A DNA stretch of 64,000 nt from contig JARXKL010000001.1 in the NCBI GenBank assembly GCA_030272735.1, positions 1 to 64,000 of the forward strand. The letters are read 5' to 3'. The stretch comes from Patescibacteria group bacterium (GTDB lineage: Bacteria; Patescibacteriota; Saccharimonadia; Saccharimonadales; UBA4665). Position numbers and translations under genes: made by a program. This document shows positions 1 to 64,000 of this stretch, piece by piece. The notes under the pieces are model-generated. The model saw only the letters and a program-made list of their open reading frames with translations. It was not told where the DNA came from and did not search any database. Position 1 is the first letter of the stretch, and every line of letters begins with the position of its first letter.

Positions 1-32
1 GGGCTCTCAACAATAACTAGGTTTTTTGCCAT
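1..32 (-). CDS. topA: DNA topoisomerase I, N-terminal fragment (runs off left edge)
   Basis: The complement of the first 32 bases reads Met-Ala-Lys-Asn-Leu-Val-Ile-Val-Glu-Ser, the standard opening of bacterial topoisomerase I (Toprim strand with the first acidic residue). The rest lies outside the window. A promoter sits 8 nt upstream of the ATG, so the message would be almost leaderless. Proximity to dprA fits, since dprA and topA are often neighbours in bacteria. Only ten residues are visible, so the call rests on this motif, the promoter and context. Confidence 0.75.
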   Translation of the reverse strand, partial: MAKNLVIVES

Positions 33-40
33 GAGTTTCT

Positions 41-69
41 ATAATAAGCGGGTCGTCCCAGTATTGCAA
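41..69 (-). promoter_or_regulatory. sigma70-type promoter for topA
   Basis: On the minus strand TTGCAA (64-69), a 17-bp spacer and TATTAT (41-46) lie upstream of the topA ATG at 32. Only 8 nt separate the -10 from the ATG, so transcription should start at or 1-2 nt before the start codon. Confidence 0.65.
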
Positions 70-98
70 CTTATATATAAGTGTTCATTAACTATTAT

Positions 99-128
99 TT
101 GTTTTTTAAATACGCTTTGAAGTACTAT
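99..128 (+). promoter_or_regulatory. putative promoter for the 126-aa ORF
   Basis: TTGTTT (99-104), an 18-bp spacer and TACTAT (123-128) precede the ORF at 158. GGAG at 145-148 lies 9 nt before its ATG. It is a moderate consensus match, not unique in this AT-rich stretch. Confidence 0.4.
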
Positions 129-157
129 GAGCATATCTAATTCCGGAGTACAGCCAT

Positions 158-538
158 ATGCGTATATTCAGGCAAAATACACCTCATTCATCAACTGAGT
201 CTTTGATATCTCAAGCATCACCTGACGAATTTGAATCTGCAGGCAAACAGTATGACCCTACCGAATTAGGCAGATTGCTCTTGGAAAAGAAGACTTTTTA
301 TCACAATCCAGAGGGGTTAAGAAAAGAATTTCATATAGCAATGATAGAGCTTGCTGATAAGTTCGATTCCTTAGATCACAAATACGGACCGATGGGCGGA
401 ACTGAATTGCAAGATGACTGTCATGTAGTTAGAGCATTAGCGCGAGCACTCAGTGCCCAGATATCTATTGATAAAAGTACTGTAGAAACAACCGCCAGAG
501 AGATTGCTCCAGGACCGCACCTTAGATTAGTAGAGTAA
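158..538 (+). CDS. hypothetical protein, 126 aa
   Basis: I do not recognise this protein. The ORF begins ATG behind a GGAG ribosome binding site and has a soluble, mixed charged composition with no signal peptide or membrane segment. The middle (about residues 30-75) looks helical and acidic, with Leu-Leu-Glu-Lys-Lys and Ala-Asp-Lys-Phe-Asp stretches. The start sits divergent to topA with a short shared promoter region. Its end lies 4 nt from the end of the small convergent ORF at 543-716. Length, start signal and position support a real gene. Confidence 0.6.
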   Translation: MRIFRQNTPHSSTESLISQASPDEFESAGKQYDPTELGRLLLEKKTFYHNPEGLRKEFHIAMIELADKFDSLDHKYGPMGGTELQDDCHVVRALARALSAQISIDKSTVETTAREIAPGPHLRLVE

Positions 539-542
539 TAAC

Positions 543-716
543 TTAGATTTCCATCGAGCTAGCTATTTTGTAGCCAATCCATACGCCAGCGAGTGATCCG
601 ACAGTTCCTAGCAGGAGGCTGGAAGCACCGAAGTAATTACCATGGTCCATGCTGGCGCCTATCCAGGCACCGAGACTGCCAACAATAGTGGTTCCAAGTA
701 AAATCATAAGCTTCAT
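543..716 (-). CDS. small glycine-zipper membrane protein, 57 aa
   Basis: This short ORF lies 21 nt downstream of dprA on the same strand. The translation has two hydrophobic segments (about residues 3-22 and 29-50) with regularly spaced glycines (Gly-Ser-Leu-Gly-Ala-Trp-Ile-Gly and Gly-Ser-Leu-Ala-Gly-Val-Trp-Ile-Gly), a glycine-zipper-like pattern seen in small integral membrane proteins. The two halves resemble each other, suggesting an internal duplication. No strong ribosome binding site is visible, so translation may be coupled to dprA. Function unknown. Confidence 0.5.
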   Translation of the reverse strand: MKLMILLGTTIVGSLGAWIGASMDHGNYFGASSLLLGTVGSLAGVWIGYKIASSMEI

Positions 717-737
717 ATCACAAGTGTATCACGCAGT

Positions 738-1586
738 TTATAGTCCCCATTGGTTCACGCCTAATGGCTTAACTTTGCCCTGTACTTCGAGCATGCTCAA
801 GGCGGTACTAAAATCTGCCGGGTTCAACTTGCTCATGTGTAATAGCTGTTCACCACCGCTTACACCAAGTAGTACCAAATCGAGAATAGTCTGCTCGTGA
901 GGATTATCGCTCTGTTGCGACATCCTGGCCTGCTGCTTGGCATCGATCCCTAGAGCGAATAAAACATCTGCTACTGTGAGCGCTGGAGCCGCTTTTACGC
1001 CTAGTAGGCTGTTTGTGCCCTCGGAGTTTGTGCTAAAGATGCTTCCAGGCACCGTCAGCACCTCTCTGCCCTGATCAAGGGCAAAATCTACAGTATGGAG
1101 TGTTCCACTTCTTCTCGCAGCTTCAGGGACAAGTATGGCGTCCGCGAGCCCAGACATTAGACGGTTACGTTCGACGAAATTGCCTTTGAATGATTCTGAG
1201 CCAGGCTCATATTCACTGACGAGCGCTCCGCCACTCGCTAAAATAGCGGCAGCTAATTTCCTATTAGTCGATGGAACGATGTTATCGAGCGGGCTTGGCA
1301 GCACCGCAATGGTCTTGCCACCTACGTCTAGTGCAGCTTGGTGCGCACAGGCATCGACACCCAATGCAAGGCCACTAATTATTACTACTCCTTTTTCGGC
1401 AAGCTGGCGAGCAAAAAGCGTCGTAACTTGTCGACCGTACGGTGTTATTGAACGAGAACCCACTATAGCGACTGCGCTGTGTTGCAAAAGAATACTGATA
1501 TCCGCGCCCATTACATACAGTTGTTTGGGCGGCTGAGGGATATGCAGTATTCGTTCAGGTAACAGAGATCCAGTAAGCTTGAGCAT
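738..1586 (-). CDS. dprA: DNA processing protein DprA (Smf)
   Basis: The 282-residue protein carries the DprA Rossmann-like fold. Gly-Ser-Arg is at 43-45, followed by Thr-Pro-Tyr-Gly, Ser-Gly-Leu-Ala-Leu-Gly-Val-Asp (71-78) and Glu-Arg-Asn-Arg, all typical of the single-stranded-DNA-binding RF domain, and a winged-helix-like C-terminus follows from about 215. DprA loads RecA onto incoming single strands during natural transformation. The N-terminal SAM-like extension of longer DprA proteins is missing, giving a short form. Given the reduced genome, DNA uptake as a nutrient or for recombination is plausible but not shown. Confidence 0.93.
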   Translation of the reverse strand: MLKLTGSLLPERILHIPQPPKQLYVMGADISILLQHSAVAIVGSRSITPYGRQVTTLFARQLAEKGVVIISGLALGVDACAHQAALDVGGKTIAVLPSPLDNIVPSTNRKLAAAILASGGALVSEYEPGSESFKGNFVERNRLMSGLADAILVPEAARRSGTLHTVDFALDQGREVLTVPGSIFSTNSEGTNSLLGVKAAPALTVADVLFALGIDAKQQARMSQQSDNPHEQTILDLVLLGVSGGEQLLHMSKLNPADFSTALSMLEVQGKVKPLGVNQWGL

Positions 1587-1617
1587 ATTGATATAATCCT
1601 TATTTTGTTATGAAGTA

Positions 1618-1646
1618 TTGACATCAAGCCACTTATTTGCTAGAAT
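1618..1646 (+). promoter_or_regulatory. strong sigma70-type promoter for the structured RNA
   Basis: TTGACA (1618-1623), exactly 17 bp, then TAGAAT (1641-1646). This is one of the best consensus matches in the window, and no ORF starts within 450 bp downstream. The predicted start is near 1653. Confidence 0.75.
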
Positions 1647-1652
1647 AGCAAT

Positions 1653-2056
1653 CTGTGAGTTCATGTATGTGTTCTCAAGCACCTTTACCCCCATTCTAAT
1701 GCTTTAGCACACGGTTTATCCCAAGCGCTAAAGATTATCGTTAGATTGTTTTAGAGCGCGCTTGTCTCAAGTTGTTACCCTCCACTTATTACTTGCACGC
1801 TAGGCCTGTCCTAGCAACGCTCTAAAGCATACTAACCCCTTTAACTAGATTCCTCGATACTCTGCTCGCAGTTGTGTCCCGGGGTCCCCGTTCAAAGTGA
1901 GCCTAAATGGTTTCAGCGTTTCGGCGCTGGAGGCACACGACATTCATTTAGTCGATGATGCTTCACTGGGGTGGGTTGAAGGGTCCGGGGATAACCTCGG
2001 TTGTCCCCTATGATTGGCCAATGAGCGGTGCCCACCCCCTCTCATTGGCCTTTTTT
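1653..2056 (+). ncRNA. structured noncoding RNA of about 400 nt, class not recognised
   Basis: A strong promoter and a strong terminator enclose about 400 nt without a convincing ORF. Complementary segments suggest a multi-helix RNA: ATGCTTTAG 1699-1707 with CTAAAGCAT 1822-1830 closes a domain holding hairpins 1722-1764 and 1799-1815. CTAAATG 1903-1909 pairs with CATTTAG 1945-1951 around CAGCG/CGCTG 1914-1929, and 1987-2008 is a 10-bp hairpin. GGGGTGGG 1968-1975 is complementary to CCCACCCC 2031-2038 in the terminator loop. I looked for tmRNA, RNase P and SRP RNA signatures and did not see them. Confidence 0.6.
2016..2056 (+). terminator. rho-independent terminator of the structured RNA
   Basis: GGCCAATGAG (2016-2025) pairs perfectly with CTCATTGGCC (2041-2050), followed by six T. 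The 15-nt loop contains CCCACCCC, which can pair with an upstream G-rich segment. Confidence 0.85.
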
Positions 2057-2141
2057 AGTATAAAAATTCAGGTACCCTTGACCTACTTTTTTCATTATAA
2101 TTTCATTAACAAACGTACTAGTATCAATGCATGGAGGCGTC

Positions 2142-2468
2142 ATGGACAGAATAGGTAATGTGATCTACCCAGAAAACGAACAAGAAGAACTGGTCGTTCC
2201 AAAAGAAGGAATCGTAATCGATGATTTTGACGAAAGACCCTTTATTGAACAGCTAATGAGTGAAGAGGCTGCAATCCGTGAGCTTTCTGCTGAGTCGACC
2301 GAACCCTTAACAGAAGACACTCAAAACGCCATGGCTGCGTCATTGAGCCTCATTGAGCAACATAAAGCGATGATGCGAGACATTGTAGAGCTGGTGCAGC
2401 CCTATCGAACAGATGTTCTCGATATTAGGCTCCAAGAATACTTGGAAGATCCGAACAGTAACGCTTAA
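2142..2468 (+). CDS. hypothetical acidic protein, 108 aa
   Basis: I do not recognise it. The ATG at 2142 is preferred over the in-frame ATG at 2127 because GGAGG (2133-2137) lies 4 nt before it. A TATAAT at 2096-2101 lies just after the RNA terminator and could serve as its -10. The protein is strongly acidic, soluble and likely helical, with an acidic cluster (Ile-Asp-Asp-Phe-Asp-Glu-Arg) near residue 30. It ends in a 4-bp tail-to-tail overlap with pth. Function unknown. Confidence 0.6.
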   Translation: MDRIGNVIYPENEQEELVVPKEGIVIDDFDERPFIEQLMSEEAAIRELSAESTEPLTEDTQNAMAASLSLIEQHKAMMRDIVELVQPYRTDVLDIRLQEYLEDPNSNA

Positions 2469-3043
2469 ACAATAAAGCTGCGAGTATCGTGCGGTAGTTC
2501 GGTGCCAAAAAGATACTCATTTATAATCGCGGTAACCTCAGTGGTTAGATTGCTTAATTGTTTCTGCTCAGATGCTGAAAACTTCTTGAGCACAAAGCTT
2601 TCAGATTTGATTCTTTCGGGCTTAGGCCCTATGCCAATGCGGATGCGTCCGTAGTTTTCACCCAAGTGTTGAGAAACGGACTTGATGCCGTTATGGCCGG
2701 CTGCTGAACCACCCACGCGGTTGCGAATCTGTCCGAATTCGATGTCGAGCTCGTCGTGAACCACAACGATGTGCTCGCTGCTGAGCTTATAAAACTGGCT
2801 TACAGCCTGTACGGCTTCCCCGCTCAGGTTCATAAATGTCGTGGGTTTTATGGCTATAACGCGGTTCTCGCCCAAACGGCCGGTGCTTATGTGCGACTTG
2901 AGGCTCTTTTTTTCGACCCACTTTTCCATCTCGGGTGTCGCCGTTACAAAGTCATCAAGGCATTTGAAGCCTATATTATGGCGCGTCAGATCATACTCTT
3001 CATCGATGTTACCGAGGCCAACGAGCAGAATAGTTTTATTCAT
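2465..3043 (-). CDS. pth: peptidyl-tRNA hydrolase
   Basis: The 192-residue protein matches bacterial Pth, which recycles peptidyl-tRNA released from stalled ribosomes. Visible motifs are Gly-Leu-Gly-Asn (9-12), Arg-His-Asn-Ile-Gly-Phe (21-26, His22 catalytic), Phe-Met-Asn-Leu-Ser-Gly, His-Asp-Glu-Leu-Asp and Gly-His-Asn-Gly. I chose the ATG at 3043 because family members begin right before this strand. An in-frame ATG at 3103 would add 20 unsupported residues, though it lies directly after the der stop and could support coupled translation. It lies downstream of der on the same strand. Confidence 0.93.
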   Translation of the reverse strand: MNKTILLVGLGNIDEEYDLTRHNIGFKCLDDFVTATPEMEKWVEKKSLKSHISTGRLGENRVIAIKPTTFMNLSGEAVQAVSQFYKLSSEHIVVVHDELDIEFGQIRNRVGGSAAGHNGIKSVSQHLGENYGRIRIGIGPKPERIKSESFVLKKFSASEQKQLSNLTTEVTAIINEYLFGTELPHDTRSFIV

Positions 3044-3105
3044 GCCCACCGTGTAATAGTTTGTAGGATCACTGGTTTGCGGTCGCTGCTGCAGCCACGA
3101 CATAG

Positions 3106-4527
3106 TTAGGCTTTCTCGGCCTCTCGAGCGGCCGTCTTGGCAGCCAGTTTTTGGGCAGCCAACTCCTCGTGGGGTTGGTTTTTTGTAGGACTTGAGCCGT
3201 TACGGTGCGTAACATGCTTTTCGATAAACCAAAACTGAATTGGCGTGCCAGCGTAGCCGTAAGCATCACGCATACGACGGTCCAGATAACGCTTGTAACT
3301 CCAGTGGAGGAACTTAGTATGGCTGCCGAACACTTTGAAGGCTGGAATAGGATTATCTGTTTCTTGCACCATGTAGTTGAGCTTCGGTGCGCGGTTCTTA
3401 AGCCCAGCTGGCGGATGCGCATCAACAGCTTGGCGTAACCATTTGTTCAGCTCTGGTGTTGCGATGCGTTTACCGCGCTCTTGATCAATCTCAAAGGCCA
3501 GGTCGAAAATCTTCGTTACGTTTTGCCCAGTCACGGAGCTGGTGAATAACAGAGGCGCCCAGGGCACAAAATCATAATTACGGACAATTCGAGCCGCCAG
3601 TTCATCACGGGTGAAGGCATCTTTGTCTTCTATCGCGTCCCATTTGCTCACGATGAGAACGAGCCCCTTGCCTGCTTCTTTGACCATGCCGGCAATTTTT
3701 TGATCGAGCTGCACGTTAAGTTCGTTGACGTCCATAAGCATAAGGCAGACATCGGCTTCCTCTATGGCAGCTAAGGCGCGGATAACACTAAACTTTTCTA
3801 TACCAACCTGGATCTTACCGCTGCGGCGAATACCGGCAGTATCAAGCAGTTCGACTTCCCTGCCTTGGTATTTCACGATGGTTTTGTTAACATCGCGAGT
3901 TGTGCCTGCGCGGTCGGCGACAATAGCCTGCTGCTTCTTAGCCAAGGTGTTAAATAGCTGTGATTTACCGACATTTGGGCGGCCAACAATAGCAATTTTC
4001 AGGCGGCCATCGTCGTCGCTGTGTGTCATATTAGGGATGATGCCAACGAGGCTGTCGAGTAATTGCTCTATGCCACGCGCCTGTGTGGTGCTGGTGCGAA
4101 TAATCGGCTTAATGCCGAGCCGGTCAAACCCAGATAGATCGTGGCCTTTTGCTTTGTCGAGCTTGTTAATAATTAAGAAAACGGGCTTGCGAGACTTGAG
4201 CGCCATTTTGGCAACGCGTCGATCTTCCTCGGTAATAGGTATGTCGGCCTCAACAACTACCCAGATAACATCGGCACTGTCGGCTGCTTGTAGTACCTGT
4301 TCTTGGATGGTAAATTCAAAGTCATCTTCAGGGTCTTTAATACCGGCAGTATCGACGAGCCAGAAGTTCTGACCCTTGTATTCGGCCTTCGACATGATGC
4401 TGTCACGAGTAGTACCGGCTTCGCGGGCGACTATTGCTTCACGCTTATCGAGAATAGCGTTAAAAAGGCTGGATTTTCCAACATTTGCGCGTCCAACGAT
4501 TGCCACAATAGGTAACTTTTTTGCCAT
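3106..4527 (-). CDS. der: ribosome-assembly GTPase Der (EngA)
   Basis: Two tandem GTPase domains are clear. The first has P-loop Gly-Arg-Ala-Asn-Val-Gly-Lys-Ser-Ser (12-20), Asp-Thr-Ala-Gly and Asn-Lys-Leu-Asp; the second has Gly-Arg-Pro-Asn-Val-Gly-Lys-Ser (182-189), Asp-Thr-Ala-Gly-Ile and Ser-Lys-Trp-Asp. A KH-like domain follows. Der acts in 50S subunit maturation. The 473-residue length is usual, with a C-terminal tail of about 25 residues rich in Ala, Lys and Glu. The promoter is immediately upstream with almost no leader. Confidence 0.97.
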   Translation of the reverse strand: MAKKLPIVAIVGRANVGKSSLFNAILDKREAIVAREAGTTRDSIMSKAEYKGQNFWLVDTAGIKDPEDDFEFTIQEQVLQAADSADVIWVVVEADIPITEEDRRVAKMALKSRKPVFLIINKLDKAKGHDLSGFDRLGIKPIIRTSTTQARGIEQLLDSLVGIIPNMTHSDDDGRLKIAIVGRPNVGKSQLFNTLAKKQQAIVADRAGTTRDVNKTIVKYQGREVELLDTAGIRRSGKIQVGIEKFSVIRALAAIEEADVCLMLMDVNELNVQLDQKIAGMVKEAGKGLVLIVSKWDAIEDKDAFTRDELAARIVRNYDFVPWAPLLFTSSVTGQNVTKIFDLAFEIDQERGKRIATPELNKWLRQAVDAHPPAGLKNRAPKLNYMVQETDNPIPAFKVFGSHTKFLHWSYKRYLDRRMRDAYGYAGTPIQFWFIEKHVTHRNGSSPTKNQPHEELAAQKLAAKTAAREAEKA

Positions 4528-4535
4528 ATCTACGT

Positions 4536-4544
4536 ATTATAACA
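4536..4544 (-). promoter_or_regulatory. extended -10 promoter of der
   Basis: The minus strand reads TGTTATAAT, an extended -10 (TGn plus TATAAT), with only 8 nt between it and the der ATG at 4527. TTGTCA lies 15 bp upstream as a weak -35. The transcript should be leaderless or nearly so. Confidence 0.6.
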
Positions 4545-4582
4545 GATAGGGGCACTTGACAAAAGTATTTAATGATTGCAGA

Positions 4583-4617
4583 TTCCTAAAAGCAGCATCG
4601 CGTGCTGCACTTAGGAA
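4583..4617. repeat. hairpin-forming inverted repeat
   Basis: TTCCTAA (4583-4589) pairs with TTAGGAA (4611-4617) and GCAGCA (4592-4597) with TGCTGC (4603-4608), forming a stem with one internal asymmetry between the ORF at 4735-5082 and der. There is no T-run on either side, so it is not a classic terminator. Confidence 0.6.
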
Positions 4618-4710
4618 AGAGCCAGGAAAGAAAAAGTTGAAGTGTGTGAGAGGGGTGCGTGGGCACGAATCTCGACACAAGTCAGCTTTTTCTCCCTGGA
4701 AGGCTCTTTC
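4615..4710. repeat. long imperfect inverted repeat (about 27-bp arms)
   Basis: The left arm 4615-4640 is nearly complementary to the right arm 4682-4710, with GAAAGAGCC matching GGCTCTTTC at the outer ends and AGAAAAAG-like matches inside. The 40-nt loop holds a further GTGC/GCAC hairpin. The result is a roughly 96-nt hairpin in DNA or RNA, immediately beside one copy of the 15-bp repeat at 4705. Confidence 0.6.
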
Positions 4711-4734
4711 TGTTATCCCCTAAAGGACGCTTTT

Positions 4735-5082
4735 TTACACCAGACGGGGCCGCGGTGCGGTTCGGTACGCGCTGTTGATGGCGTGAACCAGGTTGCGGCT
4801 CTTAAACGGCTTGTCCTTGGCGCGAGTGCACCGGGTGCGCTGTGGTGCCGACAGGCGATCGAAGGCTCCCACGACGGAATCCATCATACTGATGGGTCGG
4901 TCGAGGATGTCTTCGTCGGTGTGGGCGCAGCTGCCAAGCGGCATGTTGCATCCGGTGCAGCGATCGGCTGAGTGGCCAAAAGTGACCGAGTAGCCGTGTG
5001 GCGTGGTGACGAAGCTGCTTGCCTGCATAGCCATGACCGAAGTCAAAGCGGTGGAGTCTGCTGCAACTGCGCTGATGTGCAT
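4735..5082 (-). CDS. hypothetical protein, 115 aa, with a Cys/His cluster
   Basis: I do not recognise this protein. It is the most protein-like frame in this block. A centre reading Cys-Thr-Gly-Cys-Asn-Met-Pro-Leu-Gly-Ser-Cys-Ala-His (about 42-54) could bind a metal. A soluble acidic helix (Asp-Arg-Pro-Ile-Ser-Met-Met-Asp) and a basic C-terminal third follow. AAAGGG lies about 8 nt upstream of the ATG. Other frames are open here too, so coding status is not secure. It sits between inverted repeats, and its 130-nt leader contains a terminator-like hairpin. Confidence 0.45.
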   Translation of the reverse strand: MHISAVAADSTALTSVMAMQASSFVTTPHGYSVTFGHSADRCTGCNMPLGSCAHTDEDILDRPISMMDSVVGAFDRLSAPQRTRCTRAKDKPFKSRNLVHAINSAYRTAPRPRLV

Positions 5083-5113
5083 GTAGTGCCCTTTGTTTGT
5101 GGTGGTGATTGGA

Positions 5114-5139
5114 CAAAAATACCGAAGTTAATTCGGTAT
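5114..5139 (-). terminator. terminator-like hairpin in the leader of the 115-aa ORF
   Basis: On the minus strand ATACCGAA and TTCGGTAT form an 8-bp stem (5119-5139) followed by a run of T (5114-5119). It could end the upstream rsuA-family transcript, or act as an attenuator, because a promoter-like extended -10 lies at 5219-5227. Confidence 0.5.
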
Positions 5140-5218
5140 GAGTGACCAACCATCACACACTGGGATAACAGAAAGATGTTAAGGTGCTTCGGAGCCATAA
5201 GCTCTACAAAACTTTGCT

Positions 5219-5227
5219 ATTATAACA
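5219..5227 (-). promoter_or_regulatory. extended -10 element upstream of the 115-aa ORF
   Basis: TGTTATAAT on the minus strand, identical to the der element. It would start a transcript of about 130 nt before the ORF at 5082. No good -35 is seen. Confidence 0.45.
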
Positions 5228-5250
5228 ATAAAATGTCGAAACGTCTATGC

Positions 5251-5910
5251 TTAAATCTCTACAATTTGCGCCGGGGCAATATCGCCTAAAACGTATTCCC
5301 CAAATTGTGTTCTGTGTAATGCCGTAACAGAGTAGCCTAACGCCTCAAATGTACGACGAATCTGTCTGTTACGCCCTTCAAACATGGTCACCCGCCACCT
5401 TGTCGCGTCATCTTCTATTTTTTGTAACCCGAACTTACTTTCTCCATCGGCAAGCTGTATGCCCTTATCCGCAATAAATTGCTGATGCAGTGGCTCAAGC
5501 GGCTTGTCGAGCGTAACTAAGTACAGTTTCACTTTCTGGTAACTGGGGTGTGTTAGCGTGTTTGCTAGTTCCCCGTTGTTTGTCAGAACGAGCAAACCGG
5601 ACGATTCTTTGTCTAACCGGCCAACTGAATTGAGCGAACGATAGCGTTCTGGTAACAATTCGTAAATCGTACGGCTTCCCTGTCCGTTGCGGCTGCAGAC
5701 AAATCCAGCTGGTTTATTGATCAAGACAGTACGGCTCTGTGCATCAGGATTAATCGGTCGTCCATCAATCGTCACTATATCGCCTGATGATACTTGGCTT
5801 CCGGCATCTGGAGTTTGTCCATTGAGTTGTACTCGTCCATCAGCAATAGCCGTATCTGCTGCTCGGCGGCTTAAGCTAGTACTCTGGGCTATATATTTGT
5901 TAATACGCAT
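5251..5910 (-). CDS. RluB/RsuA-family rRNA pseudouridine synthase
   Basis: An N-terminal S4 RNA-binding domain (about 1-60, starting Met-Arg-Ile-Asn-Lys-Tyr-Ile-Ala) is followed by a pseudouridine synthase domain. The catalytic motif is Gly-Arg-Leu-Asp-Lys-Glu-Ser-Ser-Gly, with Asp100 as nucleophile. Lys-Val-Lys-Leu-Tyr-Leu-Val and Glu-Gly-Arg-Asn-Arg-Gln-Ile-Arg-Arg are further RsuA/RluB/E/F hallmarks. It isomerises a specific uridine in rRNA; sequence alone does not tell 16S from 23S. It lies 44 nt downstream of the response regulator on the same strand and may share its transcript. Confidence 0.92.
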   Translation of the reverse strand: MRINKYIAQSTSLSRRAADTAIADGRVQLNGQTPDAGSQVSSGDIVTIDGRPINPDAQSRTVLINKPAGFVCSRNGQGSRTIYELLPERYRSLNSVGRLDKESSGLLVLTNNGELANTLTHPSYQKVKLYLVTLDKPLEPLHQQFIADKGIQLADGESKFGLQKIEDDATRWRVTMFEGRNRQIRRTFEALGYSVTALHRTQFGEYVLGDIAPAQIVEI

Positions 5911-5954
5911 AGCACTAGCTTACTGTGAAAGGCCTTGAGAGTCACGGCGCATAG

Positions 5955-7028
5955 CTAGAGAGCGATGTTATTGATATCTTCGGATGTTTCATTACCTGCG
6001 GCCGGTGGCACCGTTGGTGTTGGCTCAGTAGTTCCTGGTGTGACGACAGTACTTGGAGCGGCAGGTGGCACACTTGGCGCAGGAGGCGCTGGTTGCGCAG
6101 CAATTTGCTTTGCTTCTTCAACAGCGAGTAACTGATTAATGTCTGGCGTAGTGCTTGGAGCGGGCTCAATAACTTTTTTGTTGGCTATAGGCACGCTGCC
6201 CAGTTCAGCGGCTGTTTCCGCCGGTTGCGGTATGGATTCAGTAGGCTGAATAACTGGTTCTGCTGCTGTAACTGGCTCTGGAGTCGGTGCTGGTGCTGGT
6301 GCTGGTGCAGCAACTGGTTCTGGGTTAACAACAGGGGTGGCTGTGACAGCAGGGGTTGGTGCTGGCTCTGGAGCCGGTGCTTGAGCAGGTGCGCCTGCCA
6401 CAAAGTCCTCAATTTGGGCTTCTACAGCCGCCTCTTCTTGAGCGGTTGTCTGTGCGGTAGCATCTGGTGCCACAGCATCTGTGGCTGGTGTTGGTGCAGC
6501 AACTGGTTCTGGGTTAACAACAGGGGTGGACGCGACTGCAGGGGTTGGTGCTGGCAAAGGCGTAGCCGCTGCCACTGGCTCCACAGCTACTGCAACAGGG
6601 GTCGTGACTGGGGCTGCTAGGTTCGGCTCAGATGGCACAGCCGCTTCAATCGCAGCCGCTTCATCTTCTAATAATTCGTGTGCAGCCTTAACAATATCCT
6701 CCAAAGTGACCTGAGACTTCACTAGATAACGGTCGGCACCAAGCTTGTCTGCGCGTAGTTGGTCATCACTTTGACCGAGCGCGGTGAGCATAATCACTTT
6801 TACATCTTTGAGGCCTTGTGTATTGCGTAAGATATCGAGCATTTCAAAGCCGCTAATTTTAGGCATCATGACATCAGATATGATCAGATCTGGTGTGTTG
6901 GCTTTAGCGACGACTAAGGCCTCTTCCCCGTCTTTGGCAGTAACGATTTCGTAGCCTTCGGCTTGCATGCGCGCTTCATAAATTTCTCGGAGGTTATTGT
7001 CGTCTTCGACTAACAGTACTTTTGCCAT
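5955..7028 (-). CDS. response regulator receiver domain with long Pro/Ala-rich tail
   Basis: Residues 1-120 form a CheY-like receiver with the acidic pair Glu8-Asp9-Asp10, phosphoacceptor Asp52 and a conserved Lys in Leu-Val-Lys near 104. The remaining 237 residues are low-complexity Pro, Ala, Thr and Val. A Thr-Pro-Val-Val-Asn-Pro-Glu-Pro-Val-Ala motif occurs twice, encoded by a 38-bp direct repeat. There is no DNA-binding output domain. A tail like this may act as a linker or a protein-interaction or wall-spanning segment. It follows the histidine kinase gene by 52 nt, so the two probably form a pair. Confidence 0.88.
   Translation of the reverse strand: MAKVLLVEDDNNLREIYEARMQAEGYEIVTAKDGEEALVVAKANTPDLIISDVMMPKISGFEMLDILRNTQGLKDVKVIMLTALGQSDDQLRADKLGADRYLVKSQVTLEDIVKAAHELLEDEAAAIEAAVPSEPNLAAPVTTPVAVAVEPVAAATPLPAPTPAVASTPVVNPEPVAAPTPATDAVAPDATAQTTAQEEAAVEAQIEDFVAGAPAQAPAPEPAPTPAVTATPVVNPEPVAAPAPAPAPTPEPVTAAEPVIQPTESIPQPAETAAELGSVPIANKKVIEPAPSTTPDINQLLAVEEAKQIAAQPAPPAPSVPPAAPSTVVTPGTTEPTPTVPPAAGNETSEDINNIAL
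6303..6340 (-). repeat. 38-bp direct repeat, copy 1
   Basis: This segment is identical to 6492-6529, offset 189 bp, inside the Pro/Ala-rich tail of the response regulator. It shows recent internal duplication or slippage and encodes Thr-Pro-Val-Val-Asn-Pro-Glu-Pro-Val-Ala-Ala. Confidence 0.85.
6492..6529 (-). repeat. 38-bp direct repeat, copy 2
   Basis: Second copy of the repeat at 6303-6340. After a short divergent stretch the similarity continues for about 20 more bases, so the original duplicated unit was longer. Confidence 0.85.
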
Positions 7029-7080
7029 AGCTCAGGCCCCTTATTTATTGTTGCTTATGATTATATTTGACTTCATTGTA

Positions 7081-8340
7081 TCACGGTGTTGCTAAAGAGC
7101 TTATTGGTTGTAATTCAGTGGTGGATGTTGCTGCAGATTGGAGCTCATTGGCCTTCTGAGTCGTGAGTCTGGGCAGGTTTATATAGAACGTACTTCCCTT
7201 GCCGACTTCGCTCTCCGCCCAAATACGGCCTTTATACAGTTCGACAATCTTTCTACAGATAAAAAGGCCTAATCCAGTGCCGCCTATGGTGCGCGTCGCT
7301 GAGTTATCGACTCGGTAAAACTTCTGGAATAAGTGCGGTAAATCTTGAGCCGGAATCCCTGGGCCAGTATCGCGGACGTAGCATTGCACAACTTGATCAT
7401 TTCCAGTTAAGCCAAGGCTAATTCTGCCTTCGGGAGTGTATTTAACGGCGTTGTCGAACAGATTGGTTATGACTTCGCGCAGACGATCGCCGTCAACTAA
7501 CACATAATAAAATGGCCTCACGACGCGCTCACCGCCGGTTTGGTTCGTAGCATTAATTGTGGTGCTAGAACCCACTATAAAATCAACGAATAAGCCCTTC
7601 TTTTCAGCCACAAATCTTAGCTCAGTTGTTAACTGCTCCAAGAAACCTCCGAGTTCGACGACTGTTGGGTGGCTGGTGAGGCGCCCATCAGCCGCTTTGG
7701 CACTCGTCAGTAAATCTTGGAACAATTGACCCAGGTGCTCGGTGGAAGAATGCGCTTTTTCGAGGTAATTTCTAGCACGTGCATCAATGGTAGCGACTTT
7801 ATCATTCAAGGCTAACGACAGATAACCTTCAATAGCTGCGACAGGCGTACGCATTTCGTGGCTCGCGGTACTAATAAAGTCAGCGCGCTGTTTCTCTTCG
7901 GCTCGCTCCTGGCTCACGTCGCTGAAAACTGCAACGGCGGCTGTGGCCTCGCCTGTCTCATTTAGTAACGGCGTAATACTCACGTTGACTGGAATCTGAT
8001 CCTTGGAGCGATTGACCAGCACGGCAGTGTTGTCTCGCATACTCTCGGAAGACTCCCAGATAGTCGTAAAAATTGTTTCCCCGGTAGGAATTGGCTCCCC
8101 TTTGTCGTTAACGAGAGTAATAACTTGGTGTATGTTAAGCCCAGTAGCTTCGTCACCTGGCCAGCCGGTAATTTTAGTTGCGCCCGGGTTAAAGAGCTGA
8201 ATATTCTGCTGGTTATCTATTAGCATGACGCCGTCTTCTATACCATTGATGATTATTTCAAAGCGCCTCTGTTGATCCTGCAGGCTAGCTTCGAGGTTTT
8301 TTATACCTGCAGCTGAATGCTTTTTGCCAAATCCAAGCAT
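7081..8340 (-). CDS. PAS-domain sensor histidine kinase, no membrane segment
   Basis: Counted from the ATG at 8340, a short coiled region leads into a PAS domain (about 25-145), then HisKA with Ser-His-Glu-Met-Arg-Thr-Pro (His161) and a HATPase_c domain. The ATPase has an N box (Asn-Leu-Phe-Asp-Asn-Ala-Val-Lys-Tyr), G1 (Asp-Thr-Gly-Pro-Gly-Ile) and G2 (Gly-Gly-Thr-Gly-Leu-Gly-Leu). An in-frame ATG at 8451 would add 37 unremarkable residues; I prefer 8340 because the helix before the PAS domain begins there. No transmembrane segment is visible, so the sensed signal is probably cytoplasmic. The adjacent receiver-only protein is the likely partner. Confidence 0.9.
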   Translation of the reverse strand: MLGFGKKHSAAGIKNLEASLQDQQRRFEIIINGIEDGVMLIDNQQNIQLFNPGATKITGWPGDEATGLNIHQVITLVNDKGEPIPTGETIFTTIWESSESMRDNTAVLVNRSKDQIPVNVSITPLLNETGEATAAVAVFSDVSQERAEEKQRADFISTASHEMRTPVAAIEGYLSLALNDKVATIDARARNYLEKAHSSTEHLGQLFQDLLTSAKAADGRLTSHPTVVELGGFLEQLTTELRFVAEKKGLFVDFIVGSSTTINATNQTGGERVVRPFYYVLVDGDRLREVITNLFDNAVKYTPEGRISLGLTGNDQVVQCYVRDTGPGIPAQDLPHLFQKFYRVDNSATRTIGGTGLGLFICRKIVELYKGRIWAESEVGKGSTFYINLPRLTTQKANELQSAATSTTELQPISSLATP

Positions 8341-8451
8341 CACCGTACCTGCCCTGACGTTTTTTGCCTGGCCCACCCGAGTTTTTTTGACGTGCGTTGC
8401 TGCTGCATAACTGCTTATGTATAGTATCGGTGTTTCGATCTGTTTATGCAA

Positions 8452-8657
8452 TGGCAGCCGTGTGAATGCCCTCGCCAGCGCTCTGGACGAGGGATAACAG
8501 ATGTGATAATCTGTTGTGGCTGTTTAAAAGCGGCACCTGAGTACTTAAAAAATCTAATAAAATGTACGTTTACTCATGGCCTCATATTGCTTCGCAATAT
8601 ACAGCCTTCGTCGGATTATTGTTTACAGTGCGAGCACTGACACAACAATCCTCCTCA
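8452..8657. other. intergenic region with three hairpins
   Basis: No gene is visible. CCCTCG/CGAGGG (8469-8493), AACAGAT/ATCTGTT (8496-8515) and ATATTGC/GCAATAT (about 8583-8599) form consecutive hairpins. GGGATAACAGA at 8491-8501 repeats the core of the 15-bp repeat at 5162. CAGTGC/GCACTG lies about 30 nt before tRNA-Glu. A clear tRNA promoter was not identified. Confidence 0.5.
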
Positions 8658-8732
8658 GGCCTCATCGTCTAACGGTTAGGACACCAGGTTCTCATCCTGG
8701 CAATCGGAGTTCGATTCTCCGTGAGGTCACCA
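8658..8732 (+). tRNA. tRNA-Glu (CTC)
   Basis: A 75-nt cloverleaf: acceptor GGCCTCA with TGAGGTC, anticodon stem CCAGG/CCTGG enclosing TTCTCAT with anticodon CTC, T-arm CGGAG/CTCCG, discriminator A and encoded CCA at 8730-8732. The CTC isoacceptor reads GAG. Confidence 0.95.
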
Positions 8733-8769
8733 AGTAAAAAGCTCTCCGCACGGAGGGCTTTTTACTTGG
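8730..8769 (+). terminator. tRNA-Glu terminator, stem starting at the encoded CCA
   Basis: 8730-8748 and 8751-8769 form a 19-bp stem (one G-T pair) with a CA loop. The stem begins with the tRNA's own CCA, whose complement TGG ends the right arm. T-rich and A-rich stretches lie within the arms, so it should work in both directions. Confidence 0.8.
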
Positions 8770-8785
8770 GTAATGTCGCGAGATG

Positions 8786-8886
8786 CGAACTCCAGCAGCG
8801 CTAGCTGCGAGTTCGTTCATGAGGAGCTCACGCAGGTGCTCGCACCGAGTAAGTGACGAAATGCTGTCTACTCCGTGAGGTCACCA
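8786..8886 (+). repeat. tRNA-Glu downstream unit: inverted and direct copies of the tRNA 3' half
   Basis: CGAACTCC 8786-8793 is the inverted T-arm half of tRNA-Glu (GGAGTTCG 8706-8713). GAGTTCG 8809-8815 repeats it directly. A core at 8820-8835 (GAGGA ... ACGCAG) and hairpin GTGC/GCAC 8836-8845 follow. CTCCGTGAGGTCACCA at 8871-8886 is an exact 16-nt copy of the tRNA end (8717-8732). Confidence 0.7.
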
Positions 8887-8980
8887 CATTTTAAGCTAAG
8901 CATCCCCACTATAAGCATTTATGTTAAAACAATTGGAAATCTTGCTGATATCCGTAGCCGATATGATAATGCTGCCAACT

Positions 8981-9724
8981 CTAGCGGGTAATTCTAGTGC
9001 CCACAGTATGTGCAATGATTTTTGCAAAATTCTCTTCGGCGCCCGCAATAGTTACCGTTGTTCCTTGTTTTGCGGCAAATTCTGCTGCTTCTAGCTTTGA
9101 TCCCATGCTACCAGTGCCCTCGTTAGAAGATTCGTAGCATTCGGATAGTGCTGACTGTATTTCGTGTGATTGAAGCGACTGGACCACCGTACCTTCCCGC
9201 AAGAATCCCGCCACCCCAGTTAATAGTAGTAAATGCTTTGCGCCTACTAAGGTCGCAATATGGGCTGCCAGACCGTCATTATCACCACCATAGCTTAATT
9301 TTTTGAGTTCTTTTTGGCTTAGGGCGTCGTTTTCATTCAGGACCGAAATAATTCCATGTTCAGCGTTAATATTTAGTGCGTTTTTGAGGCTTTGGCCTTC
9401 GTCGGCGTCATCTATTTCTCGGTGAGTTACTAACAGTTGGCCGCTCAATATATCTTGATGAGCGAACGCTATGCGCCACGCCTCGCTAATACCTGCACTT
9501 CCCAGCATTGCTAAAGCTTGAGATGGTAGCTTCTGCATGACTAAGCCACTCTGTTCTGCTATGCGGCGGCCAGCTGCTACTGCTCCTGAGGACACTACAA
9601 TCGGGCTGAATTGGTCCAATGATGTTATCTGTTCGGCATAACCATTAATTTTGGCTTGGTCTAGCCCCTCGTCATTCACGAGGCAGGATGAGCCTAATTT
9701 TATTACTACTATCTCTTTGTCCAT
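8981..9724 (-). CDS. proB: glutamate 5-kinase-like amino acid kinase
   Basis: The 247-residue protein has the amino acid kinase fold with ProB signatures: Val-Ile-Lys-Leu-Gly-Ser-Ser at the N-terminus, Val-Ser-Ser-Gly-Ala-Val, Leu-Asn-Glu-Asn-Asp-Ala and Gly-Gly-Asp-Asn-Asp-Gly-Leu. The C-terminal PUA domain of many ProB proteins is absent. ProB phosphorylates glutamate as the first step of proline synthesis. No proA or proC lies nearby, so either they are elsewhere or the enzyme serves another role. It is preceded by rlmH on the same strand, 49 nt away. Confidence 0.82.
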   Translation of the reverse strand: MDKEIVVIKLGSSCLVNDEGLDQAKINGYAEQITSLDQFSPIVVSSGAVAAGRRIAEQSGLVMQKLPSQALAMLGSAGISEAWRIAFAHQDILSGQLLVTHREIDDADEGQSLKNALNINAEHGIISVLNENDALSQKELKKLSYGGDNDGLAAHIATLVGAKHLLLLTGVAGFLREGTVVQSLQSHEIQSALSECYESSNEGTGSMGSKLEAAEFAAKQGTTVTIAGAEENFAKIIAHTVGTRITR

Positions 9725-9773
9725 TTACTTCTCCGGGCTATTGATTTCTTGCATCAGGTGGCACTATAACATC

Positions 9774-10202
9774 TCAACGGTGATAGGGTTGTCCGGCGCT
9801 GATGGTGCTGGCGCGGTAGAGTGTCTCGAGTAACACGACCATTGCCAAGTCGTGCGGTAGAGTGAGTTTACCAAAGCTCCATTGGAAGTGCAGCTTTTCT
9901 ATAACGTTTGGAGGTAGGCCATCTGGCCCCCCGATCACAAAACTTATCTCGCGACCTTCAAGCGCGCGCTTATCTAAAAATATTGCTAGTTCCGGACTGC
10001 TCAGTTGCTGCCCTTCTATCACTAGCCCGACGGCATAGCTACCTTCGAGCGCTGCCAAGATATGCTCGGCATCGTTATTCTTGTCGGCTATATGGGTAAC
10101 GCGCAGCTGGTGGTAATGCCCGAGCCGTTTCCAATACTCTGCCCAGCCTTCTTTAGCATAGCCAAGTTTCGGTTCACCGATGGTCACTATATGCAGTTTC
10201 AT
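9774..10202 (-). CDS. rlmH: 23S rRNA pseudouridine1915 N3-methyltransferase RlmH
   Basis: The 142-residue SPOUT methyltransferase is close to the usual 155. The knot signature is clear: Phe-Val-Ile-Gly-Gly-Pro-Asp-Gly, then Leu-Thr-Leu-Pro-His-Asp-Leu-Ala, and the C-terminus Gly-Gln-Pro-Tyr-His-Arg that closes the active site. RlmH methylates pseudouridine 1915 of 23S rRNA helix 69 on the assembled 70S ribosome. The start follows the 90-aa ORF by 3 nt, suggesting coupled translation. Confidence 0.95.
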   Translation of the reverse strand: MKLHIVTIGEPKLGYAKEGWAEYWKRLGHYHQLRVTHIADKNNDAEHILAALEGSYAVGLVIEGQQLSSPELAIFLDKRALEGREISFVIGGPDGLPPNVIEKLHFQWSFGKLTLPHDLAMVVLLETLYRASTISAGQPYHR

Positions 10203-10205
10203 TCT

Positions 10206-10478
10206 CTAGTTCTCTGCAGACAAATCCACATTTGGATCATGATAACCTACTGGCACAAAGCCACCTTCACCAATTTCTGTAAAACCTATGCACTCGTTGT
10301 TATTCGCCAATTCTCTTTGGAATGTTTTCTCAAAAACTCTTTGGCGTCGAAATCCAAGGATCACTCTATCAGCTCTTTCTGTAGCAGACTCTAAAGCTGC
10401 TTCCCTGTTTTCCATCAGAATTTCATGGATATTTTGTATCTGCACGTCACCTATTCCACCTATTTCTGCTCCGCCCAT
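10206..10478 (-). CDS. hypothetical protein, 90 aa, upstream of rlmH
   Basis: I do not recognise it. The start is well supported by AAAGGAG 6 nt before the ATG, and the stop lies 3 nt before rlmH, indicating an operon. The sequence is soluble, with a basic helical middle (Arg-Arg-Gln-Arg-Val-Phe-Glu-Lys-Thr-Phe) and a glycine-rich C-terminal part (Gly-Glu-Gly-Gly-Phe-Val-Pro-Val-Gly). No signal peptide is present. Confidence 0.65.
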   Translation of the reverse strand: MGGAEIGGIGDVQIQNIHEILMENREAALESATERADRVILGFRRQRVFEKTFQRELANNNECIGFTEIGEGGFVPVGYHDPNVDLSAEN

Positions 10479-10562
10479 ATACTCTCCTTTATTAAATAAT
10501 CGTTTTGCTGTCTTCTTTATATACGCTCCATTACTAATTTAGCAAGCATGAGCATGTATTCT

Positions 10563-11819
10563 TTAGGCCTGCTTGAGGAGGAGTTCGAAGTATTTGGTGC
10601 CGCCGAAGGGTATTTTTTGCTGAACGGTTTTGGTGCCGAGGAGCGCGTTGGCGCTGAAAATCTTGAAGGTACCGTACATATCATTGATTTCATCCACTGC
10701 CGTAGTGAGCCATTCGTCGCGGTTCACCGCGTCTAGGAGACTCACCTGGTTGCGTGTGGACGGCGTCAGCTCGTAACAGGTTAGGCCCATGCTTTGGATA
10801 ATCATATGCTTGGGGCGCTGACTAAACAGGTAGAGTGCTCGAGCGTAGAGGTCTTGGTCGGTGTAAAAAGTGCTTTTGAACATGCGGCGCTGGTACCACT
10901 GGTCCCCTGTTTGGAAGCGTGCCCAGACCATCAGGCCGCGGGCATCGACATTTTGGTAGCGCAGCTTTTTGCCCGTGGTTTCACAGAGGTAGTGAAAGCA
11001 TGGCAGTATAAAACTTTCGTCATTCGAGGGTTTCTTGAGTACCCATTGCCGGCCAACGTTTCCGAGCCGAGTTGGCACATTGTCTACTTCAAAGCCGCGC
11101 AGGCGCTGGGCCCAGTCTTCGCCGATAACGCTGTGGAACACGAAGCGCTTCAGAAAGTCTGGTGAGGCTTCGAGGAACTCGGTAGGCGTAAAGATGTTGG
11201 CGGCATTGAGCCGGGCTTCGTAGTGCTTGGCGATGCCTGACAGATCGGTTAAGGCTATGCCTTTGTAGTATTCGGCCAGGTTACGGTGGTCTATACGGTC
11301 TAGCCCGTCGGGCTTATGCCAGCTGGCGGCTTGCTTGGCCAGGAACCTATTAGGGGCTATGCCAATGTTGACCTTCATCCAGGAGCCGACCTCTTGGCGT
11401 AGGCGTTGTTTTATCTCGTAGCCAATAGCCTCCATTGACCGGCCTTTATTGATGGTGTCCATCGTGCCGTGCAGGTCTATGACTCCCTCGTCGATACTCT
11501 TCATATAGACGTTCGGCGAATAAGTTTTCATAATGCGCGCCAGGCTTTTGTACATGTGGTGATACTTCGGTGGATCGGTTTCTAGCATTATAAAATCCGG
11601 GCATAGCTGCTGGGCTTCGTCGAGGCGCATGCCGACCTTGATGCCGAGCGCTTTTGCCTCGTAGGAAGCGGCAATAACGCAGCAATGCTTCGACAATCGG
11701 TTAGTGACGCCGATCGGCCGGCCCCGCAGACTGGGGTGCGCCTGCTGTTCGGCCATTGCAAAAGCCGAATTGAGGTCGCAGAATAATATTTGGGCGTCTT
11801 CCCTGTTAATGGCGTACAT
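10563..11819 (-). CDS. Y-family DNA polymerase (UmuC/DinB-like)
   Basis: The start of the palm carries the metal site Phe-Cys-Asp-Leu-Asn-Ser-Ala-Phe, and the second acidic motif is Ser-Ile-Asp-Glu-Gly-Val-Ile-Asp. A helix-hairpin-helix thumb region and a little-finger domain follow over 418 residues. Such polymerases copy past DNA lesions at the cost of mutations. The ATG at 11819 is preferred over a GTG at 11831 and lies inside the end of the preceding gene, implying coupled translation. A beta-clamp-binding peptide was not identified with confidence. It is the last gene of a four-gene cassette with a UmuD-like protein. Confidence 0.88.
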   Translation of the reverse strand: MYAINREDAQILFCDLNSAFAMAEQQAHPSLRGRPIGVTNRLSKHCCVIAASYEAKALGIKVGMRLDEAQQLCPDFIMLETDPPKYHHMYKSLARIMKTYSPNVYMKSIDEGVIDLHGTMDTINKGRSMEAIGYEIKQRLRQEVGSWMKVNIGIAPNRFLAKQAASWHKPDGLDRIDHRNLAEYYKGIALTDLSGIAKHYEARLNAANIFTPTEFLEASPDFLKRFVFHSVIGEDWAQRLRGFEVDNVPTRLGNVGRQWVLKKPSNDESFILPCFHYLCETTGKKLRYQNVDARGLMVWARFQTGDQWYQRRMFKSTFYTDQDLYARALYLFSQRPKHMIIQSMGLTCYELTPSTRNQVSLLDAVNRDEWLTTAVDEINDMYGTFKIFSANALLGTKTVQQKIPFGGTKYFELLLKQA

Positions 11820-12099
11820 ATGACCCCACACGTGACCCCTCCAAAATAGCGACCAGTGTCCAGGTAAGGCCTTCGGCGTCGAACTCTAGACGGTAGTCGT
11901 TGCTGCCGTCGGTCATGTCAAAAATATGGATCATGCGCTTGCCGGCCACCGTCGGGTGGCGCAGGCCAAGCTCAATGAGGAGTATTTCCTGTCCGCGGAA
12001 ATACATTTTTGCGGGCATGCAAAGTGAAGCGATGCCACCGCCTTTTCGGAAAACGGCGATTACATCGACCCGCTCATTAATATGGGCAGTTGGGTCCAT
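11806..12099 (-). CDS. small conserved protein of the polymerase cassette (paralogue B), 97 aa
   Basis: I do not recognise a named family. It is paralogous to the 90-aa protein at 12516-12788: both share a Met, a short strand, Ile-Glu-x-Gly-x-Arg, a Phe-Asp-x-(Ser/Thr)-Asp-Gly core, Tyr-Arg-Leu, an acidic turn and Trp-Thr-Leu-Val. This suggests a small beta-rich fold of about 60 residues. It starts 6 nt after the UmuD-like gene and overlaps the polymerase start, so the three are co-translated. A role in regulating or assembling the polymerase is inferred from position only. Confidence 0.7.
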   Translation of the reverse strand: MDPTAHINERVDVIAVFRKGGGIASLCMPAKMYFRGQEILLIELGLRHPTVAGKRMIHIFDMTDGSNDYRLEFDAEGLTWTLVAILEGSRVGSYVRH

Positions 12100-12105
12100 G
12101 GCCGC

Positions 12106-12465
12106 TTACCGGTACTGGTGGATTGTTGCGGTTACGACGCCCCAGGGGCTGTCATCTGGTGTTAACTGGTGCTGTCGGCAGAACCGGGCGTCATTATCGC
12201 GCCAGGCAACAATCAGGTCGCTAGAGCCGGCCTGCAAGGCACGGTCAACTAACACCAGATCGCCATCCAGAATGCCTTGGTCGGCCCACTGGTGCCCCGT
12301 CACCCGCAAAGCCTGTGTGCTGCTCTCCTGGCGCACTAGGAGCTGGTTGAGGTTGAGCTCCATGGCCAACGTTGGGTCTTGTCTTTTTTGATCGAACGCG
12401 GCGTCGGAAAATCGACGTTGGGTCGGCAAGCTGTTGCGTGTGGCCATAGTTGGTAAATTGTCCAT
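12106..12465 (-). CDS. UmuD-like (S24/LexA-fold) protein lacking catalytic residues
   Basis: The 119-residue protein aligns with the UmuD core: Leu-Asn-Gln-Leu-Leu, then Gly-Ile-Leu-Asp-Gly-Asp-Leu-Val-Leu-Val-Asp-Arg-Ala, matching UmuD's Gly-Ile-Ser-Asp-Gly-Asp-Leu-Leu-Ile-Val-Asp. The catalytic Gly-Asp-Ser-Met is replaced by Gly-His-Gln-Trp (57-60), and the catalytic Lys region reads Phe-Cys-Arg-Gln (Arg97). Self-cleavage as in UmuD to UmuD' therefore looks impossible. It starts behind GGAGGGG and precedes the polymerase genes, as umuD precedes umuC. It may act as a constitutive accessory subunit; this is inference. Confidence 0.75.
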   Translation of the reverse strand: MDNLPTMATRNSLPTQRRFSDAAFDQKRQDPTLAMELNLNQLLVRQESSTQALRVTGHQWADQGILDGDLVLVDRALQAGSSDLIVAWRDNDARFCRQHQLTPDDSPWGVVTATIHQYR

Positions 12466-12515
12466 AGGGTCCCCTCCATTTGTTTATTGGTATATTGGTT
12501 TGTTTGTTTCATAGT

Positions 12516-12788
12516 TCAGACTCCAGCTCGCATGCCGACCAGCGTCCAATGATCGCTGGCATCGAGGCGCAAGCGGTACTGTGTTTGGCCGTCGCTGACG
12601 TCGAACAGTTTCACAAAGTCCTGCCCTTTCTGGACGAGATAGCGCATGCCCTGTTCAATAAAATTTACTTCGCGGCCATCGACCACCATGCGGCGCGGAT
12701 AGCTCTCTAGGCGCTGCTGGCCGGGGTTATTTCGGAAATATACCGAGGTTATCTGTACTTCTTGCTCACCAAAGGTAGAAATAGTCAT
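12516..12788 (-). CDS. small conserved protein of the polymerase cassette (paralogue A), 90 aa
   Basis: First gene of the cassette, starting behind GGAG about 8 nt before the ATG. It resembles the 97-aa protein two genes downstream in its C-terminal 60 residues (Val-Lys-Leu-Phe-Asp-Val-Ser-Asp-Gly, Tyr-Arg-Leu-Arg-Leu-Asp-Ala, Trp-Thr-Leu-Val-Gly-Met). There are no cysteines, membrane segments or known motifs. A GCCC/GGGC hairpin lies just upstream of its ribosome binding site. Function unknown; the shared fold and conserved order suggest a partner of the polymerase or the UmuD-like protein. Confidence 0.68.
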   Translation of the reverse strand: MTISTFGEQEVQITSVYFRNNPGQQRLESYPRRMVVDGREVNFIEQGMRYLVQKGQDFVKLFDVSDGQTQYRLRLDASDHWTLVGMRAGV

Positions 12789-13099
12789 TGTTCAAACTCC
12801 TATGCCCCGTAAAGGGCGTTTTGTAATAAGTAATAGAGACTGACGGAGGCCAATCAAACGGGTTTGGAGTTGAAGCTTACAGCCAGGGGTGCTACCGTTC
12901 GAAGCGAACCTGTTAGTGCTGGAAACTAGTTGAACAATGAAAGCGCGCAGGGACCGAAGTGTGCTTGCTTGAAAAATAGTCTGCGTGGTAAATTTTGCGG
13001 GCAAAAAGTCCACTCATGGCTAACAATTAGTATACACCCCGCCGTCAAACAATCCAGCGTGATATTAACTACATATTTACTGCTGTGGCCAGCAAAGGT
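12789..13099 (-). promoter_or_regulatory. control region of the polymerase cassette
   Basis: This 311-bp stretch has no convincing gene. On the minus strand TGGATT (13051-13056), 16 bp and TATACT (13029-13034) form a promoter giving a leader of about 230 nt. A second candidate (TTGATT, 16 bp, TATTAC) lies nearer the gene. GTTCGAAGCGAAC (12897-12909) is a perfect inverted repeat and a candidate operator, but it is not the Gram-positive LexA box layout. GCCC/GGGC near 12801-12816 sits by the ribosome binding site. Confidence 0.45.
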
Positions 13100-13501
13100 T
13101 TACTGGACGGTGTCGACGAAGTTGACGAGTTCGTGAGGTGTGAGCTCGGCTTTTACGAGGTAGCCATCGGCTTGTTTTTCGATGTCGGCGCGGACGTCAT
13201 CGCGTTGTTCGAGGTTGGTGGCGATAATAATCTTGGCCCTGAGTGGTGGTACGCGGGAAGGATTACGGAGCGAGCGCAAAATTTCGATGCCGGTCAGGTT
13301 GGGCACCATTAGGTCGAGCAATATAACATCGTAGTCATTTGCTTCAGCTGCCTTCAAGGCTTCTTGGCCGTCGCCAATAACCGTTACAATGTAGCCGGCT
13401 TTAGTGAGCGCACGGTCGTAGAGTTCGGCAATAAAATGTTCGTCTTCTATGCACAGGACGGTGCGGCCGGTGCTGGGTTGAGGGGTAGTGTTTGGTTCCA
13501 T
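13100..13501 (-). CDS. single-domain response regulator
   Basis: A CheY-like receiver of 133 residues with acidic cluster Glu19-Asp20-Glu21, phosphoacceptor Asp63 (Leu-Leu-Asp-Leu-Met-Val-Pro) and Leu-Val-Lys near the end. There is no output domain. It follows the membrane histidine kinase by 17 nt on the same strand, so it is the likely phosphate acceptor. The 17 residues before the first strand are a polar, Pro/Thr-rich extension. How it transmits the signal is unknown. Confidence 0.9.
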   Translation of the reverse strand: MEPNTTPQPSTGRTVLCIEDEHFIAELYDRALTKAGYIVTVIGDGQEALKAAEANDYDVILLDLMVPNLTGIEILRSLRNPSRVPPLRAKIIIATNLEQRDDVRADIEKQADGYLVKAELTPHELVNFVDTVQ

Positions 13502-13518
13502 AAATATAGTCTAGCAGT

Positions 13519-15057
13519 TTAGCGTCGATACAGGGAGTGGTTCTTAATCCAGCCGTGTGCACCACGGGTCATTTCGTCGCCTCCGGACTTCTTCATTTCT
13601 TCGGCCATTTTAGCGTATGGCACGAGCGTGAACCCAAAGGTGCTGCCCTCATTCTCCTTACTGCTTACCCAAACAGAGCCACCATGGGCCGTGACGATTG
13701 CCTTTGACAGATATAAACCAAGGCCAGTGCCACCGACTTGCGCCCGGTTGCGGAAATCGCGGTAGAACTTCGAAAACAGATTCGGTATGGTAGTCGGAGA
13801 AATGCCCAGGCCAAAGTCTTGCACCGTTGTTTCGACGAGTCCGTCGGCGTTCAGATATGTGGCAATCTCGATGGTCTTACTCTCGCCACTGTATTTAATG
13901 GCGTTATCGACAATATTATTGATTACTTCTTGGATACTGATGTGATCAACACCTACGGTTGGCAAATTGGTGGCAATACGACAATGCAGCGTAATTCCGC
14001 GCACCTTGGCGCGTAAGCTTAAGTTTCCGACGGCGGTTTTTAGTACTGCTGGCCACTGTTCTTCATGCAGTTGCAGCTGCAACTGGTCATCATCAATTCG
14101 GGCTACGTTTAAGATGTTGTTCACAAATGCAGTGAGCTGCTCGGCTTGCGAACGCATCTTCATCATAAAGTCTTGCAGTTCTGGATTGCCTGAGGTGTTA
14201 ATCTCTTCTTCGAACACCTCTATGTAGCCACGCAGCAGTGTCAACGGCGTCCGTAACTCATGGACACTGAGTGCGATGAAACTAATTGCCTGTACATCTT
14301 GACTATAGGCTTTGGTGTGGTCGAAGAGCACGAGCATGGTCTCGATCTTTTGCGGATTATCCCTGTTGTAATAGGTTGCAAGGTCAAACAATCTTTCAGG
14401 GTGCTCTTCACGGACGTTTAATCGCACGCGCTCCCATAAGTTTGAGGCAGTTGCTGAACTCTCTTTAGCTTTTTTGAGCCACGCATCGAACGTATCCTCA
14501 CTCGGGAATGACATATCGAGCACCATGTAAATGTTTTTGCCAATCATATTAACGGCATCGATGCCTATATACTGAGCCGCGGCTTCGTTAGCAAAGAGGA
14601 TAGTGTCGGTGGCGTCCATGGTTATTAACGGTAGCGGGAGGCTCTGAGCAATAAAGTTCTTGGTAAGGCTTTGATCAACTGTGCTCTGTTGCTTCGCTGT
14701 GGAGGACGCAACTTCTGCCAGCTGGTAGACCTGTGCAGACAAGTTTGTTACGAGCTCACGGCCTAGACGTAATTTATCAATTTCTGGGGCTGCAACACCA
14801 TGTTCTGTCGGGCTGAGATGCAGTATGGCCTGCCATAGAGCTTGCACCGGTTGCGTCACAAAGGTAGCGAAGACTTGTGAAAGCAGAACGCTCAACGAGA
14901 GTCCAATAATGAATGCGATAATAGCGCTCACTAACAAAGATAAGCTCGTTACCCGCTGTAATAGTACAATACAGCCCAATAATAAAAGGTTGTTTGCCAG
15001 CAACACCCCGACGAGTCCTAGTCGGATGGTTCGGCGTAGTTGCTGAATGTGGTTCAT
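13519..15057 (-). CDS. membrane sensor histidine kinase with PAS domain
   Basis: Two transmembrane helices (about 13-34 and 40-66) with almost no external loop lead to a PAS domain (about 135-235). HisKA follows with Val-His-Glu-Leu-Arg-Thr-Pro, then HATPase_c with Asn-Asn-Ile-Val-Asp-Asn-Ala-Ile-Lys-Tyr, Asp-Phe-Gly-Leu-Gly-Ile and Gly-Gly-Thr-Gly-Leu-Gly-Leu. The tiny periplasmic part suggests sensing within the membrane or cytoplasm. The gene is 4 nt from the DUF3048 gene upstream and 17 nt from its response regulator, so the three form one operon. Confidence 0.92.
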   Translation of the reverse strand: MNHIQQLRRTIRLGLVGVLLANNLLLLGCIVLLQRVTSLSLLVSAIIAFIIGLSLSVLLSQVFATFVTQPVQALWQAILHLSPTEHGVAAPEIDKLRLGRELVTNLSAQVYQLAEVASSTAKQQSTVDQSLTKNFIAQSLPLPLITMDATDTILFANEAAAQYIGIDAVNMIGKNIYMVLDMSFPSEDTFDAWLKKAKESSATASNLWERVRLNVREEHPERLFDLATYYNRDNPQKIETMLVLFDHTKAYSQDVQAISFIALSVHELRTPLTLLRGYIEVFEEEINTSGNPELQDFMMKMRSQAEQLTAFVNNILNVARIDDDQLQLQLHEEQWPAVLKTAVGNLSLRAKVRGITLHCRIATNLPTVGVDHISIQEVINNIVDNAIKYSGESKTIEIATYLNADGLVETTVQDFGLGISPTTIPNLFSKFYRDFRNRAQVGGTGLGLYLSKAIVTAHGGSVWVSSKENEGSTFGFTLVPYAKMAEEMKKSGGDEMTRGAHGWIKNHSLYRR

Positions 15058-15061
15058 AGTT

Positions 15062-16306
15062 TTAAGGCGTGTAGGTTATTTCGTTTGTGCCACGAAGAGC
15101 AGTTATCCATGTTTGGCCAGGATTCAGTAGGATCGGCTTGCCGGCCGCATCGGTAAAGGTGAACTGAGCGTTGTTTGCTGCCTTATTCCACTGCCCTATC
15201 GTGGCGATTCCATCTTGGAAGATGTACGCCGCACCGGTGCCAATAGTGTTGTATGCAGAATGGTAGCCATCGGCTTCGAGCGAATACGGCATAATTAGAC
15301 CAATGACAACTTTTGGTGCAATCTGGGTGTTTCCTGCTGCATCGAGGTGTGCTACCCCAGCCATGACACGTCCGTAGCTGTTGGTTGCAGCGTTGTAATC
15401 GTAATGCACATTGTAGGCCGGACCACTGATATTCATAGTTATGGCTTTGGCGTTTGGTTGTTTAACCGCAGCATCTGGTTTACGTGGGAACCCGGTGAAA
15501 GTACTGGTGGTGTAGCCTTTGCTGGCCTCTAAGGCTTGCAGTGCAGCAATGCTGGTATAAACATTATGTGGCGCTGGGCGAGAGGTAATACGGTGATAGG
15601 ACCCGCCGTTAGCGAACTGATCGAGGTCTTTTACGCCCCATTCTTTAATGTTTGCGAGAGCCGCTGGGCTGCCACCAACGTGTGCATAGGCAGCATCGAA
15701 GCCGAGTGCCCACTGCTCATAATAAGGGCGTGCACTGCGGATCGGGCCAACATCTTCCGGGGTTGTGTCTTGGAATAAAGCTAAGAAACGAGTAATGCCA
15801 CCTTCGGCAATGGCTTCAAAAACAACGCTGGCTTGACTGAGGCCAGACTGTGGTCGTGCAGCAAGGCTATTCTCGATCATAACACCGGTAACATGACGCT
15901 GATTGACGCTCGCGTCTACCGGTAACCCACTTAGGGTAGAAGTAATCGGTACCGGTTTAGGCGCGACTTTCTTTTTAACTGTAATTGCGGGCTTTTCGGC
16001 TTGTGCAACCGGCTTAGGAGCGAATTTGAATGCAACTGCACCGGTCATAAAGCTGAATAACAGGACGAGTGCACTGCCAATAATCCATTTTTTGCGGTGA
16101 GTATCCAAGCTCGTTTGTAAGCGGCTGATTAGAGATAAATTTGTTGGCTGAGTTGGTCGCAGTCTCGGAGGGTCGGCAGCAAAAAGTTCAGCCCCTGGTT
16201 TTAGTTGGGGCATACTCATTGATTCAAGTTTTTTTGTCTGTATTGTGTCTATTTTGACTGGAACAGACTTCTCCGGCGCATGCGCCGGCCTAAAGTCGTC
16301 GATCAT
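15062..16306 (-). CDS. membrane-anchored DUF3048 (YerB-like) protein
   Basis: After a cytoplasmic N-terminus of about 75 residues there is one transmembrane helix (Trp-Ile-Ile-Gly-Ser-Ala-Leu-Val, about 74-96), then an external DUF3048 domain. Recognisable parts are Val-Met-Ile-Glu-Asn-Ser, Gly-Pro-Ile-Arg-Ser-Ala-Arg-Pro-Tyr-Tyr, His-Val-Gly-Gly-Ser and Pro-His-Asn-Val-Tyr-Thr. The family includes Bacillus YerB, an extracytoplasmic protein of uncertain function. Its position directly upstream of a sensor kinase suggests it could be linked to envelope sensing; this is inference. Confidence 0.85.
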   Translation of the reverse strand: MIDDFRPAHAPEKSVPVKIDTIQTKKLESMSMPQLKPGAELFAADPPRLRPTQPTNLSLISRLQTSLDTHRKKWIIGSALVLLFSFMTGAVAFKFAPKPVAQAEKPAITVKKKVAPKPVPITSTLSGLPVDASVNQRHVTGVMIENSLAARPQSGLSQASVVFEAIAEGGITRFLALFQDTTPEDVGPIRSARPYYEQWALGFDAAYAHVGGSPAALANIKEWGVKDLDQFANGGSYHRITSRPAPHNVYTSIAALQALEASKGYTTSTFTGFPRKPDAAVKQPNAKAITMNISGPAYNVHYDYNAATNSYGRVMAGVAHLDAAGNTQIAPKVVIGLIMPYSLEADGYHSAYNTIGTGAAYIFQDGIATIGQWNKAANNAQFTFTDAAGKPILLNPGQTWITALRGTNEITYTP

Positions 16307-16345
16307 GCCCTCAGTATAGCAAACGCTTATGCTTTTAGCACGTGT

Positions 16346-17776
16346 TTACTTGAGGACTGCAAGCTGTTGAGCTATGCGCTCCAAGCTACGTTCTTTACCC
16401 AGAACTGCCAGTGAATCCGCCAGTCCTGGGCTCGACGGCGACTGTGTGGTAGCAATGCGTATCAAACTAAAGAATACGGCTGGCTTCTGTCCGCTTGCTT
16501 CGAGTAAGGCATTAAGCCGCTCGGTCAAGTCAGCAAGGCTAAAGTCACTCTGTTGTAATGACTGCTCGGCAGCTTCGAGCAGCTCGTGTAGATCTGACTT
16601 TTCGAGTTTCTTCAGCTGCTTATGTTCCGCTATAAGGTTATTGTCAATCGGCAAATCTACGAAGAAAAAGCGTGTGAGTTCGGGCAATTCTGCAAAGTAT
16701 TTGAGGCGTTCTTGCACCAGTCTCAAAACTTGTTTCTTATAGCTATCATCGTAGCTTTCGGCTTCCGGAGGCCAATAACCGGCTACTTTTTCGTAAAGGT
16801 CATCTAAGGATAATTCACGGATATAATGCCCATTCATCCAAAGCAAGCGTCGTTCATCGAACTGAGCACCACTGTGTTGGACCCGGTCGAGGCAGAACTT
16901 TTCTATTAGTTCTTCCCTGCTGAATATTTCTTGCTCGGTTCCATCGTTCCAGCCGAGGCTCACAATAAAATTGATCAGGGCATCGGGCAGATAGCCATCA
17001 CGGATATAATCAAGCACATCCTTGGCACCATCGCGCTTGCCGAGCTTCTTCTTGCCTTCTGGGGCCATCACATGCGGTGCTGTCGCCATAATTGGCGGCT
17101 CCATGCCCAGTGCCTCATATAAATTTAGGTAATTAGGAACGCTCGCGATAAACTCTTGACCCCTTATAATATGGCTAATCTGCATGTCATTATCATCGGC
17201 GATATGTGCAAAATTGTACGTTGGAAACCCATCGGACTTAACTAATATAAAATCGTCAATAACCTCCGGGCCAGTAGATAAGTCGCCTAATATGGCGTCA
17301 TGCCATTTGTAGGGCTTAGGATCTGACTTAAACCGCAGTGGCTGGGTGCCATCCCAGAGTGGAGGGTTCTCGGGGCGGTGGTTTCGATATAAAAACGGTT
17401 TTTTTGCAGCTTGGGCTTGCTCTCGAAAAGCTTGTACTTCTTCAGGTGTGTACGGGTCGGCGTAAGCTCGGCCATCTTCGACGAGTTCATGCGCCAGCAA
17501 TTTGTAGCCGAGTAATCGCTTACTTTGGCGGTACGGCTCGTAAGGCCCGCCGATATCCGGGCCTTCATCATAGTCGAGCCCAAGGGCCTTCAAGCTCTTC
17601 ATGAGATGTTCATCTGAGCCGGCGACTTCTCTTTTTTGGTCAGTGTCTTCTAAGCGCAGTACAAATTGCCCGTTGTTTTGCCGAGCCAATAACCAAGCAA
17701 AAACGGCCGTACGAATTCCGCCGACATGTAAAAAGCCAGTAGGGCTAGGCGCAAAACGAGTTCGTACAGGCTTCAT
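16346..17776 (-). CDS. gltX: glutamate--tRNA ligase
   Basis: A class I synthetase of 476 residues. The HIGH motif appears in Ser-Pro-Thr-Gly-Phe-Leu-His-Val-Gly-Gly (10-19) and the KMSKS equivalent as Lys-Lys-Leu-Gly-Lys-Arg-Asp-Gly. A helical anticodon-binding domain makes up the C-terminal third. It charges tRNA-Glu; whether it also charges tRNA-Gln through the amidotransferase route cannot be told here. The start Met-Lys-Pro-Val-Arg-Thr-Arg-Phe-Ala-Pro fits the family exactly. Confidence 0.97.
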   Translation of the reverse strand: MKPVRTRFAPSPTGFLHVGGIRTAVFAWLLARQNNGQFVLRLEDTDQKREVAGSDEHLMKSLKALGLDYDEGPDIGGPYEPYRQSKRLLGYKLLAHELVEDGRAYADPYTPEEVQAFREQAQAAKKPFLYRNHRPENPPLWDGTQPLRFKSDPKPYKWHDAILGDLSTGPEVIDDFILVKSDGFPTYNFAHIADDNDMQISHIIRGQEFIASVPNYLNLYEALGMEPPIMATAPHVMAPEGKKKLGKRDGAKDVLDYIRDGYLPDALINFIVSLGWNDGTEQEIFSREELIEKFCLDRVQHSGAQFDERRLLWMNGHYIRELSLDDLYEKVAGYWPPEAESYDDSYKKQVLRLVQERLKYFAELPELTRFFFVDLPIDNNLIAEHKQLKKLEKSDLHELLEAAEQSLQQSDFSLADLTERLNALLEASGQKPAVFFSLIRIATTQSPSSPGLADSLAVLGKERSLERIAQQLAVLK

Positions 17777-17810
17777 CAGGGCTTAGTATAAGAGAAAACT
17801 TCTCTGGTTG

Positions 17811-18896
17811 CTAGAGGCTGTTAGCGATTTCGACGAGCTGCTTGTCGCTAAGGGCGTTCTCGTTCTTCACCTGGTACCAGACGCCACCGTTTACCCAGTT
17901 AGCTGAGTGCTGTTCATCGACATATAGTGTACGTCCAGCAGATTCGATAGTTTGATAGGTTTTGCTTGAGGGAGCCACGACCATATCGCGTAAGGTGTTA
18001 CTGTCCCACTGAGAAGTCTTTTCGATAATTGAAAATGCTCGCTGGTCGCTATTGCTCCGGTAGTGTAGGCCAGCATTTCCTGGGTCATAAGTGATTTTGC
18101 CAAGGCTAAAGCCCGCAGGTTGGTAGCTGGGCTTAGCAACGGTGAATCCGGCTGTGGCTGACGCAACGCGCAGTTTAGCAGCGCTCATGCCGTGTAAGCC
18201 CGCCAATCCTATAACCACTAAAAACGCCGCAGAAGCAGCGGCTAAAGCAGCAATCCGTTTAGCGCCGGTAAGTTTGCGATCTGATGTGTATGTTTGCTCA
18301 TGACCCCTAGCGCTTTCAAGTGCCCTTTGCAGCATGTCAGCGGTTGTCATTTCTTTTTTTGCTGGCTCACGCCGAGAAACGGCTTGACGGGTGGCGAGCG
18401 GCGTGGCCAATAATGCAGGGTTAAGATGAGGTTTTGTAGGGGTAAACTTCTTGATCGATTCACTTTGCGGTACCTGTGCGGCCAGTTGTTTACGGCGATG
18501 GTTTAAAGTAAATGCGGACGATTTCGGGATTATGATAGCTGAAGGTTGCTCAATGAGTGCTCCAGTATGGCTGTGCGCTTTTATGGTGCGCTTGGTTGTT
18601 TTGCCCGGCTTAGCGACAGCATGGCGCATCAATGTCTTGGAGCCTTGAACTGATTTTACCGCGTGTTTTGCAGGACTCCGAACAATATCACCCATGACGG
18701 GCTTAAGTGTAATCGGTCGCGGAATAGCTCGAGGCTGTTTTGCGGGTGCGACTGCTGCTTTTGAGACCGTGGAAAATCCATCAATATTTCGTGGTTTTTT
18801 TGTGGAAACTGCTGCAGCTGGTGCATGAATTATAGCCCCTGTCACGGCATTGTAGCTGTTGCCATTGATTTGAATTATATTATTTTGATTGCCCAC
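17811..18896 (-). CDS. single-pass membrane protein with basic N-terminus and DUF4367-like C-terminus
   Basis: The GTG-started 361-residue protein has about 210 residues of Lys/Arg/Pro/Thr-rich, probably disordered sequence, then one transmembrane helix (Ile-Ala-Ala-Leu-Ala-Ala-Ala-Ser-Ala-Ala-Phe-Leu, about 219-240). The external domain reads Tyr-Gln-Pro-Ala-Gly-Phe-Ser-Leu-Gly, Ser-Gln-Trp-Asp, and Trp-Val-Asn-Gly-Gly-Val-Trp-Tyr, a pattern like DUF4367 domains of Gram-positive anti-sigma-like envelope proteins. The long basic cytoplasmic tail is odd and could contact nucleic acid. It is divergent from the PEGA protein gene. Confidence 0.72.
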   Translation of the reverse strand: MGNQNNIIQINGNSYNAVTGAIIHAPAAAVSTKKPRNIDGFSTVSKAAVAPAKQPRAIPRPITLKPVMGDIVRSPAKHAVKSVQGSKTLMRHAVAKPGKTTKRTIKAHSHTGALIEQPSAIIIPKSSAFTLNHRRKQLAAQVPQSESIKKFTPTKPHLNPALLATPLATRQAVSRREPAKKEMTTADMLQRALESARGHEQTYTSDRKLTGAKRIAALAAASAAFLVVIGLAGLHGMSAAKLRVASATAGFTVAKPSYQPAGFSLGKITYDPGNAGLHYRSNSDQRAFSIIEKTSQWDSNTLRDMVVAPSSKTYQTIESAGRTLYVDEQHSANWVNGGVWYQVKNENALSDKQLVEIANSL

Positions 18897-18944
18897 AGAA
18901 TGTGTCCGATATTTTTGAGAATACTCTGTTTATAGTAGCTCGTA

Positions 18945-18973
18945 TTGCAGTTAACCGCAAGTACCGCCATACT
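18945..18973 (+). promoter_or_regulatory. promoter for the PEGA-like protein gene
   Basis: TTGCAG (18945-18950), 17 bp, CATACT (18968-18973). The start would be near 18980, leaving about 10 nt before the ATG at 18990 and no room for a ribosome binding site. Confidence 0.5.
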
Positions 18974-18989
18974 AGTGCTTAGAAGTTAC

Positions 18990-20474
18990 ATGGATTATTT
19001 AAACCCCAAAAAAGAACAGCGTCACCGCACCGTTTTGTTTATCGGTTACGGTTGTATAGCCATTGCAATTGCATTGACAACATTAGTACTGGTCTATCAG
19101 GCTTATGGTTTTGGTTTAGCAAAACAAGGTACTGTTATTCAAAGCGGTCTGACCTTTTTCTCATCCCAGCCTAATCCAGCTACTATTACTTTGAACGGCA
19201 AAGTTAATAAATCAAACACCAATGCACGCCTAACATTACCCGAAAATATCTATAATGTTGAGATAAGCCGAGATGGATATGAGCCCTGGAAACGCACCAT
19301 TCAGGTAGAAGGCGGGAGTGTTCATCACTTCGATTACCCTCTGCTCGTTCCAAAACAACTTACCCCCAAAAAAATTGCGAGCTTCCCTACTGCACCATCA
19401 TTATTCAGCCAAAGCCTCGATAAACGCTGGATTATTATCCAAAAAGAAGTAGCCGCGACAAGTTTCGACGTTTACGACACGAAAAATCCGGCTAAAGCTC
19501 CAACTTCAATTGCTCTTCCTGACAGTGTTTCCACAAAGGCTACAGCCACTGAAAGCTGGGTGCAGCAAGAATGGGCTGATGATAATAATCACCTAATTCT
19601 CAAGCATACGGTCGACACTAAGATGGAGTTCATCATGCTTAACCGTACGAATCCCGAGCAGTCAGTAAATTTATCTACTACACTCACTGGAGCCCCATTT
19701 ACAGATGTAACACTCATAAATAGAAAGTATGATCTGTACTATCTTTATGATGCGCCAAGTAAAACACTTTTAAAAGCGAGTATTAGTGCGCCGAGCGCCC
19801 AGCCCGTGCTGCAGCACGTATTGAATTTTAAGTCGTACAGTGACGATACAATTTTGTATGCTTCAGACGATAAAACTCCTACCGGCAAAGTAGTTATAAA
19901 ATTACTTATAGGAACCGATACAACGAAACTAAGAATGCTGCCCAGTGGCTCCACGTACTTGCTCGATCTGACTAAATACGACGGCAACCTTTTCGTCGTA
20001 CTAGGTGCAGCCAGTGATAATAAATTAGCCGTGTATAAAGACCCTATCGGGCAATTAGCGAAAAGTGAAACAAAATCTTTAGCTCCGTCACAAGTGCTGC
20101 ATGTAGACCTGCCAAATTACGTCAGCTTCTCGAGTAGCGCGCAATATATAATGGCTGAAAATGGTCGGCAGTTTGCTATTTATGATGTCCAAAACGACCA
20201 TGGCTACAACTATACTGCTAAGCAGCCACTTGATGCTCCCGCAGCTCACGCCAGCTGGATGGACGGCAACCGGCTTACTTACGTTAGCGAAGGCTCGGTG
20301 ATTTTCTTTGATTATGACTATACGAACTTGCACAAGCTGGTCCCTAGTTCGAGCCAATACTTGCCTGCGTTTAGTAGAGACTATAAGTTTACGTACACTT
20401 TACCAACCCCGGTTGTTGGAACTGGCGACGTAACCCTTATGCAAACCTCACTGCTAGCTCCTGCTGATCAATAA
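18990..20474 (+). CDS. membrane-anchored PEGA-domain protein with beta-propeller-like region
   Basis: From the ATG at 18990 the 494-residue protein has a short basic N-terminus, one transmembrane helix (about 13-40), then a PEGA-type surface domain (Pro-Glu-Asn-Ile-Tyr-Asn-Val-Glu-Ile-Ser-Arg-Asp-Gly-Tyr-Glu-Pro-Trp, about 80-115). The remaining 380 residues look like repeated beta strands of a propeller. It is probably an envelope protein exposed outside the cell. The GTG/TTG-type start at 18945 was rejected because it overlaps the promoter. Confidence 0.75.
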   Translation: MDYLNPKKEQRHRTVLFIGYGCIAIAIALTTLVLVYQAYGFGLAKQGTVIQSGLTFFSSQPNPATITLNGKVNKSNTNARLTLPENIYNVEISRDGYEPWKRTIQVEGGSVHHFDYPLLVPKQLTPKKIASFPTAPSLFSQSLDKRWIIIQKEVAATSFDVYDTKNPAKAPTSIALPDSVSTKATATESWVQQEWADDNNHLILKHTVDTKMEFIMLNRTNPEQSVNLSTTLTGAPFTDVTLINRKYDLYYLYDAPSKTLLKASISAPSAQPVLQHVLNFKSYSDDTILYASDDKTPTGKVVIKLLIGTDTTKLRMLPSGSTYLLDLTKYDGNLFVVLGAASDNKLAVYKDPIGQLAKSETKSLAPSQVLHVDLPNYVSFSSSAQYIMAENGRQFAIYDVQNDHGYNYTAKQPLDAPAAHASWMDGNRLTYVSEGSVIFFDYDYTNLHKLVPSSSQYLPAFSRDYKFTYTLPTPVVGTGDVTLMQTSLLAPADQ

Positions 20475-20477
20475 GAA

Positions 20478-21782
20478 TTAGCCTCTGCTCGGTTTTTTGA
20501 CCCATCGTACTGTGAAGTAAATAGCGCCGCCGATAATAGCAGTTGCAAACAATTTACCGATGAAACTACCGAGTACGCGGCCTAATAATGTTTGTCCGTT
20601 ACCGGGGAGGACATTTGAAGCAGCCGTTACAGTTTTGGCTGTCTGCACCGTTGCATTCCCAGATACATCAGGGCTAATTTGCTGCCCGACAACAACTAAT
20701 CGTTTTAGGCTTGTGCCGGGTGGATCGCAGGTTATAAGAGTGGCTGTAGCCGTTTGGCCAGGGATAGGATCGAGCACGCCAACCTCACTTGGGTCTACAA
20801 CATTTTTTGATATAACTTTATACACGTAAACCTTACCGTTATAGGTGAGGTAAAAAGTGTCACCTGGCACAATTGTATGCAACAAAACAAAAGCAAATTT
20901 GTATTTACCTTTGTTGAAAATGTTATTGCTACTGTGGCCGAAGAAGGCGGCATTGCCTGTTTCGCCCGGCTTAGACGTCGTTGGGTAATGCACAACGCCT
21001 TTTTCTAGACCTTTTTCAATATCGCTTTCAACAGTGGTATTTTGGGAAAAATCGGTAGGAATCTGCACGTTAATTTTAGGAATAATAACCTCTGATTTAT
21101 CAGTGGCTGCTACGCTTGTTTCTGAAACAATCAATGGCGTTGAGGCTGCGGCTCGGCTGGGCTGAATAAACGGCGCAATAATAACTTCATTGAAAAAGCC
21201 AAATAAGAAGATTATGACAACCAACAGCCCCATACCCAGGCCGAATAGTAATGACTGAATATGATGCTTGCGGTCGAGCTTGCCACCAGCGGTGACCGTT
21301 TCGCGTATAGCGTCTTGAACGTCCTTGGTGCTGCGTACATCACGAAATTTTCTGGGTTTCGGTTTTGCTGCCTGTTTTTTAGCACGCTCAGTTGTGCCGA
21401 TGACTTGCTGCTTGTGCTCTGCAACTGCGACAGGGCTCGGAGCAATCAGTTTTGCTTCTGGCTGTGCCGTTATGGCTGACTGACTGGCATAAAACTCCTG
21501 CCATACCTGATGCTGTTCATGCGCTGGAAGGCTCTGATAGTAATTGTGCCAAGCTGTCTGCACGGCGGCAAGATCTTGTCCTGAACTGCTCAGATCATAC
21601 ATAAACTGCTGGTGCTTACTCCGGTGCGGTACGTGAGTTGCTTCGGCTATCTCCTGTTTGGCATCTGGCTCAGCTTCGTATATACGTGAGACTTTATCAC
21701 GAATCAGGTCTGCAGCAACGTCTGCATTTGGAGGAGCAGACTGATCATTTTGTGGTTGCGGATTGGGTGGGCTGATGTCCAT
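20478..21782 (-). CDS. sortase family transpeptidase with long cytoplasmic N-terminus
   Basis: After about 175 polar residues there is a transmembrane helix (Leu-Leu-Phe-Gly-Leu-Gly-Met-Gly-Leu-Leu-Val-Val). The external sortase domain has catalytic His in Ala-Phe-Phe-Gly-His-Ser-Ser, Cys in Thr-Leu-Ile-Thr-Cys-Asp-Pro-Pro-Gly-Thr and Arg in Leu-Lys-Arg-Leu. The C-terminus has another hydrophobic segment (Ala-Thr-Ala-Ile-Ile-Gly-Gly-Ala-Ile-Tyr-Phe). Sortases join surface proteins to the cell wall or assemble pili. At 434 residues it is about twice the usual size because of the N-terminal extension. No substrate with an LPXTG-like tail was seen nearby. Confidence 0.88.
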   Translation of the reverse strand: MDISPPNPQPQNDQSAPPNADVAADLIRDKVSRIYEAEPDAKQEIAEATHVPHRSKHQQFMYDLSSSGQDLAAVQTAWHNYYQSLPAHEQHQVWQEFYASQSAITAQPEAKLIAPSPVAVAEHKQQVIGTTERAKKQAAKPKPRKFRDVRSTKDVQDAIRETVTAGGKLDRKHHIQSLLFGLGMGLLVVIIFLFGFFNEVIIAPFIQPSRAAASTPLIVSETSVAATDKSEVIIPKINVQIPTDFSQNTTVESDIEKGLEKGVVHYPTTSKPGETGNAAFFGHSSNNIFNKGKYKFAFVLLHTIVPGDTFYLTYNGKVYVYKVISKNVVDPSEVGVLDPIPGQTATATLITCDPPGTSLKRLVVVGQQISPDVSGNATVQTAKTVTAASNVLPGNGQTLLGRVLGSFIGKLFATAIIGGAIYFTVRWVKKPSRG

Positions 21783-21871
21783 AATAAGCAGAGCCGATGC
21801 TAGCTCTATAAACCCAAGTATAGTACAATTACCCCCTGTAACCTACCGCCTAAACAGTTTTAAGGTTTCCA

Positions 21872-21958
21872 GGGCGAGTGGTGGAATTGGTAGACACGCT
21901 AGACTCAAAATCTTGTGAGCTTTCGCTCGTGGGGGTTCAAGTCCCCCCTCGCCCACCA
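21872..21958 (+). tRNA. tRNA-Leu (CAA)
   Basis: An 87-nt class II tRNA: acceptor GGGCGAG/CTCGCCC, anticodon loop CTCAAAA with CAA, variable arm GTGAGC/GCTCGT, T-arm GGGGG/CCCCC, discriminator A and encoded CCA (21956-21958). The anticodon stem has one U-U mismatch. Confidence 0.94.
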
Positions 21959-21997
21959 AACAGAAAAGCACCCCACTGCGGGTGCTTTTCTGTTTGG
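21956..21997 (+). terminator. tRNA-Leu terminator, stem starting at the encoded CCA
   Basis: 21956-21973 pairs perfectly with 21980-21997 (18 bp, 6-nt loop). As at tRNA-Glu, the first three paired bases are the tRNA's CCA, and the right arm ends in TGG. Confidence 0.8.
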
Positions 21998-22000
21998 TTT

Positions 22001-22154
22001 GCTGGGACTCGAACCCCAGAGAGCAAACACAGTTTGCGGAGGGGGTTCGTGAAGCGAGGACACGCGCAGAACCGAGTGTACGCTAAAGTGTACTCTCGGT
22101 TAGAGCATGCCGGAGCGGAAAAGGCCGCAGGCCGCTAGTCCCCCCTCGCCCACC
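22001..22154 (+). repeat. tRNA-Leu downstream unit: inverted and direct copies of the tRNA 3' half
   Basis: 22004-22017 is an inverted copy of the T-arm 21932-21945 (13 of 14 identical). GGGGGTTC 22041-22048 repeats the T-arm 5' half directly. The core CGAGGACACGCGCAG is at 22055-22069. AACCGAG/CTCGGTT 22070-22101 forms a hairpin. AGTCCCCCCTCGCCCACC at 22137-22154 is an exact 18-nt copy of the tRNA end (21940-21957). The unit thus looks like a second tRNA 3' half interrupted in the T-loop. Confidence 0.75.
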
Positions 22155-22242
22155 TTTCAAACATGTCTTTTCACTAATATCCAAAATCGTATGCGCGCAT
22201 ACGATTTACGGATCTTTGCATAAGTGATGATGAAAAATCTAG

Positions 22243-23034
22243 CTAGTTGGCTATGAGCGAAGTAGTGAGCGCCTCGAAAGTTTTTGCAGGGTGTTGCAGC
22301 CACCAAACTGCTGCGTGACTAGCGGTTTTGAGTCGCCACACTAGAGGTTGCTCGGGCACGGGCGTGGTACTGATTCGACCATCAAACGCTACTAAGATAG
22401 TTGTATGAAATCGTGTGATAATCGCTAAATTGTATCGTGTAGTGAATTCGTGGAGGGCATCGATGAGCCGCAATAAATCCATATCGGTTGTAAACGCGCG
22501 TGTATACCGTGCGCCAACAGCTAATTTTTGCAGTTGAGCAAAACTCAAAACTAAGAGAGTATTCTCGCGTACCATGAGCGGTCCAGGCGCCGACAGTATA
22601 TAATCTGCTGCATCTTTAGTAAAAGTTAATTGTCCACGATATTTTTCGGTAAAATGTTCAATTAAAATGGCAGTCTCACTATTTCGCGCGAGATCGCCAG
22701 CGAGCAATACCCCATCTGACCATGAGGCCATATCTATAAACTCGGCGAGAGCTTTTTGGCTAAAGCTTCCACTTGGAGTGCTGGCAGCGTACTCTCCAGC
22801 TTCAAATACGCGGCCTACTGTCTTTTGCAAACTGTCGGGCAGCAAAACCCGGGCAGTACCAATCCCAGCTTTAATGGCTTCAGAGTAGGCCTCGCCCGCC
22901 GCGGCAAAGCCATGTACATTTCCACCCACTAGTAAGAGTTTGCCGGCGTGTCGCTTATTTTCTGGCCGACTCCAAAGCATGTCTGCATACAGTGGTTTGT
23001 CGGGCTTTTGCCTGAGCCAGAACAGATTATCCAT
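22243..23034 (-). CDS. divergent NAD(P)H-hydrate dehydratase / carbohydrate-kinase-like protein
   Basis: The N-terminal region reads His-Ala-Gly-Lys-Leu-Leu-Leu-Val-Gly-Gly-Asn, then Gly-Ala-like helix and Gly-Ile-Gly-Thr-Ala-Arg-Val-Leu-Leu-Pro. This resembles the start of the YjeF C-terminal (NnrD, ribokinase-like) family that repairs hydrated NAD(P)H. The family's late nucleotide-site motif (Gly-Thr-Gly-Asp-Val-Leu-Ala-Gly) is not visible, so it may be a non-catalytic or re-purposed member. It overlaps the Nudix gene by 8 bp; with xthA the three form an operon themed on damage repair. Confidence 0.55.
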   Translation of the reverse strand: MDNLFWLRQKPDKPLYADMLWSRPENKRHAGKLLLVGGNVHGFAAAGEAYSEAIKAGIGTARVLLPDSLQKTVGRVFEAGEYAASTPSGSFSQKALAEFIDMASWSDGVLLAGDLARNSETAILIEHFTEKYRGQLTFTKDAADYILSAPGPLMVRENTLLVLSFAQLQKLAVGARYTRAFTTDMDLLRLIDALHEFTTRYNLAIITRFHTTILVAFDGRISTTPVPEQPLVWRLKTASHAAVWWLQHPAKTFEALTTSLIAN

Positions 23035-23503
23035 CTAGGTCGCCTTGTTCTACTTCCCGGATGTTACTGTCGATGAGATTGAGTCCGGTAAACCAGAACG
23101 ATGTGCGGAGTAATTTCCCCTCGAGGACTAAAGGCAGCCAGTAAATATCATCTGCCCACATACGTTCGTAGGGTATCGAATTTGTCGGAAACCATTCCGG
23201 GGCCATTTCTTCGGTTTCGGCTGGGTCGCCGTCCCACTCGTAAGACAAAAAAGTGTGCACGACCATAACCTTGTCGTTATCTGTAAATACAAAATCATGA
23301 ACCGCAACTTTTCGATGAGTTACTGGCGTCACGCCGATCTCTTCTTGGCACTCGCGTATCATGGCTTGTTCAACTGTTTCGCCCATGTCAATTTTACCGC
23401 CAACACCGTTTAAAAATCCTTCGCCAAACCCGCGCTTTTTGCGCGCCAAAAGTATCTCGCTGCCGCGGAGTAAGAATAAGAGTGTGCAGTGTTGTGGTTT
23501 CAC
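23027..23503 (-). CDS. Nudix hydrolase, MTH1/8-oxo-dGTPase-like
   Basis: The Nudix box spans about 35-57 (Gly-Gly-Lys-Ile-Asp-Met-Gly-Glu-Thr ... Arg-Glu-Cys-Gln-Glu-Glu-Ile-Gly). Surrounding features resemble MTH1: Arg-Lys-Lys-Arg-Gly-Phe-Gly-Glu-Gly before the box, and Pro-Glu-Trp-Phe, Ile-Pro-Tyr-Glu-Arg-Met-Trp-Ala-Asp-Asp near the end, where MTH1 binds oxidised purines. It probably removes oxidised nucleotides. It overlaps xthA by 4 bp (ATGA), consistent with an oxidative DNA damage operon. Confidence 0.88.
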   Translation of the reverse strand: MKPQHCTLLFLLRGSEILLARKKRGFGEGFLNGVGGKIDMGETVEQAMIRECQEEIGVTPVTHRKVAVHDFVFTDNDKVMVVHTFLSYEWDGDPAETEEMAPEWFPTNSIPYERMWADDIYWLPLVLEGKLLRTSFWFTGLNLIDSNIREVEQGDLDG

Positions 23504-24300
23504 AAGTCCAGTGTAACAGATACGGGACAGTGGTCAGAGCCAAGGACATTGGCGTGAACCGCTGCATCCTTAACTGAATCTTTTAAGGTAGTGGAAACTA
23601 AAAAGTAATCGATGCGCCATCCGACATTGCGCTCTCGGGCTTTTGCGAAGTACGACCACCAGGTGTAAAAGCCATTACCCTGTTTGAAAAGACGTAACGT
23701 ATCAATAAAACCGGAGTTTACAAAATTCTGGAAACCGTTTCGTTCTTCTTCAGTAAAGCCTTTTTTGCCGCGGTTCGGCTTCGGGTTGGCAAGGTCGTCT
23801 TCGGTGTGGGCGACGTTTAAGTCGCCGCAAAAAACTACTGGCTTAGTTTGTTCGAGATGTTTGCAATACGCTAAGAAGGCAGGATCCCAGGTTTTATGGC
23901 GCAGTGGTATTCGGCTTAAATCGTCTTTAGCGTTAGGCGTATAAACAGTAACTAACCAAAACTTCTCATATTCGGCAGCGATTACCCTGCCCTCCTGGTT
24001 CGGGTCACCGTACGCGTCGCCTTGGAGATTGAAGGCCTCAATAATATTCTGAGGGAAACCATTCAGGACTTGGAGTGGCGGTTTTTTGCTCAAAATGGCG
24101 GTGCCACTATACCCTGGTTTAACGGCAGAATAGTAAAAAGCATTGTAGCCATCGGTGTTTATGTCGATTTGCTCGGGCTTAGCTTTCGTTTCTTGGAGGC
24201 AAACAATATCGGGTTTTTCGGCGGCAATAAACGGATCCCAGAGCCCTTTTTTTTGGACAGCGCGGATTCCATTAACGTTCCACGAGTAAAGTTTTATCAT
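23500..24300 (-). CDS. xthA: exodeoxyribonuclease III / AP endonuclease
   Basis: A 266-residue EEP-fold nuclease. Trp-Asn-Val-Asn-Gly-Ile-Arg (7-13), Gln-Glu-Thr-Lys (Glu37, metal ligand), Gly-Asp-Leu-Asn-Val-Ala-His and Gly-Ser-Asp-His-Cys-Pro near the end make up the standard active site. Arg-Ile-Asp-Tyr-Phe also fits ExoIII. It cuts DNA 5' to abasic sites in base excision repair. First gene of the xthA-nudix-NnrD-like operon. Confidence 0.95.
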   Translation of the reverse strand: MIKLYSWNVNGIRAVQKKGLWDPFIAAEKPDIVCLQETKAKPEQIDINTDGYNAFYYSAVKPGYSGTAILSKKPPLQVLNGFPQNIIEAFNLQGDAYGDPNQEGRVIAAEYEKFWLVTVYTPNAKDDLSRIPLRHKTWDPAFLAYCKHLEQTKPVVFCGDLNVAHTEDDLANPKPNRGKKGFTEEERNGFQNFVNSGFIDTLRLFKQGNGFYTWWSYFAKARERNVGWRIDYFLVSTTLKDSVKDAAVHANVLGSDHCPVSVTLDL

Positions 24301-24330
24301 GAGGCAAGTATAGCCTTGCCGGTATAATTT

Positions 24331-24339
24331 TGCTAGAAT
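24331..24339 (+). promoter_or_regulatory. extended -10 promoter of pyrH
   Basis: TGCTAGAAT, an extended -10, with 10 nt between it and the pyrH ATG at 24350. An upstream TATAAT at 24323-24328 is an alternative. Either gives a very short leader without a ribosome binding site. Confidence 0.5.
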
Positions 24340-24349
24340 ACACCTTTAG

Positions 24350-25066
24350 ATGGCTTCTCAATCTTATAAAAGAATATTGCTCAAACTTTCCGGCGAGCAA
24401 CTTGCAGGAAAATATGAATTTGGTGTTGATCCTGAAATTGCTGCCTTTCTAGCAGCCGAAGTTAAAAAAGTTATCGATACTGGATGCCAAGTTGTCATGA
24501 TTGTTGGCGGGGGCAATATGGTCCGTGGCGCAGAGATAGCTGGCCATGGTATTCGCAGAGTTACCGGCGACCAAATGGGTATGTTGAGCGGGCTTATTAA
24601 CTGTATGGCCATGACAGACATTTTTGAATCTCAAGGCGTTCCAACCCGTTGTTTAAGCAATATTTTCGCCCAACAAATTGCCGAGTCTTATTCATATCGA
24701 TTAGCTGAGAAGCATTTAGAAAAAGGACGCGTCGTAATTATTGCAGGAGGAACCTCGCGACCGTATGTTACCCACGATACGGCTGGTGTAAGTTTTGCAT
24801 TAGAACTCGATTGCGAAGTTGTATTGAAGGCCACTAAATTTGACGGTGTATACACAAAAGATCCAGCACAGTTCACTGACGCCACAAAGCTCGACGCCGT
24901 GTCATTTCAAGATGCTCTGAGTGATAACGCCATTAAAGTTATGGATAAAGCAGCACTTGGCTTGGCAATGGAACAGCACCAAACCATAGTGGTCTTTGAT
25001 GCGATGAAACCCGATAATCTCTTCAAAATTGCTAGTGGCGAAGCTGTTGGCACTAAGATTTCCTAA
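24350..25066 (+). CDS. pyrH: UMP kinase
   Basis: The 238-residue amino-acid-kinase-fold protein opens Lys-Arg-Ile-Leu-Leu-Lys-Leu-Ser-Gly-Glu. Val-Gly-Gly-Gly-Asn, Arg-Val-Thr-Gly-Asp-Gln-Met-Gly-Met-Leu, Gly-Gly-Thr-Ser and Ala-Thr-Lys-Phe-Asp-Gly-Val-Tyr-Thr-Lys-Asp-Pro are all PyrH signatures. It converts UMP to UDP. Full usual length. It stands divergent from xthA and overlaps the convergent Clp gene end by 4 bp. Confidence 0.97.
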   Translation: MASQSYKRILLKLSGEQLAGKYEFGVDPEIAAFLAAEVKKVIDTGCQVVMIVGGGNMVRGAEIAGHGIRRVTGDQMGMLSGLINCMAMTDIFESQGVPTRCLSNIFAQQIAESYSYRLAEKHLEKGRVVIIAGGTSRPYVTHDTAGVSFALELDCEVVLKATKFDGVYTKDPAQFTDATKLDAVSFQDALSDNAIKVMDKAALGLAMEQHQTIVVFDAMKPDNLFKIASGEAVGTKIS

Positions 25067-27426
25067 GTAGGTAAGTCTGGTGCGTCGAGAACGACATGGT
25101 CGCCCGGTCGGGTCTCGCCGCGGAGTATTTTTTGGGCAATAGTGTCTTCGACGGCACGTTGCAAGGCTCGGCGCATTGGGCGGGCACCTAAACGAGGATC
25201 GTTGCCCTGTTCTACAATGCTCGCTATAGCGGCATCGGTCAGTTCAACGCTAATATTCTGATTAGTGAGCGTGACATTAACTTCTTGGAGCATAAGTTTT
25301 ACTACCTGTGCGAGTTCATCGACAGTTAACGGACGGAATAACACCATTTCATCGAAACGGTTTAGTAGTTCAGGTTTGAACTGTCCGCTTGTAATAAGCT
25401 GGTCGCTGAGCTCACCCGCGAAACTGTCGAGGCTTGCGCCCTGACTAACACGCTCGCGAATAGTCTGTGACCCGGCATTGCTTGTGGCGATAATTACGCA
25501 ATCTTTGAAAGAAGCTGCCCGGCCGGAACTATCTGTTAACTGCCCTTCATCGAGCATTTGCAACAATAAATTTAGCACATTAGGGTGAGCTTTTTCAATT
25601 TCATCGAGTAATACTACACTGAACGGTTGCCGGCGAACGGCTAACAGTAAGCTGGCATCGTTTTCGCCGGCAGATAACAATCGCTGGACATCATCTGGTT
25701 GCTGATATTCGCTCATATCTAGACGAATCATGGAGCTTTCTGCGCCAAAATAGGTGGCAGCGATAGCCTTAGCGAGCTCAGTTTTACCAACTCCTGTAGG
25801 GCCCAGGAATAGAAAACTGCCAATCGGACGACGTGGATTAGTAACGCCGGCGCGTGCGCGGCGCAGTGCATTGGCAACCACACTGACGGCATGCGACTGG
25901 TTGATCATGCGCTGGTGAATCATATCTTCGAGATGCAGTAAGGCGTCAGCTTCTTGCGGCGCTGCAGAACTTACTTTTATTCCGCGGGTTTGTTCAACCG
26001 CTTGTTGAACGCTCAAAGCGCTTACAACAGAACTATTTGCATGGCTTACTGACTGCTCCAAAAGTTTAATAGCTTTGCCGGGATAGGCTTCGTCTTGTTC
26101 GTAGCGTCCGCTCAAGCGATAGGCTTCATGCAGTGCCTCGTAGGCTATGAGTACTTTGCTGCGGTTCTCAAAGGTCACCGCGCTATCTTCTAGTGAACGC
26201 ATCACTGTTGCCTCTGATGGTTCTTGTAATATGACTGGCGTGAGTAAGCTGGCCAAACTGGGGTTTTGGCCGCGCAGTCGCTGGAAATCGCTCGGTGACA
26301 GCGCTAGAATAATCGGTACCGCTCGAGACTGGATAATTGAAAGTAGTATGTGTGAAGCGTCAAAAGCCCCCGCACCATCGCTGAAAAACAACTGCGCATC
26401 GTCGAAGAATAATAGTATGTGTCCAGCATACGAAGCTTCATTGGTAATGCGGATCATAATGTCCTCAAGATCACGCGGAGCGCGCGCATTTGAGGTGACA
26501 TCGGTGGCATTGATGCTGACTACTTGGTGATAAGCCAGAGCCTCGCCGGTATTGCCTTCTATGAGACGGCGAGCCAAAGCATAGACCGTCGTGCTTTTAC
26601 CGATGCCGTCGGGTCCGATTAGTGCTACTGCACTGGCACGGTTATTAAATACCGCTTCAACAGCTCGGACCCCTTCTGAATCTGTAGCCGAACCAAAACG
26701 TGCGTTGTGTTTCATAATAGCCTGGCTTATATTCTGGCCCATGCGATCGAGCAGTGGTGTATAGCCAAAGGCCCAGTCACGGCCTATCCCACCGAAGTTC
26801 TGTTTGGCTTTGTGATTCTCTGCTAGGTCATGTGCTAACCAAAGTGCAACTTCTTCAATATCTTGCGGCTGCGATTTCATGTTAACTAACTGCCGACCAA
26901 TCGACTGCGATTGCATCAGTAGACCCGCGGATAAATGAATCGGTTCGATGTTTCGACTGCCTGACTTTGTAGCTAAGTCGGCAGCTATCTGGAGCGCCTC
27001 ATCAAGATCGTTCGAATCAGCACGTAAAGCTTCGACTATAAGTTGCTTATTGAGCAGCAAGTGGTTAGCTAAAAAATTACTATGCCAGTGATGTTGCAGC
27101 GCGAGCCAGATCCCATGAGGAGTTTGTTCGGTGCTCGGCTGTAGTAGTGACAGTGCCTCATACGATAAATGATCGGTAAAAGTATCTCCATGTACGGGCA
27201 ATACTGAAAGATGTCTTTTCCACCAAAGCGCTGGCAGTATCAACGCCAGGCCAAGTGATGCCAGCGGGAAACCCAATTTTTTCATACCTAATACGCAGAG
27301 TGTTACTGCGGTTGCTAAAGACAGCCCCGCGAAAACAATCAGTAAACGATAGCCTGTGGCACCAATCCGAGCACCTAGTCGGGCTTCTCTGGCTCTTTTA
27401 CTGTCGAGGTTTAAGGGCGCACTCAT
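25063..27426 (-). CDS. membrane-anchored Clp-family AAA+ ATPase
   Basis: Two transmembrane helices (about 26-47 and 51-69) precede a Clp_N-like helical region and two AAA+ modules. The first has Gly-Pro-Asp-Gly-Ile-Gly-Lys-Ser-Thr and a degenerate Walker B (Leu-Phe-Phe-Asp-Asp-Ala). The second is canonical, with Gly-Pro-Thr-Gly-Val-Gly-Lys-Thr and Val-Val-Leu-Leu-Asp-Glu-Ile-Glu-Lys-Ala-His, plus the ClpB/ClpA C-terminal domain. Ordinary Clp ATPases are soluble, so membrane anchoring implies unfolding at the inner membrane. No clear ClpP-docking Ile-Gly-Phe/Leu loop was seen. The gene overlaps the upstream small membrane protein by 4 bp. Confidence 0.88.
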   Translation of the reverse strand: MSAPLNLDSKRAREARLGARIGATGYRLLIVFAGLSLATAVTLCVLGMKKLGFPLASLGLALILPALWWKRHLSVLPVHGDTFTDHLSYEALSLLQPSTEQTPHGIWLALQHHWHSNFLANHLLLNKQLIVEALRADSNDLDEALQIAADLATKSGSRNIEPIHLSAGLLMQSQSIGRQLVNMKSQPQDIEEVALWLAHDLAENHKAKQNFGGIGRDWAFGYTPLLDRMGQNISQAIMKHNARFGSATDSEGVRAVEAVFNNRASAVALIGPDGIGKSTTVYALARRLIEGNTGEALAYHQVVSINATDVTSNARAPRDLEDIMIRITNEASYAGHILLFFDDAQLFFSDGAGAFDASHILLSIIQSRAVPIILALSPSDFQRLRGQNPSLASLLTPVILQEPSEATVMRSLEDSAVTFENRSKVLIAYEALHEAYRLSGRYEQDEAYPGKAIKLLEQSVSHANSSVVSALSVQQAVEQTRGIKVSSAAPQEADALLHLEDMIHQRMINQSHAVSVVANALRRARAGVTNPRRPIGSFLFLGPTGVGKTELAKAIAATYFGAESSMIRLDMSEYQQPDDVQRLLSAGENDASLLLAVRRQPFSVVLLDEIEKAHPNVLNLLLQMLDEGQLTDSSGRAASFKDCVIIATSNAGSQTIRERVSQGASLDSFAGELSDQLITSGQFKPELLNRFDEMVLFRPLTVDELAQVVKLMLQEVNVTLTNQNISVELTDAAIASIVEQGNDPRLGARPMRRALQRAVEDTIAQKILRGETRPGDHVVLDAPDLPT

Positions 27427-27785
27427 ATAAAAAATCCGGCAATTAGTAGTACTGGTACTGCGAGAGGGAGTAGAGGCCAGAGAACTATCTCAATGACAGT
27501 GAGAACTACAGTTAGCACTATGGCAATTGCTGCCGCAATAAGCACCGAAATTCTTATAACAAAGCCAATGATACGACTAAACAGATTGTCACCCCAAGCC
27601 CGCACCTTATCTTGGAAGCTTGCGCCTGGATAGGAAATAATTTTGCGCCACGGAGCGAAAAGTGTTCGCGAGAGCTGATTAACGGAGAAACTCGACTGTA
27701 TAGATCGCAACCGACCTTTAATACTGTGTGCAACCTGCATCCAGCCTTGGCCGTACCACCAAGAGAAAAAAGAAAGCACAAGCAT
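27423..27785 (-). CDS. small membrane protein co-transcribed with the anchored Clp ATPase, 120 aa
   Basis: The reading frame extends upstream through tRNA-Ser, so the real start is the ATG at 27785, 16 nt after the tRNA. The protein has an amphipathic, Trp/Arg-rich N-terminal half and two close hydrophobic helices (about 72-97 and 99-119). Its stop overlaps the Clp ATPase start by 4 bp (ATGA), the tightest kind of coupling. I do not recognise the family. A membrane adaptor or partner for the Clp ATPase is the natural guess from position only. Confidence 0.72.
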   Translation of the reverse strand: MLVLSFFSWWYGQGWMQVAHSIKGRLRSIQSSFSVNQLSRTLFAPWRKIISYPGASFQDKVRAWGDNLFSRIIGFVIRISVLIAAAIAIVLTVVLTVIEIVLWPLLPLAVPVLLIAGFFI

Positions 27786-27800
27786 GGCATTATTGTAGCA

Positions 27801-27890
27801 TGGCGGAGAGAGAGGGATTCGAACCCTCGATAACCTTGCGGCTATACACACTTTCCAGGCGTGCTCCTTCGACCACTCGGACACCTCTCC
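27801..27890 (-). tRNA. tRNA-Ser (GGA)
   Basis: A 90-nt class II tRNA on the minus strand: acceptor GGAGAGG/TCTCTCC, anticodon loop CTGGAAA with GGA, a long variable arm (TATAGCCGCAAGGTTA), T-loop TTCGAAT, discriminator G and encoded CCA (27801-27803). TATAAT on the minus strand at 27903-27908 is the likely -10. Unlike the other three tRNAs it has no downstream terminator/copy unit. Confidence 0.95.
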
Positions 27891-27994
27891 ATGCTGAAAG
27901 CTATTATACAGGTTCAGAATTTAACTTCTTAGCAATTATTACTACATTAGTACCTTGCAGATCTGGCAAATAAGGGGTTACACTATACGCAAGA

Positions 27995-28876
27995 ATGGCA
28001 TTAATAGAACTCCAAGACGTCAGTAAACTGTACGGCTTCGGCGACGCTACTACCCTAGCGCTCGATGAGGTCAATTTAAGCATTGATAAGGGTGAATTTG
28101 TGGCAGTAATGGGTCCTAGCGGCTGCGGCAAAAGTACGCTAATGAATCTTATTGGGCTTCTTGACCGCCCCAGCCACGGTACTTTTCGGCTGGACAACAA
28201 GAAAGTTTCACAATTGCGACCTAATCAAGCAGCAAAGATACGACGCGATACTGTCGGTTTCATTTTTCAATCCTTCAACTTACTGCCTCGTCTAACCGTA
28301 TTAGAAAACGTGTCACTTCCCTTGGTATACAAAGGCATGTCGGAGCGCAAACGCCTTAAGCACGCCAGTGAAATGCTCGACCGCGTAGGCATACAGTCGA
28401 GAGAATATTTTCTGCCTTCGCAACTCAGCGGCGGACAGGCTCAATGTGCGGCTATTGCACGCGCTCTGGTAAACGGGCCAAAACTAATTATTGCTGATGA
28501 ACCAACGGGTAATTTGGATAGTGAAAGCTCACGTTTGGTCATGGAACTGTTATCAGATATTCATAAAATGGGTAATACCATATTGTTTGTTACACATAAT
28601 CCCGAGCTAACCCGCTATGCCACACGCGTTGTATATATGCATGACGGCACCATTATCCACGATGAACAAACTGCTATTGGCAGCGTAGCTACAACCGCGC
28701 GCAAGGTACTCTACACACTGCCGACTACCAAAGAGGAGGATGATCTCGCCGGGGTATCAACCCTTATGAAAGCACTACCGAGCAAGAATACTTCGCGCAA
28801 AAAAGGACGCACTGCGGTGTCGAAGCCTAAAAAGAATAAGCGCACTGCCGTATCCCCGCGAAAGAAGAAATCGTAA
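27995..28876 (+). CDS. MacB/LolD-type ABC transporter ATP-binding protein
   Basis: Walker A Gly-Pro-Ser-Gly-Cys-Gly-Lys-Ser-Thr, Q-loop Phe-Gln-Ser-Phe-Asn-Leu-Leu, signature Leu-Ser-Gly-Gly-Gln-Ala-Gln-Cys and Walker B Leu-Ile-Ile-Ala-Asp-Glu-Pro-Thr-Gly-Asn-Leu-Asp are present. The signature's tail is usually Gln-Gln-Arg-Val, so Ala-Gln-Cys-Ala is a departure. About 55 C-terminal residues form a Lys/Arg-rich tail beyond the usual end. The stop overlaps the permease ATG (TAATG). The ATG lies about 10 nt after TACACT, so the leader is probably very short. Confidence 0.92.
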   Translation: MALIELQDVSKLYGFGDATTLALDEVNLSIDKGEFVAVMGPSGCGKSTLMNLIGLLDRPSHGTFRLDNKKVSQLRPNQAAKIRRDTVGFIFQSFNLLPRLTVLENVSLPLVYKGMSERKRLKHASEMLDRVGIQSREYFLPSQLSGGQAQCAAIARALVNGPKLIIADEPTGNLDSESSRLVMELLSDIHKMGNTILFVTHNPELTRYATRVVYMHDGTIIHDEQTAIGSVATTARKVLYTLPTTKEEDDLAGVSTLMKALPSKNTSRKKGRTAVSKPKKNKRTAVSPRKKKS

Positions 28877-30108
28877 TGGCAATTTCTAAGGGGCATATTC
28901 GCGCCGGAGTAACGGCAGTAAGAAGCGCCAAATTGCGCAGCTTCTGGACGATGCTCGGTGTTATTATCGGAGTCACTTCTGTTATTACGGTGGTAGCAAT
29001 CGGCCAAGGAATCAAGCAACAAATTGGTGGACAAATACATAAGCTCGGCAACGACCTGATAACTATTCGTCCAGCACAACTGCATGGCAGCACTGGGGTA
29101 AAAAACAACGGTGTAAATGTGCTTTCAGGGCTTAATGTAACGGGCGCACTCACGAAAAAAGATATTATGAGCGTTGCCCAAACGCCAGGTGTATCCGCCA
29201 GCGCACCGCTAACGATAACCACTGGAGCGGTAAAAAGCGATGTAGAAACCTATGATAAAGGCTTTGTAATCGGAACTTCAGCATCATTAGCTAGCCTGTT
29301 AAACCAAAATATTGAATATGGCTCATTCTTAACTGAGGATGACATGGGTACCGATGCTGCAGTTTTAGGTGCCGGCGCTGCCGAAGATTTATTCGACGAA
29401 AACGTTCCACTCGGTCGCTCATTCACCTTCCATGGACATGAGTTTGTAGTTCGAGGCATATTTAACAGATTTAACACAACTCCGTTAAGCGAACAAGCAG
29501 ACTTCAATAAAGCCATTTTTATTCCCAATGATGTCGCCCAAAGCCTCAGTAATAATACTGCTCCTACGTACGAAATTTTAGCACGACCAAAAGACAAGAA
29601 ACAGACTGCCAAAATCGCAGCTGTAATACAAGGAACATTAAGCAAAAATCATGGAGGTCAGGATAACTTTGAAGTTTTGCAGGGTAACCAGAATTTGCAG
29701 TCGAGTGACGGTATCCTGGATCTCTTGACCCGTCTTATCGCAGGCGTTGCAGCAATTTCACTCTTGGTAGGAGGGATTGGTATTATGAATGTTATGTTGG
29801 TATCCGTCGCAGAACGTACTCACGAAATAGGCATACGGAAAGCTATTGGCGCGACTGACCGCCAAATTCTAAGTCAATTCATGATTGAAGCAACCGTGCT
29901 CAGTTTAACCGGTGGCATTATTGGCATTATCTTGTCGCTCATAATAGATCTTGTGCTGCGCTTGACGACTAACCTTCAGCCAGTGATTAGCTGGCAAGTT
30001 GCGCTGCTAGCAACTGGCGTGTCTCTGCTTGTGGGTGTAATATTCGGAACGGTTCCAGCACTTAAGGCTGCGCGTAAAGATCCGATTGACGCACTTCGTT
30101 CTCAGTAG
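28876..30108 (+). CDS. MacB-like ABC transporter permease
   Basis: The 410-residue protein has the type VII exporter layout: one N-terminal transmembrane helix (Met-Leu-Gly-Val-Ile-Ile-Gly-Val-Thr-Ser), a large periplasmic MacB_PCD domain, and a C-terminal FtsX domain with three helices. Glu-Arg-Thr-His-Glu-Ile-Gly-Ile-Arg-Lys-Ala-Ile-Gly-Ala is the coupling helix. These systems move peptides, lipoproteins or antibiotics by mechanotransmission. No outer-membrane or adaptor partner lies nearby, as expected for a single-membrane cell. It ends in a 7-bp convergent overlap with the Nramp gene. Confidence 0.92.
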   Translation: MAISKGHIRAGVTAVRSAKLRSFWTMLGVIIGVTSVITVVAIGQGIKQQIGGQIHKLGNDLITIRPAQLHGSTGVKNNGVNVLSGLNVTGALTKKDIMSVAQTPGVSASAPLTITTGAVKSDVETYDKGFVIGTSASLASLLNQNIEYGSFLTEDDMGTDAAVLGAGAAEDLFDENVPLGRSFTFHGHEFVVRGIFNRFNTTPLSEQADFNKAIFIPNDVAQSLSNNTAPTYEILARPKDKKQTAKIAAVIQGTLSKNHGGQDNFEVLQGNQNLQSSDGILDLLTRLIAGVAAISLLVGGIGIMNVMLVSVAERTHEIGIRKAIGATDRQILSQFMIEATVLSLTGGIIGIILSLIIDLVLRLTTNLQPVISWQVALLATGVSLLVGVIFGTVPALKAARKDPIDALRSQ

Positions 30109-31547
30109 TCAACGCTAGACTTTAATTCGTAACTATCGGTCGGTTTTGTTGAATCTGACGATGTCATATTAGATGCAACAGATACCAGGCCTGCTAAACC
30201 TACAACGGTCATAAGCAGTGTTATGCCCCAGCCAATAACTGTTGTAGAACGCTTATTAGTCCACCGACCCATCAGTTTACGGTTGCTGCTGAGTAAAACA
30301 ATAGTTGCCAAAATGATTGGTGCAACGAGTCCATTTAGAAATGCTGAATATATGAGTGCTTTAATAGGATCTATGCCAAGGAAATTAATGCCGAGCCCGA
30401 TCATCATTGAGATGATAATAACGCCATAGAACGCATATGCCTGCTTGAGTGGGCGATACAAGCCTTCGCGCCATTTAAAGCTTTCGCTGAGGGTATAGCT
30501 GCTTGAGCCGGCTAACACAGGAATGGCCAGAAGGCCTGTGCCAATGATTCCCGCGGCAAAAAGACTATACGTTGCATTACCTGCCACCGGGCGCAGCGCC
30601 TCTGCAGCCTGGGATGCAGAAGTTATATTTGTGATGCCTTGCGTGTACAAAAGTCCTCCACAAACTGCGATAATAAAGAACATTACTAAGTTGCTCAAGA
30701 ACATGCCAGACCAGACATCAACTCGCATGCTTTTTATATCTGCAGGTGCTGTTGCAGTCCTACGTTCATGTTGCGTGAGCTTACCGGACAGGATTTGCTC
30801 TTCAACTTCCTGAGACGTCTGCCAGAAAAACAAATACGGCGATATAGTTGTGCCAAGGACAGCTCCTAATATTATGATGCCTTGTTTATCAAAAGGAACA
30901 TGCGGAACAAAGGTGTGCCGCAGCACATCACCCCAGTTAAGATGAGCTAAAATTGCAGAAAGTATATAAGCAAGTAAAACTAATGCCAAGTACTTAAGAT
31001 ATCGCGCGTAGCGAACGTATGGGGTGAATATTTGAAGCCCGAGACTGAGCGCCGTGAAACCGGCGACTAATAAGCCAAAATTAAGCTCAGGGTTGAGCAG
31101 TTGTACGGCTTTAGCCATAGCACCCAAATCTGCTCCGATATTAACGGTGTTAGCAACAAAGAGCAGCATTGCACAAACATACAGAACTTTTCGGCTAAAA
31201 TGGACGCGTATATTGCCCGCCAACCCCCTACCCGTCACTAGTCCTATGCGCGCACACATTTCCTGTACAATGGCGGCAATCGGATATGTCCAAGGTGCTA
31301 GCCACAGGTACTGATACCCAAACTGCGCCCCTGTTTGAGAATAAGTGGTAATGCCTGATGGATCGTCATCAGATGCGCCGGTAGTAAGCCCTGGACCGAG
31401 CATATGCCAGTAGTCGCCAGTACGCTTAACTAGGTTAGCTGACGGTAAAGCAGCATTTATCTTTTGACCAGTCATTATGGTACGATCTAGAAACTCTGCT
31501 GGAGCTTCAGCGCTTTTTTGAAAGATATCTTTTTGTTTTTTTGCCAT
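30102..31547 (-). CDS. Nramp-family divalent metal transporter-like protein
   Basis: The 481-residue protein has about eleven hydrophobic helices. The first-helix motif, normally Asp-Pro-Gly-Asn, reads Asp-Asp-Asp-Pro-Ser-Gly. The sixth-helix motif, normally with Met-Pro-His, reads Thr-Thr-Ile-Ser-Pro-Tyr-Leu-Phe-Phe-Trp-Gln. These two helices hold the metal ligands of Mn/Fe Nramp proteins, so this member belongs to a divergent branch and its metal cannot be assigned. A polar N-terminal extension of about 40 residues precedes the membrane part. Confidence 0.85.
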   Translation of the reverse strand: MAKKQKDIFQKSAEAPAEFLDRTIMTGQKINAALPSANLVKRTGDYWHMLGPGLTTGASDDDPSGITTYSQTGAQFGYQYLWLAPWTYPIAAIVQEMCARIGLVTGRGLAGNIRVHFSRKVLYVCAMLLFVANTVNIGADLGAMAKAVQLLNPELNFGLLVAGFTALSLGLQIFTPYVRYARYLKYLALVLLAYILSAILAHLNWGDVLRHTFVPHVPFDKQGIIILGAVLGTTISPYLFFWQTSQEVEEQILSGKLTQHERRTATAPADIKSMRVDVWSGMFLSNLVMFFIIAVCGGLLYTQGITNITSASQAAEALRPVAGNATYSLFAAGIIGTGLLAIPVLAGSSSYTLSESFKWREGLYRPLKQAYAFYGVIIISMMIGLGINFLGIDPIKALIYSAFLNGLVAPIILATIVLLSSNRKLMGRWTNKRSTTVIGWGITLLMTVVGLAGLVSVASNMTSSDSTKPTDSYELKSSVDY

Positions 31548-31623
31548 AAATTCTATCTGTTAAACAGAGTTTTAATTTCGAATATATAAAGTTAAGTAAT
31601 TCCTCTAATGCTAGTATAGCAAA

Positions 31624-32796
31624 TTACTCTGCGCACCGGGCCGTGCTGGCTGGCTGATTACGCTGAACGGCAGAATCGAGGGCGGGCAAAATAGACTTAG
31701 CTGTGAGCGCATACCCGACATTCTCGTACGACGTGGATTCGGCAAAAACCATTCCGACTACTGTACCGTCGATATCTACAATCGGGCCCCCAGAGTTACC
31801 AGGCTTAACTTCAGCCCTTATTTCATACACATCACGGCTCGCGGCATTCCGCCCATATATATTGCGACCAGTTGCTTTGAAATGATCGAGTATTGCGCCC
31901 GGCTTAGCCGTAAATGGTCCTCCCCCAGGATAGCCTAGTACAGCGATAGCTGTGGCAGTGTCGTTATATTCTTCAGCGAGAGGTAACGGGTCCCCCGCCA
32001 AATTATCCACTTTGAGAACGGCAAAATCCTTGTTGGGGTCAAACCATACAACAGTAGATTTGTGGGTACCATTGGCGTCTAAGACCTTTGGCGCGTGAAT
32101 GCCTGCTACAACGTGCGCATTTGTTGCTATATAACCTGGACTGGCCACAAATCCCGTTCCATCGACTATGCCGCCACATCCCTGCCCAATAATTTTAACA
32201 ATTGAGTTCTGGTCGGCGACAACTGCATCTTTCAAATCGCCGAGCGACGGCAAGTCTACGTTAGTGTTTGGTCTAGGCTCAACGCCGGCGAAGACATCAG
32301 GAAAACCATTCGGGTCTATTAGTTTGCCGAGCCCCACAACAACACGGGGGGCATCGGGGAGAGTATTGTTGAGATAGCGGATGATTCTTGATTCATCAAC
32401 TGCGGTTTGCAGTCCTGGCATAGACAAGGACTGACTCAGCGCCGCCAGCAGCCAAGCGCTGACCAACAGTGTAATAACGGCGAGCATAGAACCAAATATT
32501 TCATCGAGCTTATTTATTCGCTTCATGTGGACGCGATGTTTGATACGGATACCGAGATATTCCCCTATGCTCAGGCCGATAATCGCGACGCCCATTACCG
32601 TTACACCAGCTACTAAGCCTTTGGCAGATTGGCTCGTGACGAGCGCTACAGCATGAGGCCTAATAAAGGCGCCGAGCAGCAATCCACCTATAAAACCTGC
32701 TGTCGAAAGCGCTTGGCGTACAAAACCAATTTGCATGCCGCGGTATAGGCTCAGCAGGCATAAAATAACGAGAGTACTATCGAGCAGCATAGCCAT
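31624..32796 (-). CDS. MarP-like membrane serine protease (CvpA plus trypsin domain)
   Basis: Four N-terminal transmembrane helices (about 4-20, 30-48, 61-80, 103-122) form a CvpA-like domain. A chymotrypsin-fold protease follows with His228 (Thr-Asn-Ala-His-Val-Val), Asp257 (Lys-Asp-Phe-Ala-Val-Leu) and Ser335 (Pro-Gly-Asn-Ser-Gly-Gly-Pro). This is the layout of mycobacterial MarP, which protects against acid and oxidative stress by cleaving a cell-wall hydrolase. Cys207 and a C-terminal Cys could form the redox disulfide known in MarP. A substrate such as the Rpf-like protein nearby is possible but untested. Confidence 0.9.
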   Translation of the reverse strand: MAMLLDSTLVILCLLSLYRGMQIGFVRQALSTAGFIGGLLLGAFIRPHAVALVTSQSAKGLVAGVTVMGVAIIGLSIGEYLGIRIKHRVHMKRINKLDEIFGSMLAVITLLVSAWLLAALSQSLSMPGLQTAVDESRIIRYLNNTLPDAPRVVVGLGKLIDPNGFPDVFAGVEPRPNTNVDLPSLGDLKDAVVADQNSIVKIIGQGCGGIVDGTGFVASPGYIATNAHVVAGIHAPKVLDANGTHKSTVVWFDPNKDFAVLKVDNLAGDPLPLAEEYNDTATAIAVLGYPGGGPFTAKPGAILDHFKATGRNIYGRNAASRDVYEIRAEVKPGNSGGPIVDIDGTVVGMVFAESTSYENVGYALTAKSILPALDSAVQRNQPASTARCAE

Positions 32797-32855
32797 AAGT
32801 GTAACAGAACGAACAGCTGTATTAACTACTTATAATCATCCTAAAGGTGCTGATT

Positions 32856-34211
32856 TTACTCTGAACGGTCGGAACAGACTTCCTCAGGTGTAGCGCCCAT
32901 AGTATAGCTGTGCATGCCATCTCCGCTTGCAGCCCATTTATCGACGATTGGCTGCAATACTTGCCAACTTGCTAAGACTTCCCGGTCGCTCGCAAACAAC
33001 GATTGATCCCCACGCACCGCGTCCATTAATACACGCTCATAGGCATCAATTTCTACTATATTTTTGAAAGTATCTGAGTATCTGAAATCGAGTTCAGCAT
33101 GTTGCATATGTTCTCCAAATCCGGGCTTTTTAACGACGAGATCGAGGCCGATACCTTCATTTGGCTGGATATGAAATGTTAGGCTATTGCGCCTGCGCTC
33201 ATGGGGTGTATTGAATTCAACAATAATCTGCGTGGACTTTTCGGCCATGGCCTTGCCTGTCTCAAGTACTATTTCGGTGCCTTGCCAGCGCTCTGCACTG
33301 TGCTTTAAAAATACTTTTGCATAGGTTTCAGTAGCACTTTTTATACCGACTTCATTACTGTAACCCATGTACTGACCTCGCTCAGCGGTGTTGGCGTCTG
33401 CAGGAATTAGCTGCTCCATAAAATGTTGTTTGCTAACATGAATGGCCTCGCTGCTCATGTCTGTAGGCAAGTCCATCATGGTAATGGCCAGTAATTGTAT
33501 TAAATGACTCTGAATGAGATCGCGCATTGCACCAGTTTGCTCGTAAAAGCCAATTCGATTTTCGATGCCTAGTTTTTCGGTAGCAATAATATGAACACGC
33601 TGAATGTGCTCGGCGTTCCATAACGGGCTGAAAATCGGGTTGTGTAAACGGAAAGCTAGTAAGTTTTGAGCAGTCTCTTTAGCCAAGTAGTGGTCAATCC
33701 TATATATTTGTTCTTCATCAAATTCTGCATTAATTAGCTTCAGAAGCTGTTGAGCGCTCTGTAGGTCATAGCCGAACGGTTTTTCGAGCAATAATCTATT
33801 TCTAGGTCCATTCAAATCGGATGCAGCTAAATTAGTAATAATTGGCTCAAAAGCGTCTGCCGGCACTGACATATACATGAGTCGTTCCCGTTCATCATGC
33901 GAATCGAAACTGTCTAGATGCTGCTTGAGTTTTGTAAAATCTGCAGGTTCAGTAGGGTCAAGTTTTATTGTAGACAGTGCGTTCTTTACGCGCGCCATGC
34001 CGATTGGGTCGCATATATTATCGCGTTCCAGCACACACAACTCTACCGTGTTAAGCAATTCGTTAGGGTCGAGATCTTTACGACTAACTCCTACGATCTT
34101 TGTGTCTTCTGGCAGAATATCTTGGCTCAGTAAATGATAGAGTGCTGGCAGCAGCTTGCGCTTGCTAAGGTCGCCAGTTATGCCAAAGACTACTATGACG
34201 GGACTTGCCAT
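32856..34211 (-). CDS. zwf: glucose-6-phosphate 1-dehydrogenase
   Basis: The NADP-binding start Phe-Gly-Ile-Thr-Gly-Asp-Leu-Ser-Lys-Arg-Lys-Leu, the catalytic signature Arg-Ile-Asp-His-Tyr-Leu-Ala-Lys-Glu and Glu-Lys-Pro-Phe-Gly-Tyr-Asp identify G6PD. At 451 residues it is slightly shorter than usual. It oxidises glucose 6-phosphate to 6-phosphogluconolactone, giving NADPH. The start overlaps the gnd stop by 1 bp (TAATG). It is the third gene of a pgl-gnd-zwf operon covering the whole oxidative pentose phosphate branch. Confidence 0.95.
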   Translation of the reverse strand: MASPVIVVFGITGDLSKRKLLPALYHLLSQDILPEDTKIVGVSRKDLDPNELLNTVELCVLERDNICDPIGMARVKNALSTIKLDPTEPADFTKLKQHLDSFDSHDERERLMYMSVPADAFEPIITNLAASDLNGPRNRLLLEKPFGYDLQSAQQLLKLINAEFDEEQIYRIDHYLAKETAQNLLAFRLHNPIFSPLWNAEHIQRVHIIATEKLGIENRIGFYEQTGAMRDLIQSHLIQLLAITMMDLPTDMSSEAIHVSKQHFMEQLIPADANTAERGQYMGYSNEVGIKSATETYAKVFLKHSAERWQGTEIVLETGKAMAEKSTQIIVEFNTPHERRRNSLTFHIQPNEGIGLDLVVKKPGFGEHMQHAELDFRYSDTFKNIVEIDAYERVLMDAVRGDQSLFASDREVLASWQVLQPIVDKWAASGDGMHSYTMGATPEEVCSDRSE

Positions 34212-35128
34212 TAGCTGGACTCTTCCTTATTGATTTGGTGCCCGCCAAATTTGTTGCGCATAGCGGCCAACAGTTTTGTCGCGAAGTTAATTTCACCTTT
34301 TTGTGATGCTAAGCGAACATCAAAAGCAGCCTGAATACTTGGCATCGGCAAATCGAGTTCCTTTGCAGTTTCCAACGTCCAGCGCGCTTCTCCACTTTCG
34401 GCAACAAATCCATCGATGCCTTCAAGATCTGGGTTCTCTGCTAAGGCAGACTGGCTGAGTTCGTTCAGCCATGACGTTACAACACTGTGGTGCTGCCATA
34501 CATCGCCTGCTGCTGCTAAATCGAGGCCTTTATACGGCCCTTCTTTAAGCATCCTATAGCCCTCTGCGAGTGATTCCATCATGCCGTATTCAATGGCATT
34601 ATGAGTCATTTTCACAAAATGTCCGCTGCCACTTGGTCCAAAATGATGATATGCGCCTTCCGGCATTGCTAGAGTAGTCAGAATTGGCTCTATTGCTTTG
34701 AAAGCGTTTAGGTCATCAGCGCCAGCCATCATTGAGAAGCCATTCTGGTATCCCCACACGCCACCACTCGTGCCGACATCTACCAAATGACTGCCTGCTG
34801 CCGTTATTTTTTCTGAAAGCACTCGCGTCAGACGGTAATCGGAATTACCGCCATCAATAAATATTGTGCCATGTGGCACGAGGGATAACCATTCGTTTAC
34901 ATGTGTATCGACAATTTCTGCTGGCAACATTAGCCACAGGACAACTTGTTCGCCCTTGAAAGCGGCTACAGCCTCTTCTTTGCTTGTCGTACCGAGTGCG
35001 CCGTATTCAACGGCTTGTTGAACTGGTTCGGGACTGCGGTTATGCGCAATGACAGTATGATCGGCGTCTGCTAATTTGTGAGCTATTTGCATACCCATTC
35101 GTCCGAGACCGTGTACGACTACTTTCAT
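34211..35128 (-). CDS. gnd: 6-phosphogluconate dehydrogenase, short (GndA-type) form
   Basis: The 305-residue enzyme has the N-terminal Rossmann site Gly-Leu-Gly-Arg-Met-Gly, the substrate motif Asp-Val-Gly-Thr-Ser-Gly-Gly-Val-Trp-Gly and the catalytic region Gly-His-Phe-Val-Lys-Met-Thr-His-Asn-Ala-Ile-Glu-Tyr. Length places it in the short decarboxylating class rather than the 470-residue dimer. It makes ribulose 5-phosphate and reduced cofactor; the specificity for NAD or NADP was not resolved. It overlaps pgl by 4 bp (ATGA). Confidence 0.93.
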   Translation of the reverse strand: MKVVVHGLGRMGMQIAHKLADADHTVIAHNRSPEPVQQAVEYGALGTTSKEEAVAAFKGEQVVLWLMLPAEIVDTHVNEWLSLVPHGTIFIDGGNSDYRLTRVLSEKITAAGSHLVDVGTSGGVWGYQNGFSMMAGADDLNAFKAIEPILTTLAMPEGAYHHFGPSGSGHFVKMTHNAIEYGMMESLAEGYRMLKEGPYKGLDLAAAGDVWQHHSVVTSWLNELSQSALAENPDLEGIDGFVAESGEARWTLETAKELDLPMPSIQAAFDVRLASQKGEINFATKLLAAMRNKFGGHQINKEESS

Positions 35129-35799
35129 GTTTTTCCTCCTATTTGATCGCTAAAAATATACGATTCTTTAATGTTCTTCAAAATTTGAGCCGGTTGAGTG
35201 GCGATAGGTACAGTCTTGTTAATTAGTTCTTGGATGGCTGACTTTTTAGCTTCCCCAAATGCCAGTGTATAAGCAGCAGTAAAGTGCACAAGGGCATGTG
35301 GTGTAATGGTTATACGGTCATACACTTTTGTTTGGTAGCCGCAAACATACTGATCTGTCTTATCAGCGGCAGATGAGCCTGGCAGTATTCCCGCGGTGTG
35401 CCCGTCTGTTCCAATCCCTAAAAGACCGAGTATGACATCGGCATCTGAAAATGCTTTTTCAAGACAAGTATCATAGCGCTCAGCAGTAGCAGCGAGAGAT
35501 AGATCTTCATATAACACTTGCAGAACCGTAGCTGATTTCGTATCAATGCCGGCATTTACGAGCTGCTGCCAATTAGAGTCCAAATGACCGACCGGAACAT
35601 ACCGTTCGTCGATTAAGCCAATAGTTACGCCTTCAGATTCCTGTAAGGTAAGTCCAGCCATAATGACCACGGTAACAGCGATATTCGAGCCACCGCTGGT
35701 GAGCCATAAGACTTTCTTGCCAGCCGATCTTTCCTTTTGAATTCGCGCTAATAGCTGTTGCTGTCCAACGGTAGAATCCGCGCTTGGAATTGTCTGCAT
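35125..35799 (-). CDS. pgl: 6-phosphogluconolactonase
   Basis: The 224-residue protein (from the ATG at 35799) has Leu-Thr-Ser-Gly-Gly-Ser-Asn, Ile-Asp-Glu-Arg-Tyr-Val-Pro and Gly-Ile-Gly-Thr-Asp-Gly-His-Thr-Ala-Gly-Ile-Leu-Pro-Gly, diagnostic of the SOL/DevB lactonase family. An in-frame ATG at 35901 would overlap the methyltransferase by 40 bp and add residues without family support. TGTTATCAT ends 6 nt before the chosen ATG, so the operon may have its own leaderless promoter here. Confidence 0.9.
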   Translation of the reverse strand: MQTIPSADSTVGQQQLLARIQKERSAGKKVLWLTSGGSNIAVTVVIMAGLTLQESEGVTIGLIDERYVPVGHLDSNWQQLVNAGIDTKSATVLQVLYEDLSLAATAERYDTCLEKAFSDADVILGLLGIGTDGHTAGILPGSSAADKTDQYVCGYQTKVYDRITITPHALVHFTAAYTLAFGEAKKSAIQELINKTVPIATQPAQILKNIKESYIFSDQIGGKT

Positions 35800-35861
35800 G
35801 CCTTTATGATAACAAATCTTTTCGTGGCCTGTTTTTATCAGAGTCGATTCTATGTGAGCGT

Positions 35862-36530
35862 TCAGGCTGTTGCTTTCTTCTGGGCTAAGACTTGCGTCCA
35901 CGGAAGCGGCTGACGCATCTTGAGAACAGGTCCAAAATGTTTTTGAACATCACGCTTTAGTGCGTAGCTAGTCCAATGGTTCAAATGACCAGGTGTATTA
36001 CCAAGATGAGTAAGGTATTTGCCGCGGGCCATATTTAGGCTACACCACAAGGGCTCTCGCGGCACACCCAGAATCAAATAACCATTTGGCTTCAATATGC
36101 GGGACAACTCAATGAGCGCTTTGTCTGGATAATCCAAGTGTTCAAGAACTTCCAGTAGGAAGATTAGATCGAAACTTGCGTCTTTGTGAGTAGTTTCATA
36201 AATACTCTCTTCGATTATTGTAACGTCTGGATTAAGCGATTGTGCAATAGGCACGAGCGCCGAAACAAATTCTGACGCGCTCAGTGTAACTGTGTCGGGC
36301 AACATCGATCGTAAGCGCTGCGTAGAAAAGCCTTCGCCACATCCAATTTCTATGGCAGATATTTTCTTTTTTTCAGCAAGTTTACTTTCATCGAATAGTT
36401 TCTCAACGGATGAAAAATAGCTTTCTAGTAATTTTTTTCCTACGGCACCCTGACCTTCTTCAGTATATTTATGACCAAAATCTTCGAGTTCTGGTGTTGC
36501 GCGTAAGGGGGTAAGAGGGTCTGGAGGCAT
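35862..36530 (-). CDS. class I SAM-dependent methyltransferase
   Basis: SAM-binding motif I is Ile-Glu-Ile-Gly-Cys-Gly-Glu-Gly-Phe-Ser (about 62-71). Acidic motif II and Phe-Asp-Leu-Ile-Phe-Leu-Leu-Glu-Val-Leu-Glu-His-Leu (motif IV/post-IV) follow, with Leu-Lys-Pro-Asn-Gly-Tyr-Leu after them. The pattern is that of Methyltransf_11/UbiE-type small-molecule or lipid methylases. The substrate is unknown. It lies 62 nt upstream of pgl. Confidence 0.85.
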   Translation of the reverse strand: MPPDPLTPLRATPELEDFGHKYTEEGQGAVGKKLLESYFSSVEKLFDESKLAEKKKISAIEIGCGEGFSTQRLRSMLPDTVTLSASEFVSALVPIAQSLNPDVTIIEESIYETTHKDASFDLIFLLEVLEHLDYPDKALIELSRILKPNGYLILGVPREPLWCSLNMARGKYLTHLGNTPGHLNHWTSYALKRDVQKHFGPVLKMRQPLPWTQVLAQKKATA

Positions 36531-36597
36531 TAACTCTAGTATAAGGGTTTGCAGTTCTATATAAAAGCTTCTTACAGCTAGAGTCTGGGATTAAAAG

Positions 36598-36840
36598 TTA
36601 TTTTTTGCGCGTCATCAATCGAATGTTGGACACATAGTGCTGGGGATTCAGTTTAGGATGTTCACTCAAATACTTCATATGTTTGTCAACAAATGACATA
36701 TTTTCATCACTGCCAGCAGCATATGTAGAGTCGGTGTTGAATGCATCATCGAGCATCATATTCTCGAGCGTTTTGCGAATCTCAATTGCCTCAGAGGAGT
36801 CGAGGAATTTTTGCTGACTAATGGTTGTACGGATTGGCAT
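36598..36840 (-). CDS. hypothetical protein, 80 aa
   Basis: I do not recognise it. The ORF starts ATG with no strong ribosome binding site and is soluble, Met-rich and mainly helical, with a basic end (Leu-Met-Thr-Arg-Lys-Lys). It is followed by the methyltransferase 67 nt away on the same strand. Its length and lack of a better frame make it a plausible but unproven gene. Confidence 0.5.
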   Translation of the reverse strand: MPIRTTISQQKFLDSSEAIEIRKTLENMMLDDAFNTDSTYAAGSDENMSFVDKHMKYLSEHPKLNPQHYVSNIRLMTRKK

Positions 36841-36923
36841 AGTGATCTTTCGTTACTGATCATTATAGGCTATAAAAGGCTTTTACCCAAACAATCTAGT
36901 TGGGAGAACCTCTATACAAACAA

Positions 36924-36950
36924 AAATAGGGGCCTCGCACACCCCTATTT
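36924..36950. terminator. bidirectional terminator-like hairpin
   Basis: AAATAGGGG (36924-36932) pairs with CCCCTATTT (36942-36950) with short A/T runs on both sides. No gene ends just before it on either strand, so it may insulate the long regulatory region of the Rpf-like gene. Confidence 0.6.
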
Positions 36951-37339
36951 ATTGTGATTTGATTGCTTTGTTATGTTTGCTACATATTTACTGTAGCGCA
37001 ACAAAATCGAATAGCTTGTAACATTTTTTACGAACCGACAAGGCTTGATCACGGCCAAACTTTGTGCAATTTAGGGTACTAAAAATAATAATAATTAATT
37101 CTAAAAAACACACTAAAAATTCATCTAGTAACTTCTAAAAAACACCAAGATAAGCATAAGCCGCTACATGTGGTGTAGGGCATAGAATCTTGACACCATT
37201 TGTATGCTGATATAAGCTAAAGTTTGTGTGTTTTTTCATGTGAGGTGAAATTAGCGCAGTGCTACCCCTGTTATCCACCGAAAATAGCAATAATAATTAA
37301 GCGGATAACGTTATGGGTTTAGCAAGGAGGGTACAATCA
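36951..37339 (+). promoter_or_regulatory. AT-rich regulatory region and leader of the LysM-Rpf gene
   Basis: TTGACA at 37190-37195 with TATAAG at 37211-37216 (15-bp spacer) is the best promoter, giving a leader of about 118 nt. In the leader GTTATCC (37270-37276) pairs with GGATAAC (37303-37309), close to the AAGGAGG ribosome binding site. TTCTAAAAAACAC occurs twice near 37100 and 37134. TGCTACA/TGTAGC forms a hairpin near 36980-37000. No known riboswitch was recognised. Confidence 0.5.
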
Positions 37340-38062
37340 ATGAAATTACTAACAACTTCAGCGGCTGTACTAATGGGTGTGTCAATATTGGCAACCAGCA
37401 GTCCTGTCTTTGCTCACGCAGCATCGACAAAAAACTTCAAAAAGACATCTTCTAGCTCACAAAAGGTTGCAGCAGCTGATACAGTATCAGCAACCGAAAA
37501 AGCGCCTGAGCCCAAAACGGTTTCAGTAGCTTCAGGTGAATACTTGGAAAAAATAGCTAATGAGAATCAGTCAACATCGTTGCGACTATTTTACAAAAAT
37601 ACTGACATCAGTAACCCGGATTTAATATTTCCCGGTCAGCAGCTAACGATTCCTACTGCTGAAGAAAATCTGACACCACGAGAAGTGCCAGTCAACCAGC
37701 AAATTGCGGCACCGACTCCTGAGGAGTCAGTAAGTGCAGCAGCACCTACACCAGCAGCGCAGCCTGCATACGTAGCTCCTGTAAGGCCTGCAACTCCCGT
37801 CGCCACAAATTTTGTGCCTTCAGACGGTAGCGTCTGGGATCGCTTAGCTCAGTGTGAATCAGGCGGTAATTGGGCTATCAACACTGGCAATGGCTTTTAC
37901 GGCGGTATACAATTTACCACGTCGAGCTGGGCAGCGGTTGGTGGTAGCGGAATGCCTAATATGGCAAGTCGTGAAGAACAGATCGCACGCGGTCAGATGC
38001 TTCAGGCTCGACAAGGTTGGGGCGCATGGCCTGCCTGTAGTGCCAAGCTTGGGCTCTACTAG
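37340..38062 (+). CDS. secreted LysM plus resuscitation-promoting-factor-like lytic protein
   Basis: From the ATG at 37340 (AAGGAGG 8 nt upstream) the 240-residue protein has a signal peptide with a likely cut after Ala-His-Ala, a LysM domain (about 55-100, ending [11 protein letters not shown]), a Pro/Ala linker, and a C-terminal Rpf-type transglycosylase-like domain. The Rpf domain reads [13 protein letters not shown], Gly-Gly-Ile-Gln-Phe and Trp-Gly-Ala-Trp-Pro-Ala-Cys. It should bind and cleave peptidoglycan. The upstream in-frame ATG at 37313 lacks a binding site. Confidence 0.93.
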
Positions 38063-38083
38063 ATAGTACAAATCCCTCACGCA

Positions 38084-38115
38084 AATCCCCCGTATTAATC
38101 TGCGGGGGATTTTTT
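38084..38115 (+). terminator. rho-independent terminator of the LysM-Rpf gene
   Basis: AATCCCCCG (38084-38092) pairs with CGGGGGATT (38103-38111), followed by T through 38115. It lies 21 nt after the stop. Confidence 0.85.
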
Positions 38116-38133
38116 ATGTAACAAATGTACTGC

Positions 38134-38970
38134 TTATGTAGCGGAAATAGTATTAGTAGCGAGCAGCAACAATATGACTATTCCAAGAGCTACTCTGTAT
38201 ACGATAAATGCTTTAAAAGTATGCTTTGCGACAAACTTAAGTAGCCATGCAACAGCCGCATATGCTACAAAAAAGCTAACAATAGTTGCAATTATAGTCG
38301 GACCCCATCCTACGCCATTAGAAATAGCGCTTGCTTCAGTGACTGATTGAAGCAACCCTGCTGCAAGTAGGGCTGGAATTGACAAGAAGAATGACAGTTT
38401 TGTAACAGTGACGCGGTCAAAGTCTCGAAATAATCCTGCAGACATTGTCGCGCCTGACCGCGAAACTCCTGGCACTAATGCAATACATTGGGCTAAACCA
38501 ATAAGTAAGGTATCTTTCCAGGTGATATCCTTCTCATGTTTGAATTGTTTCGCGTAAAGATCAGCAGCATACATTACGACGCTCCACAATAGTAATGCGA
38601 AACCTATGTACCATAAGCTACGCAATGTTGATTCTACCTGATCCTTGAACAGTAACCCGATCACTGCGATAGGAATGGAGCCAATAATAATCCCCCAGCC
38701 TAACTTGTATTCCTGGGTTGTACGGCTTGTTTTATTAGTGACACCGTTTATCCACCCGGTGATTATATCCCAGATTTCCTTACGAAAATACACAACTGTC
38801 GCAAGTACTGCGCCTATTTGGATGATGGCGGTAAAAGCTGTTATATCTGGGTCATTTATTTTGAAGCCAAGTAACTTCTCTGCAATGGTCAAATGCCCCG
38901 TACTTGAGACTGGTAAAAATTCCGTAACGCCTTCGATTATTCCTAAAAAAACTGCTTCAAATATATTCAT
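38134..38970 (-). CDS. uppP: undecaprenyl-diphosphate phosphatase (BacA family)
   Basis: The 278-residue multi-helix membrane protein has both family motifs: Gly-Ile-Ile-Glu-Gly-Val-Thr-Glu-Phe-Leu-Pro-Val-Ser-Ser-Thr-Gly-His-Leu near the N-terminus, and Leu-Val-Pro-Gly-Val-Ser-Arg-Ser-Gly-Ala-Thr in the middle. It recycles the lipid carrier for cell-wall synthesis and gives bacitracin tolerance. Full usual length, in a stretch of envelope genes. Confidence 0.96.
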   Translation of the reverse strand: MNIFEAVFLGIIEGVTEFLPVSSTGHLTIAEKLLGFKINDPDITAFTAIIQIGAVLATVVYFRKEIWDIITGWINGVTNKTSRTTQEYKLGWGIIIGSIPIAVIGLLFKDQVESTLRSLWYIGFALLLWSVVMYAADLYAKQFKHEKDITWKDTLLIGLAQCIALVPGVSRSGATMSAGLFRDFDRVTVTKLSFFLSIPALLAAGLLQSVTEASAISNGVGWGPTIIATIVSFFVAYAAVAWLLKFVAKHTFKAFIVYRVALGIVILLLLATNTISAT

Positions 38971-39012
38971 AAGCCAAGTATATCAGGCCGAGAGGCAATT
39001 GTATGCCGCTGT

Positions 39013-39495
39013 TTAAACTGTTTTTGACGTAGTCTTTTGCAGTTCGTGAAGATCAGATATCACCTCTTGAGCATGGCGACCAGGTGTTATGGAGAGATAT
39101 TCTTTAACGATATTGCCTGCTGGATCTATGAGATACGTGTTGCGCCGAGTAGAAAAAATCAGGTCATAGGGTTTCGGTCTGTTGGTTTTATATGCGCCAT
39201 AAGCTTTAGTTACTGCATAATCTTCGTCGCTCAAGAGCGGAAAATTGAGGTGTTTACGGGTAGCAAAACTTTTATGGCTCGCAATAGATTCGTGATTCAC
39301 GCCAACAATTTCGGCGTTTCCAAATTGACCGATAATAACGCTCTCATCTCTAAAAGCACACACTTGTCGAGTGCAATTCAGTGACCGATCTTTCGGATAA
39401 AAAAATAGCACAAGCCACTTGCCGGCATAGTCTTTTTTTGAGCGAATAAACCCATTTTGGTCGGGTAAGGAAAAATTCGGCGCACGTCTAAGCAT
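39013..39495 (-). CDS. peroxiredoxin, BCP (PrxQ) type
   Basis: A thioredoxin-fold protein of 160 residues opening Ala-Pro-Asn-Phe-Ser-Leu-Pro-Asp-Gln. Phe-Tyr-Pro-Lys-Asp leads to the peroxidatic Cys41 with resolving Cys46 five residues later, the PrxQ arrangement. The usual Thr-Pro-Gly-Cys-Thr is Ser-Leu-Asn-Cys-Thr here. It reduces hydroperoxides with thioredoxin or glutaredoxin. The glutaredoxin at 49040 could be a partner, but this is a guess. Confidence 0.88.
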   Translation of the reverse strand: MLRRAPNFSLPDQNGFIRSKKDYAGKWLVLFFYPKDRSLNCTRQVCAFRDESVIIGQFGNAEIVGVNHESIASHKSFATRKHLNFPLLSDEDYAVTKAYGAYKTNRPKPYDLIFSTRRNTYLIDPAGNIVKEYLSITPGRHAQEVISDLHELQKTTSKTV

Positions 39496-39547
39496 ATGGT
39501 TATATAGTACCCGTTTACAGACTGGTTGTATATCGGTTATACATTAG

Positions 39548-39934
39548 TTATGCATTTTGAAGCCGTATGGATGGGTCAATTTCTTGTAGGGCCCACGAAT
39601 TTCCATCGGGGTCTTCAAAATATGCGTATTTTATGCCACCCATGTCGCTTATTTCAGTGATCTGTAGTCCTTTGTTAATTAATGTAGCTCGCGCAACATC
39701 AATATCCGCTACTACAAGATGCAGGTTGCGTATGGAGCCTGGCTTGTCTGCGCCCATACCTGTTCCTATGACTATCGAACAAGCAGAACCTGGGGGTGTT
39801 AATTGAATGATGCGCATTCCATTACCCGGCTGAACATCATGATCTAATATAAAGCCTACAGCATTAATGTAAAAAGATTTGCTGCGCTCAATATCGCTTA
39901 CCGGAATTGGCACGAGCTCTAACTTCATTTCCAC
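39548..39934 (-). CDS. VOC-family (glyoxalase/bleomycin resistance-like) protein
   Basis: The 128-residue protein has the paired beta-alpha-beta-beta-beta units of the vicinal oxygen chelate fold: Val-Pro-Ile-Pro-Val-Ser-Asp-Ile-Glu-Arg-Ser-Lys-Ser-Phe-Tyr near the start, and Tyr-Phe-Glu-Asp-Pro-Asp-Gly-Asn-Ser-Trp-Ala-Leu-Gln-Glu near the end. The metal and substrate are not predictable. It sits 5 nt downstream of another VOC gene. Confidence 0.82.
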   Translation of the reverse strand: MEMKLELVPIPVSDIERSKSFYINAVGFILDHDVQPGNGMRIIQLTPPGSACSIVIGTGMGADKPGSIRNLHLVVADIDVARATLINKGLQITEISDMGGIKYAYFEDPDGNSWALQEIDPSIRLQNA

Positions 39935-39939
39935 CGGGC

Positions 39940-40353
39940 TTACCGCTCCTCATAGATATTAACCATCCAATTGATGCCAAATTTGTCGACAAAATATCCA
40001 AAAGTATCTCCCCAGGACTCTTGTTTGAGTGGCTGCTTTACGGTCCCGCCCTCAGATAACTTCTCAAACGCTAGCGTTATGCGCTCTCGGTCTGAGCCGG
40101 ACAATGCTACGGCCATAGTATCCCCTATGGTTGGTGGATAATCGGGATGACCGTCTGACCCCATAATAAGCAGACCATCTGCGGTGACAGCTCCGTGCAT
40201 AATGCGGTCATCGGGCCCAGCTACTTTAGGTGGGCCATCAGGTGTAGCAGCAAGTAAGTCGATTTTGCCGCCTAATGCCGCGGAGTAAAACTCTAACGCC
40301 TCACGTGCTTTTCCCTGAAAGTTAATATATGGATTTGCGGATATACTGCTCAT
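39940..40353 (-). CDS. PhnB-like VOC protein
   Basis: From the ATG at 40353 (GGAG 5 nt upstream) the 137-residue protein reads Asn-Pro-Tyr-Ile-Asn-Phe-Gln-Gly-Lys-Ala-Arg-Glu-Ala-Leu-Glu-Phe-Tyr, the standard PhnB/3-demethylubiquinone-methyltransferase-like VOC opening. It ends Trp-Gly-Asp-Thr-Phe-Gly-Tyr-Phe-Val-Asp-Lys-Phe-Gly-Ile-Asn-Trp-Met. This group often has no known reaction. It is tandem with a second VOC gene, so they probably share a transcript. Confidence 0.85.
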   Translation of the reverse strand: MSSISANPYINFQGKAREALEFYSAALGGKIDLLAATPDGPPKVAGPDDRIMHGAVTADGLLIMGSDGHPDYPPTIGDTMAVALSGSDRERITLAFEKLSEGGTVKQPLKQESWGDTFGYFVDKFGINWMVNIYEER

Positions 40354-40422
40354 TATTTCTCCAGTGGTTACTATATGTAGAGCATACCCCCGATACAACA
40401 CCCTATCAAGTATTTGAATAAT

Positions 40423-40809
40423 TTATCTTTTTGGTATACAGGAGTCTAATAAATTGCGCATTGCTTCTTGCATTTTGGGGCCAACTTGCGTCTCAAGCTC
40501 ATTCCATCGCCGATACAACGCAGTAGGATCGTTGAATGTGATGCCTTTCCCGCCCTCTGCGAGCTCGTATAAATGAGTTTTTTCTTGGTTGCGTATCCGG
40601 TGAACTTGTCCATGTACTAAACCCGATGCAAACTGGCCCAAATGATTAGCTGCAAGTATATCGCCGGTAATAATTTTTAAATAATTTTTTAGTAATTTAG
40701 CGCTCTCGTTATGTTTATCATAAAAGTAACCCTCATACGGAGGCATAAGCCGTAACGAAAACGGATAGATTTCATCGGTGGCTGTTGAATTTTCTGCTAC
40801 TTGGTTCAT
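40423..40809 (-). CDS. hypothetical protein, 128 aa
   Basis: I do not recognise it. It is soluble with aromatic-rich stretches (Pro-Pro-Tyr-Glu-Gly-Tyr-Phe-Tyr-Asp-Lys) and a His/Gly segment (Gly-Leu-Val-His-Gly-Gln-Val-His-Arg-Ile) that might be a binding site. No signal peptide is seen. It precedes the VOC pair on the same strand by 69 nt. Confidence 0.58.
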   Translation of the reverse strand: MNQVAENSTATDEIYPFSLRLMPPYEGYFYDKHNESAKLLKNYLKIITGDILAANHLGQFASGLVHGQVHRIRNQEKTHLYELAEGGKGITFNDPTALYRRWNELETQVGPKMQEAMRNLLDSCIPKR

Positions 40810-40859
40810 ACGATCAAAATAGCATTTTACTGCTATGATTCATATTGCTCGTGCTTAGT

Positions 40860-41261
40860 TTATGTAAGCGTGGAATTATCTATGTTTGTTTCATTCAATG
40901 GAGAACCTTGGGCTGGTGCGGGAGTTTTATTGATCTTTCTAACGACGCTATAACCATCTTCACGCTTTATAACATCTTCAATAGGTTCTACCTGGTGATC
41001 GACTTTAACTACAAAGGTGCTTCGTTGCGAGTGAATAGATTGGTACTCTTCGAGCTTCATAGGAATACGCTGACTGCAGTTTTCATCGGAGCATTCGCAC
41101 TTGAAATTGATGAGTAGGTCCTCATCACGTATGAGGAACATCTCATTACTTTCTATGTAGGCTGCGTCCAGGGCGCCTAAATCATCACCGACTTTTTCGT
41201 TCATTCTGCGGTAAAGCATTTCATTTTCTATCTGGTGCCGTTCTTCGGCGGACATTGTCAT
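40860..41261 (-). CDS. conserved hypothetical protein with CxC...C cluster, 133 aa
   Basis: The N-terminal half is a charged helix (Asn-Glu-Met-Leu-Tyr-Arg-Arg-Met-Asn-Glu-Lys). It is followed by Phe-Lys-Cys-Glu-Cys-Ser-Asp-Glu-Asn-Cys-Ser, a three-Cys cluster, and Glu-Glu-Tyr-Gln-Ser-Ile, then Phe-Val-Val-Lys-Val-Asp-His-Gln-Val-Glu-Pro. I recall a similar unnamed family in Actinobacteria with the same Cys cluster followed by an Glu-Tyr-Glu and Pro-Gly-His segment, but have not checked. Metal binding is plausible. Function unknown. Confidence 0.62.
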   Translation of the reverse strand: MTMSAEERHQIENEMLYRRMNEKVGDDLGALDAAYIESNEMFLIRDEDLLINFKCECSDENCSQRIPMKLEEYQSIHSQRSTFVVKVDHQVEPIEDVIKREDGYSVVRKINKTPAPAQGSPLNETNIDNSTLT

Positions 41262-41588
41262 GAAATTACTTAACCATACTTATCGTTTAATAGACAACGA
41301 AAATGTTACAAAGCTAGTTTGAGTATCGAAGAAACGAAGCGGCACTGATAATTGAAAGTCTTGCACGAGAACGCTCTTTTATACATTTGTGCCTTTAGCG
41401 CTTAACGCCCAGCTGCATTACTTATTAAATCGTTAACTTCCCTCTCGTCATCTGAATCTCATTTGCAGAGTGGGCAACCTCTACACTGTTAAGATAATGA
41501 ATATACCACAATATATGGCTTTAATATACTTTATGTTACATGATATGTAAGCATTAGCGGCTGTTCTTAACTGAACCAGCCGCTCGCT
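41262..41588. other. intergenic region without a recognised gene
   Basis: No convincing ORF or RNA is seen. At its right end AGCGGCTG/CAGCCGCT (about 41556-41585) forms a hairpin just after the 63-aa ORF. GAACCAGCCGCTCGCT (41573-41588) occurs again at 41924-41939 inside the tRNA-Asn downstream unit. Confidence 0.5.
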
Positions 41589-41780
41589 TTACTTGCTTTG
41601 TTCGTTTGGATCCGCTAGAGGAAGTAATTCCATTTTAATGTGGCTTGCTTCGTTAGTGACGCGACCTGCATACCAAGTGATATTTGGCTGCGCGTATATC
41701 ATCTTAGCGAGGTTCCATACCTCTGGGGGCACAGACGAGGGTCGGTCGGGATGATTGTCGGGAGTGCGTTGGATGCCCAT
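41589..41780 (-). CDS. hypothetical protein, 63 aa
   Basis: A short soluble ORF of unknown function, with Pro-Asp-Arg-Pro-Ser-Ser-Val-Pro-Pro-Glu-Val-Trp and Ile-Thr-Trp-Tyr-Ala-Gly-Arg-Val segments. TATAAT lies 6 nt before its ATG on the minus strand (41787-41792), compatible with leaderless expression. It lies between a hairpin and the tRNA-Asn unit. Confidence 0.5.
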   Translation of the reverse strand: MGIQRTPDNHPDRPSSVPPEVWNLAKMIYAQPNITWYAGRVTNEASHIKMELLPLADPNEQSK

Positions 41781-41832
41781 GTTGTGATTATACTCCTTTC
41801 AGGTCAATAGTAACTGCTCACGCTAGACATTA

Positions 41833-41969
41833 TGATGATACCGGGCTGCGTCAGCTGGGTCGGCTGCGCCTCTTCCACTGCGGCGTGCTCGGAGCAAGCT
41901 CCTGCGCGCGTCCTCGTTGCACCGAACCAGCCGCTCGCTGTGCTCGCTCTTCTGGTTCGGGCCAGCTTG
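41833..41969 (-). repeat. tRNA-Asn downstream unit: degenerate copies of the tRNA 3' half
   Basis: Read on the minus strand, away from tRNA-Asn: an inverted T-arm copy (plus 41952-41969), a direct T-arm half (9 identical bases, 41923-41931 versus 42029-42037), the core CGAGGACGCGCGCAG (41902-41916, 14 of 15 identical to the Leu unit), hairpin GGAGC/GCTCC (41891-41902), and a copy of the tRNA end at 41833-41849 (14 of 17 matching 42010-42026). Confidence 0.65.
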
Positions 41970-41971
41970 AA

Positions 41972-42011
41972 CAAAATAAAACGACCTGCGATCGCAGGTC
42001 GTTTTATTTTG
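41972..42011 (-). terminator. tRNA-Asn terminator, 40-bp perfect palindrome
   Basis: 41972-42011 is a perfect palindrome of 20 bp per arm with A/T-rich outer ends, suited to termination in both directions. It starts within the encoded CCA of tRNA-Asn (the C and A pair with the TG at the far end). Confidence 0.8.
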
Positions 42012-42084
42012 GCTCCGGCAGCTGGGCTCGAACCAGCGACATCCTCGTTAACAGCGAGGCGCTCTACCACTGAGCTATGCCGGA
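42010..42084 (-). tRNA. tRNA-Asn (GTT)
   Basis: A 75-nt cloverleaf on the minus strand: acceptor TCCGGCA/TGCCGGA, anticodon stem CCTCG/CGAGG enclosing CTGTTAA with anticodon GTT, T-arm GCTGG/CCAGC, discriminator G and encoded CCA (42010-42012). Confidence 0.95.
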
Positions 42085-42103
42085 TTATGTGGGAACTCCG
42101 AAA

Positions 42104-42132
42104 AGTATAACGGATAAGCTATGTGCAATCAA
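42104..42132 (-). promoter_or_regulatory. promoter of tRNA-Asn
   Basis: On the minus strand TTGATT (42127-42132), 17 bp, TATACT (42104-42109). The predicted start is about 12 nt before the mature 5' end at 42084. Confidence 0.65.
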
Positions 42133-42164
42133 GGGTGAGGCTTCCCTGTTAAGGCTAAATGTAG

Positions 42165-43820
42165 TTATTTGCCGATAGCTATGGTTTTGCCGCCAACTTT
42201 TTGGGCAAAATAACTGTCGTGCGAAATGTAAATTACTGCACCGTGGTAGCTTTTGAGCGCGTCTTCCAGTTCTTCTATGCTCGGTAAGTCTAAGTGGTTT
42301 GTTGGCTCGTCTAAAACTAATAGTAATGGCTCGCTTAAAAGCATGCGAATTAATTGGAATCGAGCTTTTTGGCCACCGCTGAGGCGTTCAATAGGCGTAT
42401 CGCCGTCATTTGGGTTGAACAAATATTGGCTGAGCAACTGTTGCACTTTTTGCTCGCTAACTGGGACGTCCTTTTCAAAGCAAGATTGCTCAATTGCATC
42501 GCGCAGTTTGACAGGTAAATACTTGGCATCAATCTCTTGCTCGTACATACCAATGTTTAAGTCTTTCTCGATGGCGATTGTACCGCTGAATAGTTGAGAA
42601 GGTGCTGGTGTGCCAGCTGCTTTAGCCATGATGGCATTCACGAGAGTGGTTTTGCCTGCCCCGTTACGGCCGTGCAACCGGATTCGCTCGCCCTCATGTA
42701 AGGACATATCGATGCCTTCAAATAACGGTATATCTTCGTAGCCGAGGCTGATGTTGCGCGTTTCGACAAGTAAGCGGGATGAGCGGCTTTCTTTAGATGT
42801 TGTGGTGAGCTGAATATTCTTAGCCTTGTACTTCTCATAGGCGCCAGTCAATTTGGGGTTCATGTCCTCGGCGTTATCGCGGTCTATCCAGAATGATGGC
42901 TTTTCAGCTTTACCTAGTTTAGCGAGCTCAGCCGCTACTTTATATTCTTGTGACTTAAAGCGTTTGATAGTGCCTGGGTCGCGGGCTTTTTCTTTGAGGC
43001 GGCGGAATCGGATTAAGTCGCCCTCTAACTTGTGGGTGCGGCGCTGCACAAGATCGTACTCGTTAACCTGAGAAGTTATCTGTAAAGTATTGGTTTTAAG
43101 ATACGCGGCATAGTTGCCTTTGAACATGTAAGCGCGGCCGTCGCGAATTTCGACTAGTTTGTCCACGATGCTCAGAACGTCGCGGTCGTGAGTAATAACC
43201 AGCACTGCTTCTTCGGTGGCCTTAAGCCATTTAATAAATGCTTCTTTGGCGACATAGTCCATGTGGTTCGTCGGTTCGTCTATTAGCGCTAAATGGCCGC
43301 GCGCGCGTTGCACTTTTATGAGTTCTACCATGCGTTTTTGTCCGCCACTAAGCTGTGAAACATCGGCATCCAGTTTGTCGGGATCAATTTGATAGGCTTC
43401 AAACGCCTGGCGTAATTCGTCTTCTATCTGGAAATAGCCGAGGTGGCTAAAGCGCTCTAGTGCATCACTGTAGGCTTGTTGTTTACGCGTGTTGTCGCCC
43501 ATATGTTCCGGGTAGGTATCAAGTATATGGTGGAGCTCTGCAAACTCTGGTAAATCGCCTTGAATATACTCGAGTACTGTGTGGTGTTCAAATCCGTGGT
43601 GTTCTTGTCGGCTCGCAATAACGACGGTGCTTTGCTTAATTTCTATTTTGCCTTGGTAATCGAGGTCATCACCGGTAACCATGTTGAGCAGCGTTGACTT
43701 ACCCGTTCCATTACGGCCAATCAGTCCGACTTTTTCGCCTTCTTGAATATCTAATTTGAGATTGTTGTACAGCTGTTTGTCACCAAAAGACTTCTCTGAA
43801 ATGTCGAGCGAAAGTAACAT
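42165..43820 (-). CDS. ABC-F family ATPase
   Basis: The 551-residue soluble protein has two ABC domains joined by a charged helical linker. The signatures are Leu-Ser-Gly-Gly-Gln-Lys-Arg and Leu-Ser-Gly-Gly-Gln-Lys-Ala-Arg, the Walker A sites Gly-Arg-Asn-Gly-Thr-Gly-Lys-Ser and Gly-Arg-Asn-Gly-Ala-Gly-Lys-Thr, and both Walker B regions have Asp-Glu-Pro-Thr-Asn-His. No membrane helices, so it is an ABC-F translation factor or ribosome protection protein. The ATG at 43820 lies 1 nt after the smpB stop; the longer frame to 43916 overlaps smpB and was rejected. Confidence 0.92.
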   Translation of the reverse strand: MLLSLDISEKSFGDKQLYNNLKLDIQEGEKVGLIGRNGTGKSTLLNMVTGDDLDYQGKIEIKQSTVVIASRQEHHGFEHHTVLEYIQGDLPEFAELHHILDTYPEHMGDNTRKQQAYSDALERFSHLGYFQIEDELRQAFEAYQIDPDKLDADVSQLSGGQKRMVELIKVQRARGHLALIDEPTNHMDYVAKEAFIKWLKATEEAVLVITHDRDVLSIVDKLVEIRDGRAYMFKGNYAAYLKTNTLQITSQVNEYDLVQRRTHKLEGDLIRFRRLKEKARDPGTIKRFKSQEYKVAAELAKLGKAEKPSFWIDRDNAEDMNPKLTGAYEKYKAKNIQLTTTSKESRSSRLLVETRNISLGYEDIPLFEGIDMSLHEGERIRLHGRNGAGKTTLVNAIMAKAAGTPAPSQLFSGTIAIEKDLNIGMYEQEIDAKYLPVKLRDAIEQSCFEKDVPVSEQKVQQLLSQYLFNPNDGDTPIERLSGGQKARFQLIRMLLSEPLLLVLDEPTNHLDLPSIEELEDALKSYHGAVIYISHDSYFAQKVGGKTIAIGK

Positions 43821-43821
43821 A

Positions 43822-44289
43822 TTAAACCCGTGCCTTGATGGCAGCATCCATGCTGCGTTTTTCGTCGCGGGCTTTGAGTGTTTGGCGCTTATCATATAAT
43901 TTTTTGCCGCGACCAACTGAAATGCGCAGTTTTATGTAGCGGCCACCGACAAGTATATCTAAAGGAACAATGGTTTTACCCTGTTGTTTTGCTGCAACCA
44001 TTGCTTCTATCTCGCGCTTTTTGGCGAGCACTTTTCGGGCTCGAGTTTGGTCAGATTCAGAAATAGGAATGCCATTTGTTCCGGCAATGGTGGCGTTAAT
44101 GAGAAAAAGCTCGGCTTGTTTGACCGTTACGTAGGCGCCGCGCAGATGGCCGTGGCCCATGCGTAAGCTTTTGGTTTCGGCGCCGCTGAGTTGCAAGCCC
44201 ACGACTAAACTATCGCCTAATTCATAGTCGTGACGAGCTCGGCGATTGCTGATGGTTTTAGGTTGGTTTGCTGCTTTTTTCTTAGGCAT
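43822..44289 (-). CDS. smpB: SsrA-binding protein SmpB
   Basis: The 155-residue protein has Asn-Arg-Arg-Ala-Arg-His-Asp-Tyr-Glu-Leu, Gly-Ala-Glu-Thr-Lys-Ser-Leu-Arg, Leu-Arg-Gly-Ala-Tyr-Val and a basic C-terminal tail (Gly-Arg-Gly-Lys-Lys-Leu-Tyr-Asp-Lys-Arg), the SmpB core and tail. It loads tmRNA into stalled ribosomes. The usual Glu-Ala-Gly-Ile strand is Val-Val-Gly-Leu here. No tmRNA gene was found in the window. Coupled to the ABC-F gene, giving a ribosome-rescue pairing. Confidence 0.94.
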   Translation of the reverse strand: MPKKKAANQPKTISNRRARHDYELGDSLVVGLQLSGAETKSLRMGHGHLRGAYVTVKQAELFLINATIAGTNGIPISESDQTRARKVLAKKREIEAMVAAKQQGKTIVPLDILVGGRYIKLRISVGRGKKLYDKRQTLKARDEKRSMDAAIKARV

Positions 44290-44351
44290 AACAGATCTAT
44301 TGTAGACAAATTCACCCCAGATGACAAGGCATAACTATTATTGCAAAACAA

Positions 44352-45287
44352 TTATTTTTGCGGGTTCTTTTGTATTGCTGCCTGCACAGTCTTCCATATG
44401 GAAGGGTCGCTATGTGTTTTGGCTCGCCAGTACCACCATTCCCCGCCCCACAAATCGATGGGCCGAGCCTTAATCTTGTTAGCTAATCGTATATTTTCCT
44501 GGATATGATTGATGCTCATCGACTTAGCTTGCTCATTGAAATCCATATCCCATATATTGCACGGCCCCCACGGCTCGAGCTGTAACTCGTGCACAAAAAC
44601 GGGGCGACGATGCAGTATCTTTATGAGTAGTTTGCGCGCGCGATGCACCACAGGTGATATTGTTGACTTATGATACTTACCCTTGTTATACAGCGTGTGA
44701 TAATACGAAAAACCAACATGTGACGGTATCGGCCGACGCACCGGCACGCCCCACGAAGTGCTCGTCGTCATAATAATTGGTCTGCGTGGGTCTAACTGTT
44801 TGATCAAGTTATATTCTTCACGTAATCGCTTACGATTGACGTCTGATCGCTCACCAAAATTCTTGAGCAAAGCTTCGTTTTCGAGCTGCCAGCTAACAAT
44901 GCACTCGCGGTCCTTGTAACGCTCGACGACTGCAGTAATGTAGAGCAACAGTGCGGTTGATCGTTCTTCACCTTGCAGCTCCCACGCCCATCCGGGCCAG
45001 TGGTTTTCAGGCCAGCGCGGTTGACGGGCACCTAAACAGAGTGTGATGATACCGCCAGCTTTTTCAATTGTTGCTATCTGATTATCAAGGCTGGTGAAGT
45101 CTAGAATACCCGGCTGTTTTTCGTGCTCATTCCAATAACTCATCAAGCGGAAACGCCGAAAGCCCATAGTCTGCAGTAGCCATTTGAGGCATTTGAACGG
45201 CTCTATATCGAAACTCCGACACTGCTTAATCGAAAAACTTACACCATAAACTTGCGGGTCAATTAACTGTATTTGACGGGTCGGCAC
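44352..45287 (-). CDS. glycoside-hydrolase-like protein (clan A type), unanchored
   Basis: The 311-residue protein has a TIM-barrel pattern. An Asn-Glu pair (Leu-Glu-Asn-Glu, acid/base Glu138) follows strand 4, and a Glu (His-Glu-Leu-Gln-Leu-Glu, Glu234) suits the strand 7 nucleophile. It is paralogous to the next gene, sharing Arg-Gln-Pro-Arg-Trp-Pro-Glu and a Trp-Gly-Gly-Glu-Trp-Trp-Tyr motif. There is no signal peptide, which is odd for a glycan hydrolase. Its start overlaps the paralogue's stop. Substrate unknown. Confidence 0.72.
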   Translation of the reverse strand: MPTRQIQLIDPQVYGVSFSIKQCRSFDIEPFKCLKWLLQTMGFRRFRLMSYWNEHEKQPGILDFTSLDNQIATIEKAGGIITLCLGARQPRWPENHWPGWAWELQGEERSTALLLYITAVVERYKDRECIVSWQLENEALLKNFGERSDVNRKRLREEYNLIKQLDPRRPIIMTTSTSWGVPVRRPIPSHVGFSYYHTLYNKGKYHKSTISPVVHRARKLLIKILHRRPVFVHELQLEPWGPCNIWDMDFNEQAKSMSINHIQENIRLANKIKARPIDLWGGEWWYWRAKTHSDPSIWKTVQAAIQKNPQK

Positions 45288-46396
45288 TACTTGCCCGTAT
45301 CCTTATCCATTGCTTGCTCATTAAAATTGTAGCGAGCAATATTCCAGAGCGAATCATCGTGAAGCTTTTCTTTGCGATAGTACCAGTATTCTGCGCCCCA
45401 CAGATTAATCGCTGACATACCAGTTTCTTTACCGTATTCAATGCGTTCTTTGAATCTCTCCGGGCTAAATGACTTATTCTGCTCATCCAAGCTTATGTCG
45501 GTGATTTGCTTGCCATTAGGTGGCCAGGCTTCAGCTTGCAGCTCGCCCACAATCATATCGCGGTGCAAGAATATTTTTTGCGTACCCGCTAGAAACGCGT
45601 AGAACCACGGTGTTTGCGGATATTCCAGGTACCTATGTGTGAATCCAGCATCCCACACCCGCTTATACACAGAGACGCTAAACAAATCTGGTTTAGGCTC
45701 GCCAACTGGAAAACCAAGGGCATTATTACTCCTTGCAACTATTATTTGGTGTTTCGGATCCTGTTTTTTGACAAGATTATATTCGGCGACCAATCTATCG
45801 CGGCTGAAATCGGTGCATGAACCAAAACCCTTCAAGAAAAACTCGTTTTCGACTTGGTATTTGTCTAAGCTTGGAGAATTTTTATATCGGTTCACCACTG
45901 CGGTCATGAAATTAAGTAGTTCTGGTTGCCACTGGCTACGAGGCTCAGTAGCAACCCAATCGGGCGCGTGACACTCTGGCCAGCGTGGTTGTCTTAAACC
46001 AACGGTGAGTATCACTTTTGCATTGGCCGCCTCTGCTTTTTGGAACTGCCAGTCGAGCTGCTCAAAATTATACTGGCCCTTGGTAGTTTCCATGTCGCTC
46101 CAATAGCTCACAAGTCGAATATTTTTCACATTGATACTTAGCAGCGCGTCCATTGTCTTTTTGGGGTCTACCCCGAGGCTTTGGGCATAATCAGGTATAA
46201 AGCTAGTACCTAAGGTCTGGTTTTTGGATTGCGTATGGATGTACCACTGTCCGATCGAGAACATAATGCCCATGACCACTGTTAGTACGACAACAATTGA
46301 TAAGATTGTGCGCCTGAGCCACAGCTGCTCCGGAATTATCTCGTGTAACCATTTCCACGCTTTAGGTGGCTTATTTTTGGTATGATGTTTGGACAT
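45287..46396 (-). CDS. membrane-anchored glycoside-hydrolase-like protein (clan A type)
   Basis: From the ATG at 46396 the 369-residue protein has a basic N-terminus, one transmembrane helix (about 30-52), then an external barrel with Val-Glu-Asn-Glu and Gly-Glu-Leu-Gln-Ala-Glu as the likely acid/base and nucleophile. It ends with Asn-Leu-Trp-Gly-Ala-Glu-Tyr-Trp-Tyr-Tyr-Arg like its paralogue. The ATG overlaps that of the divergent glycosyltransferase. Possible targets are envelope or host-cell surface glycans; this is inference. Confidence 0.75.
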   Translation of the reverse strand: MSKHHTKNKPPKAWKWLHEIIPEQLWLRRTILSIVVVLTVVMGIMFSIGQWYIHTQSKNQTLGTSFIPDYAQSLGVDPKKTMDALLSINVKNIRLVSYWSDMETTKGQYNFEQLDWQFQKAEAANAKVILTVGLRQPRWPECHAPDWVATEPRSQWQPELLNFMTAVVNRYKNSPSLDKYQVENEFFLKGFGSCTDFSRDRLVAEYNLVKKQDPKHQIIVARSNNALGFPVGEPKPDLFSVSVYKRVWDAGFTHRYLEYPQTPWFYAFLAGTQKIFLHRDMIVGELQAEAWPPNGKQITDISLDEQNKSFSPERFKERIEYGKETGMSAINLWGAEYWYYRKEKLHDDSLWNIARYNFNEQAMDKDTGK

Positions 46397-47258
46397 GCAG
46401 CAAAATTCTTTATCAGTTAGTATTGTGATCCCAGTATACAACGAAGCTCAGGAGTTAGCCGCTTGTTTAGATGCGGTCGCGCGGCAATCAGTTGCCCCGT
46501 ATGAGGTAGTGGTCGTCGATAACAATTCCACAGATGACAGCACCGCTATTGCTCGTAGCTATGACTTCGTGAAACTTGTCCGGGAACCAAAGCAAGGCGT
46601 CGTATACGCCCGCTCAACAGGATTCAACGCGGCAACCGGCGAGATTATTGCGCGAATTGACGCCGACACAACAGTTCCTACCGACTGGGTAAGTACTGTG
46701 CAGTCACTGTTTGAGGATGTCACGCTCGATGCCGTATCGGGTTCTGCAGAGTACACCAATGTTGCTTGCAGTACATTCTTTAACGGTGTCGATCTGTTTT
46801 TTAGGCGCCGTTTGGAGCGCCAGCTAAAAAACCGGGTCTATCTATGGGGATCGAACATGGCCATGCGTCGCTCCGCTTGGCAACAGGTAGAACCTGTCCT
46901 GTGTAATAGAGCAGGAATACATGAAGATTTTGATATTGCTATTCATTTGCAAGAGCTCGGTGGTCGCGTGGCATTTGCGCAAGAGCTTCAAGCACAGGTG
47001 TCCTCGCGTCGTATCGATGTTGATTTTGTAAGTTTTATCAAATACGCCCTCGTGAGTCCTAACACCTATGCGCAGCACCGTATTAAGCAGCGGATTTATA
47101 TGTACGAGGTAGTTGCGGTCTGCATACTCGGTTATGTGCCGGCACGCTTGTTGCACCGCGGTTACGATCCAGTACGGCAACAGTTTAGCGTTACGCAGTT
47201 ACTGTTTTGTCGGCCTACTTCTGTTGCTCGGCCAGATCCAACAGTTCATGTCGCGTGA
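46395..47258 (+). CDS. family 2 glycosyltransferase
   Basis: The 287-residue GT-A protein opens Val-Ser-Ile-Val-Ile-Pro-Val-Tyr-Asn-Glu, has Val-Val-Asp-Asn-Asn-Ser-Thr-Asp-Asp-Ser, the metal site Ala-Arg-Ile-Asp-Ala-Asp-Thr and a C-terminal hydrophobic segment. It probably adds a sugar to an envelope lipid or polysaccharide. TGGTATGAT (46378-46386) ends 8 nt before the ATG. The start codon overlaps that of the divergent glycosidase-like gene. Confidence 0.9.
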   Translation: MQQNSLSVSIVIPVYNEAQELAACLDAVARQSVAPYEVVVVDNNSTDDSTAIARSYDFVKLVREPKQGVVYARSTGFNAATGEIIARIDADTTVPTDWVSTVQSLFEDVTLDAVSGSAEYTNVACSTFFNGVDLFFRRRLERQLKNRVYLWGSNMAMRRSAWQQVEPVLCNRAGIHEDFDIAIHLQELGGRVAFAQELQAQVSSRRIDVDFVSFIKYALVSPNTYAQHRIKQRIYMYEVVAVCILGYVPARLLHRGYDPVRQQFSVTQLLFCRPTSVARPDPTVHVA

Positions 47259-47260
47259 GG

Positions 47261-47845
47261 CTACTGATTATTTGATAACCACCCACCCTTGTCTGTTGGA
47301 GTTGGCGTGCAATTTCCCCATACTCCAGAATGAGCTGCACGGGCGCTATCTTGCGCGGCTGAAAATTCTTTAGATTTTGTAAATGGAAAGTATGGATAGT
47401 AAAAACCATGCCCTGTTTGGATGAGCATTTCATTAAAATTACGCCCATCTGCCAAATATATGTACCGGAGCAAGCGGTCATAGCGGTCGCGGTCAGTGCT
47501 TAATTCATCAGATTCGAGGCGTATTTTTTGGTCGGTCAGAATTGTTTTGGTATAGGCGGCGGCCGCTGGCCCGTAACATTGTACCGGAGTATTTGGCTTG
47601 TGCGTTTCAGGCGTATCGACACCTATGAGCCTTATTTTCTCTTCATGACCATTCATCGATACCGAAACGGTATCGCCATCTATAAAACGAGTAACGGTAT
47701 ATAAACCCGGTTCAACTGTCACAGCTTCTTGCTTGAACCGATCAAAATAACCCGCGTTGTTGGCGAAGGTAACAAGAAAAACAACGATGGTTACGGCAAG
47801 GCCAAGTTTTGTAGGATGGCGTTTGGTGCCTAATATTCTGCTCAT
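47261..47845 (-). CDS. membrane-anchored thermonuclease-like nuclease (SNase fold)
   Basis: One N-terminal transmembrane helix (about 13-31) anchors an SNase domain with Asp-Gly-Asp-Thr-Val, Arg-Leu-Ile-Gly-Val-Asp-Thr-Pro-Glu, and Asp-Arg-Tyr-Asp-Arg-Leu-Leu-Arg-Tyr, matching the calcium ligands and catalytic Arg and Glu of micrococcal nuclease. It should degrade nucleic acid outside the cell, a source of nucleotides for an organism with few biosynthetic genes, and possibly a supply to the DprA pathway. It ends 2 nt from the convergent glycosyltransferase end. Confidence 0.9.
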   Translation of the reverse strand: MSRILGTKRHPTKLGLAVTIVVFLVTFANNAGYFDRFKQEAVTVEPGLYTVTRFIDGDTVSVSMNGHEEKIRLIGVDTPETHKPNTPVQCYGPAAAAYTKTILTDQKIRLESDELSTDRDRYDRLLRYIYLADGRNFNEMLIQTGHGFYYPYFPFTKSKEFSAAQDSARAAHSGVWGNCTPTPTDKGGWLSNNQ

Positions 47846-47846
47846 T

Positions 47847-48368
47847 CTACAGTTGTAGTATCTGCTTTATGCGTTCGTGATCAAGTTTTGTGCCATCAAT
47901 TTTAATAAATTTTTCATTATTGCGCGGTACTTCTAATTTACAGACTATGTCATCAAACTGCGTATCGCTCATATGTGTGTCGTAGCCATTCCTAGTGGTC
48001 GGCGGGCTGACGGCCCGCCGCTTAGAAAGCGCTAGTGGTGTTGTCAGCCAGATTAACACGGTATCAGCTCTATTAACCGCGGCTATTTTACGTAGTTTTT
48101 TGCGATCAATATAAAAATTAAAATTAGTATCAAAAACTACACTTCGACCTTCGCCCAACAAATAATCCGCAGTTTTGTTTAGTTTGGTATAGAGCTCCGT
48201 ACTTTCTTCCTTGCTATGAGTAGGCCTTGGAAACAATTTATGTCGTTCTGCATCAGCCCAGAGGTGTTTAGCGCCTGTCAGCTCAGCAACTGCCTGCGCA
48301 ATAGTCGTTTTGCCGGCGCCGGGCGCGCCAATAAATAAAAAAAGTTTTGGTTTTCCCATACGCTTCAT
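47847..48368 (-). CDS. small P-loop kinase-like ATPase (AAA_33/zeta-toxin-like fold)
   Basis: The 173-residue protein has Walker A Gly-Ala-Pro-Gly-Ala-Gly-Lys-Thr-Thr (about 14-22), an acidic Trp-Ala-Asp-Ala-Glu-Arg after strand 2, Val-Val-Phe-Asp-Thr-Asn-Phe-Asn as the Walker B-like region, and Arg-Arg in the lid. This is typical of the AAA_33 kinase group. The substrate (nucleoside, sugar or RNA end) is not predictable. It starts 1 nt upstream of the nuclease gene, suggesting co-expression. Confidence 0.78.
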   Translation of the reverse strand: MKRMGKPKLFLFIGAPGAGKTTIAQAVAELTGAKHLWADAERHKLFPRPTHSKEESTELYTKLNKTADYLLGEGRSVVFDTNFNFYIDRKKLRKIAAVNRADTVLIWLTTPLALSKRRAVSPPTTRNGYDTHMSDTQFDDIVCKLEVPRNNEKFIKIDGTKLDHERIKQILQL

Positions 48369-48429
48369 AGTAACAAATGCCTACATACTTAGCATTAATT
48401 TGACCCTACAAGCTTACAGTTCTGATCGG

Positions 48430-48999
48430 CTAAAAATCGATTCCTTTGTTAGCTAGGAATTTGTCATCGAAGTGATGCTTTATTTTGGTCATTTCAGTCG
48501 CGATATCAACATGCTTGAGGAGCTCTTTTGGAAAATTTCGTCCGGTAAAGCATAGGCTAGTTTTAGGGGAACGGCTTTCTAATAGTTTCTGGAGCTGATC
48601 TATTGTAAGGAGGCCGTCATGGACTGCATTATTTATTTCGTCGCAAATAACCAAGTCGTATTCGCCACTTTGAGCACACGTTAGCGCCTCGTTATATGTA
48701 TCGAGCGCTGCCTTTTTGTGCTGTTCTTCGCTCACATGTTGTTCGCTGAGTTCGCCTGCTTGGTAAAACCCTTTGCCGCCTTTATAAAAATGTAGCTGGT
48801 CTTTATATAAAGGCTGAATATCGCGTATAAAAACGTGCTCACTTACACCCCAATATTTAATGAACTGAATAAAGGCCACATTCCATCGGTTGCCGAGCGC
48901 TCGAACCATTAGGCCGAGCGAAGCGGTGGTTTTGCCCTTGCTATCGCCGGTATAGACGATAACAACAGACTCCTTAGTCTTAAAATCCTCAAATGCCAT
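48430..48999 (-). CDS. BtuR/CobO-like corrinoid adenosyltransferase
   Basis: The 189-residue protein has the P-loop Tyr-Thr-Gly-Asp-Ser-Lys-Gly-Lys-Thr-Thr-Ala-Ser-Leu-Gly and Val-Ile-Cys-Asp-Glu-Ile-Asn, then Leu-Cys-Phe-Thr-Gly-Arg-Asn, all signatures of CobA/CobO/BtuR, which transfers adenosyl to cob(I)alamin. No cobalamin synthesis or B12-dependent gene is in the window, so it may serve salvage or another ATP-dependent role. It lies 61 nt upstream of the P-loop kinase on the same strand. Confidence 0.85.
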   Translation of the reverse strand: MAFEDFKTKESVVIVYTGDSKGKTTASLGLMVRALGNRWNVAFIQFIKYWGVSEHVFIRDIQPLYKDQLHFYKGGKGFYQAGELSEQHVSEEQHKKAALDTYNEALTCAQSGEYDLVICDEINNAVHDGLLTIDQLQKLLESRSPKTSLCFTGRNFPKELLKHVDIATEMTKIKHHFDDKFLANKGIDF

Positions 49000-49039
49000 G
49001 GCTCAATAATACCATTAACAATAATTACTCTAGTGCTAA

Positions 49040-49297
49040 TTACGCTTTGGTAAGATTGTGCTTAGCAAGCGCAGCATCTATTTTTGGCTTATCGAACCCA
49101 ACAATAATGTCGCCTGCAATATCTATTACTGGTATGCCACGTTGACCAGACTTTTCGACTGCTTCTGCGCCCGCTTCAGGTGTTTTTTCGACATCTTTAT
49201 CTGTGTAGGCAACGCCTAATTTATCAAAATAATCCATAGCTGCATGGCAAAATGCACACCATGTAGCGCTATAAACGGTTATCTGTGAAGTACTCAT
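49040..49297 (-). CDS. glutaredoxin-like protein
   Basis: An 85-residue thioredoxin-fold protein with active site Cys14-Ala-Phe-Cys17, cis-Pro region Arg-Gly-Ile-Pro-Val-Ile-Asp, and Gly-Asp-Ile-Ile-Val-Gly-Phe-Asp at the C-terminal strand, resembling NrdH/Grx-type redoxins. It reduces disulfides; partners might include the PrxQ-type peroxiredoxin or ribonucleotide reductase, neither of which is shown. Confidence 0.9.
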   Translation of the reverse strand: MSTSQITVYSATWCAFCHAAMDYFDKLGVAYTDKDVEKTPEAGAEAVEKSGQRGIPVIDIAGDIIVGFDKPKIDAALAKHNLTKA

Positions 49298-49332
49298 GCA
49301 CCCATTATAACACTATACAAAGTAAAGTATAG

Positions 49333-49965
49333 TTAATATTTAATAGTTGGAACTGCTCTCCCAACAACAAGGTTACCCGGCATTTCAAGTATAGAACGCA
49401 CCGTGCTGCTTATTGCCATTGCATCTTCATAGTTTCTTGTACCGTAGACTGTCACAGCTGGTTCAAATTTTACCTCTCCTAGTACCCCAAAATAACCGAG
49501 CAAATGATTTCTCTCTCCTAGCAATTCTTTTCTGGCAGCTCTATTAGGATATAAAGCTATGCATGATCGAAAATGACCATAATTATTCTCATCAATACCA
49601 ACCTGTGATATTGGAAGTGTTAATCTTTTATTGAATGACTCAGTCGCAATATTCAGTTCATCTGTAAACTCACCTAAGGTACCAAACAGCCGCATTACTT
49701 TTCTTGATTCTTTAGGGTGCAATAAAGGTACTCCAAAATTAGGCAGTTCCCGGTAATTTTTTATAATTTTAGCACCGGAATCTAATTCCTTCAGCTCATC
49801 CATATCAAGAATATCTGCTGGTGCAGCTTTAACCAGTCGTTTGACTGTATACTTGCCAATATCGAGAGGAGTTATCTCAGATACGCAGCCATGATAAACA
49901 TTACCGCGGCGAGCGCGAAGCTCTGACTTAGTTGGGGCGCGATAACGCTGTCGATCTCTGTTCAT
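49333..49965 (-). CDS. hypothetical protein, 210 aa
   Basis: I do not recognise it. It is a soluble alpha/beta protein starting with a very basic 20-residue segment (Arg-Asp-Arg-Gln-Arg-Tyr-Arg and Arg-Ala-Arg-Arg). There is one His-containing motif in the C-terminal half (Tyr-Gly-His-Phe-Arg-Ser-Cys-Ile-Ala-Leu-Tyr-Pro), followed by repeated Tyr-Phe-Gly-Val-Leu-Gly-Glu. A two-domain RNA- or nucleotide-binding protein is imaginable, with no firm support. It lies 35 nt upstream of the glutaredoxin gene. Confidence 0.6.
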   Translation of the reverse strand: MNRDRQRYRAPTKSELRARRGNVYHGCVSEITPLDIGKYTVKRLVKAAPADILDMDELKELDSGAKIIKNYRELPNFGVPLLHPKESRKVMRLFGTLGEFTDELNIATESFNKRLTLPISQVGIDENNYGHFRSCIALYPNRAARKELLGERNHLLGYFGVLGEVKFEPAVTVYGTRNYEDAMAISSTVRSILEMPGNLVVGRAVPTIKY

Positions 49966-50026
49966 AAAATCTAGCTCAGTGTAAACTCACTATAACAATT
50001 GTGCGGATGATACGTAAAGCTCTCTG

Positions 50027-50056
50027 TTGCGTGATGTATGTCACACCTGTTATAAT
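50027..50056 (+). promoter_or_regulatory. promoter of the ATP synthase operon
   Basis: TTGCGT (50027-50032), 18 bp, and TATAAT (50051-50056) preceded by TGn (extended -10). Nine nucleotides separate it from the first ATG at 50066, so the leader is about 2-3 nt. Confidence 0.7.
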
Positions 50057-50065
50057 TATTAGGAA

Positions 50066-50413
50066 ATGAAGCAGACGAACGCAGCAGCTAAAGTGCAATC
50101 GCCAAGCGGATCCAACTCAGATACAAAAAAGCAGGCTACGGGTGATAAGAACCCTACTGCGGCATTTGTGGGTATGGCGCTCGATATGAGTTGGCGCTTA
50201 GCAATTGTAGTAGTGTTGCCTGTTGTTGCGGGCTTTAAGCTTGACAGTCATTTTGATACCTCACCATTCCTGTCGTTACTTGGCCTAGCATTGGCATTAG
50301 CGGGAACAGTGATAGTCTTAAAGCAAACACTTCGAGCAGCAAATGAAAGCACAAAAGATATAAAGTTTACGCCCCAAGGCAAACATATTAATGACGAGGA
50401 CGACGAATGGTAA
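50066..50413 (+). CDS. AtpI/AtpZ-like ATP synthase accessory membrane protein
   Basis: The 115-residue protein has a polar N-terminus and two transmembrane helices (about 42-62 and 70-88). The helices read Ala-Leu-Asp-Met-Ser-Trp-Arg-Leu-Ala-Ile-Val and Leu-Gly-Leu-Ala-Leu-Ala-Leu-Ala-Gly, with Phe-Lys-Leu-Asp between, as in AtpI/AtpZ proteins that help c-ring assembly or ion supply. It is first in the atp operon and overlaps atpB by 7 bp. Confidence 0.8.
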   Translation: MKQTNAAAKVQSPSGSNSDTKKQATGDKNPTAAFVGMALDMSWRLAIVVVLPVVAGFKLDSHFDTSPFLSLLGLALALAGTVIVLKQTLRAANESTKDIKFTPQGKHINDEDDEW

Positions 50414-51264
50414 CAGCAGTTTTACAGCGATTTGCGAGTGATGGACCGAGTGTCCATGTTTCACCTGCAGGCGTTTTCGATATCGGCGGGTTTACCATTA
50501 CCAACTCTATTTTGTACGGCTGGATAAGCGCCTTAATCATCATCGCCCTAATGATTTATATTGCTCACCGTGTAACAGTAAAGCCGCAAGGCGGAATTAT
50601 ACAGTTCTTTGAAGCGGGAATCGAATTTATCAGTAACCTCGTAGAAAATGCTTTTGAAGATAAGAAAGTTGGCCGTAAATACGTCCCTTACTTTGTAACA
50701 ATATTCTTCTTTATACTACTAAACAATTGGCTCGGCTTATTACCGTTTGTCGGCGAAGGCTTCCACCGCGGCGAGAATCCATTACTCCGCCCATTCACTG
50801 GTGACCTCAATGCTACTTTTGCCATAGGTTTATTTACCATGGTTCTGGTATACACAGCCTCAGTTCGTGAGTCCGGTGGACTGCGTAAATATCTGCGTCA
50901 CTTCTTTGTAGGCAGCCCGTTCAACCCGCTCTATTTTGTCATTGGATTATTGGAGATGTTCACCGATCTTACTCGTGTTATGAGCCTATCGCTTCGTTTG
51001 TTCCTCAATGTAACTATTGGTGAAATTGTGATTGCCGTATTTGCTTACTTAGGAAGCGTTGCTGCTCCACTAACAGCCCTACCCTTCACGCTTATTGAGC
51101 TTTTCATTGGTGCGTTGCAGGCTTACATCTTTACCGTGTTAGCTACCATGTACCTGGCTATAGCCGTCAATCATTCTCAAGACCATTCCCATTCTGACGC
51201 CTTGACCGAAGGAGAAGTTCCTGAAACAATGGGAGTAAGTTCTCCGCAAGGTGCGCGCGGTTAA
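50407..51264 (+). CDS. atpB: ATP synthase subunit a
   Basis: The 285-residue membrane protein has five to six helices and the essential Arg in Met-Ser-Leu-Ser-Leu-Arg-Leu-Phe-Leu-Asn, then Glu in the last helices (Thr-Ile-Gly-Glu-Ile-Val). It forms the stator proton half-channels against the c-ring. The C-terminus has a His-rich tail (His-Ser-Gln-Asp-His-Ser-His-Ser). Confidence 0.96.
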   Translation: MVTAVLQRFASDGPSVHVSPAGVFDIGGFTITNSILYGWISALIIIALMIYIAHRVTVKPQGGIIQFFEAGIEFISNLVENAFEDKKVGRKYVPYFVTIFFFILLNNWLGLLPFVGEGFHRGENPLLRPFTGDLNATFAIGLFTMVLVYTASVRESGGLRKYLRHFFVGSPFNPLYFVIGLLEMFTDLTRVMSLSLRLFLNVTIGEIVIAVFAYLGSVAAPLTALPFTLIELFIGALQAYIFTVLATMYLAIAVNHSQDHSHSDALTEGEVPETMGVSSPQGARG

Positions 51265-51319
51265 TTTTTTAATGTCTTATCAATTTAGTAATCAGTATAA
51301 ATAAGGAGAGATCGCTCAT

Positions 51320-51553
51320 ATGGCAATCACATTCGCAGAAGCAGTAAATACAGCAATTATCGGCAAAGGTCTTATGATTGGCGGCGGTTTTATCGGACCA
51401 GCAATTGGAATAGGCCTTATAGGAGGCAACTACTTACAAGCAGTTGGTCGTAACCCAGAGGCAGCTAAGTTCTTAGGGCAAGCGCTTATCTTCGTGGCTA
51501 TCGTCGAACTTTTTGGTTTGCTCGCCTTTGCATCAATTTTCATAGTCAAATAA
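51320..51553 (+). CDS. atpE: ATP synthase subunit c
   Basis: The 77-residue two-helix hairpin has a polar loop Arg-Asn-Pro-Glu-Ala. The carboxylate Glu lies in helix 2 (Ile-Val-Glu-Leu-Phe-Gly). The residue after Glu is Leu rather than Ser/Thr, and helix 1 lacks the Gln of sodium rings, so the ring should carry protons. A GGAG-type binding site precedes the ATG. Confidence 0.96.
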   Translation: MAITFAEAVNTAIIGKGLMIGGGFIGPAIGIGLIGGNYLQAVGRNPEAAKFLGQALIFVAIVELFGLLAFASIFIVK

Positions 51554-51578
51554 TTAGTAGGAATTCCAAATAGCTTAT

Positions 51579-52112
51579 ATGCAACTAGTTAATACACAAT
51601 TCGCTGAAAGTAATTCTTCCGGTCTGGGAGCGTTAGGTGTGGATGCGCATGCTTTTGTCATTCAGCTCATTACCTTTGTGCTGGCCTACTTTGTGCTGCG
51701 CAAGTATGCATTTGGTCCGATTCTTAAAGTATTGAATGAGCGTCGTGAAACTATCGAAAGTGGCGTTAAGCTCGGTGAGGAAATGCAGAAAGAACGCGCT
51801 AAGCTCGATGACGAAGTGGAAGAGGCACTGCAAGCATCGCGTCGTAAAGCCGACGGAATCATTGCTGACGCTCAAGATACCGCAAAGCAGACCGTTCGCG
51901 CAGCTGAAGATAAAGCAAAAGTTAAGGCACAAGGTGTTGTTGCCGAAGCCGAAGATCGCATAGCTCAAGATACGCAGCGTGCTCGTAAGCAGCTTGAAAA
52001 GGAACTTGTAAGCCTCATATCTGACGCAACTGAAGCAATCATTGATGAAAAAGTTGATGCTAAAAAAGACGCGCAGCTTATCGACCGTGCCCTGAAAGGT
52101 GCGCGTTCATAA
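51579..52112 (+). CDS. atpF: ATP synthase subunit b
   Basis: One transmembrane helix (about 24-43, Ala-Phe-Val-Ile-Gln-Leu-Ile-Thr-Phe) is followed by the Arg-Lys-Tyr-Ala-Phe-Gly-Pro-Ile turn and about 125 residues of charged, Ala-rich coiled coil, the peripheral stalk. It has an N-terminal polar stretch before the helix. Usual length for the family. Confidence 0.94.
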   Translation: MQLVNTQFAESNSSGLGALGVDAHAFVIQLITFVLAYFVLRKYAFGPILKVLNERRETIESGVKLGEEMQKERAKLDDEVEEALQASRRKADGIIADAQDTAKQTVRAAEDKAKVKAQGVVAEAEDRIAQDTQRARKQLEKELVSLISDATEAIIDEKVDAKKDAQLIDRALKGARS

Positions 52113-52114
52113 TT

Positions 52115-52519
52115 ATGCGGACACCTCGTACACGTATCGCGCATGCCATTGCTGATCAAACATTGAAGAGCGGCTCTTCAAAAAAGTTTGTAAGTCAGAT
52201 CGCAGCTTATTTATTGAGTGAACGCCGCGTTGGCGAGCTCAATTCGTTGCTGCGAGATGTGCAAGCTGAATGGGCCGATCAGGGTTACGTGGAAGTTATG
52301 GCGTATAGCGCTCACCCGCTTTCAGCAAGCACCCGTAAAGATATCGAGCAACAGGTTCGTAGCGTGTATCAAAAGGCTAAGACCATTGTCGTAACAGAGG
52401 TGCACGATCCGGAAATTATTGGTGGGGTACGCATCGACATGCCGGGGCAGCAGTTAGACCTAAGCGTCGAGGCAAAAATGAATAAGTTTAAGCAGTTAAC
52501 AACCGCAGGAAAGGAGTAG
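52115..52519 (+). CDS. atpH: ATP synthase delta subunit, short form
   Basis: The 134-residue protein shows the delta C-terminal part (Ile-Ile-Gly-Gly-Val-Arg-Ile-Asp, then Asp-Leu-Ser-Val-Glu-Ala-Lys-Met-Asn-Lys). It is about 40 residues shorter than the usual 175-180, so the N-terminal helical bundle that binds the alpha subunit is reduced. It starts 3 nt after atpF. Confidence 0.88.
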   Translation: MRTPRTRIAHAIADQTLKSGSSKKFVSQIAAYLLSERRVGELNSLLRDVQAEWADQGYVEVMAYSAHPLSASTRKDIEQQVRSVYQKAKTIVVTEVHDPEIIGGVRIDMPGQQLDLSVEAKMNKFKQLTTAGKE

Positions 52520-52525
52520 TCACCC

Positions 52526-54076
52526 GTGGCTGATCTCTCAATTACACAATTATCAGATGACATCCGTGCGGCAATTGCCGAACTGAAAACTCGTCCCGAA
52601 ACCGAGAATGTAGGAGTAATAACTCGCGTTGGTGATGGCATCGCCTGGATTTACGGCTTATCGCAAGCCGGTTATAACGAAATGCTCGAAATTGAAGGCG
52701 TTGACGGCCAAAAAGTGACCGCTTTTGCGTTGAACCTTGCTGAAGACGAAATTGGTGCCGTTATTTTGGGTACTGACTCATCTGTTAAAGCCGGGGCGAA
52801 GGTCCGTTTAAGCGGCTCAGTACTGCAGGTACCCGTTGGCCCAGAGCTCATTGGGCGCGTCGTTGATCCGCTTGGCAATCCGCTTGACGGTGGCGATCCG
52901 ATCAAGGCTAAACAGCGCAGCAATGTTGAGCGCCCTGCCCCTGATGTTTTATCTCGTAAATCGGTACATGAACCAATGATGACTGGCCTGATGTCGATAG
53001 ACGCGACTGTACCTATTGGTCGTGGCCAGCGTGAATTGATTATTGGTGACCGCCAAACCGGTAAAACAGCAATTGCAGTCGATACCATGGTGAACCAAGC
53101 TCGACAGAAAACCGGTGTTATAAATGTCTATGTTGCGATTGGCCAGAAGCTTTCTAAAATTGCCGCTTTGCAAGAGCGACTGAAGCGCGAAGGCGTCATG
53201 GATCAGACCATCATCGTAGCTACCAGTCCTTCAGACCCTGCCGCTATGCTTTACCTGGCGCCATATGCCGGTGCTGCCATGGGCGAATACTTCCGTGATA
53301 ACTCCCAGCATGCGCTGATAATCTACGATGATCTTACCAAGCACGCTGCTGCCTACCGCCAGATGTCGCTCTTGCTCCGTCGCCCACCGGGCCGTGAAGC
53401 CTATCCAGGCGATGTTTTTTACCTGCACTCACGTTTACTCGAGCGAGCCGCTAAACTAAGCGACAAGCTTGGTGCCGGCTCATTAACTGCCTTGCCGATT
53501 ATTGAAACTCAGGCTGGCGATATTTCGGCTTACATCCCTACCAACGTTATTTCGATTACCGATGGTCAGATATTCTTGGAAACAAACTTGTTTTATCAAG
53601 GCGTTCGCCCAGCTATCTCTGTTGGTTTGTCAGTTTCTCGTGTCGGCGGATCAGCCCAAACCAAGGCAATAAAGGGTGTCGGTGGTGGACTGAAGCTCGA
53701 CCTCGCGCAGTTCCGCGAATTAGCCGCCTTCAGCCAGTTCTCTACTGATCTTGATGCTGAAACCCGCCAGACTATTGAGCGTGGACAACGTTTAACCGAA
53801 CTACTCAAGCAGCCGCAATATAGCCCGTATGCCATCTGGGAAATGTACGTTTCGCTGTATGCAGCGAATAGTGGTGTCTTCGATAAAATTCCAGTAGAAA
53901 AAGTTAAACAAGCTGAAGAAGCCATTCACCGCGAAATGAAGAGTAAGCACGCAAAAGTTGTCGATGCGCTCAATACCGGCGCAAAACCAACAGATGACCA
54001 GAATGCAGTAGTAGCTAGAGTAGCAAAAGCAGTCGCCGAAAGTTACACTCCGGCCAAGAAAGCATCCAAGGAGTAA
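52526..54076 (+). CDS. atpA: ATP synthase subunit alpha
   Basis: A GTG start behind AAAGGAG. The 516-residue protein has the alpha P-loop Gly-Asp-Arg-Gln-Thr-Gly-Lys-Thr-Ala, Tyr-Asp-Asp-Leu-Thr-Lys-His, and Arg-Val-Gly-Gly-Ser-Ala-Gln-Thr-Lys with the arginine finger. It forms the non-catalytic nucleotide sites of F1. Full length. Confidence 0.98.
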
Positions 54077-54082
54077 TCGTAC

Positions 54083-54949
54083 GTGCCTAGTACCATAGCG
54101 CTCAAGCGTAAAATTACCAGCATAAAGGGCACACGTCAGATTACTAAAGCAATGCAGTTGGTCTCTGCGAGTAAATTGCGCCGTGCGCAAGAGCAAGCAA
54201 CACGAAGCCGCGTCTACCGCGATGTTGCCTACGATCTGCTGCAGCGCTTAAATGTTATTAGCGAAGTCGAGCGACAGCCATTATTTAAACGTCGTACAGT
54301 TAAAAATCGGCTATACGTCATCATAACAAGCAACACTGGTTTAGCAGGTGCGTACAATGCCAATATTCTTAAACAGCTCACCGTCGGTTTTAAAGAGGAT
54401 CAGGCATCAGGTGCAAAAAGTCACGTAATAGCTATAGGTTCTAAAGGTGCTCAGTTTGTGCGCCGCGTGCAATCTGTTGAATTAACAGCTGCTTACCCCC
54501 CATTTGGTGATACCCCAACCGCAAATGATGTTCGACCGATACTTAATACTGTTATGGACAAATTTAAATCTGGAGATGTTGATGAGGTGCGTGTCTTGTT
54601 TACTGCTTTCAAATCGACAGTATCACAAGAGGCGAAAAGCTTGCAGTTGTTGCCTGCACCTAAGATTGAGGGCGAAAGTTCAAACATTCCGATCACCACA
54701 TTCGAACCAGATATTGAAACCGTAATTGATCAGGTTACTATTCGCTTAGTCGAAGCCCAAGTGTGGCAAGGGCTGCTGGAAAGCCTGGCATCTGAACATG
54801 CAATGCGCATGCTGGCAACTAAAAACGCTACCGAGAATGCCAACGATTTAATAGATGACTATACTCTTGAACTTAATAATGCGCGCCAAGCAGACATCAC
54901 ACAGCAATTAGCCGAAATTAGTGGCGGCGCGGAGGCTTTGAACGGATGA
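54083..54949 (+). CDS. atpG: ATP synthase subunit gamma
   Basis: A GTG start 6 nt after atpA. The N-terminal helix reads Ile-Thr-Ser-Ile-Lys-Gly-Thr-Arg-Gln-Ile-Thr-Lys-Ala-Met, the C-terminal helix Met-Lys/Arg-Met-Leu-Ala-Thr-Lys-Asn-Ala-Thr-Glu-Asn-Ala. Together they make the central rotor coiled coil. Length 288 is normal. Confidence 0.97.
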   Translation: MPSTIALKRKITSIKGTRQITKAMQLVSASKLRRAQEQATRSRVYRDVAYDLLQRLNVISEVERQPLFKRRTVKNRLYVIITSNTGLAGAYNANILKQLTVGFKEDQASGAKSHVIAIGSKGAQFVRRVQSVELTAAYPPFGDTPTANDVRPILNTVMDKFKSGDVDEVRVLFTAFKSTVSQEAKSLQLLPAPKIEGESSNIPITTFEPDIETVIDQVTIRLVEAQVWQGLLESLASEHAMRMLATKNATENANDLIDDYTLELNNARQADITQQLAEISGGAEALNG

Positions 54950-54980
54950 CATACCCCATTTTAATTATGAATAAGCTTAG

Positions 54981-56387
<1,407 letters not shown>

Positions 56388-56389
56388 GC

Positions 56390-56818
56390 ATGATCCGTTT
56401 TAAGCTCGTTGCCTTGAGCGGTCAAAAGTTTGACGACGATGTCTATGAAGTTGTCATTCCGACGCTTGACGGCGAAATAGGCGTGCTTGAGGGCCATATG
56501 AACCTCGTAAGTGTTGCAAAGACCGGTGTTATTGCCGTACGTCGCAATCCGCGCGATAGTGATGCGCAGCGAGAGTACTTTGCAACCAATGGGGGTGTCG
56601 TGGAAGTTGCTGACGGCGTACTGAGTGTATTAGTAGATGAAGCCGATCACTCAGATGAAATCAATGAAGCAGAAGCTCAAAAAGCCCTAGAACGAGCTCA
56701 AAAAATGGTGTCTGAGGCTAAAGACCAAGTGAGTCTTGAGCGTGCCCAAGCAATCGTTGACCGACAATCGGTCCGTCTTCAAGTTTCGAGTCTGAAGCGC
56801 CGACGCCAACGACCATAG
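56390..56818 (+). CDS. atpC: ATP synthase epsilon subunit
   Basis: The 142-residue protein has the N-terminal beta sandwich (Thr-Leu-Asp-Gly-Glu-Ile-Gly-Val-Leu-Glu-Gly-His-Met) and a C-terminal helical pair. It couples gamma to the c-ring and can inhibit hydrolysis. Last gene of the operon, 2 nt after atpD, completing the set. Confidence 0.93.
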   Translation: MIRFKLVALSGQKFDDDVYEVVIPTLDGEIGVLEGHMNLVSVAKTGVIAVRRNPRDSDAQREYFATNGGVVEVADGVLSVLVDEADHSDEINEAEAQKALERAQKMVSEAKDQVSLERAQAIVDRQSVRLQVSSLKRRRQRP

Positions 56819-56834
56819 TTAGTAACTCGTAGGA

Positions 56835-57248
56835 TTAATTAACTGCCGTGACTTTTGCGGTACAAAACGCGCAGCGAGTTGCCTTTTTTGGAATGACGCT
56901 TAAGCATTCTGGACATTTGCGCGTCGAAGCTTCGGGCGTCGTTTTATTTCGGGCAGCTTTAGCCATTAAACGGTTGAGCGGCTGTACGATAAAGAAAAAT
57001 ACCACCGTTGCTATTAGCAAGAATGAAATTACTGCATTCAAAAAATCACCATAGAGTATCTTACTACCGTTCAATGTTACGTATAGTCCTGAAAAGTTAG
57101 GTGTCCCACCAATTGCCGCTATTATGGGCGTAATAACGTCTTTAACGAGCGCCGTAACAATTGCGCCAAAAGCTGCACCAACGACGACGGCCACAGCCAA
57201 GTCCACGGTATTACCGCGCAAAATAAACTTTTTAAAATCGTTGATCAT
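56835..57248 (-). CDS. mscL: large-conductance mechanosensitive channel MscL with C-terminal zinc ribbon
   Basis: The N-terminal amphipathic helix and first transmembrane helix read Phe-Ile-Leu-Arg-Gly-Asn-Thr-Val-Asp-Leu-Ala-Val-Ala, the second helix is about 69-90. After a short linker there is a four-Cys cluster (Cys112, Cys115, Cys126, Cys129) as in rubredoxin-type zinc ribbons. MscL opens under membrane tension to save the cell from bursting. The zinc ribbon replaces the usual C-terminal bundle helix. Confidence 0.93.
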   Translation of the reverse strand: MINDFKKFILRGNTVDLAVAVVVGAAFGAIVTALVKDVITPIIAAIGGTPNFSGLYVTLNGSKILYGDFLNAVISFLLIATVVFFFIVQPLNRLMAKAARNKTTPEASTRKCPECLSVIPKKATRCAFCTAKVTAVN

Positions 57249-57271
57249 GCTTTTTAAACCCTTGTTTTTAC

Positions 57272-57619
57272 TTATACTGCTTGAATATCCGGTTGGTCCA
57301 GCGGATGAATCTTTGCTTCTTCCCCGAATGCTCGATTCAGATACGTTACTAATGCTACATCTTCATCATATTGTTCCTCAAGCATCATAGCATTTATAAG
57401 GTTTTGTCTGCCTTCGATGTCTGAAGGGTATGCAATCACAGCGTGAGCGGATCGGCGGTCTTGATCTTCAGGGGTTAGTGAATTCCATCGTTCTAATGCT
57501 ATTTTCTGTATATTTTCAGGACCAGCTGACAATCTTTCTACGAATCGCCGAGTCATGGCGGATTCAATGCTCAATGGCTCTTGCGCATTAGGATCAGAAA
57601 TGTGATTAGGATTGGCCAT
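57272..57619 (-). CDS. hypothetical protein, 115 aa
   Basis: I do not recognise it. A soluble, acidic and mainly helical protein with Ala-Met-Thr-Arg-Arg-Phe-Val-Glu-Arg-Leu near the middle and Trp-Asn-Ser-Leu-Thr-Pro-Glu-Asp-Gln-Asp. It lies 23 nt upstream of mscL on the same strand, so they may be co-transcribed. No membrane or metal motif. Confidence 0.6.
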   Translation of the reverse strand: MANPNHISDPNAQEPLSIESAMTRRFVERLSAGPENIQKIALERWNSLTPEDQDRRSAHAVIAYPSDIEGRQNLINAMMLEEQYDEDVALVTYLNRAFGEEAKIHPLDQPDIQAV

Positions 57620-57735
57620 GATTTGCTTTCCTTATTATGTACTTATAGTATACGGGCTAAGTACACTCAACAGAGGTGATTTTTGTCACAGCCTGATTGT
57701 AACCTACGTCACAATAAAAGACGTGTACGATTTCC

Positions 57736-57763
57736 TTGCAATTGGGTATTAGAGGCGTAGAAT
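57736..57763 (+). promoter_or_regulatory. promoter for the Cys/His protein gene
   Basis: TTGCAA (57736-57741), 16 bp, TAGAAT (57758-57763), about 32 nt before the ATG at 57796. Confidence 0.55.
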
Positions 57764-57795
57764 AATTAGGTTATCTTAAAAATAAGAAGAATAGT

Positions 57796-58749
57796 ATGGA
57801 ACGCAATATGCAAATAGTCGAAGAATTTGAAGGTAGATTTGTAGCTGACGTTGTGCTCGGCGAACAGATTGGAGTAGGAACTGGGAACATCAATGCTGGT
57901 GAATGGACGAGTGACCGCGAAACTACCATTGAGGAGGGTATAAAGCGCAATTTAGTCTCTGTAGATCCATATGCGCCGAGCTGTTGCATAGATGGTCGTG
58001 GCTGTGTGAGCTGTCTGAACGGCGAACCAACGGAGCCACGCCATCCAGTCGCTGGTGGCGCTTTAGTAACTGCTTATGCAGCTGCCGAGCTTATTGGATG
58101 GTTTGGTGATACTGTGGGAACGAGTCGTGAGAAACTCGAGCGTATTGACCGTTTGTTGCGCACCGCAGGAATCACAACTGGTGGTCATTGTGATGATGCG
58201 GCGGCTGCAGTTGCCTTCAAAGATCCTACAACAGGTATACCAAAAACTGGATGTGGCGCAGACGATAAACTGCCAGAAATAGTATTACTTCCCTACACAG
58301 AAAAAGAAACCGTATTTGCCATTACTGCTGCGCTCCTAGGCGAAGAGTACGACACCTACAATATGCAGTTCGTCGACGAGTACACTGTTAAAAGTCAAAC
58401 TAAAGGATGGCTGCCTACAGACATAATCGAAGTTATTAGTGAGCAATCTGGAAAAAATATTGAGATTTTGAAGAGTGAGAGTGATGCAACGCACGGGCAT
58501 AAAGAGGCAGCATTAGTCGTCATATATACAGAAAATGTAACCGTTGACCGCGATACATTCGTTGCAGAAACTGGTGAACAGGTGTTTGTTGTTAACATTG
58601 CTTATATCGAAAAAATTGCTCGGGCTCTCGCGACCGGACCGGCTGCAGTTAAGCAGTATACTCAACTTAAACATGCTATGGTCGCCTACCAAGCAGCCAC
58701 CTATCTAAAGCTATGTGATGGCTCACAGCGCATTATAACTGTGACATAA
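57796..58749 (+). CDS. Cys/His-rich protein, possible metalloenzyme related in motif to CDCA-type carbonic anhydrase
   Basis: The 317-residue protein has Ser-Cys-Cys-Ile-Asp-Gly-Arg-Gly-Cys (62-70), Pro-Val-Ala-Gly-Gly-Ala (84-89), Gly-Gly-His-Cys-Asp-Asp (129-134) and Gly-Cys-Gly-Ala-Asp-Asp (152-157). An Asp-Arg pair after a Cys, a His-x-Asp and a Gly-Cys-Gly recall carbonic anhydrases of the cadmium (CDCA) kind, whose metal ligands are Cys, His, Cys. The spacings here (67 and 22) differ from those I recall for CDCA. Cytoplasmic, no signal peptide. The alternative start at 57808 is possible. Confidence 0.55.
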   Translation: MERNMQIVEEFEGRFVADVVLGEQIGVGTGNINAGEWTSDRETTIEEGIKRNLVSVDPYAPSCCIDGRGCVSCLNGEPTEPRHPVAGGALVTAYAAAELIGWFGDTVGTSREKLERIDRLLRTAGITTGGHCDDAAAAVAFKDPTTGIPKTGCGADDKLPEIVLLPYTEKETVFAITAALLGEEYDTYNMQFVDEYTVKSQTKGWLPTDIIEVISEQSGKNIEILKSESDATHGHKEAALVVIYTENVTVDRDTFVAETGEQVFVVNIAYIEKIARALATGPAAVKQYTQLKHAMVAYQAATYLKLCDGSQRIITVT

Positions 58750-58761
58750 CAGAACAATAAC

Positions 58762-58790
58762 TTTACAAAACAAAAAGTTAAGGTTACGAT
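58762..58790 (+). promoter_or_regulatory. promoter of the aquaporin gene
   Basis: TTTACA (58762-58767), 17 bp, TACGAT (58785-58790), then GGAGG 6 nt before the ATG at 58821. The intergenic gap holds nothing else. Confidence 0.5.
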
Positions 58791-58820
58791 AGGGTCATCA
58801 AATATAAGTGGAGGTTCCAA

Positions 58821-59657
58821 ATGTTTGGACGACGTAAAGTGGCTATGTTAGTTGCTGAGTTTCTTGGTACGGGAATACTGACATTATTAATTTTGAGCGT
58901 ACAACGTTCAACTATCGGAGTGCCATTTTTTGTAGCGCTCGCAGCAGGTATTACCTATGCACTTATGACATTTGCATTTGCTCGATCATCAGGTGCGGTA
59001 CTTAACCCTGCCCTAACAATTGGCATGTGGACAGCACGGAAAATCTCTACAGTTAACGCAGTACTATTCATTGGAGTTCAATTGCTCGGTGGCTGGGCTG
59101 CATACGGTCTGTATACCTATTTTGTTAACCAAACTTTGCAACCAGTTGGTGGCCACTTTACGGGGCGCATACTCGTTGCTGAAGCAGTTGGAGCAGGAAT
59201 TCTTTCCTTCGGTGTAGCAGCAGCTGTCTATCAGCGCTTCACAGCCGGCACTGCAGCAGCAGTAGCTGGTTTAGCATATGTAGTTGGTGTAGTTGGTGCG
59301 TCATCAGCATCAATTGGTTTACTGAACCCTGCAGTAGCACTTGGTGCTCGTGCATGGGTCTGGGGAACATACGTTCTCGGACCAGTGCTGGGTGCAGTTA
59401 TCGGCTTTAATTTGTACAGCCTATTATTTGCAGAAGCAGAAGACGCTGCAGTAAATGCTGTTAGGCCAGCTACCGCAAAAGCAGTACCTGCAACTAATAC
59501 TGCGGAAGCAGCTGCAGTAAATGGCGTAGCTGCAAAGCCTAGTCGCCGTGTTACTACGACGAAAGCTACACGCGCTCCTCGCCAAAACACAAAGTCGCAA
59601 GCCGCTAAAACTTCAGGGAGCAAACCTCGTAGTTCTACTCGCACTAAAAAGAAATAG
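58821..59657 (+). CDS. aquaporin / MIP family channel with basic C-terminal tail
   Basis: Six transmembrane helices with both channel motifs: Gly-Ala-Val-Leu-Asn-Pro-Ala-Leu-Thr (NPA1) and Ile-Gly-Leu-Leu-Asn-Pro-Ala-Val-Ala-Leu-Gly-Ala-Arg (NPA2, with the selectivity Arg position). About 65 C-terminal residues are Lys/Ala/Thr/Arg-rich and end in three lysines, like a histone H1 tail. The channel should pass water or small solutes. The basic tail is cytoplasmic and may bind nucleic acid or acidic lipid. Confidence 0.92.
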   Translation: MFGRRKVAMLVAEFLGTGILTLLILSVQRSTIGVPFFVALAAGITYALMTFAFARSSGAVLNPALTIGMWTARKISTVNAVLFIGVQLLGGWAAYGLYTYFVNQTLQPVGGHFTGRILVAEAVGAGILSFGVAAAVYQRFTAGTAAAVAGLAYVVGVVGASSASIGLLNPAVALGARAWVWGTYVLGPVLGAVIGFNLYSLLFAEAEDAAVNAVRPATAKAVPATNTAEAAAVNGVAAKPSRRVTTTKATRAPRQNTKSQAAKTSGSKPRSSTRTKKK

Positions 59658-59674
59658 TATCTGTCTCTTCGTAC

Positions 59675-59703
59675 AAAAAAGAGCCGTTATCCGGCTCTTT
59701 TTT
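59675..59703. terminator. bidirectional rho-independent terminator
   Basis: AAAAAAGAGCCG (59675-59686) pairs with CGGCTCTTTTTT (59692-59703), loop TTATC. Terminates the aquaporin gene, and on the minus strand the helicase gene ending at 59718. Confidence 0.88.
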
Positions 59704-59717
59704 AATGCTTAAAAAGT

Positions 59718-62700
59718 TTACAGTGTATTAAGTAAATACTCTTCAAAAGCGATAATACCATTGTAATCTTTTGAATAACCTGATGTGTCAGGTAGCTCAC
59801 CGCGCGTAATGTGCTGATACACCGCAAGTGCTAATTGTTTTACGCGAGTAATTTCGTTATCTGTGAACTCCTCAATTGTAAGTCGCGCAAACGCAGTATC
59901 CGGATTTTCAGTTGGTTCAACAAAAATTAGCTCTGCACAGCTTACTGGGCTATCAATTGCCTTAGACTCTTCCAGTAATATTTTGTAAAAAAGTAATTGC
60001 TGGCGGTAAAAATGCAGTCCTGCTTTCTTAGAATCGGAAAGTCCTTTTGAGTCCCATCCACCCTGCGGAGGGTTGCCTGTTTTGTAATCAATTATCTCTA
60101 TGCCCTTATCAGTTTTACTTATAGCATCGATTGCGCCGCTTATAGGTACTTTAACACTAGCGATTGTAGCGATTGTATACTGCTCAGTAGCGGTTATACG
60201 TGGGAAATCAGATACAGAGAAGGACGCTATGAATTTCGGCAAGAACTGATGTCCGTGAACGCGTACTGGTTGTAGTTCAGTCTCAGTTAGCCCCGAGGTA
60301 TCAAGGACAGTATCAAAAATTTGAAGCAGTTGTCCTCTGCTAAGTGGTTTGTTATTAGCGTATGCTTGGTAAGCTTTTTCGAGTGTCTTGTGCGTCGCCG
60401 ATCCTAGAGCGCTGTGTGCGTTATACGGTGAAGGAAATTTGAGTACGGATGACTCAATGCATGCCTGTGGTCCTGCGTAGCGAATGTCGATGAAGTTTCT
60501 GAGGGCACTGGCACTCAGCCTGAAATTTTTCAATAATGGCTGAAGTACGTTTTCGAGACTACGCTGAGGAGGCTGTGCGTGGGGTAACCAAGTAGTTTCG
60601 AGTGCCTGTATCAAATCAGAACTTTCTTCTTTCACTAGCGTTGGAGTAGCCCAGTTATTAAGCTCTATCCCTGTCTGCAGATAAGACAATGGCGGAACTT
60701 GCTTCCCTTCGTCATTTGCCGCATAGCTATACAGCTGGATATGCGATTTCGCTCGAGTCATAGCAACATACAACAGTCGCAAACGATCGCTATCAGCGTC
60801 TCCAGCTGGGTATAAGGCTAGATTCTCTGGCAAGCGAATACGCTGGTTTTGACCCCGTGCCCGGCTACCCCAGACAGTATCAATTGCCGACAGGATTATG
60901 ACGTGATCGAATTCTCGACCCTTGGCACCATGTGCACTCATCACTTGCACACCTTTGCTGTCACCACGTAGTACTGGATTGGCATCTATAATACGAATGC
61001 CGCTAAGCTTGTATTCCTGCACGACTTCGAGTAAATCATGCATGCCAGTAGCACTAGGCCGCGCAGCTAAGACGGTGTTACGTAAGCAAAGTAAATGAGA
61101 AAGAATAGTCATATACTGTTCTGAATCGGGCGAGGCATATTGGCTAAATGGCGACCGTTTAAGCCGAGTTGCGGTAAGTATTGAGCGACCGATTAATAAA
61201 TCAAAGCACTGCGTAAAATTGCCGGTCAGGCAATTATCAGCGGCAGCAATTAGCCATTCGCTAATTTTTTGCCACTGTTCATTCTTGGATTGCAGCATAG
61301 TATCGAGCCAGGACAAGTCTTGCACTTTTGCTGACGCAGCAATCTCATAAATTGCTAAAGCCGGAAGATGCCAATATGATGCAGCAAGAACGCCTGGCAG
61401 CAGTGTTTGCGCGCGAACAGGGTTATTTGTTAGCGCCACAATTAGTTGAGCTAATCGGATTGCATCAGTAATTAGAGGATAATCGAGAATATTTTCATGA
61501 TTGTCATAATCAGTAGTTATTCCGAGTGCTGATAAGTGAGGCACAAAAGCTGCAAGTTCACTGTGTTTGCGGCCTATGACGGCAATTTCAGTTGGGGATA
61601 TTCCATCCGCGAGTAGTTTTTGCACTGATCGTGCAGCAGCCGCGTACTGCGCTGCAGGGCTCACTGATTGCATATGTTCAATAGTGACTTTAGCCGGTTC
61701 AGAATGGGCGGTAAGCTGCTTGGTGACGCCTAGCTCGGGCATCACTGACTCTATACGTTCACTTGACTGTTGAATAATGTGTCGTGATGCATCAAGTATC
61801 TTTTGCCCAGAACGATAGTTATCTTCAAGAACAATAATTTGCGGTGAGTAAGTGCGTATAAACTGAACCATACCTGATAGTTCAGCGCCCTGGAAACGCA
61901 TAATTGCCTGATCGTCGTCACCGACTACCATAATATTAGGTGCATCTGTAGGGTGGGCTGAAAGTAGCGTAATGAGGAGCTTATTTTGAGCCCCATTTGT
62001 GTCTTGGTATTCATCGACCATAATATATTGATACCGCTCTGCAACATCTAAAAGTAAATCAGAATTGTCCTGTAACGCAGTTGTTGCCCATATAATCATG
62101 TCTTCGTAATCATATCGCCCTTCAGTTATCAGCGCATTTTGATATTTTTCATATAATGAGATAGTGTCTGCAAATATTTCAGCTTGCGATGTACTTTTAA
62201 ATACTCGCTGCCCATCTTTTATAACAGTATGCGAATCGCGCCATGCGCCAATTGGCTTGGTTTGTCCAAGTTCAATTGCGTCTTCTACTGCCTCTAACAA
62301 ACCCGATAATAAAACTGCCGACAGCGATTTGTCATCAGCCTGCTCATCCTGCTGTTTTACAACGTGCTCCTGGATGCTCGGTAATCTTTTACTACTCAGT
62401 GTGGTACTAAATAGCTCGCTAAGGAGAGGCTGCAATTTCAAGAGCTGCTGCTGGTTACTTGCATGTATCTTACGTAGTTCCGCGGGTTGTATGCCATCCT
62501 GCTTAAAAGCACGTACAGCTTCCTCTACAGCGTGACGCCTGATGAACTGTTCGTTTTCACCGCGCACGGCTAGCGGATGTCGCAGCGGAAGTTTACTGAG
62601 TAATTGTTCATAAATTCGGTATCTGCCAAGGTCATCAAGAGCCGTAAGCGCACGTTCTCGGCTAAAATATTCCGGATAAGTATTGATAATTGACGTGCCA

Positions 62701-62984
62701 AAACTGTGAAAGGTGTGTACTGATATGTCTGCCCCCGCCGGCCCCATTATCCGAATCATCCGCTCGCGCATTTCGTGGGCGCCTGCTTCAGTGTAGGTTA
62801 AGCACAGAATGTTTCCAGGGTTAGCGTTACCAGTGGATATTATTTGCGCTGCACGGGTACTTAGCAGCTGCGTTTTGCCTGTACCTGGACCGGCAATTAC
62901 CATCAAAGGACCATCGATAGTATCGACTGCTTCCCGCTGTTTCTTATTCAGTAAGTTATATGCATTCTTAAAACTGGTGGTCAT
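59718..62984 (-). CDS. UvrD/AddA-like superfamily 1 helicase with RecB-type nuclease domain
   Basis: The N-terminus has the Q motif (Leu-Asn-Lys-Lys-Gln-Arg-Glu-Ala-Val) and Walker A Ala-Gly-Pro-Gly-Thr-Gly-Lys-Thr-Gln (31-39). Val-Asp-Glu-Tyr-Gln-Asp-Thr-Asn is motif II, Gly-Asp-Asp-Asp-Gln-Ala-Ile motif III, and Val-Ala-Met-Thr-Arg-Ala-Lys motif VI. The last 250 residues hold a PD-(D/E)XK nuclease: Ile-Glu-Ile-Ile-Asp-Tyr-Lys-Thr-Gly, after an upstream His-Lys-Thr-Leu-Glu. At 1088 residues it resembles a one-chain AddA/RecB-like enzyme that resects double-strand breaks or degrades foreign DNA. No AddB/RecC partner is next to it. Confidence 0.92.
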   Translation of the reverse strand: MTTSFKNAYNLLNKKQREAVDTIDGPLMVIAGPGTGKTQLLSTRAAQIISTGNANPGNILCLTYTEAGAHEMRERMIRIMGPAGADISVHTFHSFGTSIINTYPEYFSRERALTALDDLGRYRIYEQLLSKLPLRHPLAVRGENEQFIRRHAVEEAVRAFKQDGIQPAELRKIHASNQQQLLKLQPLLSELFSTTLSSKRLPSIQEHVVKQQDEQADDKSLSAVLLSGLLEAVEDAIELGQTKPIGAWRDSHTVIKDGQRVFKSTSQAEIFADTISLYEKYQNALITEGRYDYEDMIIWATTALQDNSDLLLDVAERYQYIMVDEYQDTNGAQNKLLITLLSAHPTDAPNIMVVGDDDQAIMRFQGAELSGMVQFIRTYSPQIIVLEDNYRSGQKILDASRHIIQQSSERIESVMPELGVTKQLTAHSEPAKVTIEHMQSVSPAAQYAAAARSVQKLLADGISPTEIAVIGRKHSELAAFVPHLSALGITTDYDNHENILDYPLITDAIRLAQLIVALTNNPVRAQTLLPGVLAASYWHLPALAIYEIAASAKVQDLSWLDTMLQSKNEQWQKISEWLIAAADNCLTGNFTQCFDLLIGRSILTATRLKRSPFSQYASPDSEQYMTILSHLLCLRNTVLAARPSATGMHDLLEVVQEYKLSGIRIIDANPVLRGDSKGVQVMSAHGAKGREFDHVIILSAIDTVWGSRARGQNQRIRLPENLALYPAGDADSDRLRLLYVAMTRAKSHIQLYSYAANDEGKQVPPLSYLQTGIELNNWATPTLVKEESSDLIQALETTWLPHAQPPQRSLENVLQPLLKNFRLSASALRNFIDIRYAGPQACIESSVLKFPSPYNAHSALGSATHKTLEKAYQAYANNKPLSRGQLLQIFDTVLDTSGLTETELQPVRVHGHQFLPKFIASFSVSDFPRITATEQYTIATIASVKVPISGAIDAISKTDKGIEIIDYKTGNPPQGGWDSKGLSDSKKAGLHFYRQQLLFYKILLEESKAIDSPVSCAELIFVEPTENPDTAFARLTIEEFTDNEITRVKQLALAVYQHITRGELPDTSGYSKDYNGIIAFEEYLLNTL

Positions 62985-63023
62985 GACCTTATTGTACCCA
63001 GTAAAGGGGCTTAGGAGTAGTGC

Positions 63024-64000
63024 TTAAAAAGCCGGAGAACCAGCTGCGATGCAGACCTTGCACGCATCATCACGCTCGAATTCGGTCATAAACTGTTTTG
63101 TAGCTCTATCTAAGGGTTCAATATCTTTGAACCCGATAAAGTCGGCTGCCTCACGGAGTACCCAGCCCATATAACCGCTTATTGTAATTTTGCCCCACTG
63201 CACCGCTGCCCATTTGTTGCCGGCGGGTATAACACTAATGGGCGCTTTTGCAACGTAACTTTTCATATTTTTACCACTGGCTTTGCGCCTAATGTTAGCT
63301 GCAACTGTCGCACCATCGTGGATCGCAGTTTGCGCAAGTCCACTGTAGGGCGTGTTGGCATTGTCCCCGACTACGAATATGTTTTCTTCAGTTTGTAAAA
63401 ATGTGTCTACAGCAACTTTGCCGCGAGCCATGAGTACAAAATTGTTAGCGGTAAAAAAAGGATGATTGGTTACACCAGCAGTCCATATAACTGAATGGCT
63501 ACGTATCGGCTTGCCATTTACAGTAAGTTCTTCGGCACTCGTCGCCTGTACTGCACTACCAAGATAGAGTTTAACGCCGAGCCGTTTTAATCGCCGCTTG
63601 ACCGCTCGCGACATGTCTTTCGGAAAACGCGGTAATAATCGTGGCGCTGCTTCTATTAAATCAACATGTGGCTTAGCGGTTCTCAGCCCATGGCTGGAAG
63701 CAATTTCACGTAAGTAAGCTGGTAATGCCCCGGCTAGTTCTATTCCAGTAGGCCCGGCCCCGACAATAACGTAGTGAGCATCAAGTTTCTCTTCTTGTAT
63801 AAGCTGCTGATGCAAATGTGCCTTGAATCGTGCGACTTCAGACTGTGTTTTTATACTGTAGGCGTACTCTTTCATACCGGGAATTCCAAAGAAGTTTGTA
63901 ACGACTCCGAGTGCTAACACTACTGAATCGTAACTATAGCTTTGGCCTTGTTCAGTCGATACTACTTTGAATTTGCGATCAATTGTAGTAGCCGTACCGT
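63024..64000 (-). CDS. ndh: type II NADH dehydrogenase / FAD-dependent oxidoreductase, partial (runs off right edge)
   Basis: The reading frame is open to the window edge upstream of the ORF's GTG. The translation includes Val-Leu-Ala-Leu-Gly, a second Rossmann motif Ile-Val-Gly-Ala-Gly-Pro-Thr-Gly-Ile-Glu-Leu-Ala, Thr-Ala-Gly-Val, and Val-Val-Gly-Asp-Asn-Ala as the FAD-binding site. A C-terminal amphipathic region (Trp-Gly-Lys-Ile-Thr-Ile-Ser-Gly-Tyr-Met-Gly-Trp) is typical of membrane-attached NDH-2. It moves electrons from NADH to quinone without pumping protons. The N-terminal FAD half is missing here. Confidence 0.85.
   Translation of the reverse strand, partial: GTATTIDRKFKVVSTEQGQSYSYDSVVLALGVVTNFFGIPGMKEYAYSIKTQSEVARFKAHLHQQLIQEEKLDAHYVIVGAGPTGIELAGALPAYLREIASSHGLRTAKPHVDLIEAAPRLLPRFPKDMSRAVKRRLKRLGVKLYLGSAVQATSAEELTVNGKPIRSHSVIWTAGVTNHPFFTANNFVLMARGKVAVDTFLQTEENIFVVGDNANTPYSGLAQTAIHDGATVAANIRRKASGKNMKSYVAKAPISVIPAGNKWAAVQWGKITISGYMGWVLREAADFIGFKDIEPLDRATKQFMTEFERDDACKVCIAAGSPAF

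Follow-up and report, generated by a model that had tools for sequence, protein, structure and literature searches.

The units that lie just downstream of tRNA genes in Saccharibacteria are a family of gene-less DNA elements of about 150-200 bases that occupy tRNA 3' ends. With a probability of about 0.72, we regard them as non-autonomous, site-specific mobile elements of tRNA genes that would be mobilised by a helper, like integron cassettes, through a tyrosine recombinase acting on a folded strand.

Units in the window

The DNA analysed, called the window here, is a stretch of 64,000 nucleotides from a member of UBA4665 (Patescibacteriota, Saccharimonadales), positions 1-64,000 of the forward strand of contig JARXKL010000001.1 in assembly GCA_030272735.1. 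A common layout was found at tRNA-Leu, tRNA-Asn and tRNA-Glu: a palindromic flush terminator, an inverted copy of the tRNA 3' half (segment a), a direct T-arm copy (segment b), a folded core and a copy of the 3' half (segment c) (Table 1). Inspection of the tRNA-Ser locus in the window showed no such layout. A sequence-only reading of the window had described an inverted T-arm, a direct T-arm copy, a core at 22055-22069, a hairpin and an exact 18-nt copy of the tRNA end behind tRNA-Leu, and all of these features were found where it had placed them. The recurrence of the core that it reported at tRNA-Asn (14 of 15 bases, 41916-41902) also held, and the same layout is present at tRNA-Glu. A different contig holds the tRNA-Glu(TTC) unit, with which the tRNA-Glu(CTC) unit shares 88% identity over 222 nt that include the tRNA. 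The count of the core 15-mer in the window does not by itself exceed chance (2 matches vs 1.46 expected); the support for the units is positional and comparative.

Table 1. Positions of the three units, their parts and their target tRNA genes in the window.
Feature	Position	Strand	Basis
tRNA-Glu(CTC), third target	8658..8732	+	ARAGORN
tRNA-Glu(CTC) unit; c copy at 8871-8886	8768..8886	+	covariance model, 39.3 bits
tRNA-Leu(CAA), target gene	21872..21958	+	ARAGORN, Rfam RF00005
Identity block of tRNA-Leu (tRNA positions 58-75)	21940-21957	+	
Palindromic terminator flush with the tRNA-Leu CCA (CCAAACAG...CTGTTTGG)	21956..21997	+	sequence
Leu segment a, decayed inverted tRNA 3' half; best part 22004-22017 (13/14)	22000..22019	+	sequence
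Leu apical hairpin GCAAAC(ACA)GTTTGC, separating a from b	22023..22037	+	sequence, fold
Leu segment b, direct copy of the T-stem 5' half plus TTCG; pairs with a	22040..22049	+	sequence, fold
Direct T-arm copy GGGGGTTC in the Leu unit	22041-22048		
Covariance model match in the Leu unit	22043-22145		covariance model, 66.8 bits
Leu folded core: P2 stem, C.A mismatch, N-N' pair, GCA/GA internal loop, P3 hairpin	22055..22111	+	covariation
Enlarged P3 hairpin of the Leu unit	22070-22101		
Leu P4 hairpin GGCC(GCA)GGCC, a C(GNA)G triloop	22123..22133	+	sequence
Leu segment c, displaced tRNA-Leu 3' half (positions 58-75), exact 18 nt	22137..22154	+	
tRNA-Asn unit; c copy at about 41859-41844, two mismatches	41844..41971	-	covariance model, 80.2 bits
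tRNA-Asn(GTT), second target	42010..42084	-	ARAGORN

Distribution of the family

The exact core pattern is present in 13 of 40 relatives, at 21 loci, 20 of which are real units and nearly all of which lie just past a tRNA. The sequence-only reading had proposed a covariance model and a search of relatives with it; a model built from 21 units gave a positive result: 119 genomes of the order were sampled, and 44 of them contain units, with up to 23 per genome. The host genome itself holds nine units by this search, behind tRNAs Asn, Leu-CAA, Trp, His, Asp, Glu-CTC, Pro, Leu-CAG and Glu-TTC. Among 380 genomes spread over the phylum only seven carry units, and nearly all of these belong to the same class. 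The strict core was found in 40 stretches when 84,980 species were scanned; the named records are mostly Saccharibacteria, and one stretch (L108) is labelled Nomurabacteria. Two candidates, L012 and L072, were rejected as chance matches to the core. Literature searches found no description of such units.

At least two further core types share the same layout (L127, at tRNA-Val-TAC of genome G124; L085, L154, L196, L133 and L138). The direct repeat of L127 consists of the 3' half and the whole terminator, about 58 nt, and is exact.

Matching to the tRNA and site of insertion

The copies within 90 non-redundant units adjoining an intact tRNA were compared with their own tRNA and with other tRNAs. 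A better fit to the own tRNA was found for the inverted T-arm half (p=3e-13), the inverted acceptor strand (p=3.5e-6), the direct T-arm half (p=4e-14) and the direct 3' half (p=3e-16). Three of the four control comparisons were null, and the fourth deviated in the opposite direction. The earlier observation that the T-arm copies match each local tRNA is thus confirmed over 90 units.

The first base of the displaced 3' copies corresponds to tRNA position 58 or 59 in units of core type 1 and to 55/56 in the second core type, and the copies mostly end at the CCA (position 76). The block from 58/59 to the CCA is the classical signature of T-loop integration by tyrosine-recombinase elements. The sequence-only reading had suggested that the second 3' half is interrupted inside the T-loop, which the start at 58/59 supports. 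Its suggestion that very small elements form a family directed at tRNA 3' ends gains support from the same start, from tandem stacking and from the filled and empty sites described below. At two tRNA-Met loci (L074:5400-5760 and L098:6240-6490) the core flanks match the anticodon loop and not the T-loop, and L098 holds a complete tRNA-Met inside a second, split tRNA-Met gene.

A flush palindrome follows 113 of 121 unit-bearing tRNAs vs 27 of 115 other tRNAs (p=1e-30). Because of the direct repeat, insertion on the terminator side and insertion in the T-loop are cyclic permutations of each other. The flush terminator travels with the units, which favours a package that includes the terminator, and insertion behind the terminator instead of in the T-loop is disfavoured.

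In the mechanism that we propose, an element of about 150-200 bp, made up of a tRNA 3' half, the flush terminator, segments a and b and the folded core, would enter the T-loop of a tRNA gene. Insertion would bring in a new 3' half and terminator and push the old 3' half (segment c) downstream, and the tRNA would stay functional because the element supplies both parts anew. Repeated insertions would give rise to tandem arrays. The element would be mobilised in trans, and the tyrosine recombinase responsible, acting on a folded single strand (the a:b hairpin, P2-P3 and P4) as at an integron attC site, would most likely be the resident Xer.

Mobility and possible cargo

The units are considered mobile because they form tandem arrays, because an orthologous locus occurs both filled and empty, and because units at different tRNAs of the same genome are 96-98% identical. 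Three units stand in tandem behind tRNA-Gln of G046 and three behind a tRNA-Ser, and core types are mixed in tandem behind tRNAs Lys, Val and Pro. Three genomes of one genus differ in what lies between tRNA-Arg(CCT) and the gene that follows it, which from its sequence we take to be ndk: G083 and G046 have two units there, and G070 has an empty site. In G046, the first Ser-GCT unit is 98% identical to the Ser-GGA unit along a 198-nt match whose end is the CCA of segment c, and the second Ser-GCT unit is 96.5% identical to the first Ser-CGA unit over 228 nt, starting from position 60. The units at Leu-CAG and Leu-GAG of G034 are nearly identical. Recent copying of units between isoacceptor tRNAs is shown at the level of sequence. 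The units at tRNAs Asn, Thr and Tyr were probably inherited vertically; compared between relatives, the Asn units are 83% and the Thr units 89% identical. Units without an intact tRNA upstream occur at L044, L054 and L105. In another comparison, between two species within one genus (L017 of G034 and L047 of G065), a tRNA-Leu/tRNA-Val pair is inverted relative to the flanking genes.

There seems to be cargo, in part antiviral defence genes, in a small number of larger arrays. On contig 33 of G460 (L248), the units at tRNA-Asn are separated by genes for Fic, an unassigned protein of 812 aa, an N6-methylase and an SMC-like ATPase, and a flank is repeated after three unit ends; G460, like G465, lies outside the class and may reflect contamination. 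Units in UBA5145 are spaced by membrane-protein genes, again with a repeated flank, and in G038 a NADAR gene lies between tRNA-Lys and the unit. At L108:1-8000 a perfect unit at tRNA-Met is followed by an M78 peptidase gene and a Thoeris ThsB-like TIR gene. These cases are few, and the genes near units could be ordinary neighbours.

Core fold and type of hairpin

The core fold is backed by massive covariation. Over 101 distinct units, 89.6% of cells pair vs 70.5% in shuffled alignments, double-sided changes number 290 vs 100 in the shuffles, and the pairing support collapses once partners are slid, the slid controls being far lower. The core constantly shows a C.A mismatch, an N-N' pair that may be G-C, A-T or T-A, and a short hairpin with a GCA/GA internal loop beneath it. 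There is hardly any room left for an explanation without a shared element, in which the units would be chance resemblances or decayed tandem duplications of tRNA ends: some copies are indeed decayed (Asn) and the 15-mer is not significant in one window, but this explanation is refuted by the covariance model results, the matching to the own tRNA and the covariation.

The terminators adjacent to the units act as RNA. The loops of the a:b and P4 hairpins comprise 44 C(GNA)G and 3 GNRA, whereas the terminators of the same loci have 1 C(GNA)G and 14 GNRA loops (Fisher p=3e-10); C(GNA)G accounts for 0.14% of the best hairpins in random window segments. The P3 loops are CTTG or TTTA (YTTR). G-T pairs make up 1.7% of pairs in P3 vs 7.8% in terminators (p=2e-6) and are also fewer in P3 than in tRNA acceptor stems (p=5e-4); the a:b and P4 hairpins contain 9-11%, an RNA-like level. 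GNA loops closed by C-G form exceptionally stable DNA mini-hairpins (PMC4686876). From the C(GNA)G and YTTR loops and the scarcity of G-T pairs in P3, both unlike the RNA terminators, we infer indirectly that the fold functions as single-stranded DNA. By generic DNA folding energies the two strands look alike (mean z -1.95 and -1.96).

The loop types also bear on the other possibility raised by the sequence-only reading, a conserved RNA pairing with its tRNA precursor. This RNA would be structured, be produced beside its tRNA and regulate how the precursor folds or is processed. Such an RNA would fit the strong covariation, the match of the copies to the local tRNA and the seemingly vertical inheritance of the Asn and Thr units. 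The units, however, lie behind a flush terminator in nearly all cases, are missing from most tRNAs and most genomes, form tandem arrays and persist beside lost tRNAs (the three loci named above). Their loops are C(GNA)G instead of GNRA, P3 is poor in G-T pairs, and Rfam returned tRNA and noise only, with no family match at gathering or relaxed thresholds. We therefore disfavour the RNA explanation and regard it as improbable.

Candidate enzymes

Only tyrosine recombinases are known to target tRNA genes (PMC4383910). A Xer-type tyrosine recombinase (PF00589) was detected in 24 of 24 genomes, with or without units, and is the sole one in most of them; ten more genomes agree on Xer, and a second tyrosine recombinase is present in G038 and G465. 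A recombinase gene linked to units, as suggested by the sequence-only reading, was searched for with PF00589 in the genomes checked, and none was found. Y1 transposases (9/24 genomes) do not track the presence of units, and Y1_Tnp is absent from the unit-bearing G000, G029, G026, G086 and G030. Neither reverse transcriptases (4/24 genomes, few of them unit-rich) nor serine recombinases (18/24 over the cut-off) track the units. The resident Xer is the leading candidate by elimination, although its equal presence in genomes without units counts against the link, and an absent helper enzyme is almost as likely. The T-loop break falls at 54/55 or 57/58 depending on the core type, so one enzyme may not explain all units.

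In 20 of 24 Saccharimonadales genomes (L160-L183), whether or not they carry units, tRNA-Arg(CCT) and the xer gene are no more than about 2 kb apart.

That no enzyme tracks the units would also fit the same elements being moved by a lost enzyme, or one from a phage or plasmid, on double-stranded attP/attB sites, the fold then serving replication, packaging or protection. The identity block is typical of phage and island integrases with a T-loop crossover, for example that of Ms6 (PMC1762012). The strict core pattern, however, gave no match in 2.9 million viral contigs, and such an enzyme would need to work across many families and many different tRNAs. We give this explanation considerable weight, somewhat below even odds.

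Segment a could alternatively result from a retroelement or snap-back process: synthesis primed at the terminator hairpin would run back into the tRNA 3' half and so produce a, and more switches of template would follow. This would account for a being a decayed inverted 3' half, including the acceptor strand, directly behind a palindrome, but it is very unlikely in view of the few genomes with reverse transcriptase domains, and the conserved core and the T-loop boundary are left unexplained by it.

Comparison with known systems

We return to the reading of the units as helper-mobilised elements of tRNA genes. They resemble tRNA-targeting integrative elements and may work like integron cassettes, while falling outside the strict definition of either. 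Like islands, prophages and IMEs, they show a restored tRNA with a displaced 3' fragment, a shared identity block, a crossover in the T-loop (perhaps in the anticodon loop at two loci), tandem arrays, sporadic presence and empty orthologous sites. Unlike these, they measure about 150-200 bp, lack an integrase, leave no room for an ORF, and hold a palindromic terminator, an inverted tRNA copy and a conserved folded core. The Islander filter accepts lengths of 2-200 kb and rejects candidates that are under 2 kb or have no integrase (PMC4383910), so that such units would be missed. The micro-elements have apparently gone unnoticed because island searches discard short or integrase-less candidates, and an abundant class of them seems to have been overlooked in a large bacterial radiation.

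The likeness to integron cassettes lies in the tandem arrangement, a structured end site that may correspond to attC, the low conservation of sequence with high conservation of structure, the cargo that a few arrays may carry and the position of a new unit next to the anchoring site. Unlike cassettes, the units are anchored at a tRNA gene and not at attI, their arms match the tRNA, and most have no ORF. On inspection of an alignment of units, GTTRRRY and RYYYAAC boxes are absent from the unit junctions (GGTTCG/GTGG and CGCTA/TCC). No integron integrase was found, and most unit-bearing genomes have no tyrosine recombinase besides the Xer-length protein. A full cassette system of the ultrasmall Saccharibacteria, in which tRNA genes would serve as the platform, the single host Xer would act on single-stranded DNA hairpins mimicking tRNA loops and the cassettes would be gene-less or carry defence genes, is a tentative extension of this analogy that we think rather doubtful.

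REP/REPIN sequences with RAYT (HUH) are likewise short, gene-less, rich in hairpins and multi-copy; the units differ from them in being bound to tRNA 3' ends and in that a Y1_Tnp gene is missing in many unit-rich genomes. CTX-phi, which Xer integrates through a folded single-stranded attP, would share with the units the use of the host Xer and a hairpin substrate, but the target of the units is a tRNA loop and not dif, they have no phage genes, and no Xer-binding arms were identified.

For direct tests, the unit family offers well-defined strains and sites as well as a covariance model. If the elements do move as folded DNA, this would suggest how genomes under 1 Mb gather defence genes. It would also provide a second natural setting for recombination of a folded single strand, beside integrons and CTX-phi-like phages, with arms that are matched to the tRNA.
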